DNA of 57,115 bases from an uncultured SAR116 cluster alpha proteobacterium (GTDB lineage Bacteria > Pseudomonadota > Alphaproteobacteria > Puniceispirillales > Marisalimonadaceae): NCBI GenBank assembly GCA_902533695.1, contig CACAMV010000004.1, positions 1 to 57,115 on the forward strand. Reading direction: 5' to 3'. Position 1 is the first letter of the stretch, and the number at the start of each line of letters is the position of its first letter. This document shows, one piece after another, positions 1 to 57,115 of the stretch. The notes below the pieces were generated by a model that had not been told where the DNA came from, searched no databases, and was given only the letters and a program-made list of their open reading frames with translations. A program made the translations under genes and the position numbers.

Positions 1-24
1 CCATTTTCTTCTTTCAAGAAAAAA

Positions 25-102
<78 letters not shown>

Positions 103-149
103 GTTTAATTCAAATTATATATTCAATGAAATAAGGTCAAGTAAAGAAA

Positions 150-656
150 TTATTTTATAATTTGTTTTAGTAAATTATTTTTCTTAATTAAAAGAACTGT
201 TTCAAGAACCAAGCATAAAACCAAGGTTCCCAGCAGTGTGTTAGCAAAAAATGGAATTGCCAAAGTGTAACATTCTAAAAGTCCTTGAAAATTTTTTGGA
301 TAAAAACTTGAAAATAACCAAACTCCAAAATTTGTAACACAATAAAAAATGGAAGCACTTATAAAACATCCTAAAATTCTCGAAATAACTGATTTAAAAT
401 ATTTGCTTATTAGTCCAATTAATAACAAACTACCCCAAGTCCAAATTAATAAACTATGAAAACCTAAAAATAAATCAGATACGGCAAATGCTAAAATTAT
501 ATAAGGTAATGCGCTTATACCGAAAAAAATAGTGCCATACATAGATAGCGCTATAACTGGAGTAAAATTAGGTGGATGCGGAATATATCTAAAAAATGCT
601 ATTACAACGCAAAATGATAGAAAAAGAAAAATTTTTTCATTAATATTTTTTATCAT
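150..656 (-). CDS. Predicted ECF-type S-component-like membrane protein (DUF6580-like), B12-linked
   Basis: A 168-residue, very hydrophobic protein with about five membrane segments, a size typical of substrate-binding S-components of energy-coupling factor transporters. The conserved-looking stretches RYIPHPPNFTPVIALS near residue 24, SDLFLGFH near 60 and VTNFGVWL near 107 resemble the DUF6580 family, recalled as a predicted cobalamin-related S-component. It starts 9 bases after the btuB-like gene and should share its riboswitch-controlled transcript, which supports a role in moving cobalamin or a precursor across the inner membrane. No ECF ATPase or T-component gene is in this window. The substrate is an inference from family resemblance and context. 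Confidence 0.75.
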   Translation of the reverse strand: MIKNINEKIFLFLSFCVVIAFFRYIPHPPNFTPVIALSMYGTIFFGISALPYIILAFAVSDLFLGFHSLLIWTWGSLLLIGLISKYFKSVISRILGCFISASIFYCVTNFGVWLFSSFYPKNFQGLLECYTLAIPFFANTLLGTLVLCLVLETVLLIKKNNLLKQIIK

Positions 657-665
657 AAGAAAACC

Positions 666-2462
666 TTAAAATTGTGATTCAACTCCTGTATAAATTGCAA
701 AATCAGATGTCTTATAATTTCTATTTACTTGATAGTCTTGATCTAGCATATTAACTAATTTTAGATTTAATTTCAAATCATCTTTAACTTTGTAATTGAA
801 TCTAGAGTTTAATAAAGTAAATGATGGAAGTTCTACCCTACTTGTATCATAACTTTTTTCTTGATAAACCAAAGATAAATTTGCATTTAAGAAATCATTA
901 AAGTTGTATTCTAAATTTGAAGACAATTTGTGCATAGGAACTAATTTACTTCTAAGATTTGTATCTGTTTGACTATCCGTATAGGTATATGACATTGAAG
1001 CATTAAGTGATTTAGAAAAAATTTTCTTTCCTATAATTTCATACCCTTTAATATTTGTTTTTTCACTAACTTGTCTATAACCTCCTCCACTATAATCTAT
1101 TTTATCCTTTATTTGCCCATCAAAATATGAAGAAGATAATTTTAAAGAATTTTTAAAATCATCGAATTCAATACCAATTTCAGCATTATTAGTTTTTTCA
1201 GGTTTTAATAGATTAATACCTGATGCTAGATTATTTCTTTCATATAAAGAAGGCGGCCTATAACCTGTACCATTTGAGAATTTTAATTTAAGTCTACTAT
1301 TCACTTTATAACCTGCTTGAAGTCTATAAGTGTCATGAGAATCATAAAATTGATCATTATCTCTGCGAACAGATAAATCAATGTTAGTCTTACTGGTAAG
1401 ATTAAATCTTCCAGCTACAATAGCAGCATTAGATTGACGCATCACTCTATTAGTTCCTGTTTTGTATTTTAAATTTTTATGCTCTAAACCAACATCAAAA
1501 AAATTATTATTTAGATTTTTTTTCCTTATCAGATACTCAAACTTGTGTTGTGAAGAGCTTTGTTCTGAATTATAACTTCCAGAAGTAATTCTATTAACAC
1601 GGTTAGGATTATATATAATCTTTTGATTTATATTTTTTCCAGTTTTAAATTCAAACTTTACTAATCCACTTTGTATATTTGTTTTGGTAAAGTCATGGTT
1701 GTCGGTTTGATCAAATTTGTCATATTCATATTTAGATGAAGAATCTCTAAAAACAAAAGTAACATTGTTATTAGAAAACTTTTTTTGAGCTTTTATTGTT
1801 GCATTACCATAATTATAGGCATCTTTTTCAGTATTATTATTTTTGTCACCTGATGAAAATCCATCTGTGTGGTATAAATTTACATTAGCACTGACTTTAT
1901 AATCTTCTTTTCCAAATGAATAATAATTTCCAGTATAAAAACTATTATATGAACCAATTTCAGTTTTGTTTTGAAATGATTTTTTGTTGTAATTGGCATC
2001 TTTAGTAACAATTGAAATTACTCCTCCAGCTGCCTCTCCTCCATGATTTGGTCCTTGAGGTGATTTTAAAATTTCGATCTTTTTTATATCTCCAAGAGGA
2101 ATGTCTTGTAAATAAGTTTCAGTTTGAGTTCCTGTAGGATCAGCTATAATCATACCATCAACTAATATTTTTAAGTGTTTTTTAGGAAATCCTCTAACAA
2201 AATATGATGCTACAGAACCAGGACCTCCAGTACTTGCAATGCCAATACTGCTTTTAAAGTTTAATAAATCTATAAGGTTGGTCGCAGATGATTTTTCTAT
2301 TTGATTTTCTGATATAATCTCTACAAATGAATTAGTGTTTTCAATTTTTTCTTCAAATCTAGTAGGAGTGATCACAACCCTGAGCAAATTTTCATCAGCA
2401 AAACAGTCTATATTAAGAAAAATTAGTAAAAACTTTAGGCTTAGTATTAATTTAATTTTCAT
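666..2462 (-). CDS. btuB: TonB-dependent outer-membrane receptor, BtuB-like (vitamin B12)
   Basis: A 598-residue protein with an N-terminal signal peptide (about residues 1-22, ending near CFADE), then a TonB-box-like segment RVVITPTR typical of BtuB proteins. A plug domain follows (about 35-155) with the VDGMIIADPTGTQ and SPQGPNHGGEAAGGVI motifs. The rest is alternating beta-strand sequence ending in an aromatic residue (VESQF), as expected for a 22-strand barrel. The start ATG has a strong GGAGGTGAT ribosome site. A cobalamin riboswitch precedes it on the same strand, so B12 is the best substrate call. The length matches the family (about 590-620). Uptake would need TonB-ExbBD, which is not in the window. 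Confidence 0.9.
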   Translation of the reverse strand: MKIKLILSLKFLLIFLNIDCFADENLLRVVITPTRFEEKIENTNSFVEIISENQIEKSSATNLIDLLNFKSSIGIASTGGPGSVASYFVRGFPKKHLKILVDGMIIADPTGTQTETYLQDIPLGDIKKIEILKSPQGPNHGGEAAGGVISIVTKDANYNKKSFQNKTEIGSYNSFYTGNYYSFGKEDYKVSANVNLYHTDGFSSGDKNNNTEKDAYNYGNATIKAQKKFSNNNVTFVFRDSSSKYEYDKFDQTDNHDFTKTNIQSGLVKFEFKTGKNINQKIIYNPNRVNRITSGSYNSEQSSSQHKFEYLIRKKNLNNNFFDVGLEHKNLKYKTGTNRVMRQSNAAIVAGRFNLTSKTNIDLSVRRDNDQFYDSHDTYRLQAGYKVNSRLKLKFSNGTGYRPPSLYERNNLASGINLLKPEKTNNAEIGIEFDDFKNSLKLSSSYFDGQIKDKIDYSGGGYRQVSEKTNIKGYEIIGKKIFSKSLNASMSYTYTDSQTDTNLRSKLVPMHKLSSNLEYNFNDFLNANLSLVYQEKSYDTSRVELPSFTLLNSRFNYKVKDDLKLNLKLVNMLDQDYQVNRNYKTSDFAIYTGVESQF

Positions 2463-2503
2463 ATCACCTCCAGTAACAAATCAAATCTTTTAAATTAGAT
2501 ATT

Positions 2504-2560
2504 TGTCGCTAGACGATGTTCTCGTGTTTTCCGTTTACCCGACAGTTAACAAAAGCGACA
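2504..2560 (-). promoter_or_regulatory. Possible expression-platform stem between the B12 aptamer and btuB
   Basis: Directly after the aptamer on the minus strand, TGTCGCT (2554-2560) is a perfect complement of AGCGACA (2504-2510), making a 7-bp stem around a 43-base loop. It begins at the base next to helix P1 and ends about 30 bases before the btuB ribosome site. It could act as an anti-terminator or switching helix, but no U-tract follows, so the mechanism is open. The base pairing is seen; the role is inferred. Confidence 0.4.
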
Positions 2561-2737
2561 CTATATGGCAGGTCTCCTGGCTAGTGCGTCAACATTATAT
2601 CAAACCTTCCCGATTGCTCAGTGGCAAAAAGATATAACTATTCACTTACAGTTGCGGGTACAGCTTTGGCTTTTATTATTCTAATAATTCCAAATTCCCA
2701 TTTTAAGCTTGAAGAAATCTTCTAAGCACCTATACAG
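2561..2737 (-). ncRNA. Cobalamin (AdoCbl) riboswitch aptamer
   Basis: On the minus strand the conserved cobalamin aptamer blocks occur in order: GGTGC (2726-2730), GGGAA near 2700, CCCGCAACTGTAAG (2645-2658), GCCACTG (2619-2625), GGGAAGG (2605-2611) and the B12 box AGCCAGGAGACCTGCC (2567-2582). A closing helix P1 can form between 2732-2737 (CTGTAT) and 2561-2566 (ATATAG), including one G-U pair. The aptamer fills most of the 307-base gap upstream of the BtuB-like gene and should turn the uptake genes off when cobalamin is plentiful, as known for this riboswitch class. The rest of the gap holds the btuB ribosome site and a probable AT-rich promoter near 2745-2765. Confidence 0.96.
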
Positions 2738-2769
2738 TTAATTGAATTAATAATATATAGGTTAATGTT

Positions 2770-3621
2770 TTGTCAATTAAGAATTTTAAATTGCTGATTT
2801 TTGGTTATGGATATTTAACTAGAGCAATTGCTAAACTTTCTATAGAGAATAATTATGATTTAACAATTGTTTCAAGAAAAAAAAGGAAAGATAAATTCTT
2901 CAAATTAATTTCTTACAAGCAGTTAAATGATATTAAAATGGATTTAAAATATTATAATGCAATTTCTACCGTACCTCCAGATGAGGATGGAAAAGATTAT
3001 GTTTTAAAGTCTGTAGATGCGAAATTAATTAACACATTTGCAAAAATAATTTATATCTCTTCCACATCGGTTTATCCAGGTGGTTTAGTTGATGAGGGTA
3101 CTAGGAAATTAAACTCATTAGGAAGAGGAAAAATTAGATCTGAAATAGAAAAAAAATGGCAAGATATCACTAACCCAATAATTATAAGGCCAGGAGGCAT
3201 TTACAGTTTTGAAAATAATGTGATGAGAAGATTTTTAGAAGGCAATCAGAAAATAATTTTTAAAAAGGGGCACTTCACAAATAGGATACACATAGAAGAT
3301 TTAGTTGGTATAATTTTTAAAATTTTACTTCTTAACAATCCTCCAAAAGTTATTAATGCTGTTGATGAAGATTTCGTTATTACATATGACGTTGTAAAAG
3401 AAATTTGTAATAAATTTAATCTTCCCAATCCTAAAAAAATAAATTATAGAAATATAAATGTATCTCAAGATACAAGATCCTTTTTTGAAGTTTCTAAACA
3501 AGTAAAAAGCAAATATGTTAAAAAAAAATTAAATTATCATCTTAAACACAATAATTTTTCAAGTTCATTAACTAAAATAACCAAAAATTTGTTAAAACAA
3601 AAAGATGAAACAAATGAATAA
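2770..3621 (+). CDS. NAD(P)-dependent epimerase/dehydratase-family protein (extended SDR, YeeZ-like)
   Basis: A 283-residue Rossmann-fold protein. The N-terminus has the dinucleotide-binding pattern IFGYGYLTRAIA (residues 9-20), and a YISSTSVY segment near residue 96-103 matches the SDR Ser/Tyr region. RPGGIYS near 142 and the later HIEDLV match sugar-nucleotide epimerase relatives such as YeeZ. The start is TTG with an AGGT about 9 bases upstream; the nearby ATG at 2765 is in another frame that stops quickly. The 3' end overlaps the next gene by 17 bases, so they are probably co-translated. The substrate cannot be read from sequence. Confidence 0.8.
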   Translation: MSIKNFKLLIFGYGYLTRAIAKLSIENNYDLTIVSRKKRKDKFFKLISYKQLNDIKMDLKYYNAISTVPPDEDGKDYVLKSVDAKLINTFAKIIYISSTSVYPGGLVDEGTRKLNSLGRGKIRSEIEKKWQDITNPIIIRPGGIYSFENNVMRRFLEGNQKIIFKKGHFTNRIHIEDLVGIIFKILLLNNPPKVINAVDEDFVITYDVVKEICNKFNLPNPKKINYRNINVSQDTRSFFEVSKQVKSKYVKKKLNYHLKHNNFSSSLTKITKNLLKQKDETNE

Positions 3622-4384
3622 AAATCTCTATAAAGTTTTATCTGTAACCAAATGGGCAGAGAACTTATTTTCTTTTAAGGTAAAAAGACCTTCAAATTTT
3701 AAATTTAAATCTGGAGAGTTTTTAATGATCGGATTATATGATGATAACAAAAAACCAATTCTAAGAGCTTATTCTATTTGCTCCCCCAATTGGTCGGAAG
3801 AATTAGAATTTTATTCAATTATTGTTAAAAATGGTCCCTTAACATCAAAATTAAAAAATATAAAAGAAAATGACGGAATAATTTTGATGACAAAATCTAC
3901 AGGAACTCTGATATTAGATTCTATCAAAGCTGGTGAAAGACTTTTTCTTTTTTCAACTGGTACAGGTTTTGCCCCATTTGCTTCATTAATAAGAGATCCT
4001 GAATTATATGAAAAGTTTGACAAAATTATTTTGACACATACTTGTAGAAATAAAATTGAACTAGCTTACAGTTCTCAAATTATTGAAGAATGTAATACTA
4101 ACGAATTAATTAAAGAATTTACTCAAGATAAACTTACCTATTATCAAACGACAACAAGAGAAGACACTGCTTACATCGGAAGAATTACTGATAGAATTAT
4201 GAATAATTCATTTTATCAAGATTTAAGCATAAAAAAAATAGACTCTAAAAATGATAGAGCTATGATTTGTGGATCAAATGAATTTAATAATGACTTAAAA
4301 AATATATTATTGGATTTAAATTTTGAGGAGGGCGCTACAAATAAACCTGGTGATTTTGTTTTAGAAAAAGCGTTTGTAGGATAA
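3605..4384 (+). CDS. fpr: Ferredoxin/flavodoxin--NADP+ reductase
   Basis: A 259-residue FAD enzyme of the bacterial FPR type, moving electrons between NADPH and ferredoxin or flavodoxin in the cytosol. The FAD-binding RAYSICS motif is near residue 59. The NADP-binding STGTGFAPF lies near 118-126, followed by THTCRN. The C-terminal tail FVLEKAFVG is the classic ending of the subfamily, where the tail stacks over FAD. The length matches the family (about 257). It overlaps the preceding epimerase-like gene by 17 bases. An alternative start is the methionine at codon 4. A tRNA on the opposite strand begins 2 bases after the stop codon. Confidence 0.95.
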   Translation: MKQMNKNLYKVLSVTKWAENLFSFKVKRPSNFKFKSGEFLMIGLYDDNKKPILRAYSICSPNWSEELEFYSIIVKNGPLTSKLKNIKENDGIILMTKSTGTLILDSIKAGERLFLFSTGTGFAPFASLIRDPELYEKFDKIILTHTCRNKIELAYSSQIIEECNTNELIKEFTQDKLTYYQTTTREDTAYIGRITDRIMNNSFYQDLSIKKIDSKNDRAMICGSNEFNNDLKNILLDLNFEEGATNKPGDFVLEKAFVG

Positions 4385-4386
4385 AA

Positions 4387-4462
4387 TGGTGGGCGGTGAG
4401 AGACTCGAACTCCCGACCCTCTCGGTGTAAACGAGATGCTCTACCAACTGAGCTAACCGCCC
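4387..4462 (-). tRNA. tRNA-Val (anticodon TAC)
   Basis: The minus-strand cloverleaf has acceptor GGGCGGT paired with ACCGCCC, D-arm TAGCTCAG and anticodon stem TCTCG/CGAGA. The loop TTTACAC gives TAC. The T-loop TTCGAGT is present, discriminator A, and CCA is encoded. It lies convergent to fpr with almost no gap. Confidence 0.96.
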
Positions 4463-4516
4463 TACTTTAAAGAATAAAAAACTTTTAAATTAACATTTAA
4501 TTAAATTGTAAAACTT

Positions 4517-5044
4517 ATGAAGAATATAAAACCATCTTCTTGGATAGTCAATCAAGTTAAAAATATAAATAGTAAAAAAGGTATTTTTAATATGGTCGAT
4601 TTAGCAAGCGGTTATGGAAGACATAGTATTTATTTTGCAAAAAATGGATTCGACGTTATTGCTGTAGATAATGATAAATTTAAATTAGATTTTTACCCAA
4701 AAATATCAAATTTAAAAACTATTTGTTTTGATCTGGAGGATAATAATAATTGGCCATTTAATAATCAGTTTGATTTGGTTTTAGTTGTAAATTATTTAAA
4801 CAGGAAAAAATTCAAAGAAATTTTAAATTTGGTTAAAGTTAATGGTTTTTTAATTTATGATACATTTTCAGTCGGCAATGAAAAATTTGGCAAACCTAGT
4901 AACCCAGATTTTTTATTAAAAAAAAATGAGTTAAGAAGTTTAATTGCTAGCAATTTTACAATCGAATTTTTTTTTGAAGGAAAAGTATTTTTTCCTAAAA
5001 TAGCAATTAAACAAAGATGTGTTGCAAAAAGAGTGGCTCTATAA
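4517..5044 (+). CDS. SAM-dependent methyltransferase (TehB-like class I)
   Basis: A 175-residue Rossmann-type methyltransferase. Motif I is VDLASGYGRHSIYFA (about residues 23-37), followed by the acidic strand end VIAVDND. FDLVLVVNYL near 90 is motif IV-like. The segment YDTFSVGNEKFGKPSNPDF near 114-132 matches the TehB/tellurite-resistance methyltransferase group common in proteobacteria. The natural substrate is usually unknown in such proteins. The last codons lie inside the hairpin that terminates the opposite gene hupB. No clear ribosome site is seen before the ATG. Confidence 0.85.
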   Translation: MKNIKPSSWIVNQVKNINSKKGIFNMVDLASGYGRHSIYFAKNGFDVIAVDNDKFKLDFYPKISNLKTICFDLEDNNNWPFNNQFDLVLVVNYLNRKKFKEILNLVKVNGFLIYDTFSVGNEKFGKPSNPDFLLKKNELRSLIASNFTIEFFFEGKVFFPKIAIKQRCVAKRVAL

Positions 5045-5053
5045 AGCCACTCT
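5030..5053 (-). terminator. Rho-independent terminator of hupB, overlapping the methyltransferase 3' end
   Basis: Nine-base perfect inverted repeat: AGAGTGGCT (5030-5038) and AGCCACTCT (5045-5053) with a 6-base loop. On the minus strand the stem is followed by TTTTT (complement of 5026-5030), as expected for termination of hupB, whose stop codon is 8 bases upstream. On the plus strand the same DNA encodes the last residues and stop codon of the methyltransferase. Confidence 0.85.
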
Positions 5054-5060
5054 AAGTAAT

Positions 5061-5336
5061 TTAACCGTTTACAGCTTCCTTTAGAGGAGTGCCCGGTTTA
5101 AATTTCGGCATTTTTGATGCCTTAATTTGAATTGGTTCACCAGTTCTTGGATTACGTCCAGTAGTAGCTTTTCTGTTTGCAACTGAAAAAGTCCCAAAGC
5201 CTACAATTCTTACATCTCCGCCTGATTTCAGTGCCCCAGTAATAGCTCCTATAACGCCGTCAACAGCTTTACCTGCATCTGACTTTGATAATCCCGATGC
5301 GGCGGCAACACTTGCGACTAGTTCATTTTTATTCAT
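5061..5336 (-). CDS. hupB: HU-family nucleoid DNA-binding protein
   Basis: A 91-residue histone-like protein of the usual HU length. MNKNELVASVAAASGLSKSD at the N-terminus, GFGTFSVANRKATTGRNPRT near residue 47-66 (the DNA-binding arm, with the conserved RNP) and the lysine-rich FKPGTPLKEAV end are diagnostic. HU bends and compacts DNA as a dimer. It has its own strong GGGAGG ribosome site and a dedicated terminator. It lies downstream of lon on the same strand, a common order in proteobacteria. Confidence 0.98.
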   Translation of the reverse strand: MNKNELVASVAAASGLSKSDAGKAVDGVIGAITGALKSGGDVRIVGFGTFSVANRKATTGRNPRTGEPIQIKASKMPKFKPGTPLKEAVNG

Positions 5337-5366
5337 GCAAACCTCCCTGTGTTTTAGTCATTAAAA

Positions 5367-5396
5367 ATTTAACATTAAATGATTATTTATTGACAA
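5367..5396 (-). promoter_or_regulatory. Candidate hupB promoter
   Basis: On the minus strand TTGTCA (5391-5396) and TTAAAT (5367-5372) are spaced by 18 bases upstream of hupB and downstream of lon. It is a reasonable sigma-70-like match, but such motifs are frequent in AT-rich DNA. The gap between lon and hupB holds no other structure. Confidence 0.35.
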
Positions 5397-5422
5397 TCAA
5401 ATAAATAAATAAATTTTGTAAT

Positions 5423-7798
5423 TTAATGTGCTATCGTAATGTCAGAAACTGAATCAGTTTTAACTTCATTAGAAACCGAACCTTTAACTTCATTTAAACG
5501 TTTAGGTTTTCTAACCAAGGCATTACTAATTACATCTTCAACAAAATTAACAGTAATAATTTCAACTTTATTTTTTATATTATCAGGAATTTCCTCTAAA
5601 TCTTTTTTGTTATCTACCGGTATCAAAACTTTTTTTAGTCCACCTCTTTTAGCAGCCAATAACTTTTCTTTTAATCCACCAATTGGTAAAATTCGTCCCC
5701 TTAAAGTAATTTCTCCAGTCATACCTATATCTTTTTTAACTGGAATTCCGGTTAGCGCAGACACTATACTTGTGATCATTGCAACGCCAGCCGAAGGACC
5801 ATCTTTAGGAGTTGCCCCTTCAGGAACATGGACATGAACATCATGCTTTTCTAACAAACCATTTAAAATACCTAATTCATTGGCCCTTGATTTTATAAAA
5901 AACTCGGCAGCTTGAATAGATTCTTTCATAACTTCACCAAGTTTACCTGTAGCAGAAACCTTACCTTTGCCAGGCACCTTTACTGCTTCAATTGACAGCA
6001 ATTCTCCTCCAACTTCAGTCCAAGCCAAACCTGTACTGACCCCTACAAGATTACTTTTTTCTATCTCTAATCTTATAAACCTAGGCACACCCAAAAAGTC
6101 AGCCAAGTTTTTTTTATCAATTTTAATAGACTTTCTCTTATTCATTTCAATTTCAGTAATAACTTTTCTAATTAATTTTGCTATTTCGCGTTCAAGCGAT
6201 CTAACTCCAGCTTCTCTTGTATATTTTTGTATTATTTCGTAAATAGCCTTATCATCAATTCTAAACTCATTTTTAGAAACTTTACATTCTTTCATATGCT
6301 TAATCAAAAGATGCTTCTTAGCTATTTCAACTTTTTCGTCTTCAGTGTAACCAGGAATTCTAATAACTTCCATTCTATCAATAAGAGCTGGAGGAATATT
6401 GAGAGTATTTGCAGTTGTTATAAACAATATTTTTGACAAATCATAGTCTAACTCTAAATAATGATCTTGAAAACATTTGTTTTGTTCTGGATCTAAAACT
6501 TCTAGTAAGGCAGAAGATGGGTCACCTCTGTAATCAGCACCAAGTTTATCAATTTCATCCAACAAAAACAAAGGATTAATAAACTCCGATTTTTTCATTC
6601 CTTGTACTATTTTTCCTGGAAGTGAACCAATGTAAGTTCTTCTATGTCCTCGAATTTCCGCTTCATCTCTTACTCCTCCAAGAGCCATTCTTACATAACT
6701 TCTTCCAGTTGCTTTCGCGATTGATTGACCCAATGACGTTTTACCAACACCAGGAGGACCGACCAAACAAAGTATTGGACCTTTGATTGTTTTTGTTCTT
6801 TTTTGGACAGCCAAAAATTCTACAACCCTTTCTTTAACTTTATCTAAACCATAATGATCAGAATCTAGAATTTTCCTAGCCTCTTTCAAATCTGTTTTAA
6901 CTTTTGATTCATTTGTCCATGGTATACCCAAAATCCAATCGATATAACTTCTAACAACTGTAGCTTCGGCACTCATAGTACTCATAGATTTTAATTTTTT
7001 AAACTCTGATAGAACTTTTGAATGAGCTTCTTTAGTCAATTTAGCTTTTTTAATTTTTTCTTCTAACTCTTCGAATTCTGTTTTTCCATCTTCACTAGTC
7101 CCTAATTCTCTTTGAATCGCTTTCAATTGTTCATTAAGATAGTATTCACGTTGTGTCTTTTCCATCTGACGTTTCACACGAGAACGCACTTTTCGCTCTG
7201 CTTGAAGAGAACCTATTTCGGTTTCTAATTTTAGAATTAATTCATCTACCCTCTTATTGACATCAGTGATTTCTAAAAATTTTTGTTTTTCATCTATTTC
7301 TAAATTTAAATTAGCTATTATTGTATCTGTTAACCTTGATGGATCTTTTATATCACTTATAATGTTTATTATCTCATTATTTGTTTTTTTATTAAGGTTT
7401 ATGTAGTCCTCAAAAATTGTGTGCAATGTATTAATTATATTTTTATTCTTCATATCAAATGGTTTTTCATTAACCTTGAAGCAGTCAGCATTCAAATATT
7501 TAGTTTGCGTATAAAACTTTTTGATTGAAATTCTATCCTTGCCTTCAACCAATACTTTAACTGTACCATCTGGGAGTTTTAACAGTTGCAATATTGACCC
7601 TAAGGTGCCAACTAAGTGCAAATCTTTTTTTTCAGGATTTTCAGTTGATGGATCTTTCTGAGATAACAAAATAATTTCTTTGTTTTTAGTCATTGAATTT
7701 TCAAGAGATAAAACAGATTTCTCTCTACCTACGAATAAAGGTACAATCATATGTGGGAAGACGACGATATCTCTTAAAGGTAAAACAGGATGATTCAT
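5423..7798 (-). CDS. lon: ATP-dependent protease Lon (La)
   Basis: A 791-residue LonA protease that degrades misfolded and regulatory proteins in the cytosol. The N-terminal substrate-recognition domain begins at HPVLPLRDIVVFPHMIVPLF. The AAA+ module has Walker A GPPGVGKTSL near residue 346 and Walker B FLLDEIDKLG. The C-terminal peptidase has the catalytic Ser in PKDGPSAGVAM near residue 667 and a downstream catalytic Lys region (GGLKEKLLAAKRGG). The length is normal. It follows clpX on the same strand with a 77-base gap that contains a hairpin, so it may be transcribed separately. Confidence 0.99.
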   Translation of the reverse strand: MNHPVLPLRDIVVFPHMIVPLFVGREKSVLSLENSMTKNKEIILLSQKDPSTENPEKKDLHLVGTLGSILQLLKLPDGTVKVLVEGKDRISIKKFYTQTKYLNADCFKVNEKPFDMKNKNIINTLHTIFEDYINLNKKTNNEIINIISDIKDPSRLTDTIIANLNLEIDEKQKFLEITDVNKRVDELILKLETEIGSLQAERKVRSRVKRQMEKTQREYYLNEQLKAIQRELGTSEDGKTEFEELEEKIKKAKLTKEAHSKVLSEFKKLKSMSTMSAEATVVRSYIDWILGIPWTNESKVKTDLKEARKILDSDHYGLDKVKERVVEFLAVQKRTKTIKGPILCLVGPPGVGKTSLGQSIAKATGRSYVRMALGGVRDEAEIRGHRRTYIGSLPGKIVQGMKKSEFINPLFLLDEIDKLGADYRGDPSSALLEVLDPEQNKCFQDHYLELDYDLSKILFITTANTLNIPPALIDRMEVIRIPGYTEDEKVEIAKKHLLIKHMKECKVSKNEFRIDDKAIYEIIQKYTREAGVRSLEREIAKLIRKVITEIEMNKRKSIKIDKKNLADFLGVPRFIRLEIEKSNLVGVSTGLAWTEVGGELLSIEAVKVPGKGKVSATGKLGEVMKESIQAAEFFIKSRANELGILNGLLEKHDVHVHVPEGATPKDGPSAGVAMITSIVSALTGIPVKKDIGMTGEITLRGRILPIGGLKEKLLAAKRGGLKKVLIPVDNKKDLEEIPDNIKNKVEIITVNFVEDVISNALVRKPKRLNEVKGSVSNEVKTDSVSDITIAH

Positions 7799-7841
7799 AA
7801 TATTAACTTAATTTATTATTAATAAATATTATACGAAAAAC

Positions 7842-7861
7842 AAACTTCAAGGGAAAAGTTT
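7842..7861 (-). terminator. Weak candidate terminator after clpX
   Basis: On the minus strand AAACTT (7856-7861) and AAGTTT (7842-7847) form a 6-bp stem with an 8-base loop, followed by GTTTTT. It sits 14 bases after the clpX stop and before lon. The stem is short and AT-rich, so the call is tentative. Confidence 0.45.
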
Positions 7862-7875
7862 AATTTTTATGTTTT

Positions 7876-9126
7876 TTATGCTTTCTTCTTCTTAGCGTAA
7901 ACACTTATTGGTTTTGTACCTTTAGTTACTACATCTTCATTTATAACAACTTCTTCAATATTTGAATTGGAAGGTAATTCAAACATCGTATCCATCAACA
8001 TGTTTTCTAAAATTGATCTAAGTCCTCTAGCGCCAGTATTAAGCTCAATAGCCTTTTTAGCAATTGACTTTAATGCTTCATTTCTAAACTCAAGATTACA
8101 ACCCTCCATATCAAATAATTTTTTATATTGCTTCACTAAGGCATTCCTAGGTTCAGTAAGAATGCTAACTAGTGCTTTTTCATCTAAATCTTCTAGGGTA
8201 GCTAAAACAGGAAGTCTTCCAACAAACTCAGGTATTAAACCATATTTAACTAAATCTGAAGGTTGTATTTCTTTCAAAATTTCTCCAGTCAACCTGTCAT
8301 CTTTTTCTTTAATATTTGCACCAAATCCAATAGATGATTTTTCACTTCTATCTGATATTACTTTATCCAAACCTGCAAATGCACCTCCACAAATAAATAA
8401 TATGTTAGTTGTATCTACTTGTAAAAACTCTTGTTGTGGATGTTTTCTTCCACCCTGAGGTGGGACCGCTGCAATAGTGCCTTCCATAATTTTTAATAAT
8501 GCCTGCTGGACACCTTCACCACTTACATCTCTTGTAATTGAAGGGTTTTCTGACTTTCTTGAAATTTTATCAACTTCATCAATATACACAATTCCCTTTT
8601 GTGCCCTTTCAACATTATAATCAGATGCTTGTAACAACTTTAATATTATGTTTTCAACATCTTCACCAACATAACCAGCCTCTGTAAGGGTGGTAGCATC
8701 AGCCATCGTAAATGGAACATCTAATATTTTTGCTAATGTTTGAGCTAACAAAGTCTTTCCGCATCCTGTAGGGCCTACCAGAAGTATATTTGATTTAGAA
8801 ATCTCTATGTCATTTACATTTTTTGCATTGGAAAGTCTTTTGTAATGATTATGAACTGCAACGGATAAAACTTTTTTTGCATTTGACTGACCTATAACAT
8901 AATCATCTAAAATCTTACAAATATCTACAGGTGTTGGAACGCCATCCTTGTTTTTTGAAACACTTTGTTTATGTTCCTCTTTTATGATGTCCATGCAAAG
9001 TTCTACACACTCATCACAAATAAAAACAGTTGGCCCAGCAATCAACTTTTTAACTTCATGTTGACTTTTTCCACAAAAAGAACAGTATAACGTAGTTTTA
9101 CTATTATTTTCTTCATGACCTGTCAT
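7876..9126 (-). CDS. clpX: ClpX ATPase, unfoldase subunit of ClpXP
   Basis: A 416-residue AAA+ unfoldase. An N-terminal C4 zinc-binding domain (YCSFCGKS ... [10 protein letters not shown], about residues 14-46) recognises adaptors. Walker A is [10 protein letters not shown] near 118, Walker [11 protein letters not shown], and the GYVGEDVE pore loop is present. The ATG at 9126 is chosen over the TTG at 9138 because it has GAGGTG 5 bases upstream. It is 50 bases downstream of clpP, the usual tig-clpP-clpX-lon order. Confidence 0.98.
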
Positions 9127-9176
9127 AACACACCTCAAATATTAATAACTCTTAATTTCAGTAAAAATTGTAACAG

Positions 9177-9818
9177 TTAAACTTTTGTTAATTTGACATC
9201 CTCTCTTTTTTCAACAACTTTGTCAATTAATCCTAACTTTACGGCATCATCGGGAGAAATAAAAGTATCCCTATCCATCAGATTTTCAATGTCTGCAAGT
9301 TTCTTGCCACTATGTTTAACATAAATGTTATTTAGTCTAGATCTTAGGCTTAAAATTTCTTTTGCATGGATTTCTATGTCAGAAGCTTGTCCTTGGAATC
9401 CACCAGAAGGTTGATGTGTCATAATTCTAGCGTTGGGAAGGCAATACCTTTTATTTTTAGAACCAGCAGTTAACAATAACGAACCCATGCTTGCTGCTTG
9501 TCCAAAACAAACAGTACAAATATCAGGCTTGATATACTCCATTGTATCATAAATTGATAATCCAGAAGAAACAATTCCACCAGGCGAATTTATGTACATA
9601 GAAATATCTTTTTTAGGATTTTCAGCCTCTAAAAAAAGTAATTGTGCACAAACTAATGAGGCTATATTATCATCAATTCCTCCAACTAAAAATATAATTC
9701 TTTCTTTTAATAGTCTTGAATATATATCATAAGATCTTTCCCCTCTGTTTGTTTGTTCAACAACCATAGGAACAAGTGCAGCATATTGTCTAAAATTTTT
9801 ATTTTCATCAATCTTCAT
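9177..9818 (-). CDS. clpP: ClpP protease catalytic subunit
   Basis: A 213-residue serine protease that forms tetradecamers capped by ClpX or ClpA. The catalytic Ser lies in [11 protein letters not shown] near residue 108 and the catalytic His in [12 protein letters not shown] near 133. The Asp is supplied by the [10 protein letters not shown] region. [15 protein letters not shown] near the N-terminus is typical. The start ATG is preceded by AAGGAT. It sits between tig and clpX. Confidence 0.98.
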
Positions 9819-9859
9819 TATTTTCTTATCCTTTTCAATTTTTAAAAATTTGAAATATT

Positions 9860-11272
9860 TTATTTTTTAGATTTTTTTGGTTTTTCTTTCACTTTTATAG
9901 ACTTCTTAGCTTTTTCTGCCTCTTTTTTTATATCAAATTCATCCTCCTTATATAATTCATCAACACCTACTTCTTTTTCTTCAACCTTGGCCAATTCAAG
10001 AATAAAATCAATGATTTTATCTTCAAATATTGGCCCAGCAAATTCATTTTTAGCTTCTGGATTGTTTTTAAAATAATCTAAAATTTCTTTTTCTTTACCA
10101 GGATAATTTTGAATTTCCCTCATCATTGCGTTTCTTGTATCTTCCTCTTCTACTTTTATATTATTTTGACGTCCAATCTCAGATAAAACCAGTCCTAACC
10201 TTACTCTTCTAACAGCTATTGCCTTAGCATCTTTCTTTTCTAATTCTGTCATACCTGTTTCAGGATCTGGGATGTCATTGTTTTCTGGAAGGACTTTGTC
10301 TGATTTGTTATTTATGTTCATTGCTTTACATACATTTAGATATTCATCGCGTTCTAATGATGGTGGCAAATCAAATTCCACAGAGTCAGCAAGTTTATCT
10401 AAAATAACTTTTTTTGCTTTTAACCTACCAGCTGACTTATGCTGATTTAAAATTTGATTTTTAACATTTTTTTTCAGTATATCTAAACTTTCAAGACCTA
10501 ATGATTTTGCAAATTCATTATCGACTTTTGTTTTTATGTCAGTCCTGATTTCATTAACCTTAACTTCAAAAACAACACTTTTTCCTGCTAAATCTTTTGC
10601 CTGATAATCTGCTGGAAAATTTAAATTAATTGTGCGCTGTTCATTCATTTTAGAACCAATCAATTGTTCTTCAAAGCCAGGTATGAAAGTATTTGAACCT
10701 ATTTTAAGATAATATCCTTTAGAATTTCCGCCTTCAAAAGGATTATCATCAATTTTTCCCTCAAAATCAATAACAACTGTATCACCCTTTTTTACTGATC
10801 GATTTTCCTTTATCAATTCAGTTTTTAAGTTTTCTTTAGCAATTCTATCTATAGCATCTTCAACATCTTTGTCGGTTACCTTTGCAATTGGACGAATTAT
10901 TTCAAATGAAGAAATATCTGGTGTTTTGAAGGAAGGCATTATTTCAACAATTAATGTTGCTAAAACGTCTTTACCCTCTTCCAAATTTTTTATATCTAGT
11001 TTGGGTTGAGTAACGGCGTTGATCTTATTATCATCTATTATTTTTTTTGAGGCGTTATTCATACTTTCTTGAATCACCTCTCCATAAACTCGCTTACCAA
11101 ACCTTGCCTTCAAAATTGATATAGGCACCTTACCTGGTCTAAAACCAGGTAAATTAGCTTGAGAAGAAAACTCTAAAAGTTTTTCATCAATTTGTTTATC
11201 TATATCTTCTTTTTTCAGTTTTATTTCAAACTCTTTGGTTAAACCTTTTGTCAATGTTTCCTTAATATTCAT
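9860..11272 (-). CDS. tig: Trigger factor, ribosome-associated chaperone and prolyl isomerase
   Basis: About 470 residues. The N-terminal ribosome-binding domain contains the signature [12 protein letters not shown] near residue 43. A central FKBP-like PPIase domain has [20 protein letters not shown] near 150-169 and [11 protein letters not shown]. The C-terminal helical arms end in a lysine-rich tail. The frame is open for 18 more codons upstream, but that stretch runs into tRNA-Leu, so the ATG at 11272 before [13 protein letters not shown] is taken as the start. It leads the tig-clpP-clpX-lon block. Confidence 0.97.
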
Positions 11273-11294
11273 TTTCAAGACCTCAACTTTATAA

Positions 11295-11379
11295 TGGTGC
11301 GGGCGGAGGGACTTGAACCCCCACACCTTTCAGTACATGAACCTAAACCATGCGCGTCTACCAATTTCGCCACGCCCGC
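11295..11379 (-). tRNA. tRNA-Leu (anticodon TAG)
   Basis: The minus-strand cloverleaf has acceptor GCGGGCG paired with CGCCCGC, anticodon stem CATGG/TCATG and loop TTTAGGT giving TAG. A long variable arm, typical of class II tRNA-Leu, and T-loop TTCAAGT are present. The discriminator is A and CCA is encoded. It lies 22 bases upstream of the tig start codon, so it may share a transcript with tig. Confidence 0.96.
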
Positions 11380-11441
11380 AAGCTTAATGTCGCAAAATAA
11401 TAAACATTAAAAAATTAAGCAACAACAAAAATTTAAAAATT

Positions 11442-11519
11442 TGGGGCGAGTGACCGGAATTGAACCGGCGGCCTCAAGAGTCACAGTCTAGCGCTCTAAC
11501 CAACTGAGCTACACTCGCC
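11442..11519 (-). tRNA. tRNA-His (anticodon GTG)
   Basis: The minus-strand cloverleaf has anticodon loop CTGTGAC giving GTG. An extra 5' G (position -1) pairs with discriminator C73, the identity element of tRNA-His. Acceptor GCGAGTG pairs with CACTCGC and CCA is encoded. One T-T mismatch occurs in the anticodon stem but all other helices are intact. The 349-base stretch from tig to the aminotransferase gene holds only this tRNA, tRNA-Leu and AT-rich spacer. Confidence 0.95.
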
Positions 11520-11621
11520 ATATTTTATATTTAGTAAACTATCAATATATTTAAATCAAATTATAAGTAAAAATTATCTTTAAATTATAAAAATAGAAGT
11601 TAAAATAAATACATCGCGATA

Positions 11622-12800
11622 ATGGATAAAAATTTTAAAAATCATGCTTCAAGATGCTATAGATTAGGAACAGAAACTGCTTTTTCTGTTCTTGCTAGAG
11701 CAAATTTTCTTTCTGAAAAAGGAAGATCTATAATTAATTTAGGTATTGGACAACCTGATTTTTCAACTCCAGAGCATATTGTTGAAGCAGCTATAAAGGC
11801 ATTAAAAGATGGTCATCATGGCTATACACAATCTTCAGGTATACCTAAACTAAAAGAAGCAGTAGCGGAAGATATTTTTAAACGTCATAAAGTCGAAGTT
11901 TCTAACGAAAAAATTTTAATTGTGCCTGGTGGAAAAGTGATAATTTTCTTTTCAGCTATGCTATTAGGAGAAAAAGGGAAAGAAATTCTTTATCCAAACC
12001 CAGGATTCCCTATTTATGAATCTGCGATCAAATTTTCTGGTGCAAAGGCTGTACCCTATAAACTAAAAGAGAATTTAGGTTTTTCTTTTTCTGCAGAAGA
12101 TATTTTAAATAAATTAAATCAAAAAACATCTTTAATTATCATTAATAGTCCCGCCAATCCAACCGGTGGTGTTGTTCCTGAAGAAGAACTAACAAAATTA
12201 GCCAAAGGTCTTGAAAAATATCCAAACACTGTGTTAATGAGTGATGAAATTTATGACCAATTTTGTTTTGGAAAAATAAAATTTAAATCAATGCTTACAT
12301 TTCCTTCAATTAAAGATAGATTAATTATTTTAAATGGTTGGTCAAAAACTTATGCTATGACTGGATGGAGATTAGGATATGGTATCTTCCCAACTCACCT
12401 TTATGAAACAGCAGAAAAATTAGCAGTAAATATTCATTCTTGTGTAAATTCAAGTGCTCAATATGCTGCTATCGAAGCATTAACAGGCCCACAAGATTGC
12501 GTTAAAGAAATGAATAATTCATTCAAAAGACGGGCTGATTTAATGTATAACAAACTAAATGAAATTGAATTATTATCATGTCAAAGACCTCAAGGTGCTT
12601 TTTATTGTTTTCCAAATATCAAAAAATTGCAAATAAAAGCCTTAACATTCCAAAATAATCTTTTAGAAAAAGCTGGTGTTGCCACTGTTGCAGGAACCTC
12701 TTTTGGAAATTATGGGGAAGGTTTCTTAAGACTTTCTTGTGCAAATTCTGATTCTGCCATTGAAGAAGCTATTAATAGAATTGACAATTTTATTAATTAA
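11622..12800 (+). CDS. Class I pyridoxal-phosphate aminotransferase (aspartate aminotransferase-like)
   Basis: A 392-residue fold-type I PLP enzyme. NLGIGQPDFSTP near residue 40 and NSPANPTGG near 173 are class I signatures. SDEIYDQFCF contains the PLP-pyridine Asp, and the Schiff-base lysine is in NGWSKTYAMTGWRLGYG near 240-256. GEGFLRLSCA near the C-terminus carries the substrate-carboxylate Arg. It stands upstream of glnB-glnA on the same strand, fitting nitrogen metabolism. The exact amino acid substrate is not determined by the sequence. Confidence 0.93.
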   Translation: MDKNFKNHASRCYRLGTETAFSVLARANFLSEKGRSIINLGIGQPDFSTPEHIVEAAIKALKDGHHGYTQSSGIPKLKEAVAEDIFKRHKVEVSNEKILIVPGGKVIIFFSAMLLGEKGKEILYPNPGFPIYESAIKFSGAKAVPYKLKENLGFSFSAEDILNKLNQKTSLIIINSPANPTGGVVPEEELTKLAKGLEKYPNTVLMSDEIYDQFCFGKIKFKSMLTFPSIKDRLIILNGWSKTYAMTGWRLGYGIFPTHLYETAEKLAVNIHSCVNSSAQYAAIEALTGPQDCVKEMNNSFKRRADLMYNKLNEIELLSCQRPQGAFYCFPNIKKLQIKALTFQNNLLEKAGVATVAGTSFGNYGEGFLRLSCANSDSAIEEAINRIDNFIN

Positions 12801-12846
12801 AAAAATAAGAATTTGTATAAAGTAGCTTAAAATTTAGGCATTTTAA

Positions 12847-13269
<423 letters not shown>

Positions 13270-13287
13270 ATAATTGGAGATTTATTA

Positions 13288-14697
13288 ATGACAAATTCAA
13301 AAAAAATAATAGAAAACATTAAACAAAAAGACATACAATTTGTTGACTTAAGATTTACCGATCCAAGAGGTAAAATGCAACATGTTTCTCAACATGTTAG
13401 CACTATAGATGATGAAAGCTTAACTGAAGGATTTATGTTTGATGGTTCTTCTATCGCTGGTTGGAAGGCTATTAATGAATCAGATATGAAATTAATGCCT
13501 GATTGCTCAAAATCTTATTTTGATCCATTTTATTCGCAACCGACTTTAGCAATTTTTTGTGATGTTTTGGACCCATTGTCGGGGAAAGCTTATGAAAGAG
13601 ATCCACGATCTACTGCAAAACAAGCATTAAAATATATGGAAAAATTAGGTATAGGCGATACAGCTTACTTTGGTCCAGAACCGGAGTTTTTTGTTTTTGA
13701 TGATGTAAAATTTGAGTCTGAAATGAATTCTTCATTTTATTCAATTGATCACTCTGAAGGGCCTTACAATTCCGGAAGAGAATTTGAGGAAGGTAATATG
13801 GGTCACAGACCAGGAATCAAAGGTGGATATTTTCCTGTACCACCAGTTGACTCTGGACAAGACCTTAGAAGCGAAATGGTATTATCACTTTCGGAAATGG
13901 GCGTTCCCATGGAAAAGCATCACCATGAAGTTGCTCCTTCGCAACATGAATTAGGTCTTAAGTTTGGAACTTTAATAGATACAGCAGACAATGTTCAACT
14001 TTACAAATACACAGTTCACAATGTAGCAAATTCATTTGGTCAAACCGCAACTTTCATGCCTAAGCCTGTTGCAGGCGATAATGGATCTGGCATGCATGTT
14101 CACCAATCTTTATGGAAAAACAATAGTCCTGTATTTGCTGGGGATAAATATTCTGGACTTTCTGATACATGCCTATTTTATATTGGTGGAATAATTAAAC
14201 ATGCCAAAGCTATAAACTGTTTTACAAACCCTTCAACAAATTCATACAAAAGATTGATACCAGGTTTTGAAGCACCAGTTCTATTAGCCTATTCTGCAAG
14301 AAATAGATCAGCATCTTGCAGAATTCCTTATGTAGGTAGTCCAAATGGCAAAAGAGTTGAAGTTAGGTTCCCTGATGCAACAGCAAATCCTTATTTAGCC
14401 TTTTCAGCCATGCTCATGGCTGGGCTTGATGGTATTGAAAACAAAATACATCCAGGTGATGCTATGGATAAAGATTTGTATGAACTCCCTGAAAATGAAT
14501 TAGAAAATATACCGACAGTTTGTGGTTCATTAAGAGAAGCAATAGAATCCCTAAAAGATGACATGGCTTTTTTAATTAAAGATAATGTCTTCACAAAAGA
14601 TCAAATCAATGCATATATTGATTTAAAAATTGAAGAGGTTATTAATTTTGAACATTCTCCTCATCCCGTGGAATTTAAAATGTATTACTCAAGTTAA
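13288..14697 (+). CDS. glnA: Glutamine synthetase type I
   Basis: A 469-residue GSI-beta enzyme that makes glutamine from glutamate, ammonia and ATP. Signatures seen are [12 protein letters not shown] near residue 50, the ATP-binding [16 protein letters not shown] near 258 and NRSASCRIP near 345. The adenylylation tyrosine is Tyr398 in DKDLYELP, so activity is probably controlled by GlnE in response to PII. It is co-transcribed with glnB (18-base gap, GGAG ribosome site) and followed by a strong hairpin. Confidence 0.98.
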
Positions 14698-14725
14698 TAC
14701 TTGATTTTACATATAAAAATAGTTT

Positions 14726-14777
14726 AAAAATCTACATATAGGTAAAAAGTTTAAATTATATCTATATGTAGATTTTT
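14726..14777. terminator. Perfect 16-bp hairpin after glnA, abutting the parE start
   Basis: AAAAATCTACATATAG (14726-14741) is the exact reverse complement of CTATATGTAGATTTTT (14762-14777), with a 20-base AT-rich loop. The T-rich end suits a terminator for glnA, and the flanking A-run makes it symmetric. Its 3' arm ends one base before the parE ATG (14779), so it also covers the position where a parE ribosome site would be. Confidence 0.75.
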
Positions 14778-14778
14778 T

Positions 14779-16749
14779 ATGAACCATCGACTTAATTCCA
14801 ACAATACTCAGAAAAAATACAACGCGAAAAATATTTTAGTTCTAGAAGGACTTGAACCAGTAAGATTGCGACCAGGAATGTACATAGGTGGAACTGACAA
14901 AAGAGCGATGCATCATTTGGTCAATGAAATACTAGACAATGCAATAGATGAAGTCATAGAAAATCACGCTGACAAAATAGATGTTGAATTAATTAATGAA
15001 AATACTATTAAAATTACCGATAATGGAAGAGGTATACCTATAGATAATCATCCAAAATATCCCAATAAATCTGCCTTAGAGGTAATTATGACTTCTTTAC
15101 ATTCTGGAGGGAAATTTTCTAATGAAAATTACAAAACATCTGGTGGATTACACGGGGTAGGAGCTTCAGTTGTAAACGCCTTATCACAAAACTTAAAAGT
15201 AGAAGTTACTAGAGAAAAAAAATTGTTTGCTCAAGAGTACGCAAAAGGTATTCCAATTAATAAATTGAAATTTATTTCTAAAACTAAACAAATTAGTGGT
15301 ACCTCAATAATCTTCACACCTGATTCAGAAATCTTTGGTGAAGAAAATAATTTTTTACCAGATTACATCTATAAATTAATTGAGAGTAAAGCCTATCTAG
15401 TTCCTGGATTAAAAATTCATTGGAAATGTAACGAAAATATTAAGAATTTATCTGAAAATACTCCTAGAGAAATAATCTTTTATTATGATGAAGGTATAAA
15501 ACAGTTGTTAAAAAACAAAGTTAAAGAGAAAGAACTTCTCATAAGTACAATTTTTCATGAAAAAATTTTTGTTAATGATGAAACAATAGAGTGTGCATTG
15601 GTATGGTTTGATGACAATGAATCTAATTTTGTAACTTCCTACTGTAATACTATATTAACACCTAATGGTGGCACTCATGAACAAGGTCTAAAACTTGCAT
15701 TGACAAAGGCAATAAGAAACTTTTCTGAAATATCTGGGTTCAAAAAATCAAATGAAATTATTTCTGATGATTTAATTAAAAACTTAGGAGCTGTAATCTC
15801 AGTTTTTTTAAAAAAACCTCAATTTCAAGGACAGACAAAAGACAAACTAGTTAACATTGAGATTTCAAAATTAATTGAAAGCTCCCTTAAAGATAGATTT
15901 GAGAGTTGGCTGGCAAATAATTCTTCTCTTTCATCATCAATTTTGGAGAAAATCTTAGAGAATTTAAATTCTCGAAAACAAAGAAAAAAGGAAAAAGAAA
16001 GTAAAAAGAAATTAATTTCAAAGAAAAACAGATTACCAGGTAAATTAGCTGACTGTTCATCAAAAAATATTGAATCAAATGAATTATTTATTGTTGAAGG
16101 TGATAGTGCTGGTGGATCAGCAAAACAAGCAAGAAATAGAATTAATCAAGCTGTTTTACCTTTAAGGGGTAAAATTTTAAATGTTGCAAGTGCTACAGAG
16201 GAAAAATTAAACCAAAACCTTGAATTAAACGATTTATTATTAGCGCTAGGATTAAACCAAAAAAATTTAAATTTTGAAAATTTAAGATATGAAAAAATAA
16301 TTATAATGACAGATGCAGATGTGGATGGATCTCACATAGCTGCTTTACTTTTAACTTACTTTTATAAATTTTTGCCTGAAATCATAGAAAAAGGTAAGCT
16401 TTATGTAGCTAAACCACCTCTCTATAGAATTTCAAAAGATAATGAGCTTTTTTATGCTCAAAATGAAGAAGAAAAAGATGAAATTAATAAAAAATATTGT
16501 TCAAATAAAGGGTCAATTAGTAGATTCAAAGGGTTAGGAGAAATGCCTCCATTACAATTAAAAGAGACAACTATGAATCCAATTTCTAGAACTTTAATAA
16601 AAATTAAATTACCTAAAAAAGATTTTTTTGAAGGAAATGAAAGACGTGAAGTTGACAACTTAGTTAATATACTTATGGGAAAAAAACCAGAACTGAGATA
16701 TCAGTTTATAAAAAATAATGCCCACTTAATTAATAAGGTTGACATATAA
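14779..16749 (+). CDS. parE: DNA topoisomerase IV subunit B
   Basis: A 656-residue type IIA topoisomerase ATPase subunit that decatenates replicated chromosomes with ParC. The GHKL ATPase domain shows EILDNAIDEV near residue 50 and TDNGRGIP near 95. The TOPRIM domain has EGDSAGGSAKQARNR near 440 and DADVDGSHI near 511. QARNR and LPLRGKILNVASA, together with the short length, favour ParE over GyrB. No Shine-Dalgarno is possible within the hairpin touching the ATG, and the next in-frame methionine is at residue 34 inside the conserved domain. Confidence 0.93.
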   Translation: MNHRLNSNNTQKKYNAKNILVLEGLEPVRLRPGMYIGGTDKRAMHHLVNEILDNAIDEVIENHADKIDVELINENTIKITDNGRGIPIDNHPKYPNKSALEVIMTSLHSGGKFSNENYKTSGGLHGVGASVVNALSQNLKVEVTREKKLFAQEYAKGIPINKLKFISKTKQISGTSIIFTPDSEIFGEENNFLPDYIYKLIESKAYLVPGLKIHWKCNENIKNLSENTPREIIFYYDEGIKQLLKNKVKEKELLISTIFHEKIFVNDETIECALVWFDDNESNFVTSYCNTILTPNGGTHEQGLKLALTKAIRNFSEISGFKKSNEIISDDLIKNLGAVISVFLKKPQFQGQTKDKLVNIEISKLIESSLKDRFESWLANNSSLSSSILEKILENLNSRKQRKKEKESKKKLISKKNRLPGKLADCSSKNIESNELFIVEGDSAGGSAKQARNRINQAVLPLRGKILNVASATEEKLNQNLELNDLLLALGLNQKNLNFENLRYEKIIIMTDADVDGSHIAALLLTYFYKFLPEIIEKGKLYVAKPPLYRISKDNELFYAQNEEEKDEINKKYCSNKGSISRFKGLGEMPPLQLKETTMNPISRTLIKIKLPKKDFFEGNERREVDNLVNILMGKKPELRYQFIKNNAHLINKVDI

Positions 16750-16758
16750 TATTTCTAA

Positions 16759-19359
16759 TTATACTGCTTTATTAATTATTTCATATAAATCCTTAGATGG
16801 CTTATTTTTAATTATCATTTTTAAATATTTTTTCATTTTACTTCTTCTATTTAATTTATAATTTTCAAACCTTGTTAATGGTAAAACTAATCGAGAAGAA
16901 ACTTGAGGGTTTTGTTTATCTATCATTATGATTTGATTGGTAATAAAATTATATCCAATTTCATCGTTTGAATGAAAAAGCTCAATATTGTTTTTTTGGA
17001 AGGAGCCAAGAACAGCTCTAATTTTATTAGGGTTTTTATAATCAAATTTCGGATGATTTAAGAGAGATTCAATTAAACTAAGACCCTGATTTTTAATATT
17101 TAAACAAGCCATCATTTGAAACCATTTTTCAAGCACAATTTCATTATCAAAATATTTTTTATAAAATTCATTTAAATGATCTAACGCAAAAGTATGATCG
17201 TTAATAACAAAACAGTTTAGTCCAATAATTTTTTCTTCCATAATATTAGATTCTAAAAGTTTCGTTGCCACCTCATATGCATAATCATTACCGATAGAAA
17301 ATAAAAAAGACAAAGTATTTGACAAATAAAATCTATTTTCATTGGATAATCTTGAATCTTTAACTTGATTAATTATTTTTGAAGTATAATTCTCAATATT
17401 AGATTCTATGTTTTTAAAAAAAGTTTCAATATATTTTTTATTTCTTTTAAAGATTTCTAATGGATCAATATTAACAAAAGATTGTTCTAAATCTTCTAAA
17501 GTTGGAGGTTTGATAATTAAACTTAAAATGTTTGAATCTAATTTGTTATTTTTTAAAAATTCATTAATTACCTTTGTAAAGATTTTAATATCATGTTTGT
17601 AAAAATAAAATGTATGAATAAATCTTGAAGCATCCCATTTATTAAATTCATCATTATCAAATTTCAAAACATGTAATAATTCTTCTGTGTTAAGGTCAGT
17701 TTTAATTTTTACAGGAGCAGAAAAATTTCTCATTAAAGAAGGCGTTACATCATTTTGTGCTCCTAAAATAAGAATTTTTTCTGATTTATTTTTTAATAAA
17801 AAGGTGTGCTCTTTTTTATAATTTTTATCGTTATACTTAAACTTTATCAATTTTCCATTTGAATTTAAAAGACTAAATTTAATTGGTATAGGTAATGGAT
17901 GCATAAAAGATTTACATGATTGATCAAAAATTAAAGTTAATTTATTTCCTTTATTTTTTTTCCTAGTAATTTTTAAAGTAACTATTCCAAATTGTTCATA
18001 CCATTTCATAAAATCTGTAAGATTTATTTGACAATAAATTTCTAGAGATTTTATAAAATCTTCACATGTGACTGCCTTGCCATCAAATTGATTTAAGTAA
18101 TATTTTACTGCACCTTTAAATCTCTTTTTACCAATATAATTGCATATCATTCTAATTACTTCTGCACCTTTTTCATAAACTGTAGATGTATAAAAATTAT
18201 TTATTTCTAGATATTCATTAGGTCTTATTGGGTGTTTATTTGAACTTAGGTCTTCAGCAAATTGCGATTTCCTTAAAAAGGAAACATCTTCAATTCTTTT
18301 AATAACAGAGTTTTTATACATATCTTCAGTGAATTGCTGATCTCTAAATACAGTTAGACCTTCCTTTAATGTTAACTGGAACCAATCTCTACAAGTAACT
18401 CTATTTCCAGTCCAATTGTGAAAATACTCATGGGCAATTATGTTTTCTACATTTTTGAAATCATTGTCAGTAGAAAATTCTTTTTTACATAGAATATATT
18501 TAGAATTAAAAAGATTTAATCCTTTGTTCTCCATAGCACCCATGTTAAAATGACTAACAGCTACTATCATATACCTCTTAAGGTCATATTCTAATTTATA
18601 GTTATTTTCATCCCACTCCATAGCTTTTTTCAAACTTTTAAGAGCAAAATTCGTATATTGTTTTTTTCCAATCTCGGTATAAATTTCTAATAGAACTTTT
18701 TTATTAGATTTAGTGTAAAATATTTCAGAGTTAACTTCCAAATTTCCGGCTACAAGTGCAAAAAGATAACTTGGTTTAGGAAAAGGATCTTTCCATACTA
18801 CATATTTTTTGTTATTTTTTGCTATGCCTTGTCTTAATAAATCACCATTTGATAAAATAAATTTATATTTATCAGATGCTTCAATTCTAGTAGTAAAAAC
18901 AGATAAGTTATCTGGCCTATCAGGGAACCAAGTTATTTTTCTAAATCCTTGAGGTTCACATTGTGTACATATCATTTCGTTAGATTCATATAAACCTTCT
19001 AAAGAAAAATTAGTTGATGGACAAACTTTAACTTTAAACTTTAGAAAAATTTTTTTAGATTTTTGTAAAATTGGGATTTTGATTGTATTGTCATTTATAA
19101 AATATGATTTCAAATTTAAATCTTTAAAATTATCGTAATCAATTTTAATTTTAGCCTTCAGAGTATTAAGATTTTTGCCATGGAGCAAAATATAAGTTAT
19201 TTTTTTTGTAGTTGAACCATTTTTTAAAAATAAAAGTTTAGAATCTACTGTTGTATAACTTTTTTTAATATTGAAATTTAAAAATACAGTTTTAACATGC
19301 CAGTCTAATGGTCTATAATCTAGTCTTTTAATTACTTTATTATGTCTTGAAGTTGACAA
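16759..19359 (-). CDS. pepN: Aminopeptidase N (M1 family metallopeptidase)
   Basis: An 866-residue zinc aminopeptidase of the E. coli PepN type, trimming N-terminal residues from peptides. The exopeptidase motif GAMENKGLNLFN is near residue 272. The zinc-binding HEYFHNWTGNRVTCRDW lies near 308, with the third ligand Glu in LKEGLTVFRDQ. VYEKGAEVIRM provides the catalytic Tyr region. The N-terminus RLDYRPLDWHV is typical. It converges with parE with only 9 bases between stops and sits 7 bases after gcrA, so it is probably co-transcribed with it. Confidence 0.96.
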   Translation of the reverse strand: MSTSRHNKVIKRLDYRPLDWHVKTVFLNFNIKKSYTTVDSKLLFLKNGSTTKKITYILLHGKNLNTLKAKIKIDYDNFKDLNLKSYFINDNTIKIPILQKSKKIFLKFKVKVCPSTNFSLEGLYESNEMICTQCEPQGFRKITWFPDRPDNLSVFTTRIEASDKYKFILSNGDLLRQGIAKNNKKYVVWKDPFPKPSYLFALVAGNLEVNSEIFYTKSNKKVLLEIYTEIGKKQYTNFALKSLKKAMEWDENNYKLEYDLKRYMIVAVSHFNMGAMENKGLNLFNSKYILCKKEFSTDNDFKNVENIIAHEYFHNWTGNRVTCRDWFQLTLKEGLTVFRDQQFTEDMYKNSVIKRIEDVSFLRKSQFAEDLSSNKHPIRPNEYLEINNFYTSTVYEKGAEVIRMICNYIGKKRFKGAVKYYLNQFDGKAVTCEDFIKSLEIYCQINLTDFMKWYEQFGIVTLKITRKKNKGNKLTLIFDQSCKSFMHPLPIPIKFSLLNSNGKLIKFKYNDKNYKKEHTFLLKNKSEKILILGAQNDVTPSLMRNFSAPVKIKTDLNTEELLHVLKFDNDEFNKWDASRFIHTFYFYKHDIKIFTKVINEFLKNNKLDSNILSLIIKPPTLEDLEQSFVNIDPLEIFKRNKKYIETFFKNIESNIENYTSKIINQVKDSRLSNENRFYLSNTLSFLFSIGNDYAYEVATKLLESNIMEEKIIGLNCFVINDHTFALDHLNEFYKKYFDNEIVLEKWFQMMACLNIKNQGLSLIESLLNHPKFDYKNPNKIRAVLGSFQKNNIELFHSNDEIGYNFITNQIIMIDKQNPQVSSRLVLPLTRFENYKLNRRSKMKKYLKMIIKNKPSKDLYEIINKAV

Positions 19360-19366
19360 GAATTAA

Positions 19367-19765
19367 TTAACTTTCACGGGCATTTGTGTAAGCTTGATAA
19401 CTGTGCTCTTGACAATATGGTCTACCTGACATGATTTCCTTTCCACAGAACTTAAATCCTGGCAATTTAGGATCCCCAATAGGCCAACAACATTTTATCC
19501 TTGACCACATTACGTTCCTCAATGAAAGTTTCAGTGGAAGATCATCTTCATTATCAAAGATCATTTTTTCTTTTTCAGACACTTCATCTGTGCTAGATAA
19601 TATTGGTGAATTTCTTTTTGGAAGACCTAGTCTATGAGCTTTACCTGCGATTGCATTTCTTGACACACCTAACTCATTACCAATTTTTGTAATTGGGAGC
19701 CCTGAATCCCAAAGAGATTTTAACAATTTTAATTTTTTTTCATCCCATATAGTCGTTTTTGACAT
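19367..19765 (-). CDS. gcrA: GcrA cell-cycle regulator
   Basis: A 132-residue protein of the alphaproteobacterial GcrA family, which binds sigma-70 RNA polymerase and, in Caulobacter, activates promoters with methylated GANTC sites. The N-terminal helix-turn-helix reads TTIWDEKKLKLLKSLWDSGL and VSRNAIAGKAHRLGLPKR. The C-terminal sigma-interacting part has CCWPIGDP, FCGKEIMSGRPYCQEH. It is somewhat shorter than Caulobacter GcrA (about 170). It is 19 bases after the aroE-like gene and just before pepN. The CcrM methylase is not in the window. Confidence 0.95.
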   Translation of the reverse strand: MSKTTIWDEKKLKLLKSLWDSGLPITKIGNELGVSRNAIAGKAHRLGLPKRNSPILSSTDEVSEKEKMIFDNEDDLPLKLSLRNVMWSRIKCCWPIGDPKLPGFKFCGKEIMSGRPYCQEHSYQAYTNARES

Positions 19766-19784
19766 TTTATTACCTCAATATTTA

Positions 19785-20582
19785 TCAAAAATTAAAAAGT
19801 CTAGTTACTAAACTAATCTGACTTTCTAACATATATTTACCCAAATGAACCTGTTTTTTATACATTTTAGCATGTTTAATCAACATTGTTTCCTCTGGTT
19901 CCATAATGATGTCAGCTATTAAAGCATCTTTTTTTGTATTGGAAACTTCAAATGGTAAATCTTTGTTTTCTTTTAAACCTATACTGGTGGCATTTATGAT
20001 TATATCATAATCAGAAATGTTATAATTAGAAAAATTTTCTTTTTCAATCACTGAATTAGGATAAAAAGATTTTAATCTTTTAACTAGATTTTGTGCTTTT
20101 TGTTCATCTCTATTAACTATTTTAAACTTTTTTAAATTACTCTTTTGTAGGGCAAACGAAATTGCAATTCCTGCGCCTCCAGCACCAAAAATACATACTG
20201 ATTTATTTTCTAAAGAAATATTCTTATTTCTTAAACCGTCAACAAAACCCATACCATCAAAATTGTTTCCAATTGTTTTTTTATTATCAAATTTAATCCA
20301 ATTAACAGCTCCTGTTTGCTTGGCTTCTATATCTAATTCATCACAAAAATTTAAAACATCAATTTTGTGGGGAATAGTGACAGTTAAACCAACAAAATTT
20401 TTAATATTTTTTAATCCATTTATTACTGATCCTAAATCTTTTCTCGTTACATTTAGAGGAACCATTACAGCATTTATTTGATTTTTATTAAAAAAATCAG
20501 TAAACAATGTAGGAGCTTTTACATGATCCACAGGATCAGCTATACAACCAAATATTTTTGTAGTGGCTTCTATTTTTAACAT
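19785..20582 (-). CDS. Shikimate dehydrogenase-family protein (atypical AroE/YdiB homologue)
   Basis: About 265 residues with the two-domain AroE fold: VTIPHK (catalytic lysine) near residue 74, NNFDGMGF (Asp of the NxDG motif) near 107, the NADP-binding GAGGAGIAISFAL near 134-146, and NATSIGL near 195. The usual N-terminal shikimate-binding motif (Ser-x-Ser-Pro) is replaced by DHVKAP, so the substrate may not be shikimate. The start is placed at the ATG at 20582, after the msrB stop; a TTG at 20600 would overlap msrB. No clear ribosome site is seen for either. It lies in an msrB-aroE-gcrA-pepN run. Confidence 0.8.
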   Translation of the reverse strand: MLKIEATTKIFGCIADPVDHVKAPTLFTDFFNKNQINAVMVPLNVTRKDLGSVINGLKNIKNFVGLTVTIPHKIDVLNFCDELDIEAKQTGAVNWIKFDNKKTIGNNFDGMGFVDGLRNKNISLENKSVCIFGAGGAGIAISFALQKSNLKKFKIVNRDEQKAQNLVKRLKSFYPNSVIEKENFSNYNISDYDIIINATSIGLKENKDLPFEVSNTKKDALIADIIMEPEETMLIKHAKMYKKQVHLGKYMLESQISLVTRLFNF

Positions 20583-20586
20583 TTTA

Positions 20587-20949
20587 TTATTTTTCAACAA
20601 ACAAGAGAGAAAGAGAATTTATACAATATCTTAGACCTGTAGGCTTAGGACCATCATCAAAAACATGCCCTAAATGAGCATTACATTTTTTACAATGAAC
20701 CTCATATCTAATCATAGATAATGATTTGTCCATGGCAGTACCGATTGCGTCTCCATTTATAGGAAGGTAAAAGGATGGCCAACCAGTGCCAGAATCATAC
20801 TTAGTAAGACTAGAAAAAAGTTTATTTCCACAACAAACGCAAGAATAAGTACCTTCTTGCTTATTGTTCAGATATTCACCGGTAAAAGGTGCCTCTGTAA
20901 CATGTTTTTGGGTAACTTTGTATTGTTCATCTGTAAGTTTATTTTTCAA
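20587..20949 (-). CDS. msrB: Peptide-methionine (R)-S-oxide reductase
   Basis: A 120-residue MsrB that repairs oxidised methionine. Four zinc-binding cysteines occur as CVCCG near residue 38 and [12 protein letters not shown] near 84. [10 protein letters not shown], and the catalytic cysteine in [13 protein letters not shown] near the end, are diagnostic. The length is slightly short of the usual 130-140. It heads the run into the aroE-like gene, gcrA and pepN. Confidence 0.96.
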
Positions 20950-21023
20950 ATTTTTCTCTTATTACTAAATCATTCTTTTATCACATTGGATAAAAAAAGT
21001 GAAGCATTGCATTATAAAGAAAT

Positions 21024-21632
21024 TTATTCTTTTAAATATAAATTTCGAATATAAATTACTCTAATGACAAAAGTTAACCAACATAATATTCCAAAGATTA
21101 AAGCAATCAAATGTGCAAATTCATGAAAAACAATCATTGATGAAAAAAATATAATCGTTTCAAAACCTTCAGTTATACCTCCAATATAAAAAAAAGATTT
21201 ATTTTTTTGTGATATTTTTATTTTTTTAGTTTTCTCAATAATCCAAGCCGAAGCTAAAAAACTTGAACATGATGCTACAAAACTAGACAACAAAAAAGCA
21301 AAGTAGAAAGAATTTTGTTCATATATTAAAATAAAACCAAGAGGGATAATACTGTAAATAATATAATCTGACACAATGTCATAAAAACCTCCTAAATCTG
21401 AAATTTTAGTCTCTCTTGCTATTGCTCCATCAATTCCATCAAGAAATCTATTAAAAAGAAAAAAAATTAAAGCTAAATGAAAAAATTTATTTATTAAAAA
21501 TATAAAACTTAATAATCCTATTATTAGTCCAAACAATGTGACTTGATTACTTTTAAATCCGTAATCTATAAATATCAGCGCAATCCTTCTTAAAATGGGC
21601 TTTAAGAAAGTGTTTAACTCCTTATCTATCAT
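21024..21632 (-). CDS. CDP-alcohol phosphatidyltransferase family membrane protein
   Basis: A 202-residue membrane enzyme with about five to six hydrophobic helices. The active-site signature of the family is present as DGIDGAIARETKISDLGG followed by FYDIVSD near residue 66-91, giving the four metal-binding aspartates. The arginine-to-glycine spacing fits a subgroup often annotated only at family level, so the alcohol acceptor (glycerol-phosphate, inositol-phosphate or other) is unknown. It begins right after the LysM protein gene, with stop and start adjacent, implying a shared transcript. Confidence 0.88.
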   Translation of the reverse strand: MIDKELNTFLKPILRRIALIFIDYGFKSNQVTLFGLIIGLLSFIFLINKFFHLALIFFLFNRFLDGIDGAIARETKISDLGGFYDIVSDYIIYSIIPLGFILIYEQNSFYFAFLLSSFVASCSSFLASAWIIEKTKKIKISQKNKSFFYIGGITEGFETIIFFSSMIVFHEFAHLIALIFGILCWLTFVIRVIYIRNLYLKE

Positions 21633-22697
21633 TTAATTTGGTAATATAAACAATTGTTTGGGAAAAATAAGATTTGGATTCTCAATTTTATTTTTGTTCA
21701 AATTAAAAATTTCCAAGTACTTATCACCACCACCTAGCCTTTTATATGCTATTTTCCATAATGCATCACCTTTCTGCACCACAATAAGTGTTTTTCCTTC
21801 AGAGTCCTTGATTTCATTTCCAAATAAATCAAGATGATCTTCAGCAATAATCTTACCTTTTTTATCAATCAATGAAACCGATAACTTTTGTTTTCCTATA
21901 ATCAATTGATTAGGTAAAGTAACAGCCCATTCGTTATCAATAATTTTATCTGAAAATACTTCTTTTCCAGATATTCTTGCATCAACTTGGATTCCACCAA
22001 TTGCGTAACCTGTTAAATTAATTTGTTTTAAATTTAAATCATTAGTTAAAGTTAAAATAGAAATTTCTGGCTTTAAATTATCAGGCAATTTGCTAATTTT
22101 GTTTTTAATTTTCATTTTTTCATTTGACAATATTTTACCAGGTCCTTGAATAATTTTAGTACCAATTTTACTTTCGGAATTAATTAATGCAACTATTGGA
22201 ATTTCAGACAAATCCTCTTTTAATTTTACAGCAATCGCTTGATCAGCAATAATTATATTATTATTTGGTTTTGTAACTTTAAATACTAAAATATGCTCAC
22301 CAGCCTTGAGCAATTTTTTCGGAACAATGACAAATTCTCCAGTTTTATCACTGACTGTTTTAGCTATTATTTCTCCCTTAGAAATTATATGAACTTCAGA
22401 ATTTGGGAAAACTTTTCCTGCAACGACAAGACCACCTTCTGGACTTACTCTTATAGTTTCTAAAATAAAAATTTTATTTTTCTGAACGTTCTTTTTAGGA
22501 ACAGTCAAAATTTGATTATTTTTTTTGTCAAATTCATTTTTACTTTTTGGTACTAATGGTTTTGCGTCAACAATTTCTTTGACAACTGGAACAGAGATTT
22601 TTTTTTCATTTTGATTTGCTGGTTGATAAATATTTATAAAAACTGCTGCAAGAGCAATCATAGAACCAATTAATAGCAAATAAATTATTTTGGACAA
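21633..22697 (-). CDS. LysM-domain envelope protein with N-terminal anchor
   Basis: A 354-residue protein. An N-terminal hydrophobic helix (about residues 3-24) suggests membrane anchoring or secretion. A low-complexity lysine-rich linker follows, then beta-rich Ig-like segments around 85-165 (SPEGGLVVAGKVFPNSEVHI) and 215-290. A C-terminal LysM (about 305-352) reads VVQKGDALWKIAYKRLGGG and binds peptidoglycan. This layout is known from alphaproteobacterial LysM peptidoglycan-binding proteins. The start is TTG; no in-frame ATG lies upstream and the ATG at codon 13 would split the hydrophobic helix. Confidence 0.85.
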   Translation of the reverse strand: MSKIIYLLLIGSMIALAAVFINIYQPANQNEKKISVPVVKEIVDAKPLVPKSKNEFDKKNNQILTVPKKNVQKNKIFILETIRVSPEGGLVVAGKVFPNSEVHIISKGEIIAKTVSDKTGEFVIVPKKLLKAGEHILVFKVTKPNNNIIIADQAIAVKLKEDLSEIPIVALINSESKIGTKIIQGPGKILSNEKMKIKNKISKLPDNLKPEISILTLTNDLNLKQINLTGYAIGGIQVDARISGKEVFSDKIIDNEWAVTLPNQLIIGKQKLSVSLIDKKGKIIAEDHLDLFGNEIKDSEGKTLIVVQKGDALWKIAYKRLGGGDKYLEIFNLNKNKIENPNLIFPKQLFILPN

Positions 22698-22785
22698 AAT
22701 CTTTATCTTTCATTTTATTTTACAACTATAATACATTAGAATTTTCATAAAACAAAGGGGTTAATAAAAGTATCAAAATAAAAAA

Positions 22786-23340
22786 ATGAAAGTAAATTTA
22801 AAAAGAAAAATTTGTGTTTTTTGTGGCGCTTCTAAAGGAATAAATCCAGAATATGAAAAAATTACTTTTGAAACGGGTAAAATAATTGGAAAACTTAATT
22901 ATGATTTAGTTTTTGGAGGTGGAAGCACTGGTTTAATGGGTGCCTTAGCAAAAGGAGCTTTGTCAAAAGATTCAAATGTTCATGGAGTAATTCCAAAATT
23001 TTTAACTAAAAAAGAGATCCCAATTAACAATATAACTTTAACTAAGACTAATACAATTAGTAAAAGAAAATTAACAATGCTTAACATTTCTTCAATTTTT
23101 TTAGTTTTACCTGGGGGTATTGGAACCCTTGACGAGCTTTTTGAAGTACTTACGCTTGTTCAATTAAAACAAATTAATAACAAACCAACTCTAATTTTAA
23201 ATGTTAATAATTTTTGGGATCCTCTTTTAGAGATATTTAACAAATTAGTTGAAGAAGGTTTTTTAAAAGAAAATTTTGTTAAAAATATATTAGTTTTAAA
23301 AAATCTTAAACATTTAGAATCTTTTTTAAAAAGTTTTTGA
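22786..23340 (+). CDS. LOG-family nucleoside 5'-monophosphate phosphoribohydrolase (TIGR00730)
   Basis: A 184-residue Rossmann-like protein with the two LOG signatures: VFGGGSTGLMGALAKGA near residue 43-59 and the catalytic PGGIGTLDELFE near 108-119. Homologues cleave cytokinin riboside or other purine nucleotide monophosphates to free base and ribose 5-phosphate. FCGASKGINPEY near the N-terminus is typical. It is divergent from the LysM gene, and the next gene begins 56 bases later on the same strand. Confidence 0.92.
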   Translation: MKVNLKRKICVFCGASKGINPEYEKITFETGKIIGKLNYDLVFGGGSTGLMGALAKGALSKDSNVHGVIPKFLTKKEIPINNITLTKTNTISKRKLTMLNISSIFLVLPGGIGTLDELFEVLTLVQLKQINNKPTLILNVNNFWDPLLEIFNKLVEEGFLKENFVKNILVLKNLKHLESFLKSF

Positions 23341-23396
23341 AAAATATAAAATAAATATATAATAATTGTTAAACTTTAATTACTTCAGGTATAAAA

Positions 23397-24761
23397 ATGA
23401 TTGATTTACTAAGTGTGGCAAAAGCAGAAGCAAATGGTGAAGACTTGCAAGCATTATTTTCTTCTTTGTTTAAAACATCTTTAAAAAAACCAAATGGTTA
23501 CCCAAATGCTATTGTTTGGGAGGGAGGACGCTTTGACAATACTGTAAAACCAATTGCACATTCTTTAACGGATGCCTATGCATTGTTAGGAACAATAGCG
23601 ACAATAGATATATTAGGTTTACCTTTTTATGCTATTCCAATGTGGTCTCAAATTAGACACGATTTAAAACTTGAACCTTTAAGTTGGTTTGGAAATATGC
23701 CGTTTACATCTATTAAATGGTCTACTGCAGGCGATGCTTATGTAAATAATAAAAATGGTAAAAAAGTAGTGGTAATGGGCAAATCTGGTAACGCCCCGTT
23801 AAGGACTCAAGCAGGTGTCTACTGTAATGTAAGACCGTATGGGCCAATAACCGTCGTGAGATGTATGCCTTGCCTTCCTTATTCTCAAGATAAATCTGTT
23901 TTCAATGTGAATGCAGATACTGGTATTATCCACTCAGAAATGAATACACCAGCTATTCAGATGGCTTATGCAGGAAGATTGTTTTTAAAAATGATTAATG
24001 AAACAGGTAAACTTGGGAGGATAGCTTTCAAACCCACACAAGCAATGGAGGATGGAATAAACGCTGGTATTGTAACTTGGTTATTGGAAGGAACAAAATT
24101 CAAAATTGGAAGAAAATGGGCTGTAAATGCTTATGAGGAACATAAATCAAATATTGAGAAAATAATTAAATTACTTCCCTCAACTTTCAAACATGGCATG
24201 GAAAATTGGGGTGGACAAATTGAACAGCATATTTCAGATACAAATTACGGTTTATTGTTATGGGATTTGATCCAAAAACGAGAATGTATAATACTTGCTA
24301 CTGATCTTGATGGTGATAGATTAACAGATTTACTAGCAGATGTTTCTGACCCTCTTAGAGAATTTGGAGACATAATTTTAAAGAGTGTTGGAGAAAATAC
24401 TAAAATGGATACTTTGTGGAACAAACTTGGATATACTACTGGTAATGGCCGAGACATGACTTCAATAATGCATCGAATTGATGGACCTCCAATACATGAA
24501 CAGACTTTAGGTTCTGCAGACGCAATGTTATTAAGATTATTGAATGGCGATGAAAGCATGGGTGGAACAAAGCAACCTTATGACCCTCGTATTCATTTTG
24601 TTCTCATTAGAGATGCTTATATTGATGCAAACCCTGGAAATGAGAAGCTTAAACAATGGCTTGATAAAACATTAAACACTTTTGACCATGTTTATTCTAA
24701 GGGAAGACCAGGGTTTATAGAAGGTTATAAAAAATTAAAGGAGAATATTCGACCTTGGTAA
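23397..24761 (+). CDS. Uncharacterised 454-residue cytosolic protein
   Basis: I do not recognise this family. The protein is long, well composed and non-repetitive, lacks a signal peptide or membrane helix, and has high Gly/Trp/Pro content like an enzyme. Notable blocks are WEGGRFDNTVKPIAHSL near residue 41, a run of cysteines CNVRPYGPITVVRCMPCLPY near 142-161, MENWGGQIEQHISDTNYG near 264, ATDLDGDRLTDLLADVSDP near 300 and MTSIMHRIDGPPIHEQTLGS near 358. It shares its 3' end region with a convergent aminotransferase gene (1-base gap). Normal codon use and no frameshift indicate a real gene. Confidence 0.85.
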   Translation: MIDLLSVAKAEANGEDLQALFSSLFKTSLKKPNGYPNAIVWEGGRFDNTVKPIAHSLTDAYALLGTIATIDILGLPFYAIPMWSQIRHDLKLEPLSWFGNMPFTSIKWSTAGDAYVNNKNGKKVVVMGKSGNAPLRTQAGVYCNVRPYGPITVVRCMPCLPYSQDKSVFNVNADTGIIHSEMNTPAIQMAYAGRLFLKMINETGKLGRIAFKPTQAMEDGINAGIVTWLLEGTKFKIGRKWAVNAYEEHKSNIEKIIKLLPSTFKHGMENWGGQIEQHISDTNYGLLLWDLIQKRECIILATDLDGDRLTDLLADVSDPLREFGDIILKSVGENTKMDTLWNKLGYTTGNGRDMTSIMHRIDGPPIHEQTLGSADAMLLRLLNGDESMGGTKQPYDPRIHFVLIRDAYIDANPGNEKLKQWLDKTLNTFDHVYSKGRPGFIEGYKKLKENIRPW

Positions 24762-24762
24762 T

Positions 24763-25920
24763 TTATGATAATTCCTTTTTTAATCTATTAAGAATATTAT
24801 CTAAATAATTTAGATCTGAAGCAAAGCACAACCTTAAATGTCCTTCTCCTGACTTTCCAAACGCAACACCTGGAGCTAAACCAACTTGAGTTTTCTCAAT
24901 TAAAAATTTAGCATATTCAACAGAATTGCTCATATCTTTAACTTTAAAAAAAGAGTAAAACGCTGCATTAGTTTCAGGCATATGAATTTTGTTCCAATTC
25001 TTAGTTCTTTCAAAAACTAAATCGCGAGATTTTTTTAAATCATTTTTTACACCATGTACTATTGATTTATAATTTATCAAAGCACTAAAAAAACCCTCTT
25101 GTAAAAATTCAGGAACACCAGTAGTTGAAATTTGTACCAACTTTGCAATATGTTCACCTAAAAATTCAGGATGAGAAAGCCAACCAACTCTCCAGCCTGT
25201 CATATTAAAACTTTTTGAAGAGGAATTTATTACTATTAATTTGTCACTAGGCTTGGCAAATTGTAGAAAGCTTGGTGAAACATCCCTATCAAATACAATT
25301 TGGTGGTAGACTTCATCAGCAATTAACCAACAATTTCTTTTTCTTATAAAAGAGGTTATTTCTTCTTGTTCACTTTCATTTAACATCCAACCTGTTGGAT
25401 TACTTGGACTATTTATAAATACCATCTTTGTTTTGTTTGAAATTGAATTAAATAGTTCTGTGAGATCTAATTGCCATTTATTTTTTAATTTTAAATTTAC
25501 TTCTTTTATTTTAGCTTGCTTTAAAATTACGGACGAACGAATATTAGGCCATACAGGACCAACTATTACAACTTCATCGTTTTTCTCGATCAACATATCA
25601 CAAATAATTTTAATTCCTAACATTCCTCCAGTAACCAAACTATTATTTTCTGGTGTTAAATTTAAACCAAATACACTGTTCATATAATTAGAAAGTGCTT
25701 CACGTATTTTCGGTAATCCATTTTGGTAAGTATAAAATGTTTGACCATTCTTTAAGGAATTAATAGCTTCTCTATATATTATTTCTTTCGTTGGTTGATT
25801 ACCTTCACCAAACCATGCTGCAAAAATCTTTTTTCCTGTTCTATTAGAGTATGCCCTTCCAAAGTTTGCAATTTCCATAATTGGTGTTTCTTTTATTTCC
25901 AGAACGCTTTTAGCTAACAT
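24763..25920 (-). CDS. Class I pyridoxal-phosphate aminotransferase
   Basis: A 385-residue fold-type I PLP enzyme. Substrate- and cofactor-binding signatures are NSPSNPTGW near residue 168, IADEVYHQIVF near 203, the Schiff-base lysine in NSSSKSFNMTGWRVGWL near 235-251 and GEGHLRLCFA near the end, with the carboxylate-binding Arg. It differs clearly from the aminotransferase at 11.6 kb, so this is a second subfamily. It lies 5 bases downstream of alaS, so co-transcription is likely. Confidence 0.92.
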   Translation of the reverse strand: MLAKSVLEIKETPIMEIANFGRAYSNRTGKKIFAAWFGEGNQPTKEIIYREAINSLKNGQTFYTYQNGLPKIREALSNYMNSVFGLNLTPENNSLVTGGMLGIKIICDMLIEKNDEVVIVGPVWPNIRSSVILKQAKIKEVNLKLKNKWQLDLTELFNSISNKTKMVFINSPSNPTGWMLNESEQEEITSFIRKRNCWLIADEVYHQIVFDRDVSPSFLQFAKPSDKLIVINSSSKSFNMTGWRVGWLSHPEFLGEHIAKLVQISTTGVPEFLQEGFFSALINYKSIVHGVKNDLKKSRDLVFERTKNWNKIHMPETNAAFYSFFKVKDMSNSVEYAKFLIEKTQVGLAPGVAFGKSGEGHLRLCFASDLNYLDNILNRLKKELS

Positions 25921-25925
25921 AAAAC

Positions 25926-28595
25926 TTACTTTCCATTTTGATTTGAAATATATTTTTTTAGTTCGTTTATTGCATTTTCAATTTTGTCAACACTTTGTCC
26001 ACCTGATTGTGCCATATCTCTTCTACCTCCCCCTCGAGCACCATCTAATTCACTTGATATCTTATTAACAAGATCGATAGCATCAAATCTATCTAAAGAC
26101 TTTTTATCAACAGATACAACGAAGGAGACCTTATTATTAAATTTTGATATAACACAAACAATATTTACTTTTAATGATTTTAAAAATTTTTCCGCTGAAG
26201 ATTTTAAGTCCCTTGGATTTAAATCATCGAATACATTGACAAAAAATTTTACACCTTTCAAATTAAAAATTTGATAATCATTTTCTTGAAAAATCATTTC
26301 ATTTTTAATTTTTTTAGCATTTAATTTATAATCTGAATTTTCTTTAATCAATTGGTCAATTTTTTGAATGATCAAATTTGTTTGAGAGTTTAATTTATTA
26401 ACTATAGAGTCAAGAATATCACTTTTATTTTCATAATAATTAATAGCACTTTTTCTAGTGACTGCTTCAATTCTTCTTACACCCGAAGAAACACCAGTTT
26501 CGTTCACAATTTTAAATAATAAAGATTCACCATTGTCTGACAAGTGAGTTCCACCACAAAGTTCTACTGACCAAGCGATTCTCCTATCACTACCTTTCCC
26601 TCCCATGGAAACAACCCTTACTTGATCTCCATATTTTTCACCAAACAAAGCTATAGCACCCTTATCTATAGCATCTTGAGGTTTCATAATATCAGTTTTA
26701 ATTTTATTTTTTTCTAAAATTTTTTTGTTAACAATATTTTCAATTAAACGAATTTGATCAGAATTGATTTGCTTGTTATGACTAAAATCAAATCTGAGTT
26801 TATCTTTAGAAACTAAGGATCCTTTTTGTTTAACATGCAAACCAAAAGTCTTTCTTAGGGCTTCATGCATTAAATGAGTTGCTGTATGATGTGAACTAAC
26901 ATCTAATCTATAATTTTTGTCGACTTTTTGTTCACAATGACTAAATTTATTAATTTTTCCTTTCAAAATTTTCACTTTGTGAATAAAGATGACTTTGTTA
27001 TTACCAATTGTTAACCTTTGACAATCAATTATTACTGCTTCAAAGTCTTTTGATTGTATTACTCCAACGTCTGACACTTGTCCGCCCGATTCTGCAAAAA
27101 AAACACTTTTATCAAATATTAATTGACCTGTTTCTTCTTTCTCCAATTTGTCGACTGAAACTCCATCTTTCAATATTAAAATAATTTTACAAGTTAAATT
27201 ATAATTTTCATATCCAACAAATTTTGTTGAACCTAAATCATCTAATAACTTAGTTAAATTTCTATCAATTACCTTGTCACCTGAACCAACCCATGCTTTT
27301 CTAGCTTTACTTTTTTGATTTTCCATTTCTTTGTCAAATTCTTTAATATCTACATCCCATCCATACCCTTTTAAAACGTCTTGAGTCAGGTCCAATGGAA
27401 ACCCAAAAGTATCATAAAGTTCAAATGCCTTTTTACCTGAAAAAATTGATTCAGATTTATTAGATTTAATTTCATTTTTTAATATAGTCAGTCCTCTTTC
27501 CAAAGTTTCTTTAAATTTTATCTCTTCATCCTGTATTACATTTTTAATCGTATTCTCTTCATCTTTTAAAATTGGATATGCTTTTCCCATTTCATTTATC
27601 AAATAAGAAACTAACTTGTGCATGAAAATTTCTTTGCAACCTAAAATATTAGAGTGTCTAATTGCCCTTCTTAATATCCTTCTTAACACATATCCTCTAC
27701 CTTCATTACTTGGCAACACACCTTCAGAGATCAAAAAAGAAGCAGATCTTATGTGGTCTGCAATCACTCTATGAGATTTTAATGTATTTGAATTGACCTT
27801 AGTTCTAGTAACTTCTGAAGATCCTTGAATTAAATTTTTAAATAAATCAATTTCATAGTTATCATGTGTACCTTGTAAAACAGCTGATATTCTCTCTAAG
27901 CCCATTCCTGTATCAATACATGGTTTTGGTAAATCAATTCTAGTTTTTGAATCAACTTGTTCAAATTGCATAAAAACTAAATTCCATATTTCTATATATC
28001 TATCACCATCTTCATTATAAGTACCAGGCATTCCTCCAGCGACATGATCTCCATGATCATAAAATATTTCTGAACATGGACCGCATGGACCTGTTTCTCC
28101 CATGCTCCAAAAGTTATCATTAGTTTTAATTTTAATTATTTTCTTATCATTTAATCCTGAAATTTTTTTCCACAATTGTTCTGCAACATTGTCCTCATGG
28201 AAAATTGTTATTAGCAATTTATCTTTTGGCAACTCATATACTTTAGTTAATAAATCCCAAGCAAAATATATTGCCTCTTCTTTAAAATAATCACCAAATG
28301 AAAAATTCCCTAACATTTCAAAAAACGTGTGATGCCGGGCTGTATGACCAACATTTTCAAGATCATTATGTTTTCCTCCAGCTCGAATACATTTTTGTGA
28401 TGTCACAGCTCTTGAAAACTGATTTTTTTCTGATCCTGTAAATATATTTTTAAATTGAACCATACCAGAGTTAGTAAATAACAATGTAGGGTCATTTTCA
28501 GGAACCAAATTACTTGATTTTACTAAATTATGGTCATTTTTTTTAAAGTAATTAATAAACTCATTTCTGATATCATTTAACAAAAATCTTTTCAT
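25926..28595 (-). CDS. alaS: Alanyl-tRNA synthetase
   Basis: An 889-residue class II synthetase. The catalytic domain has FTNSGMVQFKNIFTG and the AGGKHNDLENVG motif. The editing domain carries the zinc ligands HHTATHLMH near residue 570 and CGGTHLSDNG near 670. The C-Ala domain has the GARGGGRRDMAQSGG motif near residue 860. The length is standard (about 875). The ATG at 28595 is preferred to a TTG two codons earlier. It lies 80 bases downstream of recA, a conserved recA-alaS order in alphaproteobacteria. Confidence 0.98.
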   Translation of the reverse strand: MKRFLLNDIRNEFINYFKKNDHNLVKSSNLVPENDPTLLFTNSGMVQFKNIFTGSEKNQFSRAVTSQKCIRAGGKHNDLENVGHTARHHTFFEMLGNFSFGDYFKEEAIYFAWDLLTKVYELPKDKLLITIFHEDNVAEQLWKKISGLNDKKIIKIKTNDNFWSMGETGPCGPCSEIFYDHGDHVAGGMPGTYNEDGDRYIEIWNLVFMQFEQVDSKTRIDLPKPCIDTGMGLERISAVLQGTHDNYEIDLFKNLIQGSSEVTRTKVNSNTLKSHRVIADHIRSASFLISEGVLPSNEGRGYVLRRILRRAIRHSNILGCKEIFMHKLVSYLINEMGKAYPILKDEENTIKNVIQDEEIKFKETLERGLTILKNEIKSNKSESIFSGKKAFELYDTFGFPLDLTQDVLKGYGWDVDIKEFDKEMENQKSKARKAWVGSGDKVIDRNLTKLLDDLGSTKFVGYENYNLTCKIILILKDGVSVDKLEKEETGQLIFDKSVFFAESGGQVSDVGVIQSKDFEAVIIDCQRLTIGNNKVIFIHKVKILKGKINKFSHCEQKVDKNYRLDVSSHHTATHLMHEALRKTFGLHVKQKGSLVSKDKLRFDFSHNKQINSDQIRLIENIVNKKILEKNKIKTDIMKPQDAIDKGAIALFGEKYGDQVRVVSMGGKGSDRRIAWSVELCGGTHLSDNGESLLFKIVNETGVSSGVRRIEAVTRKSAINYYENKSDILDSIVNKLNSQTNLIIQKIDQLIKENSDYKLNAKKIKNEMIFQENDYQIFNLKGVKFFVNVFDDLNPRDLKSSAEKFLKSLKVNIVCVISKFNNKVSFVVSVDKKSLDRFDAIDLVNKISSELDGARGGGRRDMAQSGGQSVDKIENAINELKKYISNQNGK

Positions 28596-28675
28596 AACCA
28601 AATCTTATAATTAAATTTATTAAATTATTTTGTTATGATTATAGCAAGCTTAAATATTAAAATTTATTAATTATT

Positions 28676-29740
28676 TTATTCTTCTACTAAAGTGGTTTCA
28701 GAATTCATCAATATATTATCTACTAATCCTGACTTACTCCTTATTGAGTCCTCCAATTCTTTAGCAATATCTAAATTATCTTTTAAATATTGTTTTGCAT
28801 TTTCTTTTCCTTGACCTATTCTATTTTCACTATAAGAATACCATGCACCTGATTTTTCAACCAAACCTGTTGTAACACCTAAATCAATTAATTCTCCGAA
28901 TTTTGAAATACCCTCACCATACATTATATCAAACTCAACTGTCCTGAAGGGTGGTGCAACTTTATTTTTTACAACTTTAACTCTTGTTTGATTCCCTACA
29001 ATATCTTCTTTATCCTTAATTGAGCCAATTCTCCTAATATCTAGCCTTACAGATGCATAAAACTTAAGCGCATTTCCTCCAGCTGTTGTCTCTGGGTTAC
29101 CAAACATAATTCCTATCTTTAATCTAATTTGATTAATAAAAATTACTAAGCAATTGGATTTTGATATAGATGAAGTTAATTTTCTTAGAGCTTGACTCAT
29201 TAAACGAGCTTGTAAACCTATATGTGTATCACCCATATCACCTTCTAACTCAGCTCTTGGGACTAAAGCAGCAACAGAATCAATTACCATTACAGAAACT
29301 GCTCCTGAGCTTACTAGTGTATCAGCAATTTCTAATGCCTGTTCTCCTGCATCTGGCTGGGAAATCAAAAGATCATCAATATTAACTCCTAATTTCTTTG
29401 CATAAGCAGGATCCAAAGCATGCTCTGCATCTACAAAAGCACAAACCCCACCTGTTTTTTGTGCTTCTGCAATAGCATGTAAAGCCAATGTGGTTTTACC
29501 AGAGCTTTCAGGGCCGTAAATTTCAACAATTCTTCCTTTTGGGAAACCTCCTATACCAAGAGCTATATCTAAACTCAAAGACCCAGTTGAAATAGATTGA
29601 ATATCTATATTTTGATCGTTTTCACCTAACCTCATCACAGATCCTTTACCAAAAGCCTTTTCAATCTGAGAAATTGCTCCATCCAACGACACATTTCTTT
29701 CTTTGTTATTCATAGAAAAATCTAAAACCTCTGCTTTCAT
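28676..29740 (-). CDS. recA: RecA recombinase
   Basis: A 354-residue RecA that forms filaments on single-stranded DNA for homologous recombination and triggers LexA self-cleavage. Walker [14 protein letters not shown] is near residue 75. [20 protein letters not shown] near 150 and the L2 loop [19 protein letters not shown] near 203 are diagnostic. The ATG at 29740 (AEVLDFS) is chosen because AAGGAG sits 9 bases upstream; the open frame continues 16 codons further but lacks that support. The promoter carries two SOS boxes. Confidence 0.98.
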
Positions 29741-29796
29741 TTCAATATACTCCTTACTTACACATTGACAATTTCTTTTCAAGAACAAATTACCTC

Positions 29797-29826
29797 ATTA
29801 TATTCATGTTTTGTTCTCTTTGTCAA
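29797..29826 (-). promoter_or_regulatory. recA promoter, consensus sigma-70 type
   Basis: Minus strand: perfect -35 TTGACA (29821-29826) and perfect -10 TATAAT (29797-29802) with an 18-base spacer. It lies about 57 bases before the recA start codon. Matching both consensus hexamers exactly makes this the strongest promoter visible in the window. It is overlapped by an SOS-box-like site. Confidence 0.85.
29802..29816 (-). promoter_or_regulatory. Second LexA (SOS) box-like site in the recA promoter spacer
   Basis: Minus strand GAACAAAACATGAAT matches the alphaproteobacterial LexA box GAAC-N7-GAAC with one mismatch in the last base. It fills most of the spacer between -35 and -10, where bound repressor would block polymerase. 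It starts exactly 30 bases from the perfect box upstream, about three helical turns. Confidence 0.6.
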
Positions 29827-29831
29827 GGTAT

Positions 29832-29846
29832 GTTCTTATTTTGTTC
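29832..29846 (-). promoter_or_regulatory. LexA (SOS) box upstream of recA
   Basis: Minus strand GAACAAAATAAGAAC is an exact GAAC-N7-GAAC, the direct-repeat LexA operator known from alphaproteobacteria. It lies 5 bases upstream of the recA -35 element, consistent with DNA-damage-inducible control. lexA itself is not in the window. Confidence 0.85.
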
Positions 29847-29860
29847 TAATCTGATTTTGC

Positions 29861-30343
29861 TTAATCATCTTTATGAATTTTTTCCATTTTTTCATGTCTT
29901 TCTTGTGCATCTAAACATAGGGAGGCAATTGGTCTAGCCATCAATCTTTTTAATCCAATCGGATCTCCAGTGTCTTCACAATATCCATAAGTACCTAAAT
30001 CAATTCGTCTTAAAGCAGAATCAATTTTACTTATTAGTTTTCTTTCTCTATCCCTTGTTCTTAATTTAATGGAGGCATTACTCTCAACTTGTGCTCTGTC
30101 TGCCATATCTGGTCTTTGCAAACCTTCTTCAGACAAATCATCTTTTGTATCAGTAGCCTCATTTAAAAGTTCACTCTTCCAAATTAATAGTTTTTGTCTA
30201 AAAAACTCAAGTTGAAAATTGTTCATAAAGTCTTCTGATTCAGATGGAATATAATCCTTAGGCAAAACTATCCTATTTCCTAAAACGCCAGATTTAGTAT
30301 TACCATCAACCTTGAATTTATTTTTCTTTTTCATAGAATTCAT
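29861..30343 (-). CDS. dksA: DksA-family RNA polymerase-binding transcription factor
   Basis: A 160-residue coiled-coil protein that enters the RNA polymerase secondary channel and works with ppGpp. The N-terminal helices are followed by the coiled-coil tip region DMADRAQVESN (acidic tip, about residue 93-103), then a C-terminal zinc-finger region YCEDTGDPIGLKRL and SLCLDAQE. Only two of the four classical cysteines are kept, a known variant in alphaproteobacteria. The ATG at 30343 has AAGGTG 7 bases upstream. It is divergent from hemH, separated by 137 bases of AT-rich promoter DNA with no other clear feature. Confidence 0.93.
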   Translation of the reverse strand: MNSMKKKNKFKVDGNTKSGVLGNRIVLPKDYIPSESEDFMNNFQLEFFRQKLLIWKSELLNEATDTKDDLSEEGLQRPDMADRAQVESNASIKLRTRDRERKLISKIDSALRRIDLGTYGYCEDTGDPIGLKRLMARPIASLCLDAQERHEKMEKIHKDD

Positions 30344-30480
30344 CTTAAAACACCTTATATATACATAATGATGATTTTTATATGCAATCTTTAAAAAAGT
30401 TCAAGAAAGTTTTTTAAAAAGATGAAAATTATTTTTTTAAATGTAATTTTTAATTTGATTTTAAATAAATAAAACAACCA

Positions 30481-31524
30481 ATGTTATCAGATATTAAAAA
30501 ACCTCTGGATCACACTAAAATATCTTTCAATAAAATTGGTGTGTTAATAGTGAATCTTGGAACACCTGAAAATACTGACTATTTTTCAATCAGAAAATAT
30601 TTAAAACAGTTTCTAAATGATAGAAGGGTTATAGATGTTTTCAGGCCATTATGGTGGATAATATTAAATTTAATAATTTTATCATTTAGACCATCTAAAA
30701 CTGGACAAGCTTATAAAAGAATTTGGCATCCAATTAAAGGATCTCCCTTGAAATATTTGACAACAAAACAATCTAAAAAATTAACTGAAAAATTTAAAAT
30801 TTTTAAAATCGTTCAAATTGATTATGCTATGCGCTATGGAAATCCGTCTATAAGATCAAGATTAGATAATCTATTTAATTTAGGTTGTACAAAAATTTTA
30901 ATTATGCCATTGTACCCTCAATATTCTGCAAGTACTACTGCTACCGTCCTAGATGAAGTACACAAATGGATGTTAAATAAAAGATGGCAACCTTCTCTAA
31001 GAACTGTGCCTCCTTGGTATGATAATAAAGATTATATTCAGTCAATATGCAATTCAATAAATAAATCCTTTAAAAAAAATGGAGAACCTGAAACTTTACT
31101 CATTTCTTTTCATGGTGTACCCAAAAGGTATTTAATTTTGGGTGATCCTTATCATTGTCATTGTCAAAAAACCGCTAGGTTAATTGAAGAAAATTTAAAA
31201 TGGCCTCAGAAAAATATTTTTGTAACTTTTCAATCAAGATTTGGTTCTGAACCTTGGCTTAAACCTTATACAGATGAAAAAATAATTGAGTTAGCAAAAA
31301 ATGGGACTACTAACCTGTCTATCGTCAGCCCAGGTTTTGTAAGTGATTGTCTTGAGACACTGGATGAAATAAAAAACGAAATGAAAGAAATTTTTTATAA
31401 AAATGGTGGAAAGTCATTTCATTATATAGATTGCTTAAATGATAGTGAAGAAGGTATAAATTTGTTAAAAAATTTAATTATTAGTAATTTATCTGGATGG
31501 ATAGATCTTAATAAAAAACTTTAA
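30481..31524 (+). CDS. hemH: Ferrochelatase
   Basis: A 347-residue enzyme that inserts ferrous iron into protoporphyrin IX in the last step of haem synthesis. GVLIVNLGTPENTDYFSIRK opens the domain (about residues 20-39). LYPQYSASTTATVLDE lies near 144, the catalytic histidine is in SFHGVPKRYL near 209, TFQSRFGSEPWLKPYTDE near 249, and SPGFVSDCLETLDEI near 281 carries the conserved Glu. The length is normal. The gene is divergent from dksA, and tRNA-Gly follows 43 bases downstream. Confidence 0.97.
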   Translation: MLSDIKKPLDHTKISFNKIGVLIVNLGTPENTDYFSIRKYLKQFLNDRRVIDVFRPLWWIILNLIILSFRPSKTGQAYKRIWHPIKGSPLKYLTTKQSKKLTEKFKIFKIVQIDYAMRYGNPSIRSRLDNLFNLGCTKILIMPLYPQYSASTTATVLDEVHKWMLNKRWQPSLRTVPPWYDNKDYIQSICNSINKSFKKNGEPETLLISFHGVPKRYLILGDPYHCHCQKTARLIEENLKWPQKNIFVTFQSRFGSEPWLKPYTDEKIIELAKNGTTNLSIVSPGFVSDCLETLDEIKNEMKEIFYKNGGKSFHYIDCLNDSEEGINLLKNLIISNLSGWIDLNKKL

Positions 31525-31567
31525 CCTTTATTTACATTTTTTAAAAAATTTGTATATTTAAGTAAGC

Positions 31568-31641
31568 GCGGGTATTGTGTAGTGGTAAGACCTTAGCCTT
31601 CCAAGCTAATGACGCGAGTTCGATTCTCGCTACCCGCTCCA
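31568..31641 (+). tRNA. tRNA-Gly (anticodon TCC)
   Basis: Cloverleaf with acceptor GCGGGTA paired with TACCCGC, anticodon stem TTAGC/GCTAA, loop CTTCCAA giving TCC, T-loop TTCGATT, discriminator T and encoded CCA. It is downstream of hemH on the same strand and converges with the EamA gene. Confidence 0.97.
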
Positions 31642-31669
31642 AATATAAATTTCATTTTTTTGAAACAAA

Positions 31670-32539
31670 TTACTTAACTTTTGTTTGATTTAAAATCATT
31701 ATAATCAAAACTGAAACTAAAATTATTAATCCTCCAAATATGGTAAACGAATTAGGTATGATTTCAAAAATTAATTTATCAATTATTATCGAAATAATGG
31801 GTATCAAGAATAAAAAAAATGAAGCCTTATTCGCTCCAAAATAGCCAACAGAATATGTCCAAGTATAATAAGGTATCAAAGTTGAAATTATTGAAAGCCA
31901 TATGATAGCAATTCTTGTTTCTGTTGATGAATTAATTATCAATTCATATGTATCAATTGACCAAAATAGCATTGGCAATGTTCCGAGAAGTATTGTATAA
32001 CAGAATGTCGTTAAAGGACCATATTTATTCGTCAATGGTTTTATTAAATGAAAATAACATGAAACCAGAACTGCCGCTGCAAAAAGATAAATTGATCCAA
32101 AATTAAAATTAACTTTTTCATGTTTTTCTAATGAAATAATAATTATTCCTAAAATACAAACTATTATCCCTATCCAAAAATAACGTTTTATTTTTTGCTT
32201 TAAAATAAAAAACCCAATAAGTGAGGTGAATAAAGGATTACAATTCACTATAAAACTTCCTGCTCCAGCTGACATGGTTTGTTGACCAGTATTTATAAAA
32301 AAAGCAAAGCCAAATATACCAGTAATACCAGCAATGAAAAATCTGAAACAATCTATTCTTTGAATTTTAACCCTAAAAAAAATTATATATATCATTGATA
32401 AAATTGCAGGCAGAAAAAATCTACCTAATGCCAATTGCATGGGAGTCATCATATCCAACAAATAAGTCATTAAAGGAAATGACACACCCCAAAAGAGAAC
32501 CGTACAAAAAAGAAGAAAATGAGGAAGTTTTGTCTTCAT
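31670..32539 (-). CDS. EamA/DMT-superfamily transporter
   Basis: A 289-residue inner-membrane protein with about ten hydrophobic helices in two EamA repeats, typical of drug/metabolite exporters. LFWGVSFPLMTYLLDMMTP in the first helix pair and LGRFFLPAIL match the family. The second repeat begins around residue 147. It lies 13 bases downstream of a solute-binding-like protein gene on the same strand. The substrate is unknown. Confidence 0.88.
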   Translation of the reverse strand: MKTKLPHFLLFCTVLFWGVSFPLMTYLLDMMTPMQLALGRFFLPAILSMIYIIFFRVKIQRIDCFRFFIAGITGIFGFAFFINTGQQTMSAGAGSFIVNCNPLFTSLIGFFILKQKIKRYFWIGIIVCILGIIIISLEKHEKVNFNFGSIYLFAAAVLVSCYFHLIKPLTNKYGPLTTFCYTILLGTLPMLFWSIDTYELIINSSTETRIAIIWLSIISTLIPYYTWTYSVGYFGANKASFFLFLIPIISIIIDKLIFEIIPNSFTIFGGLIILVSVLIIMILNQTKVK

Positions 32540-32552
32540 TAAAAATTATTAT

Positions 32553-33275
32553 TTAACTGAAGGGTAGACTAAGCTTATCATCCACTTTATATTTTTTTAA
32601 AGATGAACTTAAAAATCCTTGTTTAATATAATTGAATATAAATTTATTTAAAAAACCCAATACTTCAGAATATTCCTTTTTGACACCAACTGATTGTTTG
32701 ATTTGTGTGAAAGGCTTTTCTATAATTAAATAATCGTCATTGAAATTTAACTCATCAAATAATTTTGGCTTCAAACCAGCCAAAACGTCTGCTCCACCAT
32801 TTTTAAATAGATCATGAGACTCATCTATTGAGGCTGTTCTTATAATTTTCGAGCACTTGAAATTTTCAGTTAGCCAAAGATCATAAGCACTTCTGCCTGC
32901 GACAGCAATACTAATTTGTGGTTGATCTACATCTATATTTGTTCTGAAATTTGATGTGCTTTTGACCAAAAAATTTGCGTCAATTAGCACATATGGATCT
33001 GAAAAAGATATTGATTCCGCTCTTTCCGGCTCATAAGCAATATTACCTATGTCCCAAATATTTTCATTTACAGCATCCGCCAATTCTCCAGGACGATCAA
33101 AAGGTATAAGTTGGCATTCTACTTGAAGCTTACTTGCAATTTCTTTAGCAAGATCAGGAGAAACACCTACAGGTTCTCCTTTTTCAGTGATATCAGATAC
33201 CAGTAAAAAGTTACCTAAATTTATCCCTGCTCTTAAAATATCATTTGGAGCTAATTTTTTTCTGATATTTTTCAT
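32553..33275 (-). CDS. Solute-binding-like protein (family 3 periplasmic-binding fold) without signal peptide
   Basis: About 240 residues with the amino-acid-binding fold: ILRAGINLGNFLLVS near the N-terminus, GEPVGVSPDLAKEIASKL near 36, NIWDIGNIAYEPERAESISF near 73 and VAGRSAYDLWL near 121. The ATG at 33275 is preferred over a TTG 12 codons upstream. With either start no signal peptide or lipoprotein box is seen, so a cytosolic sensor or metabolite-binding role is possible. It is 13 bases ahead of an EamA transporter gene rather than ABC permease genes. Confidence 0.8.
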   Translation of the reverse strand: MKNIRKKLAPNDILRAGINLGNFLLVSDITEKGEPVGVSPDLAKEIASKLQVECQLIPFDRPGELADAVNENIWDIGNIAYEPERAESISFSDPYVLIDANFLVKSTSNFRTNIDVDQPQISIAVAGRSAYDLWLTENFKCSKIIRTASIDESHDLFKNGGADVLAGLKPKLFDELNFNDDYLIIEKPFTQIKQSVGVKKEYSEVLGFLNKFIFNYIKQGFLSSSLKKYKVDDKLSLPFS

Positions 33276-33353
33276 ATTTATACTACTTTTTAATCGCAAA
33301 TATAATTTCAAAAAATTATTGTTATTATAATAAAATAAAAATAAAATGAAATA

Positions 33354-33691
33354 GTGAAATATTTTATTGCTATAATTAAACCATTCAAACTGGATGATGT
33401 TAGAAAAGCATTGACTGAAATTGGTGTAGAAGGATTAACTGCTTCAGAAGTTAGAGGATTTGGAAGACAACGTGGACAAACCGAAATATATAGAGGAACT
33501 GAATACAGTATCTCTTTTGTTCCTAAGCTAAAAATTGAATTAGCGGTGCCTGATGATTTAGAAGAAAAGGTTTTAGAAGCCTTTAAGAATAGTGCTAATA
33601 CGGGGCAAATAGGTGATGGGAAAATATTTGTCTTTGATTTAAAAAATGCTACTAGAATTAGGACCGGAGAAACTGGTGATAATGCCCTTTC

Positions 33692-33695
<4 letters not shown>
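33354..33695 (+). CDS. Second nitrogen regulatory protein PII (GlnB/GlnK-type)
   Basis: A 113-residue PII protein. [20 protein letters not shown] opens it, the T-loop YRGTEY holds the uridylylation site Tyr51, and [14 protein letters not shown] is the second signature. It starts with GTG. It is distinct from the PII next to glnA. No amtB ammonium transporter lies beside it, which is unusual for GlnK, so the glnK label is left open. Its 3' end overlaps the convergent queG by 4 bases. Confidence 0.93.
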
Positions 33696-36895
<3,200 letters not shown>

Positions 36896-36918
36896 TAACA
36901 AAAATCATCCAACAAAAT

Positions 36919-37854
36919 TTATTTAAAAATCTGAATGACACCAACAATCTTATCTAAACTATTTTTAACAACAAGACATTGTACTCTAGATTCTTTCATT
37001 CTTTCGTGAGCATTTTCAAGATTATCGTTTTCACTAACTATTAATGGAGAAGAATTCATAATTTGTTTTGCACTAATTTTACTTATATCTACATTATTAA
37101 CTAATGACCTTCTTAAATCACCATCAGTTATAATTCCATCTAATTTTTCTGAAGTTCCAACTAAAGCAATTCCCAACCTTGCTTCTGTCATTTTGACAAT
37201 TACCTCTTGCATTTTGCTAGAACCAAAAACAAAGGGCAAATTATTACTAATCATTTCATCTTTTACTTTTAGCAATAACCTTCGTCCCAACGAACCACCA
37301 GGATGGGTTAATGCAAAATCTTCCTGCTTAAAATTTTTTAAATTCATAAGTGATACAGCTAGTGCGTCTCCCAAAACCAACGTGGTAAGAGTGGAAGTGG
37401 TTGGTGCTAGATTCAAAGGACAAGCTTCTTTATCAACTGAAATATCTAAAACAATATCAGCATTTTTTGCTAAATTAGAATTTAGATCTCCCGTCATACC
37501 TATTATCTTAACCTTTAATCTATGTAAAGCTGGTAACAAAGCTAATATCTCATCAGTTTCACCTGAGTAAGAAATTAAAATTATAATATTTTCCGGTTGA
37601 ACTATACCCAAATCACCATGAATAGCTTCTCCAGGATGTAGGAAATAGCTTGGTGTTCCAGTTGAAGCTAAAGTTGCAGATATCTTTCTTCCAACCAATC
37701 CTGATTTACCCATACCACAAACAACAATATGACTCTTTGATAAATGTATGGATTCAACTGCTTTTTCAAAATCATTTCCCAACATTTTTTCAAGTCGATT
37801 AATGGCATTTTTATAAGTTTTTGTTAAATTTAATGCGGTTGTAGTTGCTTTCAT
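36919..37854 (-). CDS. kdsD: Arabinose-5-phosphate isomerase (KdsD/KpsF family)
   Basis: About 311 residues. An N-terminal SIS domain has GMGKSGLVGRKISATLASTG near residue 48, HPGEAIHGDLG near 74 and SYSGETDEI near 96. Two C-terminal CBS domains run from about 200 to 310. It converts ribulose 5-phosphate to arabinose 5-phosphate, the first step to Kdo for lipopolysaccharide, and so fits with lptD elsewhere in the window. The ATG at 37854 has GGTGA 5 bases upstream; an ATG at 37866 is also possible. Confidence 0.95.
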   Translation of the reverse strand: MKATTTALNLTKTYKNAINRLEKMLGNDFEKAVESIHLSKSHIVVCGMGKSGLVGRKISATLASTGTPSYFLHPGEAIHGDLGIVQPENIIILISYSGETDEILALLPALHRLKVKIIGMTGDLNSNLAKNADIVLDISVDKEACPLNLAPTTSTLTTLVLGDALAVSLMNLKNFKQEDFALTHPGGSLGRRLLLKVKDEMISNNLPFVFGSSKMQEVIVKMTEARLGIALVGTSEKLDGIITDGDLRRSLVNNVDISKISAKQIMNSSPLIVSENDNLENAHERMKESRVQCLVVKNSLDKIVGVIQIFK

Positions 37855-37912
37855 ACTATTCACCATATATTTATAAATAAAATAGTTATATTATTTATAA
37901 GAAGAATTAACA

Positions 37913-38674
37913 ATGAAAATACACTTTACATCATCAAAGAATAGTTCAGCTCAAGAATCCATGTTGAAGCTTATTGATCAATATCAACAAAGTCCTATCA
38001 AAATAGCAGATGTTATTGTAGCTATTGGAGGTGATGGAGAAATGCTTAAAGCATTAAGGGAAAGCATTTCTACTAATTTGCCTGTTTTTGGATTAAACAA
38101 AGGACATATTGGTTTTTTAATGAATCGTGTAAAAAAATTAAATCTAATTGATAGAATTAAAAATGCCGATGAAATGATTGTACATCCTTTAGAAATCGAG
38201 GCTCAAGATATAAATCATAAAAAACATGTAAGTTTAGCAGTAAATGAAATAGCTTTATTTAGAAATACTCATCAAAGTTCTATAATTTCAATAAAGATAG
38301 ATAGTGTTGAAAGATTAAAAGATCTCTATTGTGATGGTATTATGGTTGCTACACCAGTTGGATCGACTGCATACAATTTATCTGCAAAAGGTCCAATAAT
38401 ACCCTTAGGTTCAGATATTTTGGCTTTAACACCTATAAGCCCTTTTAGACCAAGAAATTGGCAAGGTGCTTTATTAAAAAACAGCAGCTCTGTTCAATTT
38501 TCAATTAAATATCCAAAACTAAGACCGGTTAACGCAAGTGCCGACATAATAGAAATTAAAAACGTTGTCAAAGTTCGTGTCCATTTAAGACAAGATATAA
38601 ATCTTAGAATATTACATGATTCTAACGATAATTTAGAACACAGACATTTAAAAGAACAGTTTTTAATTCAGTAA
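37913..38674 (+). CDS. nadK: NAD kinase
   Basis: A 253-residue enzyme that phosphorylates NAD to NADP. The GGDG motif occurs in VAIGGDGEMLKALR near residue 41. The second signature region is AVNEIALFRN near 109, and CDGIMVATPVGSTAYNLSA near 142 is the NAD-binding glycine/serine region. The short form is typical of alphaproteobacteria. It is divergent from kdsD. Confidence 0.96.
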   Translation: MKIHFTSSKNSSAQESMLKLIDQYQQSPIKIADVIVAIGGDGEMLKALRESISTNLPVFGLNKGHIGFLMNRVKKLNLIDRIKNADEMIVHPLEIEAQDINHKKHVSLAVNEIALFRNTHQSSIISIKIDSVERLKDLYCDGIMVATPVGSTAYNLSAKGPIIPLGSDILALTPISPFRPRNWQGALLKNSSSVQFSIKYPKLRPVNASADIIEIKNVVKVRVHLRQDINLRILHDSNDNLEHRHLKEQFLIQ

Positions 38675-38702
38675 TTTAATCAAATTTACATCAATCTATA
38701 TT

Positions 38703-39047
38703 TTACTCAACTGTAAAACTTTCTCCACAACCACATCTAGCAATTTCATTAGGGTTTGTAAATTCAAAACCTGAGGTAAACTTACTTTCTCTATAGTCCA
38801 TTATTGAACCAATTAAAAACATAACTGCAGCTGGATCAATAAGGATAACTATATTCTTAAAAAATATCTTTTCTTCAAATGGTTTTATTTGTTCAGCATA
38901 TTCAATTTGATATTTCATACCCGAACAACCAGCTGTTTTAATCCCAATTCTTAATCCAATAACTCCCCCTTTGGACTTTGACATTAAATACTTAACTCTA
39001 TTTACTGCCTCATCAGTTAAAGTCAAAATTTCTTTATTTTTATTCAT
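38703..39047 (-). CDS. sufA: A-type iron-sulfur carrier (SufA/IscA/ErpA family)
   Basis: A 114-residue carrier with the three conserved cysteines: one in TAGCSGMKYQIEYAE near residue 42 and two in the C-terminal CGCGESFTVE. LRIGIKTAGCSG is typical. It is the last gene of the suf operon, 5 bases after the SufT-like gene, and would transfer assembled clusters to apoproteins. Confidence 0.94.
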   Translation of the reverse strand: MNKNKEILTLTDEAVNRVKYLMSKSKGGVIGLRIGIKTAGCSGMKYQIEYAEQIKPFEEKIFFKNIVILIDPAAVMFLIGSIMDYRESKFTSGFEFTNPNEIARCGCGESFTVE

Positions 39048-39052
39048 TATCT

Positions 39053-39469
39053 TTATCCAATATCTAATGCTAAACGGGCATCTTCACTCATTCTTTCTAT
39101 TGTCCATGGTGGGTCCCAAATTAGCTCAACTTCTACTAAACCAACTTCTTTGATTCTACTAACTTTATCTGCAACTTCCTGAGGCATTTCACCAGCGACA
39201 GGGCATCCAGGTGCAGTTAAGGACATTTTAATTTTAATATTATTATTTCCCTCAATTTTAATTTTATAAATTAAGCCAAGATCATAAATATTAACTGGTA
39301 TCTCTGGATCATGAATTCCTTCAAGTACCTTAATTATTTGATCTTGATCAATTCCTTTAAAGCTCGATTTATTAGTTTCCCCCGCTCTAGCAGTATAGCT
39401 TTTTTTATCACCACTTAGAGGGTGGTTTGGAATAAAATCATATAAACTCTTTTTTAACTCACCATTCAT
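39053..39469 (-). CDS. sufT: SufT-like DUF59/MIP18-family iron-sulfur maturation protein
   Basis: A 138-residue protein. A variable N-terminus of about 45 residues is followed by the DUF59 domain: GIHDPEIPVNIYDLGLIYKI near residue 50-69, LTAPGCPVAGEMP with the conserved Cys near 87, and VELIWDPPWTIERMSEDAR near 112-130. Members assist iron-sulfur assembly and often lie in suf operons. It overlaps sufS by 4 bases and precedes sufA. Confidence 0.93.
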   Translation of the reverse strand: MNGELKKSLYDFIPNHPLSGDKKSYTARAGETNKSSFKGIDQDQIIKVLEGIHDPEIPVNIYDLGLIYKIKIEGNNNIKIKMSLTAPGCPVAGEMPQEVADKVSRIKEVGLVEVELIWDPPWTIERMSEDARLALDIG

Positions 39470-40707
39470 AAATCACCAAATATTTTTTTTACTTTTATTA
39501 AAGAATCTGCAAGTCTATCAAAATCAGAAAAACTAGTATAAGACCCAACTGATGCTCTGGTTGTAGAAACAAGGTTAAAAGCTTCCATCAATGGTTGAGC
39601 ACAATGATGACCTGCTCTTACGGCCACACCTTCTCTATCAACTATAGTAGCTATATCATGTGAATGAGCACAATCCATTACAAATGAAATTACGCCAGCT
39701 TTATTTTTATTTTTTCCAAAAATATTGACCCCATTTATTGAATCAAGTTTTTCAAAACCATACTCAATCACTTTTTTTTCATGTTCAAAAATTTTATCAA
39801 GACCAATAGTATTTACCCAATCAATAGCAACACCTAATACTATCGCTGGAACTATTGGAGGTGTTCCTGCTTCAAATTTCAAAGGCGGATCAGCAAAAGT
39901 AGTTTTATTAATTTTAACTTCATCAATCATGTCACCACCGTATAGAAAAGGAGGTATCTTATCCAAGATTTCATAATTACCATAAAGCACACCAACTCCA
40001 GTTGGACCATATAATTTGTGACCTGAGAAACAATAAAAATCACAACCTAAATTTTTGACATCCACTCCAAAATGGATAGCTCCCTGACATCCGTCAACAA
40101 AAGAAATTGCACCTATTTCTTTTGCAAATTGACAAATTTCTTTTACAGGAAAAATTGTTCCTAATACATTTGAAACATGAGGAAATGCGATTAATTTTGT
40201 TTTATCAGTAGCCAATTTTTTTATTTCTTCAATATCGAATTCATCATCTGGATTGAAATAAGCTATTCTCAATTTGGCTTCTTTAGAATGAGCAAGATTT
40301 TGCCAAGGAACAAAATTGGCATGATGTTCAGCAATTGTTAAAATTATTTCATCATCCTTCTTTAAGCTTGTATTACCCCAACTATAAGCAATTAAATTAA
40401 TAGCTGCAGTTGCACCAGATGTAAAAATAATTTCACTCTCACTAGCATTCAAAAATTTAGATACATTTACTCTTGAGTTTTCATAGCTAATTGTTGCTTG
40501 CTCAGACAAGAAGTGAAGTCCTCTATGAACATTTGAATAATTTACAGAATAATTATTTACAATGGAGTCTAAAACCATTTTTGGTTTTTGCATAGAAGCG
40601 GCTGAATCTAGGTAACATAAAGGTTTATCCCAAACTTTCCTATTTAACGCTGGAAATTGTGATTTAATAAAATCAACATCGTATGTTTTCTTATCTTTTG
40701 TTAACAT
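39466..40707 (-). CDS. sufS: Cysteine desulfurase SufS
   Basis: A 413-residue PLP enzyme that supplies sulfur from cysteine to the SufBCD scaffold. FPALNRKVWDKPLCYLDSAA near the N-terminus, AEHHANFVPWQ near 126, the PLP lysine in FSGHKLYGPTGVGVLYG near 229 and the catalytic Cys in VRAGHHCAQPLM near 367 are class signatures of group II desulfurases. It lies 2 bases after sufD. No SufE or SufU partner gene is next to it. Confidence 0.97.
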   Translation of the reverse strand: MLTKDKKTYDVDFIKSQFPALNRKVWDKPLCYLDSAASMQKPKMVLDSIVNNYSVNYSNVHRGLHFLSEQATISYENSRVNVSKFLNASESEIIFTSGATAAINLIAYSWGNTSLKKDDEIILTIAEHHANFVPWQNLAHSKEAKLRIAYFNPDDEFDIEEIKKLATDKTKLIAFPHVSNVLGTIFPVKEICQFAKEIGAISFVDGCQGAIHFGVDVKNLGCDFYCFSGHKLYGPTGVGVLYGNYEILDKIPPFLYGGDMIDEVKINKTTFADPPLKFEAGTPPIVPAIVLGVAIDWVNTIGLDKIFEHEKKVIEYGFEKLDSINGVNIFGKNKNKAGVISFVMDCAHSHDIATIVDREGVAVRAGHHCAQPLMEAFNLVSTTRASVGSYTSFSDFDRLADSLIKVKKIFGDL

Positions 40708-40709
40708 AT

Positions 40710-41966
40710 TTATGTTTCTAAAATTTTTTTGAACCCCAGTATAGTCTCATTTTTTATGTTTTCTAAATAGATGGCGTTAATTGAATCTTCAATAATTTCG
40801 GTTAAAAAAGCATCAATCATGATGTGTTGGGCTTTTTCTTTATTTAACCCTCTACTTAATAAATAAAATATTTGATCTTCATCTAACTCGCCAACTGTCG
40901 CACCATGACTGCATATAACATCATCTGCATATATTTCTAGCTCAGGTTTAGAATTAGAATTAGCTTTATCAGATAATAATAATACTCTACTCATTTGGTG
41001 AGCATCACTTTTCTGAGCATTTTTTTCTACTACTACTTTACCTTGAAATACTCCAGATGAATTGTTATTTAAAACTCCTCTTACTTTCTGAGAAGATCTA
41101 CAATTTGGTACATTATGATAAATAACAGAAGTCAAATCATGATGTTGATCATCTGATGACAAATATACACCGTTTAGATCTACTGATGAGCTTTCCCCTT
41201 TTAAAAAAACATGATTTTCTGATCTAGAAAAAGCTCCGCCCTTAATCAAATTAAAAGACTTACATTCTGAGTTCTCTTCAATAATTTTTATTGTTAAAGA
41301 TAAATTATGACAATAATCACTATCATCAAATATTTTAACAATTTCTAAATTTGAGTTTTTACCAACTTTTACAATTTCTAATGGTGCTATTAAAGCCGAG
41401 CTAGATTTATAAAGCTGTATTAAATTCAAAGCACTATTTTCTTCTAATTCAACTAGTATTAAAGGATGGATAGAGTGTTTACTATCACCGCCATATTGAA
41501 TAATTTCCAAAGGTAAATCTAATGAAAAATTTTTCTTAATTTTAATTTTTAAATAATTTTTTGCACAAGAAGCCGTAATATTTAGCGTTGGATGTGATAA
41601 AATCTCTTGATTGCCACATTTATTCAAAAATTCTTCTAATTCTTTTATTTCAAAAAAACTAATTTCAATATTTTCAGGTAGTTTGTCAGATAAACTCTCT
41701 CTATAAATTCCGTCATAAAAAACAAGAGAATATGAACGTTTTAAAAATTTTATATTTTTGTCGAAATCACTTTCATTAGGCAATAAGGGTGATATTTCTT
41801 TTCTTGATAATTTCCCTAATCTACTTAATTTCCAAGATTCAATTTTAGAAGAAGGCCAAGAATTAAATCTATTCAAAAAATTTTTACGTAAAAATTTATC
41901 CTCAAAATTATCATTAACAAATTTTTCTAATTTTGATTTAAATTGTTCATTTGGTTTATGCTGCAT
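40710..41966 (-). CDS. sufD: SufD, component of the SufBC2D scaffold
   Basis: A 418-residue beta-helix protein. The N-terminal part is divergent. The conserved core contains HHDLTSVIYHNVPNCRSSQK near residue 276, NNSSGVFQGKVVVEKNAQ near 298 and ADDVICSHGATVGELDEDQI near 349, with the histidine used at the SufB-SufD cluster site. It overlaps sufC by 11 bases, supporting translational coupling. Confidence 0.95.
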   Translation of the reverse strand: MQHKPNEQFKSKLEKFVNDNFEDKFLRKNFLNRFNSWPSSKIESWKLSRLGKLSRKEISPLLPNESDFDKNIKFLKRSYSLVFYDGIYRESLSDKLPENIEISFFEIKELEEFLNKCGNQEILSHPTLNITASCAKNYLKIKIKKNFSLDLPLEIIQYGGDSKHSIHPLILVELEENSALNLIQLYKSSSALIAPLEIVKVGKNSNLEIVKIFDDSDYCHNLSLTIKIIEENSECKSFNLIKGGAFSRSENHVFLKGESSSVDLNGVYLSSDDQHHDLTSVIYHNVPNCRSSQKVRGVLNNNSSGVFQGKVVVEKNAQKSDAHQMSRVLLLSDKANSNSKPELEIYADDVICSHGATVGELDEDQIFYLLSRGLNKEKAQHIMIDAFLTEIIEDSINAIYLENIKNETILGFKKILET

Positions 41967-42708
41967 TGATTATACCTGCATATCCATTTTTTTCTACATA
42001 CTTGGCTAATTCGGGACCACCGGATCTTTTTATTTCTCCATCAACCAATATATGAACAAAATCAGGCACAATATAATCTAATAATCTTTGATAATGAGTT
42101 ATTAAAATAATTGCATTGTCATTATTTTTATACTTATTTACGCCATGAGAAACTATCTTCAATGCATCTATATCTAGACCAGAGTCTGTTTCGTCCAAAA
42201 TAGATAAAACTGGTTGAAGCAAAGCCATCTGAAGTATCTCAAATCTTTTTTTCTCACCACCAGAAAAACCTACATTAACTGATCTTTTTAACATTTCATC
42301 CTTAACAAACATTTCATCAGCAACTTTTCTTACTTCTTTAACAAAATTAAGATGATTAAATTCTTCTTTTCCTAAATATTTTCGTCTGGAGTTAACAGCT
42401 TCCCTTAAAAAATTAACACTTGAAACACCTGGAAGCTCAACAGGATATTGGAAAGCTAAAAATAAACCAGCATTTGCTCTTTCATTTGGAAGAAAAGAGG
42501 TAATATCCTTATTTTCAAATTTAACTTCACCTGATTCTAATTCATATCCTTCTCTTCCAGCAAGCATATATGACAAAGTGCTTTTACCTGAACCATTTGG
42601 TCCCATAACAGCATGAATTTCACCTTTATTAACTGACAAGGAAATACCTTTTAAAATTGGCTTATTTTCGATTTTAAGATGAACATTTTTAATTTTTAAA
42701 ATAGACAT
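41956..42708 (-). CDS. sufC: SufC ATPase
   Basis: A 250-residue ABC-type ATPase that drives SufB-SufD rearrangement. Walker A is GPNGSGKSTLSY near residue 36, the signature NVGFSGGEKKRFEILQ is near 146 and Walker B with SILDETDSGLDIDAL near 168. LAFQYPVELPGVSSVNFLR near 88 is characteristic of SufC. It is placed between sufB (3-base gap) and sufD (11-base overlap). Confidence 0.98.
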   Translation of the reverse strand: MSILKIKNVHLKIENKPILKGISLSVNKGEIHAVMGPNGSGKSTLSYMLAGREGYELESGEVKFENKDITSFLPNERANAGLFLAFQYPVELPGVSSVNFLREAVNSRRKYLGKEEFNHLNFVKEVRKVADEMFVKDEMLKRSVNVGFSGGEKKRFEILQMALLQPVLSILDETDSGLDIDALKIVSHGVNKYKNNDNAIILITHYQRLLDYIVPDFVHILVDGEIKRSGGPELAKYVEKNGYAGIINAA

Positions 42709-42711
42709 TTT

Positions 42712-44163
42712 TTATCCCACAGATCCTTCTAAGCTAATTCCAATTAACTTTTGAGCTTCAACTGCAAACTCCATTGGTAATTCTTTCATAACTTCTTTAC
42801 AGAATCCATTTACTATTAGTGATGTTGCTGATTCGCTATCTAAACCCCTTTGGAAGCAATAGAATAATTGATCATCTGAAATCTTTGAAGTTGTAGCCTC
42901 ATGTTCAACTTTGGCATTAGCAACATTCTGAGCTATATAAGGAACGGTATGTGCTGAGCATTTATCGCCTATAAGCAAGGAATCACATTGCGTAAAATTT
43001 CTTGCTTTATTTGCCGTTTTTTGAATTTGAACTTGTCCCCTATATGTGTTACTTGATTTTCCAGCAGAAATTCCTTTAGAGATTATTGTAGATTTTGTAT
43101 CTTTTCCAATATGTATCATTTTGGTACCAGTATCTGCTTGTTGTGCGTTGTTTGTTATAGCCACTGAATAGAATTCACCTACAGACTGATTACCCATTAA
43201 AATACATGAAGGATATTTCCAAGTAATTGAAGATCCTGTTTCAACTTGTGTCCATGAAATTTTTGATCTGTCACCTAAACATTTTCCTCTTTTTGTAACA
43301 AAATTATAAATTCCACCTTTTCCGTTTTCATCTCCCGGGTACCAATTTTGAACAGTTGAGTATTTGATTTGAGCGTCTTTCATAGCAACTAATTCAACAA
43401 CTGCTGCATGCAACTGATTTTCATCTCTTTGAGGTGCAGTACAACCTTCTAAGTATGAAACATAACCAGAATCCTCAACTACAATTAGTGTTCTTTCAAA
43501 TTGACCAGTATTTTGTTCATTAATTCTGAAATAAGTAGAAAGTTCCATAGGACATTTTACATCTTTTGGAACTAATACGAATGATCCATCAGTAAAAACA
43601 GCAGAATTTAAGGCAGTATAATAATTATCACTAACTGGCACTACAGATCCTAAGTATTTTTTAACCAATTGAGGATATTTTTGAATGGCTTCAGATATTG
43701 GACAAAAAATTACACCACTTTCTGATAGTTTTTCTTTAAAAGTAGTTGCAACAGAGACAGAGTCAAAAACCGCATCAACCGCAACTCCGGCCAGCATTTT
43801 TTGTTCTGTTAATGGTATACCAAGCTTCTCATATGTTTTTAATATTTCAGGATCAACTTCATCAAGGCTTTCTAATTTTTTCTTTTGTTTCGGAGCTGCA
43901 TAATAATAAATATCCTGATAGTTTATGTCTGAAAAATCAACTTTAGCCCAATTAGGTTTTTCCATCTTCAGCCACTTTCTGTATGCCATTAATCTCCATT
44001 CAAGTAACCATTTTGGTTCAGATTTCTTTGAAGAAATAAATCTAATTATATCTTCATTTAATCCTTTAGGTGCCTTTTCAACATTAACATTTGTGGTAAA
44101 ACCATATTTGTATTTTTTTGTAGTATCTCTAACTTTTTTTATTGTTTCTGATGTTGCAACCAT
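42712..44163 (-). CDS. sufB: SufB iron-sulfur scaffold protein
   Basis: A 483-residue core scaffold of SufBC2D. Diagnostic blocks are [20 protein letters not shown] near the N-terminus, [18 protein letters not shown] near 173, [20 protein letters not shown] near 239 and [18 protein letters not shown] near 398, including the functional Cys, followed by [20 protein letters not shown] near 424. The ribosome site AAGGTGAT is strong. It lies 24 bases after the Rrf2 regulator gene. Confidence 0.98.
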
Positions 44164-44187
44164 TCAAATCACCTTAAATTCTTAAAA

Positions 44188-44652
44188 TTAAATAACTAAA
44201 TTATTATTTACTTCTTGTTCATTATTATAAATATTAAAAAAGTTATCGGGAGCAAGTAAATCTGCCAAAGAATAGTTCTTTATACTATTTCTGATCAACT
44301 CATTAAAATTATTCCAATTTCCTTCCAACAAACATTTTTTGCTCGACTCACAAATTTGAGAACCACCTTGCACACATGCAGTTATATTTATGGGACCTTC
44401 CAAAGCTTCTATTACTTCTATAATATAAATTTGTCTAGCTGGTATTTTGATTTTGTATCCCCCATTCGAACCTCTATGAGTTAAGATAAAATTACTCTTA
44501 GAAACTAAAACTTTTAAAATTCTTTGGACAGTTGAAAGTCTGAGACCAGAGATCTCAGAAATTTTAGTTGCAGTAATGAAATGATTTCTATTTTTTGATA
44601 AAATGCCTAAACAAACAACTGCATAATCTGTCATTTTCCCAAGTTTTAACAT
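44188..44652 (-). CDS. Rrf2-family regulator of the suf operon (SufR/IscR-like)
   Basis: A 154-residue winged-helix regulator. The DNA-binding N-terminus reads KMTDYAVVCLGILSKNRN and SGLRLSTVQRILKVL near residue 31. The cluster-binding cysteines lie in ITACVQGGSQICESSKKCLLEGNW near 87-110. The first two cysteines are separated by seven residues instead of the five of E. coli IscR, closer to the suf-associated (TIGR02944-like) regulators. It leads the suf operon and probably controls it through the palindromes just upstream. Confidence 0.92.
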   Translation of the reverse strand: MLKLGKMTDYAVVCLGILSKNRNHFITATKISEISGLRLSTVQRILKVLVSKSNFILTHRGSNGGYKIKIPARQIYIIEVIEALEGPINITACVQGGSQICESSKKCLLEGNWNNFNELIRNSIKNYSLADLLAPDNFFNIYNNEQEVNNNLVI

Positions 44653-44664
44653 ATTTTTGAGCCA

Positions 44665-44692
44665 ATATTCATTACTATGAATATAGTACTAT
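44665..44692 (-). promoter_or_regulatory. Overlapping palindromes before the suf operon (candidate operator)
   Basis: ATATTCAT (44665-44672) and ATGAATAT (44677-44684) form a perfect 8-bp inverted repeat with a 4-base spacer. ATAGTACTAT (44683-44692) is a perfect 10-bp palindrome that overlaps its end by two bases. Further ATAGTA-type copies flank it. The block lies 13-40 bases before the Rrf2-regulator start codon, where an autoregulatory operator is expected. The role is inferred. Confidence 0.55.
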
Positions 44693-44722
44693 TTTAATAC
44701 TATTAAAAGGTAATAAAAGAAA

Positions 44723-45145
44723 TTAATTTCTAACCATATGTTTAAGCAAATATTTACCTTTTTCAATACCACTAAAAATTTGATCTAAATCAGGATGATC
44801 AACAGGTCCATTTTCATCATCAATAATTAAATTTTGCTGAGAAACATATGCTGAGTAAAAAGTTTCTGTGTTTTCTGCCATTAAATGATAATAAGGTTGA
44901 TTTTTTGACGGCCTTATCTCAGCAGGTATGGATTGATACCACTCCTCAGTATTAGAAAACTCAGGATCAACATCAACTATTACTCCTCTAAAAGGATATA
45001 TTCTGTGCTTTACAATATCTCCAATATTAAAAAGTGGTTCATTTGTGACCTTTACTCCTTTAGAACTTAAAATTTCTAAATTATCTGATAAAACTTTATT
45101 CTTTTTATCATCTGATTCAGATTTGTTTTTTCTGTTATCTTCCAT
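44723..45145 (-). CDS. hspQ: Heat shock protein HspQ
   Basis: A 140-residue HspQ (YccV) protein, in E. coli a heat-induced factor that alters DnaA and acts as a Lon substrate and specificity enhancer. FNIGDIVKHRIYPFRGVIVD near residue 41, PEFSNTEEWYQSIP near 61 and PYYHLMAENTETFYSAYVSQ near 83 are family signatures. The N-terminal 35 residues are charged and variable. It lies 21 bases after rpmF on the same strand. Confidence 0.95.
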   Translation of the reverse strand: MEDNRKNKSESDDKKNKVLSDNLEILSSKGVKVTNEPLFNIGDIVKHRIYPFRGVIVDVDPEFSNTEEWYQSIPAEIRPSKNQPYYHLMAENTETFYSAYVSQQNLIIDDENGPVDHPDLDQIFSGIEKGKYLLKHMVRN

Positions 45146-45166
45146 AAAAATCTATAAATCAAAATA

Positions 45167-45352
45167 TTATTTTTTTGTTTTGATATTTAATACTTGGCGA
45201 CCATTGTACATCCCAGTTTTTAAATCAAGATGATGTGGCCTATGTAACTCACCAGTATCTTTATTTTCAACAAAAGCATCACTTTTGATTGCGTCGTGGG
45301 ATCTTCTCATACCTCTTTTAGATTTTGTTATTTTACTTTTAGGTACTGCCAT
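45167..45352 (-). CDS. rpmF: 50S ribosomal protein L32
   Basis: A 61-residue ribosomal protein. [20 protein letters not shown] at the N-terminus is the L32 signature, followed by [20 protein letters not shown]. It lacks the zinc cysteines of some L32 forms, as usual in alphaproteobacteria. It has a GAGAGA-like ribosome site and sits between tRNA-Ala and hspQ on the same strand. Confidence 0.97.
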
Positions 45353-45368
45353 AAATTCTCTCTATTTT

Positions 45369-45444
45369 TGGTGGAGCTGGACGGGATCGAACCGACGACC
45401 TCATGCTTGCAAAGCACGCGCTCTCCCAACTGAGCTACAGCCCC
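45369..45444 (-). tRNA. tRNA-Ala (anticodon TGC)
   Basis: The minus-strand cloverleaf has acceptor GGGGCTG paired with CAGCTCC including one G-U pair, D-arm TAGCTCAG, anticodon stem CGTGC/GCATG, loop TTTGCAA giving TGC, T-loop TTCGATC, discriminator A and encoded CCA. It is 17 bases upstream of rpmF on the same strand. As it is not in an rRNA operon, it may be an additional or the only copy. Confidence 0.96.
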
Positions 45445-45549
45445 ACAACTATACCATAGTTAGATAACTTTTTGAAATAATAACGTCAAGTTTTTTGTTA
45501 TTTTATGCTTTATAATGTATAAAGATAGTTAAAGAGAGGCATTTAAATC

Positions 45550-46551
45550 ATGATATTTAAAAATATTTCTATTTTCGATTCGGAAGGGTTTATTTTGACA
45601 TCTTCTCTCACTTTAAAATCATTTGAAAAAAAAATAAAAGTCTCTAAAGGAACTTTAATAAATGAAGAGATTATAAACTTGTTACAAAAGAATGGTTTCA
45701 AAAACGTTTATTGCGCCAAATTAGAAAAAAATGAGTTTAATGAAAATGAAGCAGCATTAAAAATATCTGAAAAAATAATTTTAAATAAAAAAGTTTTTTA
45801 TTTAAAACAACTAATGACAGGAAGAGTTAATATTATTTCAAATGTAGATGGATTATTTTTTTACAATGAAAAACAATTGATTGAAGTTAATAATATTTCT
45901 AACTCAATTGGAATTGGAGCCCTAAAACCATTTGCCAAAGTAAGAAAAAACCAAACATTAGCAACTACAAAGATAATAACATATGGAATTGAAGGAAACA
46001 TATTACACAAATTGTCAAAAGTCGGAAAACAATTATTTAAATTGGTTCCCTTTAAAAATTTTAATATTAATATTATTCAAACCTTTAATAACTCATCAAA
46101 AAAATCAATTTTAGACAAAACAAAAAAAGTTACTGAAGAGAGACTTGTTGATTGTGGTAAACACGCTATAACCGAATTTAGATCTCCGCATGATCATGAA
46201 AATTTAGATAAAATTCTTAAAAATAGTCTTAAAAATAATCCTGATTTAATTTTAATTTTTGGAACTAGTGCGATAGCTGATGAAGATGATTTGATACCAT
46301 CAGTAATAAAAGATAATGGAGGAAAAATTTTAAGATTTGGAATGCCAGTAGAACCAGGAAATTTAGTTTTAATAAGTTCTATCAAAAATTATATCAAAAA
46401 CAACAAGACTATTTACATAATAGGTATGCCAGGTTGTTCAAAATCACCGAAAGAAAATGGAGTTGATTGGATTATATGGAGAATACTTGCTGGATTAAAA
46501 ATTACTAATCAGGGTATAAACAAAATGTCTGTTGGAGGGTTAATCAAATGA
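45550..46551 (+). CDS. Stand-alone molybdopterin-binding (MoeA/MogA-fold) protein
   Basis: A 333-residue protein whose C-terminal half has the molybdopterin-binding fold: LILIFGTSAIADEDDLIPSV near residue 234, RFGMPVEPGNLVLI near 261 and IIGMPGCSKSPKENGVDWII near 293-312. In other alphaproteobacteria this domain is commonly fused to a MobA-like nucleotidyltransferase in molybdoenzyme gene clusters; here that part is absent. The N-terminal half (residues 1-170) is a divergent extension. Ribosome site AGAGAGG. It overlaps the ArsC-like gene by 4 bases (ATGA). The role in molybdenum cofactor handling is inferred. Confidence 0.78.
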   Translation: MIFKNISIFDSEGFILTSSLTLKSFEKKIKVSKGTLINEEIINLLQKNGFKNVYCAKLEKNEFNENEAALKISEKIILNKKVFYLKQLMTGRVNIISNVDGLFFYNEKQLIEVNNISNSIGIGALKPFAKVRKNQTLATTKIITYGIEGNILHKLSKVGKQLFKLVPFKNFNINIIQTFNNSSKKSILDKTKKVTEERLVDCGKHAITEFRSPHDHENLDKILKNSLKNNPDLILIFGTSAIADEDDLIPSVIKDNGGKILRFGMPVEPGNLVLISSIKNYIKNNKTIYIIGMPGCSKSPKENGVDWIIWRILAGLKITNQGINKMSVGGLIK

Positions 46552-46919
46552 TAAGTTCAAATCAAACCATCTATCTTTATCACAACAAAAGATGTTCAAA
46601 ATCTAGGCAAGCTCTTGAATTTTTAAACAAAAATAATATTCCAGTTATTATAATTGATTATTTAAATAAAGCTATTGACAAAGACTTATTAAAAAAAACT
46701 TTACTAACTCTTAAAGATAATGGTGTCATAAGAAAAGAGGAGAAAATATTTAATCAACTTAAAATTCCAAAAAATAACCTTGCTAACATCAATAAACTTG
46801 AGTTAATCATTAAACATCCTATCCTTCTGCAAAGACCAATAATCGTTAAAGAGATAAACAAAAAAATGGTTGCAGCATTAATTTGTAGACCTGTAGAACT
46901 AATTAAAAATTTTTTTTAA
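46548..46919 (+). CDS. ArsC/Spx-family thioredoxin-fold protein (arsenate reductase-like)
   Basis: A 123-residue protein with the glutaredoxin-like ArsC signature YHNKRCSKSRQALEFL near residue 11-26, holding the catalytic Cys. PILLQRPIIV near 90 contains the conserved Arg, and CRPVELIKNFF ends the protein. The length fits arsenate reductases of the YfgD type. Actual arsenate reduction is not certain, as this family includes functions unrelated to arsenic. It is translationally coupled to the molybdopterin-binding gene and overlaps the convergent trhO by 17 bases. Confidence 0.88.
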   Translation: MISSNQTIYLYHNKRCSKSRQALEFLNKNNIPVIIIDYLNKAIDKDLLKKTLLTLKDNGVIRKEEKIFNQLKIPKNNLANINKLELIIKHPILLQRPIIVKEINKKMVAALICRPVELIKNFF

Positions 46920-47895
46920 TGTTATTTTTTGGACCTAAGTGGTCCTGATTCTTTTTCTTTGACAAGTAAATTTGTTTTTGTCTTTCATCAAAGCGTTTTT
47001 TCTGAGATTTTGAAGTTTTGTTAAAACAATGATGACAACTTTTGCCTTCTTCAAAATCGCTATGTTTTTTATCTTCTATACTTAAAGGCATACGACAAGC
47101 AAAACACATGTCAAAATTTCCTACTTTCAAACCATGTTTAACTGAAACTCTATAATCAAAAACGAAGCATTCTCCTAACCATTTGCTTTCAACCTTAGGT
47201 ATTTGTTCCAAATATTTCAAAATACCTCCTTCTAAATGAAATATATTTTCAAAACCTAATTTTTTTAAATGTGAAGTAGATTTTTCACATCTAATGCCAC
47301 CTGTGCAAAACATAGCTATTTTTTTTGACTTAGGAACATTTTTATCAATTATGTTCTTTTTTACCCATTGAGGAAACTCTCTGAAGGAGTTAAGTTTTGG
47401 ATTTATTGAATTTTTAAAAGTCCCTATTGATATTTCATAATTATTTCTAGTATCTATGATTAATGTCTCTATATCATCTATCATTTCATTCCAAAATTTA
47501 GGTTCAACATATTCACCAACTAATCGTTCTGGCCTAATTTTTTTATCACCAATAGTTACAATTTCTTGTTTAATTTTAACCTTCATTCTTAAAAATGGAT
47601 TAATAGTGCAAAGAGAATATTTAGGTTTTAAATCTTTAAAATGTGACCAATTACTTAGGTTTTTATAAAAGTTTAATGTATCTTCACTGTTTCCACATAT
47701 TGTTCCATTAATTCCTTCATTAGCTAATAAAATAGTACCTTTAAGATTTATTTTGGCTAAAAAATTGTTTAAATCTATTTTTGTTTTATTAACATTTTTC
47801 AACTCTTCAAATTTATAAAATGTTGAAACCACTAATTGATCTTTAATAGGTTTATTAGAATTTAAATATTTTAAAAAATGGTTAATTAAGTTCAT
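46903..47895 (-). CDS. trhO: tRNA U34 hydroxylase TrhO (YceA, rhodanese-domain)
   Basis: A 330-residue protein. The N-terminal acylphosphatase-like domain contains GTILLANEGINGTICG near residue 53. A central rhodanese domain holds the active-site Cys in MFCTGGIRCEKSTSHLKKLG near 195. The C-terminal part has CFACRMPLS and CHHCF cysteine pairs that likely bind metal. TrhO makes 5-hydroxyuridine at tRNA position 34 with oxygen. The length matches E. coli TrhO (350). It converges with the ArsC-like gene. Confidence 0.94.
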   Translation of the reverse strand: MNLINHFLKYLNSNKPIKDQLVVSTFYKFEELKNVNKTKIDLNNFLAKINLKGTILLANEGINGTICGNSEDTLNFYKNLSNWSHFKDLKPKYSLCTINPFLRMKVKIKQEIVTIGDKKIRPERLVGEYVEPKFWNEMIDDIETLIIDTRNNYEISIGTFKNSINPKLNSFREFPQWVKKNIIDKNVPKSKKIAMFCTGGIRCEKSTSHLKKLGFENIFHLEGGILKYLEQIPKVESKWLGECFVFDYRVSVKHGLKVGNFDMCFACRMPLSIEDKKHSDFEEGKSCHHCFNKTSKSQKKRFDERQKQIYLSKKKNQDHLGPKNNIKKNF

Positions 47896-47953
47896 AAAAA
47901 AATTTAACTTTAATATTTATTTGTATAATATAAATATTTTATCGGAGTAACAA

Positions 47954-48385
47954 ATGAAAATAATAGATATTCAAACTTCAAACAAAATTCTACAAGCATC
48001 ATTGAACAAAGCTAGAGAAATGAATTTAAATCCAATAATGGTAGTTATTTTAGATCATAGAGGAGCAGTAAAGGCATGTCTAGGTGAAGAGGGTATTAGT
48101 CCATTTAGATTTAAAATCGCTTTCGGAAAAGCAAATGGAGCTTATCAAATGGGTATGGGATCTCGATCTCTATATAATAGGGCAGAGCAACAGGCTTACT
48201 TTGTAAATTCTATAAACACATTAGCTGATGGCGACTTAATTCCTGTGCCAGGAGGTGTTTTAATAAAAGATGAAAAGAATGAAATAGTTGGATCAGTAGG
48301 AATTTCTGGAGATAGTTCAGATAATGATGAAATTGCCGCTATTGCTGGCATCGAATCAGCTGGCTTAAAAGCAGATGCAGGATAA
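47954..48385 (+). CDS. GlcG/HbpS-family (DUF336) protein
   Basis: A 143-residue protein of the family related to GlcG and haem-binding HbpS. NKILQASLNKAREMNLNPIM near residue 10, VVILDHRGAVKACLGEEG near 31, VNSINTLADGDLIPVPGGV near 82 and GSVGISGDSSDNDEIAAIAG near 111 are family blocks. Its function is not well defined; haem binding is known only for some members. It is divergent from trhO, with a GGAG ribosome site. Confidence 0.88.
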   Translation: MKIIDIQTSNKILQASLNKAREMNLNPIMVVILDHRGAVKACLGEEGISPFRFKIAFGKANGAYQMGMGSRSLYNRAEQQAYFVNSINTLADGDLIPVPGGVLIKDEKNEIVGSVGISGDSSDNDEIAAIAGIESAGLKADAG

Positions 48386-48391
48386 TTAAAA

Positions 48392-49018
48392 TTATAACAT
48401 AATAAGTAATGGCGGAAGTGTTAAACAAATTAACAAAAATATAAATCCAATAAAAATAATATTTCCTTTATAAGGTTTATCCTCAAAATTATTATCTCTG
48501 GGCTTGCCATCAATCATTTGATTTATCAATTTTTCTTTTTTTACAAATTGATAGAAGAAAATTGCAAGTAAATGTAAAGATACAAAAATATATATTACAT
48601 AATGAAAGATATTATGAATTCTATTCCAATATTTAGTTAAATCAGGAGTTAAATTTGCTAAAGGACCTTCAAACAATATATCATCGCTAGAAAATAGCCC
48701 TGAAACAGATAATACTAATATTACTATATAAAAACCAAATACTGACAAACTTCCTAAAGGATTGTGACCCCTATAATTTATCTTCTTTCCATTTAAAAAT
48801 AACAATAATTCTCGAGGAGAATAAAAGAACGTTTTAAATCTGGAATAATGTGGACCAAAAAAACCCCAAAATACCCTAAACATTATTAAACCAAGTGACA
48901 TAGAACCAAAAAACTGATGTAAGAACAAATTATCAAATTTAGCAGAAATAATGGACAAAATAATTAATATCACTAGTATCCAGTGAAATAACCTTAAATT
49001 AATATCCCATATAATCAT
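48392..49018 (-). CDS. Cytochrome b561-type membrane cytochrome
   Basis: A 208-residue protein with four to five membrane helices. MIIWDINLRLFHWILV at the N-terminus places a haem-ligand histidine in helix 1. GHNPLGSLSVFGF near residue 83 is the bacterial b561/hydrogenase b-type signature. HNIFHYVIYIFVSLHLLAI near 135 supplies further histidines. Such proteins pass electrons between quinone and periplasmic partners. The gene is alone, converging with the GlcG-like gene, so its redox partner is unknown. Confidence 0.88.
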   Translation of the reverse strand: MIIWDINLRLFHWILVILIILSIISAKFDNLFLHQFFGSMSLGLIMFRVFWGFFGPHYSRFKTFFYSPRELLLFLNGKKINYRGHNPLGSLSVFGFYIVILVLSVSGLFSSDDILFEGPLANLTPDLTKYWNRIHNIFHYVIYIFVSLHLLAIFFYQFVKKEKLINQMIDGKPRDNNFEDKPYKGNIIFIGFIFLLICLTLPPLLIML

Positions 49019-49081
49019 AATTTTTTTAACAAATATGCATTAACTATTTCTTATCAGTAGGAAAAATAATATTATAACAAA

Positions 49082-49696
49082 ATGAAAAAAAATTGGTCAC
49101 AAAATATGAAATTCGCATTTAAAAAACTAACAAAAATTGACCCATTACTTAATAAAATTATTGCAGATTATGGGGTTCCTAAAGATAGAGCCGTACCTAA
49201 TCAATTTGTTACATTAGTAAAAATAATAATAGGTCAACAAATTTCAAGATCTGCAGCAGAAAGTATATTTAAAAAATTGAAAGAAAAAGAATTGATCTCA
49301 GTTAAAAAAATTTTAAACATTGAAACAAAAGAATTAAAAAAAACAGGCCTTTCTTCTCAAAAAATAAATTATATAAAAAATCTAGCTATTAAAATCAAAA
49401 AAGGAGAGATTTGTTTATCTAATTTTGAAAAAATAACAGGGGCAGATGTTTATCAAAGCTTAATAAAAGTTAAAGGTATTGGAGAGTGGACAATAAATAA
49501 TTATAGATTATTTGCCCTTCAGGATGTAGATGCTTGGCCTGGAGGTGATCTAGCTCTACAAGAAACCGTAAAACAGATTAAAAATTTAGATAAAAGACCA
49601 AGTATTAATGAAATGAAAAATATATCAGAAAATTGGACTCCTTATAGAGGGGCCGCAGCCCTCATATTATGGCATTATTATAGTTTTAATAAATGA
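49082..49696 (+). CDS. DNA-3-methyladenine glycosylase II (AlkA-like, HhH-GPD)
   Basis: A 204-residue base-excision repair enzyme. IIGQQISRSAAESIFKKL near residue 50 and the helix-hairpin-helix GLSSQKINYIKNLA and VKGIGEWTINNYRLFAL are present. The catalytic Asp lies in DVDAWPGGDLAL near 149-160. It is a short form lacking the N-terminal domain of E. coli AlkA. It is 4 bases ahead of the CysQ-Sua5 fusion gene and starts a four-gene plus-strand run reaching lptD. Confidence 0.93.
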   Translation: MKKNWSQNMKFAFKKLTKIDPLLNKIIADYGVPKDRAVPNQFVTLVKIIIGQQISRSAAESIFKKLKEKELISVKKILNIETKELKKTGLSSQKINYIKNLAIKIKKGEICLSNFEKITGADVYQSLIKVKGIGEWTINNYRLFALQDVDAWPGGDLALQETVKQIKNLDKRPSINEMKNISENWTPYRGAAALILWHYYSFNK

Positions 49697-49700
49697 ACTT

Positions 49701-51482
49701 ATGATTAACCAAAAAAAAATAATTGAATTGTTGAAAATTGCTAAAACTTGTTGTGAATGTGCTATGAAACATTTTAATTCATTTCAAAGATATCAATACA
49801 AAATAAAGAAAGATAATTCACCTTTAACTAAAGCTGATTTAAAAGTTAATGAGATTGCAACATCTGGTATAAGCAAATTATTTCCTAAAGACCAAATTAT
49901 TTCCGAGGAAAATAAAAATAATTTTCTTTCAAGTGGATTAGAAAGATTCTGGTTAATTGATCCAATTGATGGAACAAAAGAATTTATAAACGGTAATGAA
50001 AATTTTACAGTTAATTTTGGTTTAATATGTTTTAATCGGCCAGTATTTGGATTAATTGCTCAACCGCATACCAATTTTGTTTGGTATAACTTTAATCAAA
50101 AATCATGGAAAATTAAAAGTTCATTTAACATTAAAGACTCTGAAGAAGTAAAATGCTCTAAAATAGATTTTTTAAATGCAGACGTAATTGCAAGTAGAAG
50201 TCATAGCAATCAAGATTTAGAAAAAATCATTGCTCTTTTGAAACCAAACAAAACATTGAACATAGGCTCTAGTTTAAAGTTTTGTCTACTTGCAGAAGGC
50301 CATGCTGACATTTATCCAAGAAATGCTCCAACTATGGAATGGGATACTGCTGCAGGACACAGCATATTAAAAAATGCTGGAGGGAATGTTTTATCTGAAA
50401 ACGGATTAGAATTAAATTATAATAAGGTTGATTTTAAAAATAAAAATTTTGTTGCATTTGGGAAAACAAATAAAATTTTACCTAGTTTCTTGTTCTCTAA
50501 AAATATTTTTTCTAATTATAAAAAATATCAAAATCAAATAGATCATGCAGTTAAATCACTAAAAAAAAATAAGTTGATCTGTTTTCCAACAGAAACTGTT
50601 TATGGTTTAGGTGCTATAGGAAATAACAAAATAGCTATTGATTCAATATACCTTGCAAAAAACAGACCTAAAAATAACCCAATAATTGCTCATGTAAAGA
50701 ATATAAGAGATGCAAAAAAATTGGTTAAATTTACAAAATTAGCTAAAAATTTATCAAAAATATTTTGGCCAGGACCACTTACTATGGTCCTAACAGTAAA
50801 TGAAAAATGTAAATTTTCTAAAACCATTTCTCAAGGAAGTAATACTTTAGCTATAAGAATTCCATCTCATCCAGTTGCACTAGATTTATTAAAAAAACTA
50901 AACAAACCAATTTTGGCTCCTAGCGCTAATAAATCTGGGCATATAAGTCCAACCAGTGCAGAGCATGTGATAAAAGATTTTGGTTCTAATTTAAAAAATA
51001 AAGATTGGGAAATTGCTGCTATTCTTGATTTTGGAAGCACTGAGATTGGTTTGGAATCAACAGTAGTTGATTGCAGAAATAAACATCCTATTATTCTCAG
51101 AGAGGGTTATGTTACTGAAGAAATGATAGAATTTTTCTTAAAATTAAAGACCAAGAAAATTACTAATGTAAGAAACCTTTTGTCACCAGGCATGATGTAC
51201 TCTCATTATGCCCCTAAAACAAAACTATTAATAAATCAAAAAAAATATATTCAAGGTTCAGGTGTACTTACTTTCGGTAAAGAAAAAGTTTTTTTTAAAA
51301 ATGTAAAAGAGAAATTTAATCTTAGTGAAACTAAAAACTTATTACAAGCATCTGAACTTCTTTATGAAGGATTAAGATATCTTGATAAATTTAATTTAAA
51401 ATTTATTCAAGTAGTTCCAATTCCAAACGAAGGGATCGGAAAAGCAATTAATGATAGATTAGAGAGAGCAGCTTATGAATAA
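49701..51482 (+). CDS. Fusion of CysQ-like bisphosphate nucleotidase and Sua5-type threonylcarbamoyl-AMP synthase
   Basis: One uninterrupted 593-residue frame. Residues about 1-255 match the inositol-monophosphatase superfamily CysQ: SEENK, the metal site LIDPIDGTKEFINGN near 86-100, and MEWDTAAGHSILKNAGG near 212. CysQ hydrolyses 3'-phosphoadenosine 5'-phosphate. After a linker, residues about 275-593 match Sua5/TsaC: FPTETVYGLGA near 295, KNRPKNNPIIAH, PLTMVLT, LAPSANKSGHISPTSA near 406 and GLESTVVDC near 449, then a C-terminal Sua5 domain with SPGMMYSHYAPKT. This half makes the t6A precursor of tRNA. It overlaps the next gene by 8 bases. I know of no common fusion of this pair. Confidence 0.9.
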   Translation: MINQKKIIELLKIAKTCCECAMKHFNSFQRYQYKIKKDNSPLTKADLKVNEIATSGISKLFPKDQIISEENKNNFLSSGLERFWLIDPIDGTKEFINGNENFTVNFGLICFNRPVFGLIAQPHTNFVWYNFNQKSWKIKSSFNIKDSEEVKCSKIDFLNADVIASRSHSNQDLEKIIALLKPNKTLNIGSSLKFCLLAEGHADIYPRNAPTMEWDTAAGHSILKNAGGNVLSENGLELNYNKVDFKNKNFVAFGKTNKILPSFLFSKNIFSNYKKYQNQIDHAVKSLKKNKLICFPTETVYGLGAIGNNKIAIDSIYLAKNRPKNNPIIAHVKNIRDAKKLVKFTKLAKNLSKIFWPGPLTMVLTVNEKCKFSKTISQGSNTLAIRIPSHPVALDLLKKLNKPILAPSANKSGHISPTSAEHVIKDFGSNLKNKDWEIAAILDFGSTEIGLESTVVDCRNKHPIILREGYVTEEMIEFFLKLKTKKITNVRNLLSPGMMYSHYAPKTKLLINQKKYIQGSGVLTFGKEKVFFKNVKEKFNLSETKNLLQASELLYEGLRYLDKFNLKFIQVVPIPNEGIGKAINDRLERAAYE

Positions 51483-52935
51483 AAGCTTTATAAAAAAAAT
51501 TAATGACTTGTCTTTGAAAATAAAACCCATCTTTGATAAGTCAGATCACATAAAATATGTAACAGATTGGAGAGGAAATTTTCATGGTCAAGCTTCCGTT
51601 ATATTAAAGCCAATTAATACAGAAGAAGTTTCAATTATTTTAAAATTTGCAAATGAAAATAATGTGAGTGTCGTGCCTCAAGGTGGAAATACTGGATTAT
51701 GCGGCGGAGCAACACCTATAGATGAAATGGATTCTATTATTATCTCAACTGAAAAATTAAATAAAATTAGAGGTATCAATCGGAGTTCTAAATCAATTAC
51801 AGTTGAATCTGGAGTTATTCTGTCTGACATTCATACAAATGTAGAGAAGTTAGATATGTTTTTTCCTTTAAATCTTGGAGCCAAAGGATCATGTATGATA
51901 GGTGGAAATCTATCTACAAATGCAGGCGGTGTAAATGTACTAAAATATGGTAATACAAGAGATTTATGCCTAGGAATAGAAACTGTATTACCTGATGGAA
52001 AAATTTTAGATCTTTTAAGTGATCTTAAAAAAGATAATACTGGATATGATTTGAAAAATATTTTTATTGGAGCAGAAGGTACTTTAGGAATAATCACTGC
52101 TGCCACATTAAAATTATTTCCCTTACCAAAGTTGAGTATAACCGCTTTTGCAGAAACAAATAATATTTCTAATGCAATCAAATTATTGAATTTTTTTCTA
52201 AATGAATTACCAAATGGAATTGAAGCTTTTGAGTTGATGCCAAAGACATTTTGGGAAGTGGCATCAAATAATATAAACAATATAAATTTACCTTTAAAAG
52301 AAATTCCCAAAATGGGCGTTTTAATAGAAATATCTAGTTCTTCATCGAAAGACTCAGAACCAAATAAAAATGGTTTCATTCCACTCTATGAAAAATTAGA
52401 AAGTCTTCTATCTTTTGCTTTCGAAAAATCGATAATATCTGATGGTACGATTTGTAAAAATCAATTGGAAAGAAACCAATTATGGCACATAAGGGAAAGC
52501 GCTGCAGAATCTGAAAAAAAGGAATTAGAAACTACAGGTGCCATAAAATGTTTAAAACATGATATTTCATTACCATTAGAAAATATAGAAAAGTTTCACC
52601 TTGAAGCACAAAAAATGATTAAAAGTTTTGCTCATAATACTCGTACAATCTTTTTTGGCCATTTAGGAGATGGTAATCTTCATTACAATATTTTTGGAAA
52701 TGGATTGGAACCTGACGGTTTTAACAATAAATCACTTGAAGTTACAGATAATTTATATCAAATAGTTAAAAATTTTGATGGTTCTTTTTCGGCAGAACAT
52801 GGCATTGGTCAATTAAGAAAAAAAAGTTTAAAAATTCATAAAAACCCTGTAGCTTATAACTTAATGAAACAAATTAAATTACAGTTAGATCCCTCAAATA
52901 TAATGAATCCAGGAAAAATATTTAGTAACTTATGA
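51475..52935 (+). CDS. FAD-linked oxidase, GlcD/D-2-hydroxyacid dehydrogenase type
   Basis: A 486-residue flavoprotein. The FAD-binding PP-loop region is VSVVPQGGNTGLCGGATPID near residue 62-81, with GNLSTNAGGVNVLKYGNTRD near 144. The C-terminal oxidase domain has IRESAAESEKKELE, FFGHLGDGNLHYNIFG near 395 and SAEHGIGQLRKKSLK near 441, and ends at LDPSNIMNPGKIF. Relatives oxidise glycolate, D-lactate or D-2-hydroxyglutarate; the substrate is not resolved. It overlaps lptD by 4 bases (ATGA). Confidence 0.92.
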   Translation: MNKSFIKKINDLSLKIKPIFDKSDHIKYVTDWRGNFHGQASVILKPINTEEVSIILKFANENNVSVVPQGGNTGLCGGATPIDEMDSIIISTEKLNKIRGINRSSKSITVESGVILSDIHTNVEKLDMFFPLNLGAKGSCMIGGNLSTNAGGVNVLKYGNTRDLCLGIETVLPDGKILDLLSDLKKDNTGYDLKNIFIGAEGTLGIITAATLKLFPLPKLSITAFAETNNISNAIKLLNFFLNELPNGIEAFELMPKTFWEVASNNINNINLPLKEIPKMGVLIEISSSSSKDSEPNKNGFIPLYEKLESLLSFAFEKSIISDGTICKNQLERNQLWHIRESAAESEKKELETTGAIKCLKHDISLPLENIEKFHLEAQKMIKSFAHNTRTIFFGHLGDGNLHYNIFGNGLEPDGFNNKSLEVTDNLYQIVKNFDGSFSAEHGIGQLRKKSLKIHKNPVAYNLMKQIKLQLDPSNIMNPGKIFSNL

Positions 52936-55061
52936 GATCAATATTTGCCATTTTAATATCTACTCAATTATTTCTAATTTGTTTTATCTCAACTATTTCG
53001 TATTCAGAAAACGTTAATGGCCTTGGTGTTGAATTTACAAGTGATAGTCTTGAAATAAAACAAAATGGTAACATTATGATAGCAACAGGTAACGTAATAA
53101 TTAAGAGCAAAAATAGAGAAATAATTGCCGAGAAAATTGAGTACAACAAACAAAAAGATAAAGGTATTGCAACTGGAAATGTTATTATAAAAGAAAAGGA
53201 TGGCTCAAAGTATCATGCTGAAAAAATTATCTTAGAAAATGAATTTAAAAATATTTCTGCTTCTTTGTTGTTTGGAACTTTAGCAGACAAATCTAATTTA
53301 AAGGCAAAAACATTTGTTAAAAAAGAAAATGATGTAAGTTTTTTTCAGGAAGGTTCATACACTGCTTGCGATTGTGATTTTAAGAAGGGTGAAACGCCTG
53401 TTTGGGAATTAAGTACTAAATTGACAAAACATGACCCTAAAACAAAAACAATCTATCATAATAAAGTTGTGATGAAGTTGTTATCGTTTCCAGTTTTTTA
53501 TATTCCATATTTAGAACAACCTGACTGGACTGTTAAAAGAAGAAGTGGATTTTTAACACCAACAATAGGTTATTCAAAACAAAACCATTTTGAAACTTCT
53601 ATTCCATATTACCTTGCTACTAAAGATAAAACTTGGGATATGACATACACAGCACATTATAAAGGTAAAAGTGGACATGCAAACCAGTTTAATTTTAGAA
53701 AGCAATTTGAAACAAGTTTTTTAGATTCAGATTTATATTTTGGTAATCTAGACACTAATAAGCAAAAAGATGATGATGTTTTTGGGTTTATTTATAACTT
53801 TGATTCAAAAATTAAAAATTGGAAATTGTCAAGTGAAGCTAAATACTCAGATCAAGATACTTTTATGAAACGTTACAATTTTGATGGGTCTACCGAGTAT
53901 AAATCTTTTATAAAGGCTGAAAAAGTATCGGAAAATAAAATTTCAGATATTGAAATATATAACATAGAAAGCTTAGAAGAAGGTGTCAATTCACAAAACG
54001 AACCATTCATGGCTCCAAATATATCTCATCATAAATTTATTTCAAACGAGTTTCTTAATTATGAAGTAAAGTTGAATGCCCATCAAATAGTAGATGATGA
54101 ACGTTATGACATTCAAAGATGGACTGGTTCAACTGAAATTCACAAATCGTTAAATTTTAAAAATTATATTGTTGATTTTGATGGTGGAACAGGACTTGAT
54201 TTATACAACATAAATGGGCGGCCTGCTCATGACAGTAACGATAACAGATATATAGACAAGTTATCTCTCGGTGTTGGGTTATCTGCTAGCACAGAGTTTA
54301 TAAATAGTTTTAAGAATTTTGATGTTTTTATAGAGCCTAAAATTCAGATAACTTCTATGCATGCAACTGATAGAACTGAGGAGATACCCAATAGAGATTC
54401 TTCAAATTATAGAATTGATAGTTCAAATTTATTTTTGCTAAATCATTTTCAAGGAAGGGATAATATTCAAAACAATCAAAGAGTTAATGCTGGCATAGAT
54501 ACACTAATTTCATCTGATAATTTTGGAGATTTGACCTTTTTCATTGGGCAGAGTCAACGGATTGGAGGTTCAGAGAAAGGACTAATAAATACTTTTGATA
54601 GACAATCAGATTTTATAACGGAACTAGATTGGCAATTTTCGAAAGATCATTCTTTAAACTTAAACTCCTTGTTAGATAATCACTCACTTAAAAATAATTA
54701 TTCTAATATTTCATTAAATGGTGACTTATACGGAATAAATTATTCAACAAGTTACAGATCTATAAAAGATAAATTGGTTTCAGATAACAAAGATAGAGAA
54801 GAGTTAAAAATTGGATTGAATAAAAACTATAAAAACTGGAATTTTGGCTACAACAATATCCTAGACTTTTCAAATGACAATGAAGAACTTGTATCTGAAG
54901 AAATTGTTGTCGATTATTTAAGTGATTTCTTAATTCAAAATTGTCTTTCTATTAACTTGACGTATAAAGAGACTGGCGGGAGCCCAGACAGAGACATTAA
55001 ACCTAGTAATTCAGTTTACTTGACTTTTAAATTTAAAAACCTTGGAGATGAAATTAAATAA
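52932..55061 (+). CDS. lptD: LPS-assembly outer-membrane protein LptD
   Basis: A 709-residue protein with a signal peptide (about 1-26). The periplasmic OstA/LptA-like domain (about 30-150) carries repeated IATGNVIIK motifs. A long C-terminal barrel region (about 190-709) includes FPVFYIPYLEQPDWTVKRRS near 183, typical of LptD. It inserts lipopolysaccharide into the outer membrane. It has a CDCD pair near 148 but few later cysteines. It is not next to surA/pdxA as in many alphaproteobacteria but follows the GlcD-like oxidase gene. Confidence 0.92.
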   Translation: MRSIFAILISTQLFLICFISTISYSENVNGLGVEFTSDSLEIKQNGNIMIATGNVIIKSKNREIIAEKIEYNKQKDKGIATGNVIIKEKDGSKYHAEKIILENEFKNISASLLFGTLADKSNLKAKTFVKKENDVSFFQEGSYTACDCDFKKGETPVWELSTKLTKHDPKTKTIYHNKVVMKLLSFPVFYIPYLEQPDWTVKRRSGFLTPTIGYSKQNHFETSIPYYLATKDKTWDMTYTAHYKGKSGHANQFNFRKQFETSFLDSDLYFGNLDTNKQKDDDVFGFIYNFDSKIKNWKLSSEAKYSDQDTFMKRYNFDGSTEYKSFIKAEKVSENKISDIEIYNIESLEEGVNSQNEPFMAPNISHHKFISNEFLNYEVKLNAHQIVDDERYDIQRWTGSTEIHKSLNFKNYIVDFDGGTGLDLYNINGRPAHDSNDNRYIDKLSLGVGLSASTEFINSFKNFDVFIEPKIQITSMHATDRTEEIPNRDSSNYRIDSSNLFLLNHFQGRDNIQNNQRVNAGIDTLISSDNFGDLTFFIGQSQRIGGSEKGLINTFDRQSDFITELDWQFSKDHSLNLNSLLDNHSLKNNYSNISLNGDLYGINYSTSYRSIKDKLVSDNKDREELKIGLNKNYKNWNFGYNNILDFSNDNEELVSEEIVVDYLSDFLIQNCLSINLTYKETGGSPDRDIKPSNSVYLTFKFKNLGDEIK

Positions 55062-55078
55062 TTTAAAATAAATTAAAA

Positions 55079-55456
55079 TTACTTCATAATAGATAAATTA
55101 GTAGAAATAACATTATGAACAATAATTGAATTTCTATCGATTAATTCTGCTACTTTTGGACCAATTTCATTGACCCAAACGTCACTTTCATAAATATCTT
55201 TATAAACTCTTTCTTTTTCCTCTATATTTTTAAATCTTCTAATCCAAATATACTTATTAGTATCTTGATCTGAATTCATCACCCTTTCTCCATTTTGTAA
55301 AGAAAAGGAATCCTTACTTGTCTCTATAAAACTTCCATGAATCACAGCACCTTTAGATATCTGAAATGGAACTATAGTCTTCTCCATTAAGTTGACCCAT
55401 TCTTCCATTTTTCCAGGGTTAACTGAATATATTCTTATTTCAAAAAAAGGTTTCAT
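55079..55456 (-). CDS. NIPSNAP-family protein
   Basis: A 125-residue ferredoxin-like alpha+beta barrel protein. FFEIRIYSVNPGKMEEWVNL at the N-terminus and NKYIWIRRFKNIEEKERVYK near residue 82 are typical NIPSNAP blocks. The function of bacterial members is not established. The ATG at 55456 is preferred over a TTG 6 codons upstream; no clear ribosome site is seen for either. It converges with lptD with a 17-base gap. Confidence 0.85.
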   Translation of the reverse strand: MKPFFEIRIYSVNPGKMEEWVNLMEKTIVPFQISKGAVIHGSFIETSKDSFSLQNGERVMNSDQDTNKYIWIRRFKNIEEKERVYKDIYESDVWVNEIGPKVAELIDRNSIIVHNVISTNLSIMK

Positions 55457-55549
55457 AGGTGGTATTATAAACAAAAATTAAAAATGTAGTACAAAATAAT
55501 TTTAAAAACATGATATAATCATTTTTTTAATTATGAAAGGTTAAATTAA

Positions 55550-55741
55550 ATGTCAACCTATGAATGTGAAAAATGTGGAATGGCAGTGAATGCAAGTTGT
55601 GCAAAATGTGACACTCCATTGATCAACGACAAGTTATTGTTAGATAACGGTAAAGAAGTTCAAATTTCTAAATGTCCTAATGAACATGGTAAAATTAAAT
55701 CACCATTATGTTGCGGACAAGATATGACATGTCAAATTTGA
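55550..55741 (+). CDS. Small zinc-ribbon-like protein, uncharacterised
   Basis: A 63-residue protein rich in cysteine: CEKCGMAVNASCAKC in the first 20 residues, then KCPNEHGKIKSPLCCGQDMTC. Three to four CxxC-type knuckles suggest one or two zinc sites, or a small iron-binding site. The ATG follows AAAGGTTAAATTAA and a TATAAT-like element near 55512. I do not recognise a named family. Its size and clean start, and a following gene 39 bases on, support a real gene. Confidence 0.75.
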   Translation: MSTYECEKCGMAVNASCAKCDTPLINDKLLLDNGKEVQISKCPNEHGKIKSPLCCGQDMTCQI

Positions 55742-55780
55742 AAAAAGTATTTTCATTACTTTAATTATTTAACATTATAA

Positions 55781-56152
55781 ATGTTATTAATTTTAGCTGA
55801 TATAATATTAGTCATACACTTTTGCATAGTTATTTTTTTAATAACGGGTTTTTTTATTGTTCCGATTGGCTCTTTCTTTAATTGGCAGTGGGTAAGAAAT
55901 AACACCTTAAGATTAATTCATTTATCATTAATTTTTTTTGTTACTGTAGAAACCTTTTTAGGATTTATTTGTCCATTGACAGTAATTGAAAATTATTTAA
56001 GGAACATTATAACTTCTGATTCGTTTATACATTATTGGATTCACAGAATTATATATTGGGATTTTCCGACTTCATTTTTCTTAACTTTATATTTTATATG
56101 CTTAATTTGGACATTAATAATGTGGAAAATTTATCCACCTAACAAGGTATAA
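55781..56152 (+). CDS. DUF2784-family membrane protein
   Basis: A 123-residue protein with about four membrane helices. ADIILVIHFCIVIFLITGFF at the N-terminus, the central LIHLSLIFFVTVETFLGFICP and a final YFICLIWTLIMWKIYPPNK match DUF2784, an uncharacterised inner-membrane family. It begins 39 bases after the small zinc-ribbon gene on the same strand. Confidence 0.82.
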   Translation: MLLILADIILVIHFCIVIFLITGFFIVPIGSFFNWQWVRNNTLRLIHLSLIFFVTVETFLGFICPLTVIENYLRNIITSDSFIHYWIHRIIYWDFPTSFFLTLYFICLIWTLIMWKIYPPNKV

Positions 56153-56212
56153 AAACAATTTTACTAATATTTAATTAAAAATTGAAATGTTTTTCTTTAA
56201 TGTCATAATTAT

Positions 56213-57115
56213 ATGATGGACTATCAAATAAAAGACATGTCTGATCATACTGGAGTTATTATTGAAAATTTTGATTGTTTAAAAAATGATAAAAAAAATA
56301 TAAGTTTTATAAAAGACCTCATACAAAAAAAACATATAATTTGTTTTAAAAAACAATCACTTAATGAAGAATCCCTGCTAATGTTTTCTAATGGTTTTGG
56401 ATCACTAGAAACATATCCAGAAAAAGATAAAACAAAAGAAAAAAATGAAATTTTTAATGTTTCAAACATATCTTCCAAAGGTGAACATTTAGACCCAAAA
56501 GATCCAAGGGTAGTTCTTCAAAAAAATAACTCCCGTTGGCACACTGATAGCTCATATAGATTTTATCCTGCACTATTCTCACTCTTATACGGTAAAGAAA
56601 TATTACCTAAAATAGCTTCAGGAGGACAAACCCAATTTTCAAATATGTTGCTTGCATATAAAGATTTACCAGAAGATAAAAAAACTTTACTTGAACCGTT
56701 GCATCAAGTTCATTCTTACAACGATATACGTAGACTTGAGCCTACTTTGCCTGAATTAAGCTATGAAGAAAAGTCCAATTTTCCTCCAGTAACACACCCT
56801 GTAATAAGAGTCCATCCAGATAGAAATCATCAGCGATCATTGTTTTTTACATCTAATACCAGTATGGAAATAGGAGGCAAGAGTTTAGCACAAGGTAAAG
56901 ATTTGCATTCATGGCTTGTTAATTTTGTTGAAAACCCAAAATATATTGTTACTCATGAATGGGAACCAAATGATTTGATCATGTGGGATAACAGAGTTTT
57001 ATTACACAGAGTGATCCCCTATGATTATGCAAAATATAGACGTGCTATGATAAGGGGTACAGTTCAAGGCACCCAGCCTGTATTAGGTCCATTTTCAAAT
57101 GAAGTTAGAGAGTTT
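56213..57115 (+). CDS. TauD/TfdA-family Fe(II)/2-oxoglutarate dioxygenase (3' end outside the window)
   Basis: The frame is open from ATG at 56213 to the last base, 301 codons. The iron-binding HxD is in SRWHTDSSYRF near residue 109-119. The distal histidine is in VLLHRVIPYDY near 266, and the 2-oxoglutarate-binding arginine in YRRAMIRGTVQG near 277-288. IIENFDCL near the N-terminus also fits. The protein appears nearly complete at the window edge. Members oxidise taurine, 2,4-D, carnitine-like or other small acids; the substrate is not determined. Confidence 0.9.
   Translation, partial: MMDYQIKDMSDHTGVIIENFDCLKNDKKNISFIKDLIQKKHIICFKKQSLNEESLLMFSNGFGSLETYPEKDKTKEKNEIFNVSNISSKGEHLDPKDPRVVLQKNNSRWHTDSSYRFYPALFSLLYGKEILPKIASGGQTQFSNMLLAYKDLPEDKKTLLEPLHQVHSYNDIRRLEPTLPELSYEEKSNFPPVTHPVIRVHPDRNHQRSLFFTSNTSMEIGGKSLAQGKDLHSWLVNFVENPKYIVTHEWEPNDLIMWDNRVLLHRVIPYDYAKYRRAMIRGTVQGTQPVLGPFSNEVREF

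Follow-up and report, generated by a model that had tools for sequence, protein, structure and literature searches.

A CysQ-type phosphatase and a two-domain Sua5 joined in one reading frame in a SAR116 (Puniceispirillales) family: a probable bifunctional enzyme from merged operon neighbours

A single gene at positions 49701–51482 (+ strand) of the window, by which we mean the whole stretch of 57,115 nucleotides analysed here, encodes a CysQ-like phosphatase continuous with a complete Sua5-type tRNA-modification enzyme. The CysQ-Sua5 join is real, old and conserved, and it represents a lineage-specific new architecture built from known enzymes. Taking all the evidence together, we regard it as quite probable that the product is a bifunctional housekeeping enzyme, derived from an in-frame merger of operon genes, whose two sites work independently and whose phosphatase substrate, 3',5'-ADP (PAP), comes mainly from the activation of acyl carrier protein (ACP).

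The gene is one uninterrupted open reading frame of 593 codons with an ATG start, and reading of this frame revealed no stop or frameshift at 50460–50520 or anywhere else within it. Three Pfam domains cover the predicted 593-residue protein, which bears out the sequence-only reading of a CysQ-type phosphatase and a full two-domain Sua5 in one frame. All features of the fused gene given below lie on the + strand. The N-terminal domain (residues 10–242; 49728–50426) has the inositol-monophosphatase (IMPase) fold and matches PF00459 (Inositol_P; E 2.9e-43, 148.7 bits against a cut-off of 27). It carries the two-metal motifs of the IMPase superfamily, EE, DPxDGT and WDxAAG. Across alignment A1, which comprises 18 diverse members of the fused family, E69 is invariant and E70 nearly so (49905–49910), D87, D90 and T92 are invariant within DPIDGTKEF (49959–49985), and W214-D215 of WDxAAG are likewise invariant (50340–50345).

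The remainder of the protein is accounted for by Sua5. The TsaC/YrdC-like domain (residues 286–469; 50556–51107, the coordinates being those of the family match in the genome) matches PF01300 (Sua5_yciO_yrdC; E 2.6e-51, 174.1 bits against 25.1), and the SUA5 C-terminal domain (residues 471–591; 51111–51473) matches PF03481 (Sua5_C; E 1.6e-19, 71.3 bits against 22.9). The KxR/SxN tetrad of Sua5-type synthases, as defined in PMC10321239, is represented by K320 and R322 (50658–50666) and by S408 and N410 (50922–50930), all invariant in A1, and the interdomain linker SPGMMYSHYAP (51183–51215) contains the invariant pair H502-Y503, the counterpart of the residues altered in the H234A/Y235A mutant of P. 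abyssi Sua5 (PDB 6f89). The YrdC-like domain, the SUA5 domain and the tetrad that mark a two-domain Sua5 are thus all present, and the Sua5 half also passes the threonylcarbamoyl-AMP synthase equivalog TIGR00057 (179.5 bits against 123.2). In a search of solved structures it matched the Sua5 proteins of P. abyssi, S. tokodaii and T. maritima. Since every sequence feature of Sua5 is present and, to our knowledge, t6A synthesis is universal, the C-terminal half very probably makes threonylcarbamoyl-AMP (TC-AMP), and would do so from threonine, bicarbonate and ATP for the t6A37 modification of tRNA.

The substrate of the N-terminal half is a little less certain, because the CysQ equivalog TIGR01331 is missed by 7 bits (221.8 against a cut-off of 228.8, over model positions 5–248 of 250). 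The resemblance to CysQ is clear, yet the score falls just below the formal cut-off, and the label ‘CysQ’ drawn from motifs alone was slightly generous, although CysQ is indeed the best equivalog. Together with the use of the IMPase fold for many substrates, this shortfall is what might suggest a different substrate, such as inositol phosphate, NADP or histidinol phosphate. We consider such a substrate unlikely: CysQ outscores the other equivalogs by far (114.4 bits for HisN and 30.2 for inositol-1-monophosphatase), the best IMPase-fold match in the PDB, by sequence and by fold, is Bacteroides thetaiotaomicron CysQ (3b8b), and both DPIDGTKEF and WDxAAG are kept. The N-terminal half is therefore described here as most likely a PAP phosphatase, predicted to hydrolyse PAP to AMP.

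The same fusion recurs throughout one family of the SAR116/Puniceispirillales clade (f1; 58 genomes, mean completeness 73%), as a search of the window's own genome and 100 relatives showed; the family's assignment to Puniceispirillales follows the named records that carry the fusion, which are SAR116. As a full or contig-cut single frame with the catalytic motifs kept, it was found in 41 family genomes from four genera, so that the possibility of its being absent from close relatives, raised from the sequence alone, does not hold. Of these 41 genes, 33 were read in one alignment and the other 8, which have F in place of Y in FPTETVYG, alongside it. The orthologues share 51–66% identity in the same frame without stops, and A1 shows little or no variation in the phosphatase metal-site motifs, the KxR/SxN tetrad and the HY linker. 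The active-site motifs originally named for the two halves are all present, and relatives conserve them apart from conservative changes. Both halves are kept by purifying selection: over 184 pairs, dN/dS has a median of 0.18 in the CysQ half and 0.15 in the Sua5 half.

This recurrence leaves an assembly or sequencing error that joined two genes with a negligible chance of being the explanation, even though the window's genome is a draft (60% complete, 71 contigs) and one relative, G009, has the fused gene split over two contigs. The intact frame appears in independent genomes of four genera, single-cell genomes among them, and we have rejected an assembly artefact because these genomes agree. 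Chance is excluded as the origin of the continuous frame. A species-wide contig scan, which found nothing with a single-sequence query and was run with the alignment as query, returned SAR116 single-cell and metagenome-assembled genomes as carriers; among the matches listed are the single-cell genome SCGC AAA015-N04, as well as AG-337-N21 and AG-325-F22.

The split gene in G009, a genome nominally 100% complete, was also considered as a natural fission. Its halves lie on separate contigs (L185, G009:C29:1-11300, and L186, G009:C53:1-1860), and both break at almost the same position in the gene. From reading of translations, hemA, prmC and a ParA-type gene adjoin the half on one contig and cysS the half on the other. 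Natural fission was rejected, each half being joined to foreign-looking sequence; as the abutting pieces are unlike the family's genes and no family genes follow on either contig, these contigs are probably chimeric.

Within the family, the fused protein is the sole Sua5, and it stands in for the two separate genes. A Sua5/YrdC domain was detected in 43 of the 58 genomes (74%), matching the mean completeness of 73%, and none of the 58 has a second Sua5 copy above the cut-off. A separate tsaC/Sua5 gene elsewhere in the window's genome, which the sequence-only reading had suggested looking for, was not found either. The junction between the halves (residues 256–276; 50466–50528) is short and, in the alignment, is the least conserved part of the gene, with a mean column identity of 0.63 against 0.78 and 0.80 outside it. 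Were translation to begin internally, the mRNA would yield two proteins and the fusion would be only formal, and TTG and GTG codons are indeed scattered near the junction in some members. However, 39 of the 41 fused genes have no in-frame ATG within 50 codons before the Sua5 motif, so that production of Sua5 on its own by internal initiation is unlikely; no alternative start is conserved, and several genes have no start codon of any kind in that interval. On this evidence a two-protein outcome is very improbable.

A structure model of the fused protein (mean pLDDT 81.7, pTM 0.70) shows two mostly confident domains and is weaker around residues 231–270 (block means 57–76). In a fold search the two domains matched Sua5 and CysQ separately, and the model shows no site shared between them. 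Within the proposed bifunctional enzyme, the two active sites most likely act independently, with joint expression and dosage as their sole connection.

The genes around the fusion indicate how it may have formed. The gene for an AlkA-type HhH-GPD DNA glycosylase (PF00730; 49082–49696, +) ends 4 nt upstream, an FAD-linked oxidase gene (PF01565/PF02913; 51475–52935, +) shares its first 8 nt with the end of the fusion, and lptD (PF04453; 52932–55061, +) overlaps the oxidase gene by 4 nt and closes the co-directional cluster. A second family of the same order, f2, has separate open reading frames for cysQ and then sua5, directly adjacent and each with its own stop and start, in the same neighbourhood as the fusion: cytochrome b561 (reverse), alkA, cysQ, sua5 and FAD oxidase. 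The upstream alkA is conserved in f1 and f2, the downstream FAD oxidase in both of these and in several other families. One f2 genome, G061, at first appeared to hold a long fused frame, which resolved into two open reading frames. In another, G058 (L033:969-1880), an SRAP/HMCES-like gene (starting MCGRFA) lies on the opposite strand between alkA and cysQ; in the fused family and in G064 there is no room for such a gene between alkA and CysQ.

Because f2 keeps both genes separate in this shared neighbourhood, gene order and the Sua5 tree together argue for an origin of the fusion in place, out of operon neighbours. In that tree the Sua5 halves fall among the Sua5 proteins of the order (support 99/96), as vertical descent would predict. 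In the tree of CysQ domains, f1 joins the adjacent-type CysQ of f2 with support 87, and a grouping of f1 with the lone CysQs was not rejected (p-AU 0.62), so that the fused CysQ may descend from either lineage. At least two CysQ-like genes occur in the f2 genomes G058, G061 and G073 (L033, L167–L170), one beside sua5 and the others elsewhere; the lone CysQs of G061 and G073 group with those of families f3 and f4. The event that we envisage is that in the ancestor of one SAR116 (Puniceispirillales) family an adjacent, co-directional cysQ and sua5 were joined in frame, through loss of the cysQ stop and with a short junction.

Outside f1 the fusion was found in none of approximately 700 sampled proteobacterial genomes; other families of the order and samples across the class and the phylum lacked it, and the species-wide scan showed, among the matches listed, only separate genes outside the family, often adjacent. 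The initial statement that the pair has no common fusion is thus upheld as far as fusions go, but as separate neighbours cysQ and sua5 recur, in that order, across Alphaproteobacteria. Among 48 other genomes with both genes, drawn evenly from the class, 8 have the two directly adjacent and 6 more have them within 4 kb, always with cysQ first and on the same strand. Ten further alphaproteobacterial genomes have the pair adjacent in a single frame broken by one or two stops, and in records from Rhodospirillales, Kiloniella and Acetobacteraceae the genes are adjacent, mostly in different frames. Such recurrent pairing explains the fusion without special coupling between the two reactions.

Coupling nevertheless deserves consideration, since a pair fused throughout one family and recurrent in fixed order across Alphaproteobacteria is the usual genomic hint of a functional link. 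The phosphatase domain might regulate or support t6A synthesis within the same protein, for instance by removing PAP that would otherwise inhibit the making of TC-AMP, or as a sensor of PAP or of lithium/sodium stress that tunes translation. TC-AMP synthesis releases PPi, and the next step, t6A transfer, releases AMP; PAP is not among these by-products. Furthermore, most of the sampled alphaproteobacterial genomes keep cysQ and sua5 apart, the genes that accompany the pair, alkA and those for FAD oxidase and LptD, share no evident pathway, and the junction is poorly conserved relative to the rest. We therefore judge coupling to be improbable. A more specific proposal is that PAP, accumulating under the salt, lithium or other stress that inhibits CysQ-type enzymes, is sensed or cleared beside the t6A synthase, making translation fidelity responsive to nucleotide stress, with the alphaproteobacterial pairing reflecting the same link; this we hold to be decidedly improbable. 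Read most simply, two operon neighbours merged and the product was kept because each half is useful and the merger itself harmless; it does not look like a new pathway.

The sequence-only reading had also proposed that the link couples t6A synthesis to sulfur-nucleotide recycling, and here the genomic evidence runs against it. A PF01507 search detected no CysH (PAPS reductase) in the 58 family genomes. The strong PF01507 matches in 17 of the 58 occur in the same 17 genomes as a CysNC-type APS kinase match, each close by, and are read as CysD, which is what those whose sequences we read appear to encode; CysD/CysNC is thus confined to these 17. In line with this, SAR116 isolates are reported to have an incomplete assimilatory sulfate reduction pathway (PMC3368413). 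A different supply of PAP is suggested by AcpS, which was found in 38 of the 58 genomes, near the completeness level. In activating acyl carrier protein this enzyme produces 3',5'-ADP, and transfer of 4'-phosphopantetheine to that carrier, not sulfate reduction, would be the usual PAP source in these cells. PAP is described as a by-product of both sulfate assimilation and coenzyme A metabolism (PMC8268124). With no CysH detected, AcpS near completeness and PAP linked to coenzyme A, a general role in scavenging PAP suits the phosphatase better than a part in sulfate reduction, and ACP activation is the likelier source of its substrate.

In the genomes with CysD/CysNC, the phosphatase may also serve sulfotransferases. 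In G011, a family genome with no fused gene in its assembly, a cysD-cysNC-cysQ cluster with its own lone CysQ (L157:176-3700, G011:C2) is followed by a CapD/FlaA1-like polysaccharide gene, which suggests that PAPS is made there for sulfation rather than for sulfate reduction. In G006 (L182:313-2322, G006:C3), a sulfotransferase-like gene, with PF00685 just over the cut-off, lies directly upstream of cysD.

Among the papers searched, none mentioned CysQ together with Sua5, or a bisphosphate nucleotidase together with threonylcarbamoyl. An architecture present throughout one marine bacterial group, whose unfused counterpart a related family still shows, offers a clean case of operon neighbours turned into one protein and lends itself to testing whether PAP clearance and t6A synthesis are related. 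It also carries a practical warning, as annotation by the single best hit would name only one of the two enzymes.

Compared with known systems, the N-terminal half resembles CysQ (TIGR01331; 3b8b) in its whole-domain match, metal-site motifs and fold, and differs from it in scoring just under the equivalog cut-off and in continuing at its C-terminus into Sua5. The C-terminal half shares both domains, the KxR/SxN tetrad and the HY linker with Sua5/TsaC2 (TIGR00057; P. abyssi 6f87, T. maritima 9d3h), to which the fusion adds a 270-residue N-terminal phosphatase. HypF, TobZ and the long chain 8ide (named N(6)-L-threonylcarbamoyladenine synthase) likewise combine a YrdC/TsaC domain with a second enzyme domain (PMC10321239, PMC9654439). 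That second domain is of Kae1 type in HypF and TobZ and consumes the adenylate which the YrdC domain makes, whereas in CysQ-Sua5 it is a phosphatase of unrelated kind, and no intermediate common to the two halves is known. A further parallel is provided by the separate, neighbouring cysQ and sua5 of, for example, Kiloniella, Acetobacteraceae and the Puniceispirillales family f2, which are the same genes in the same order, and in f2 in the same neighbourhood, but which a stop codon, a change of frame or both divide into two proteins.
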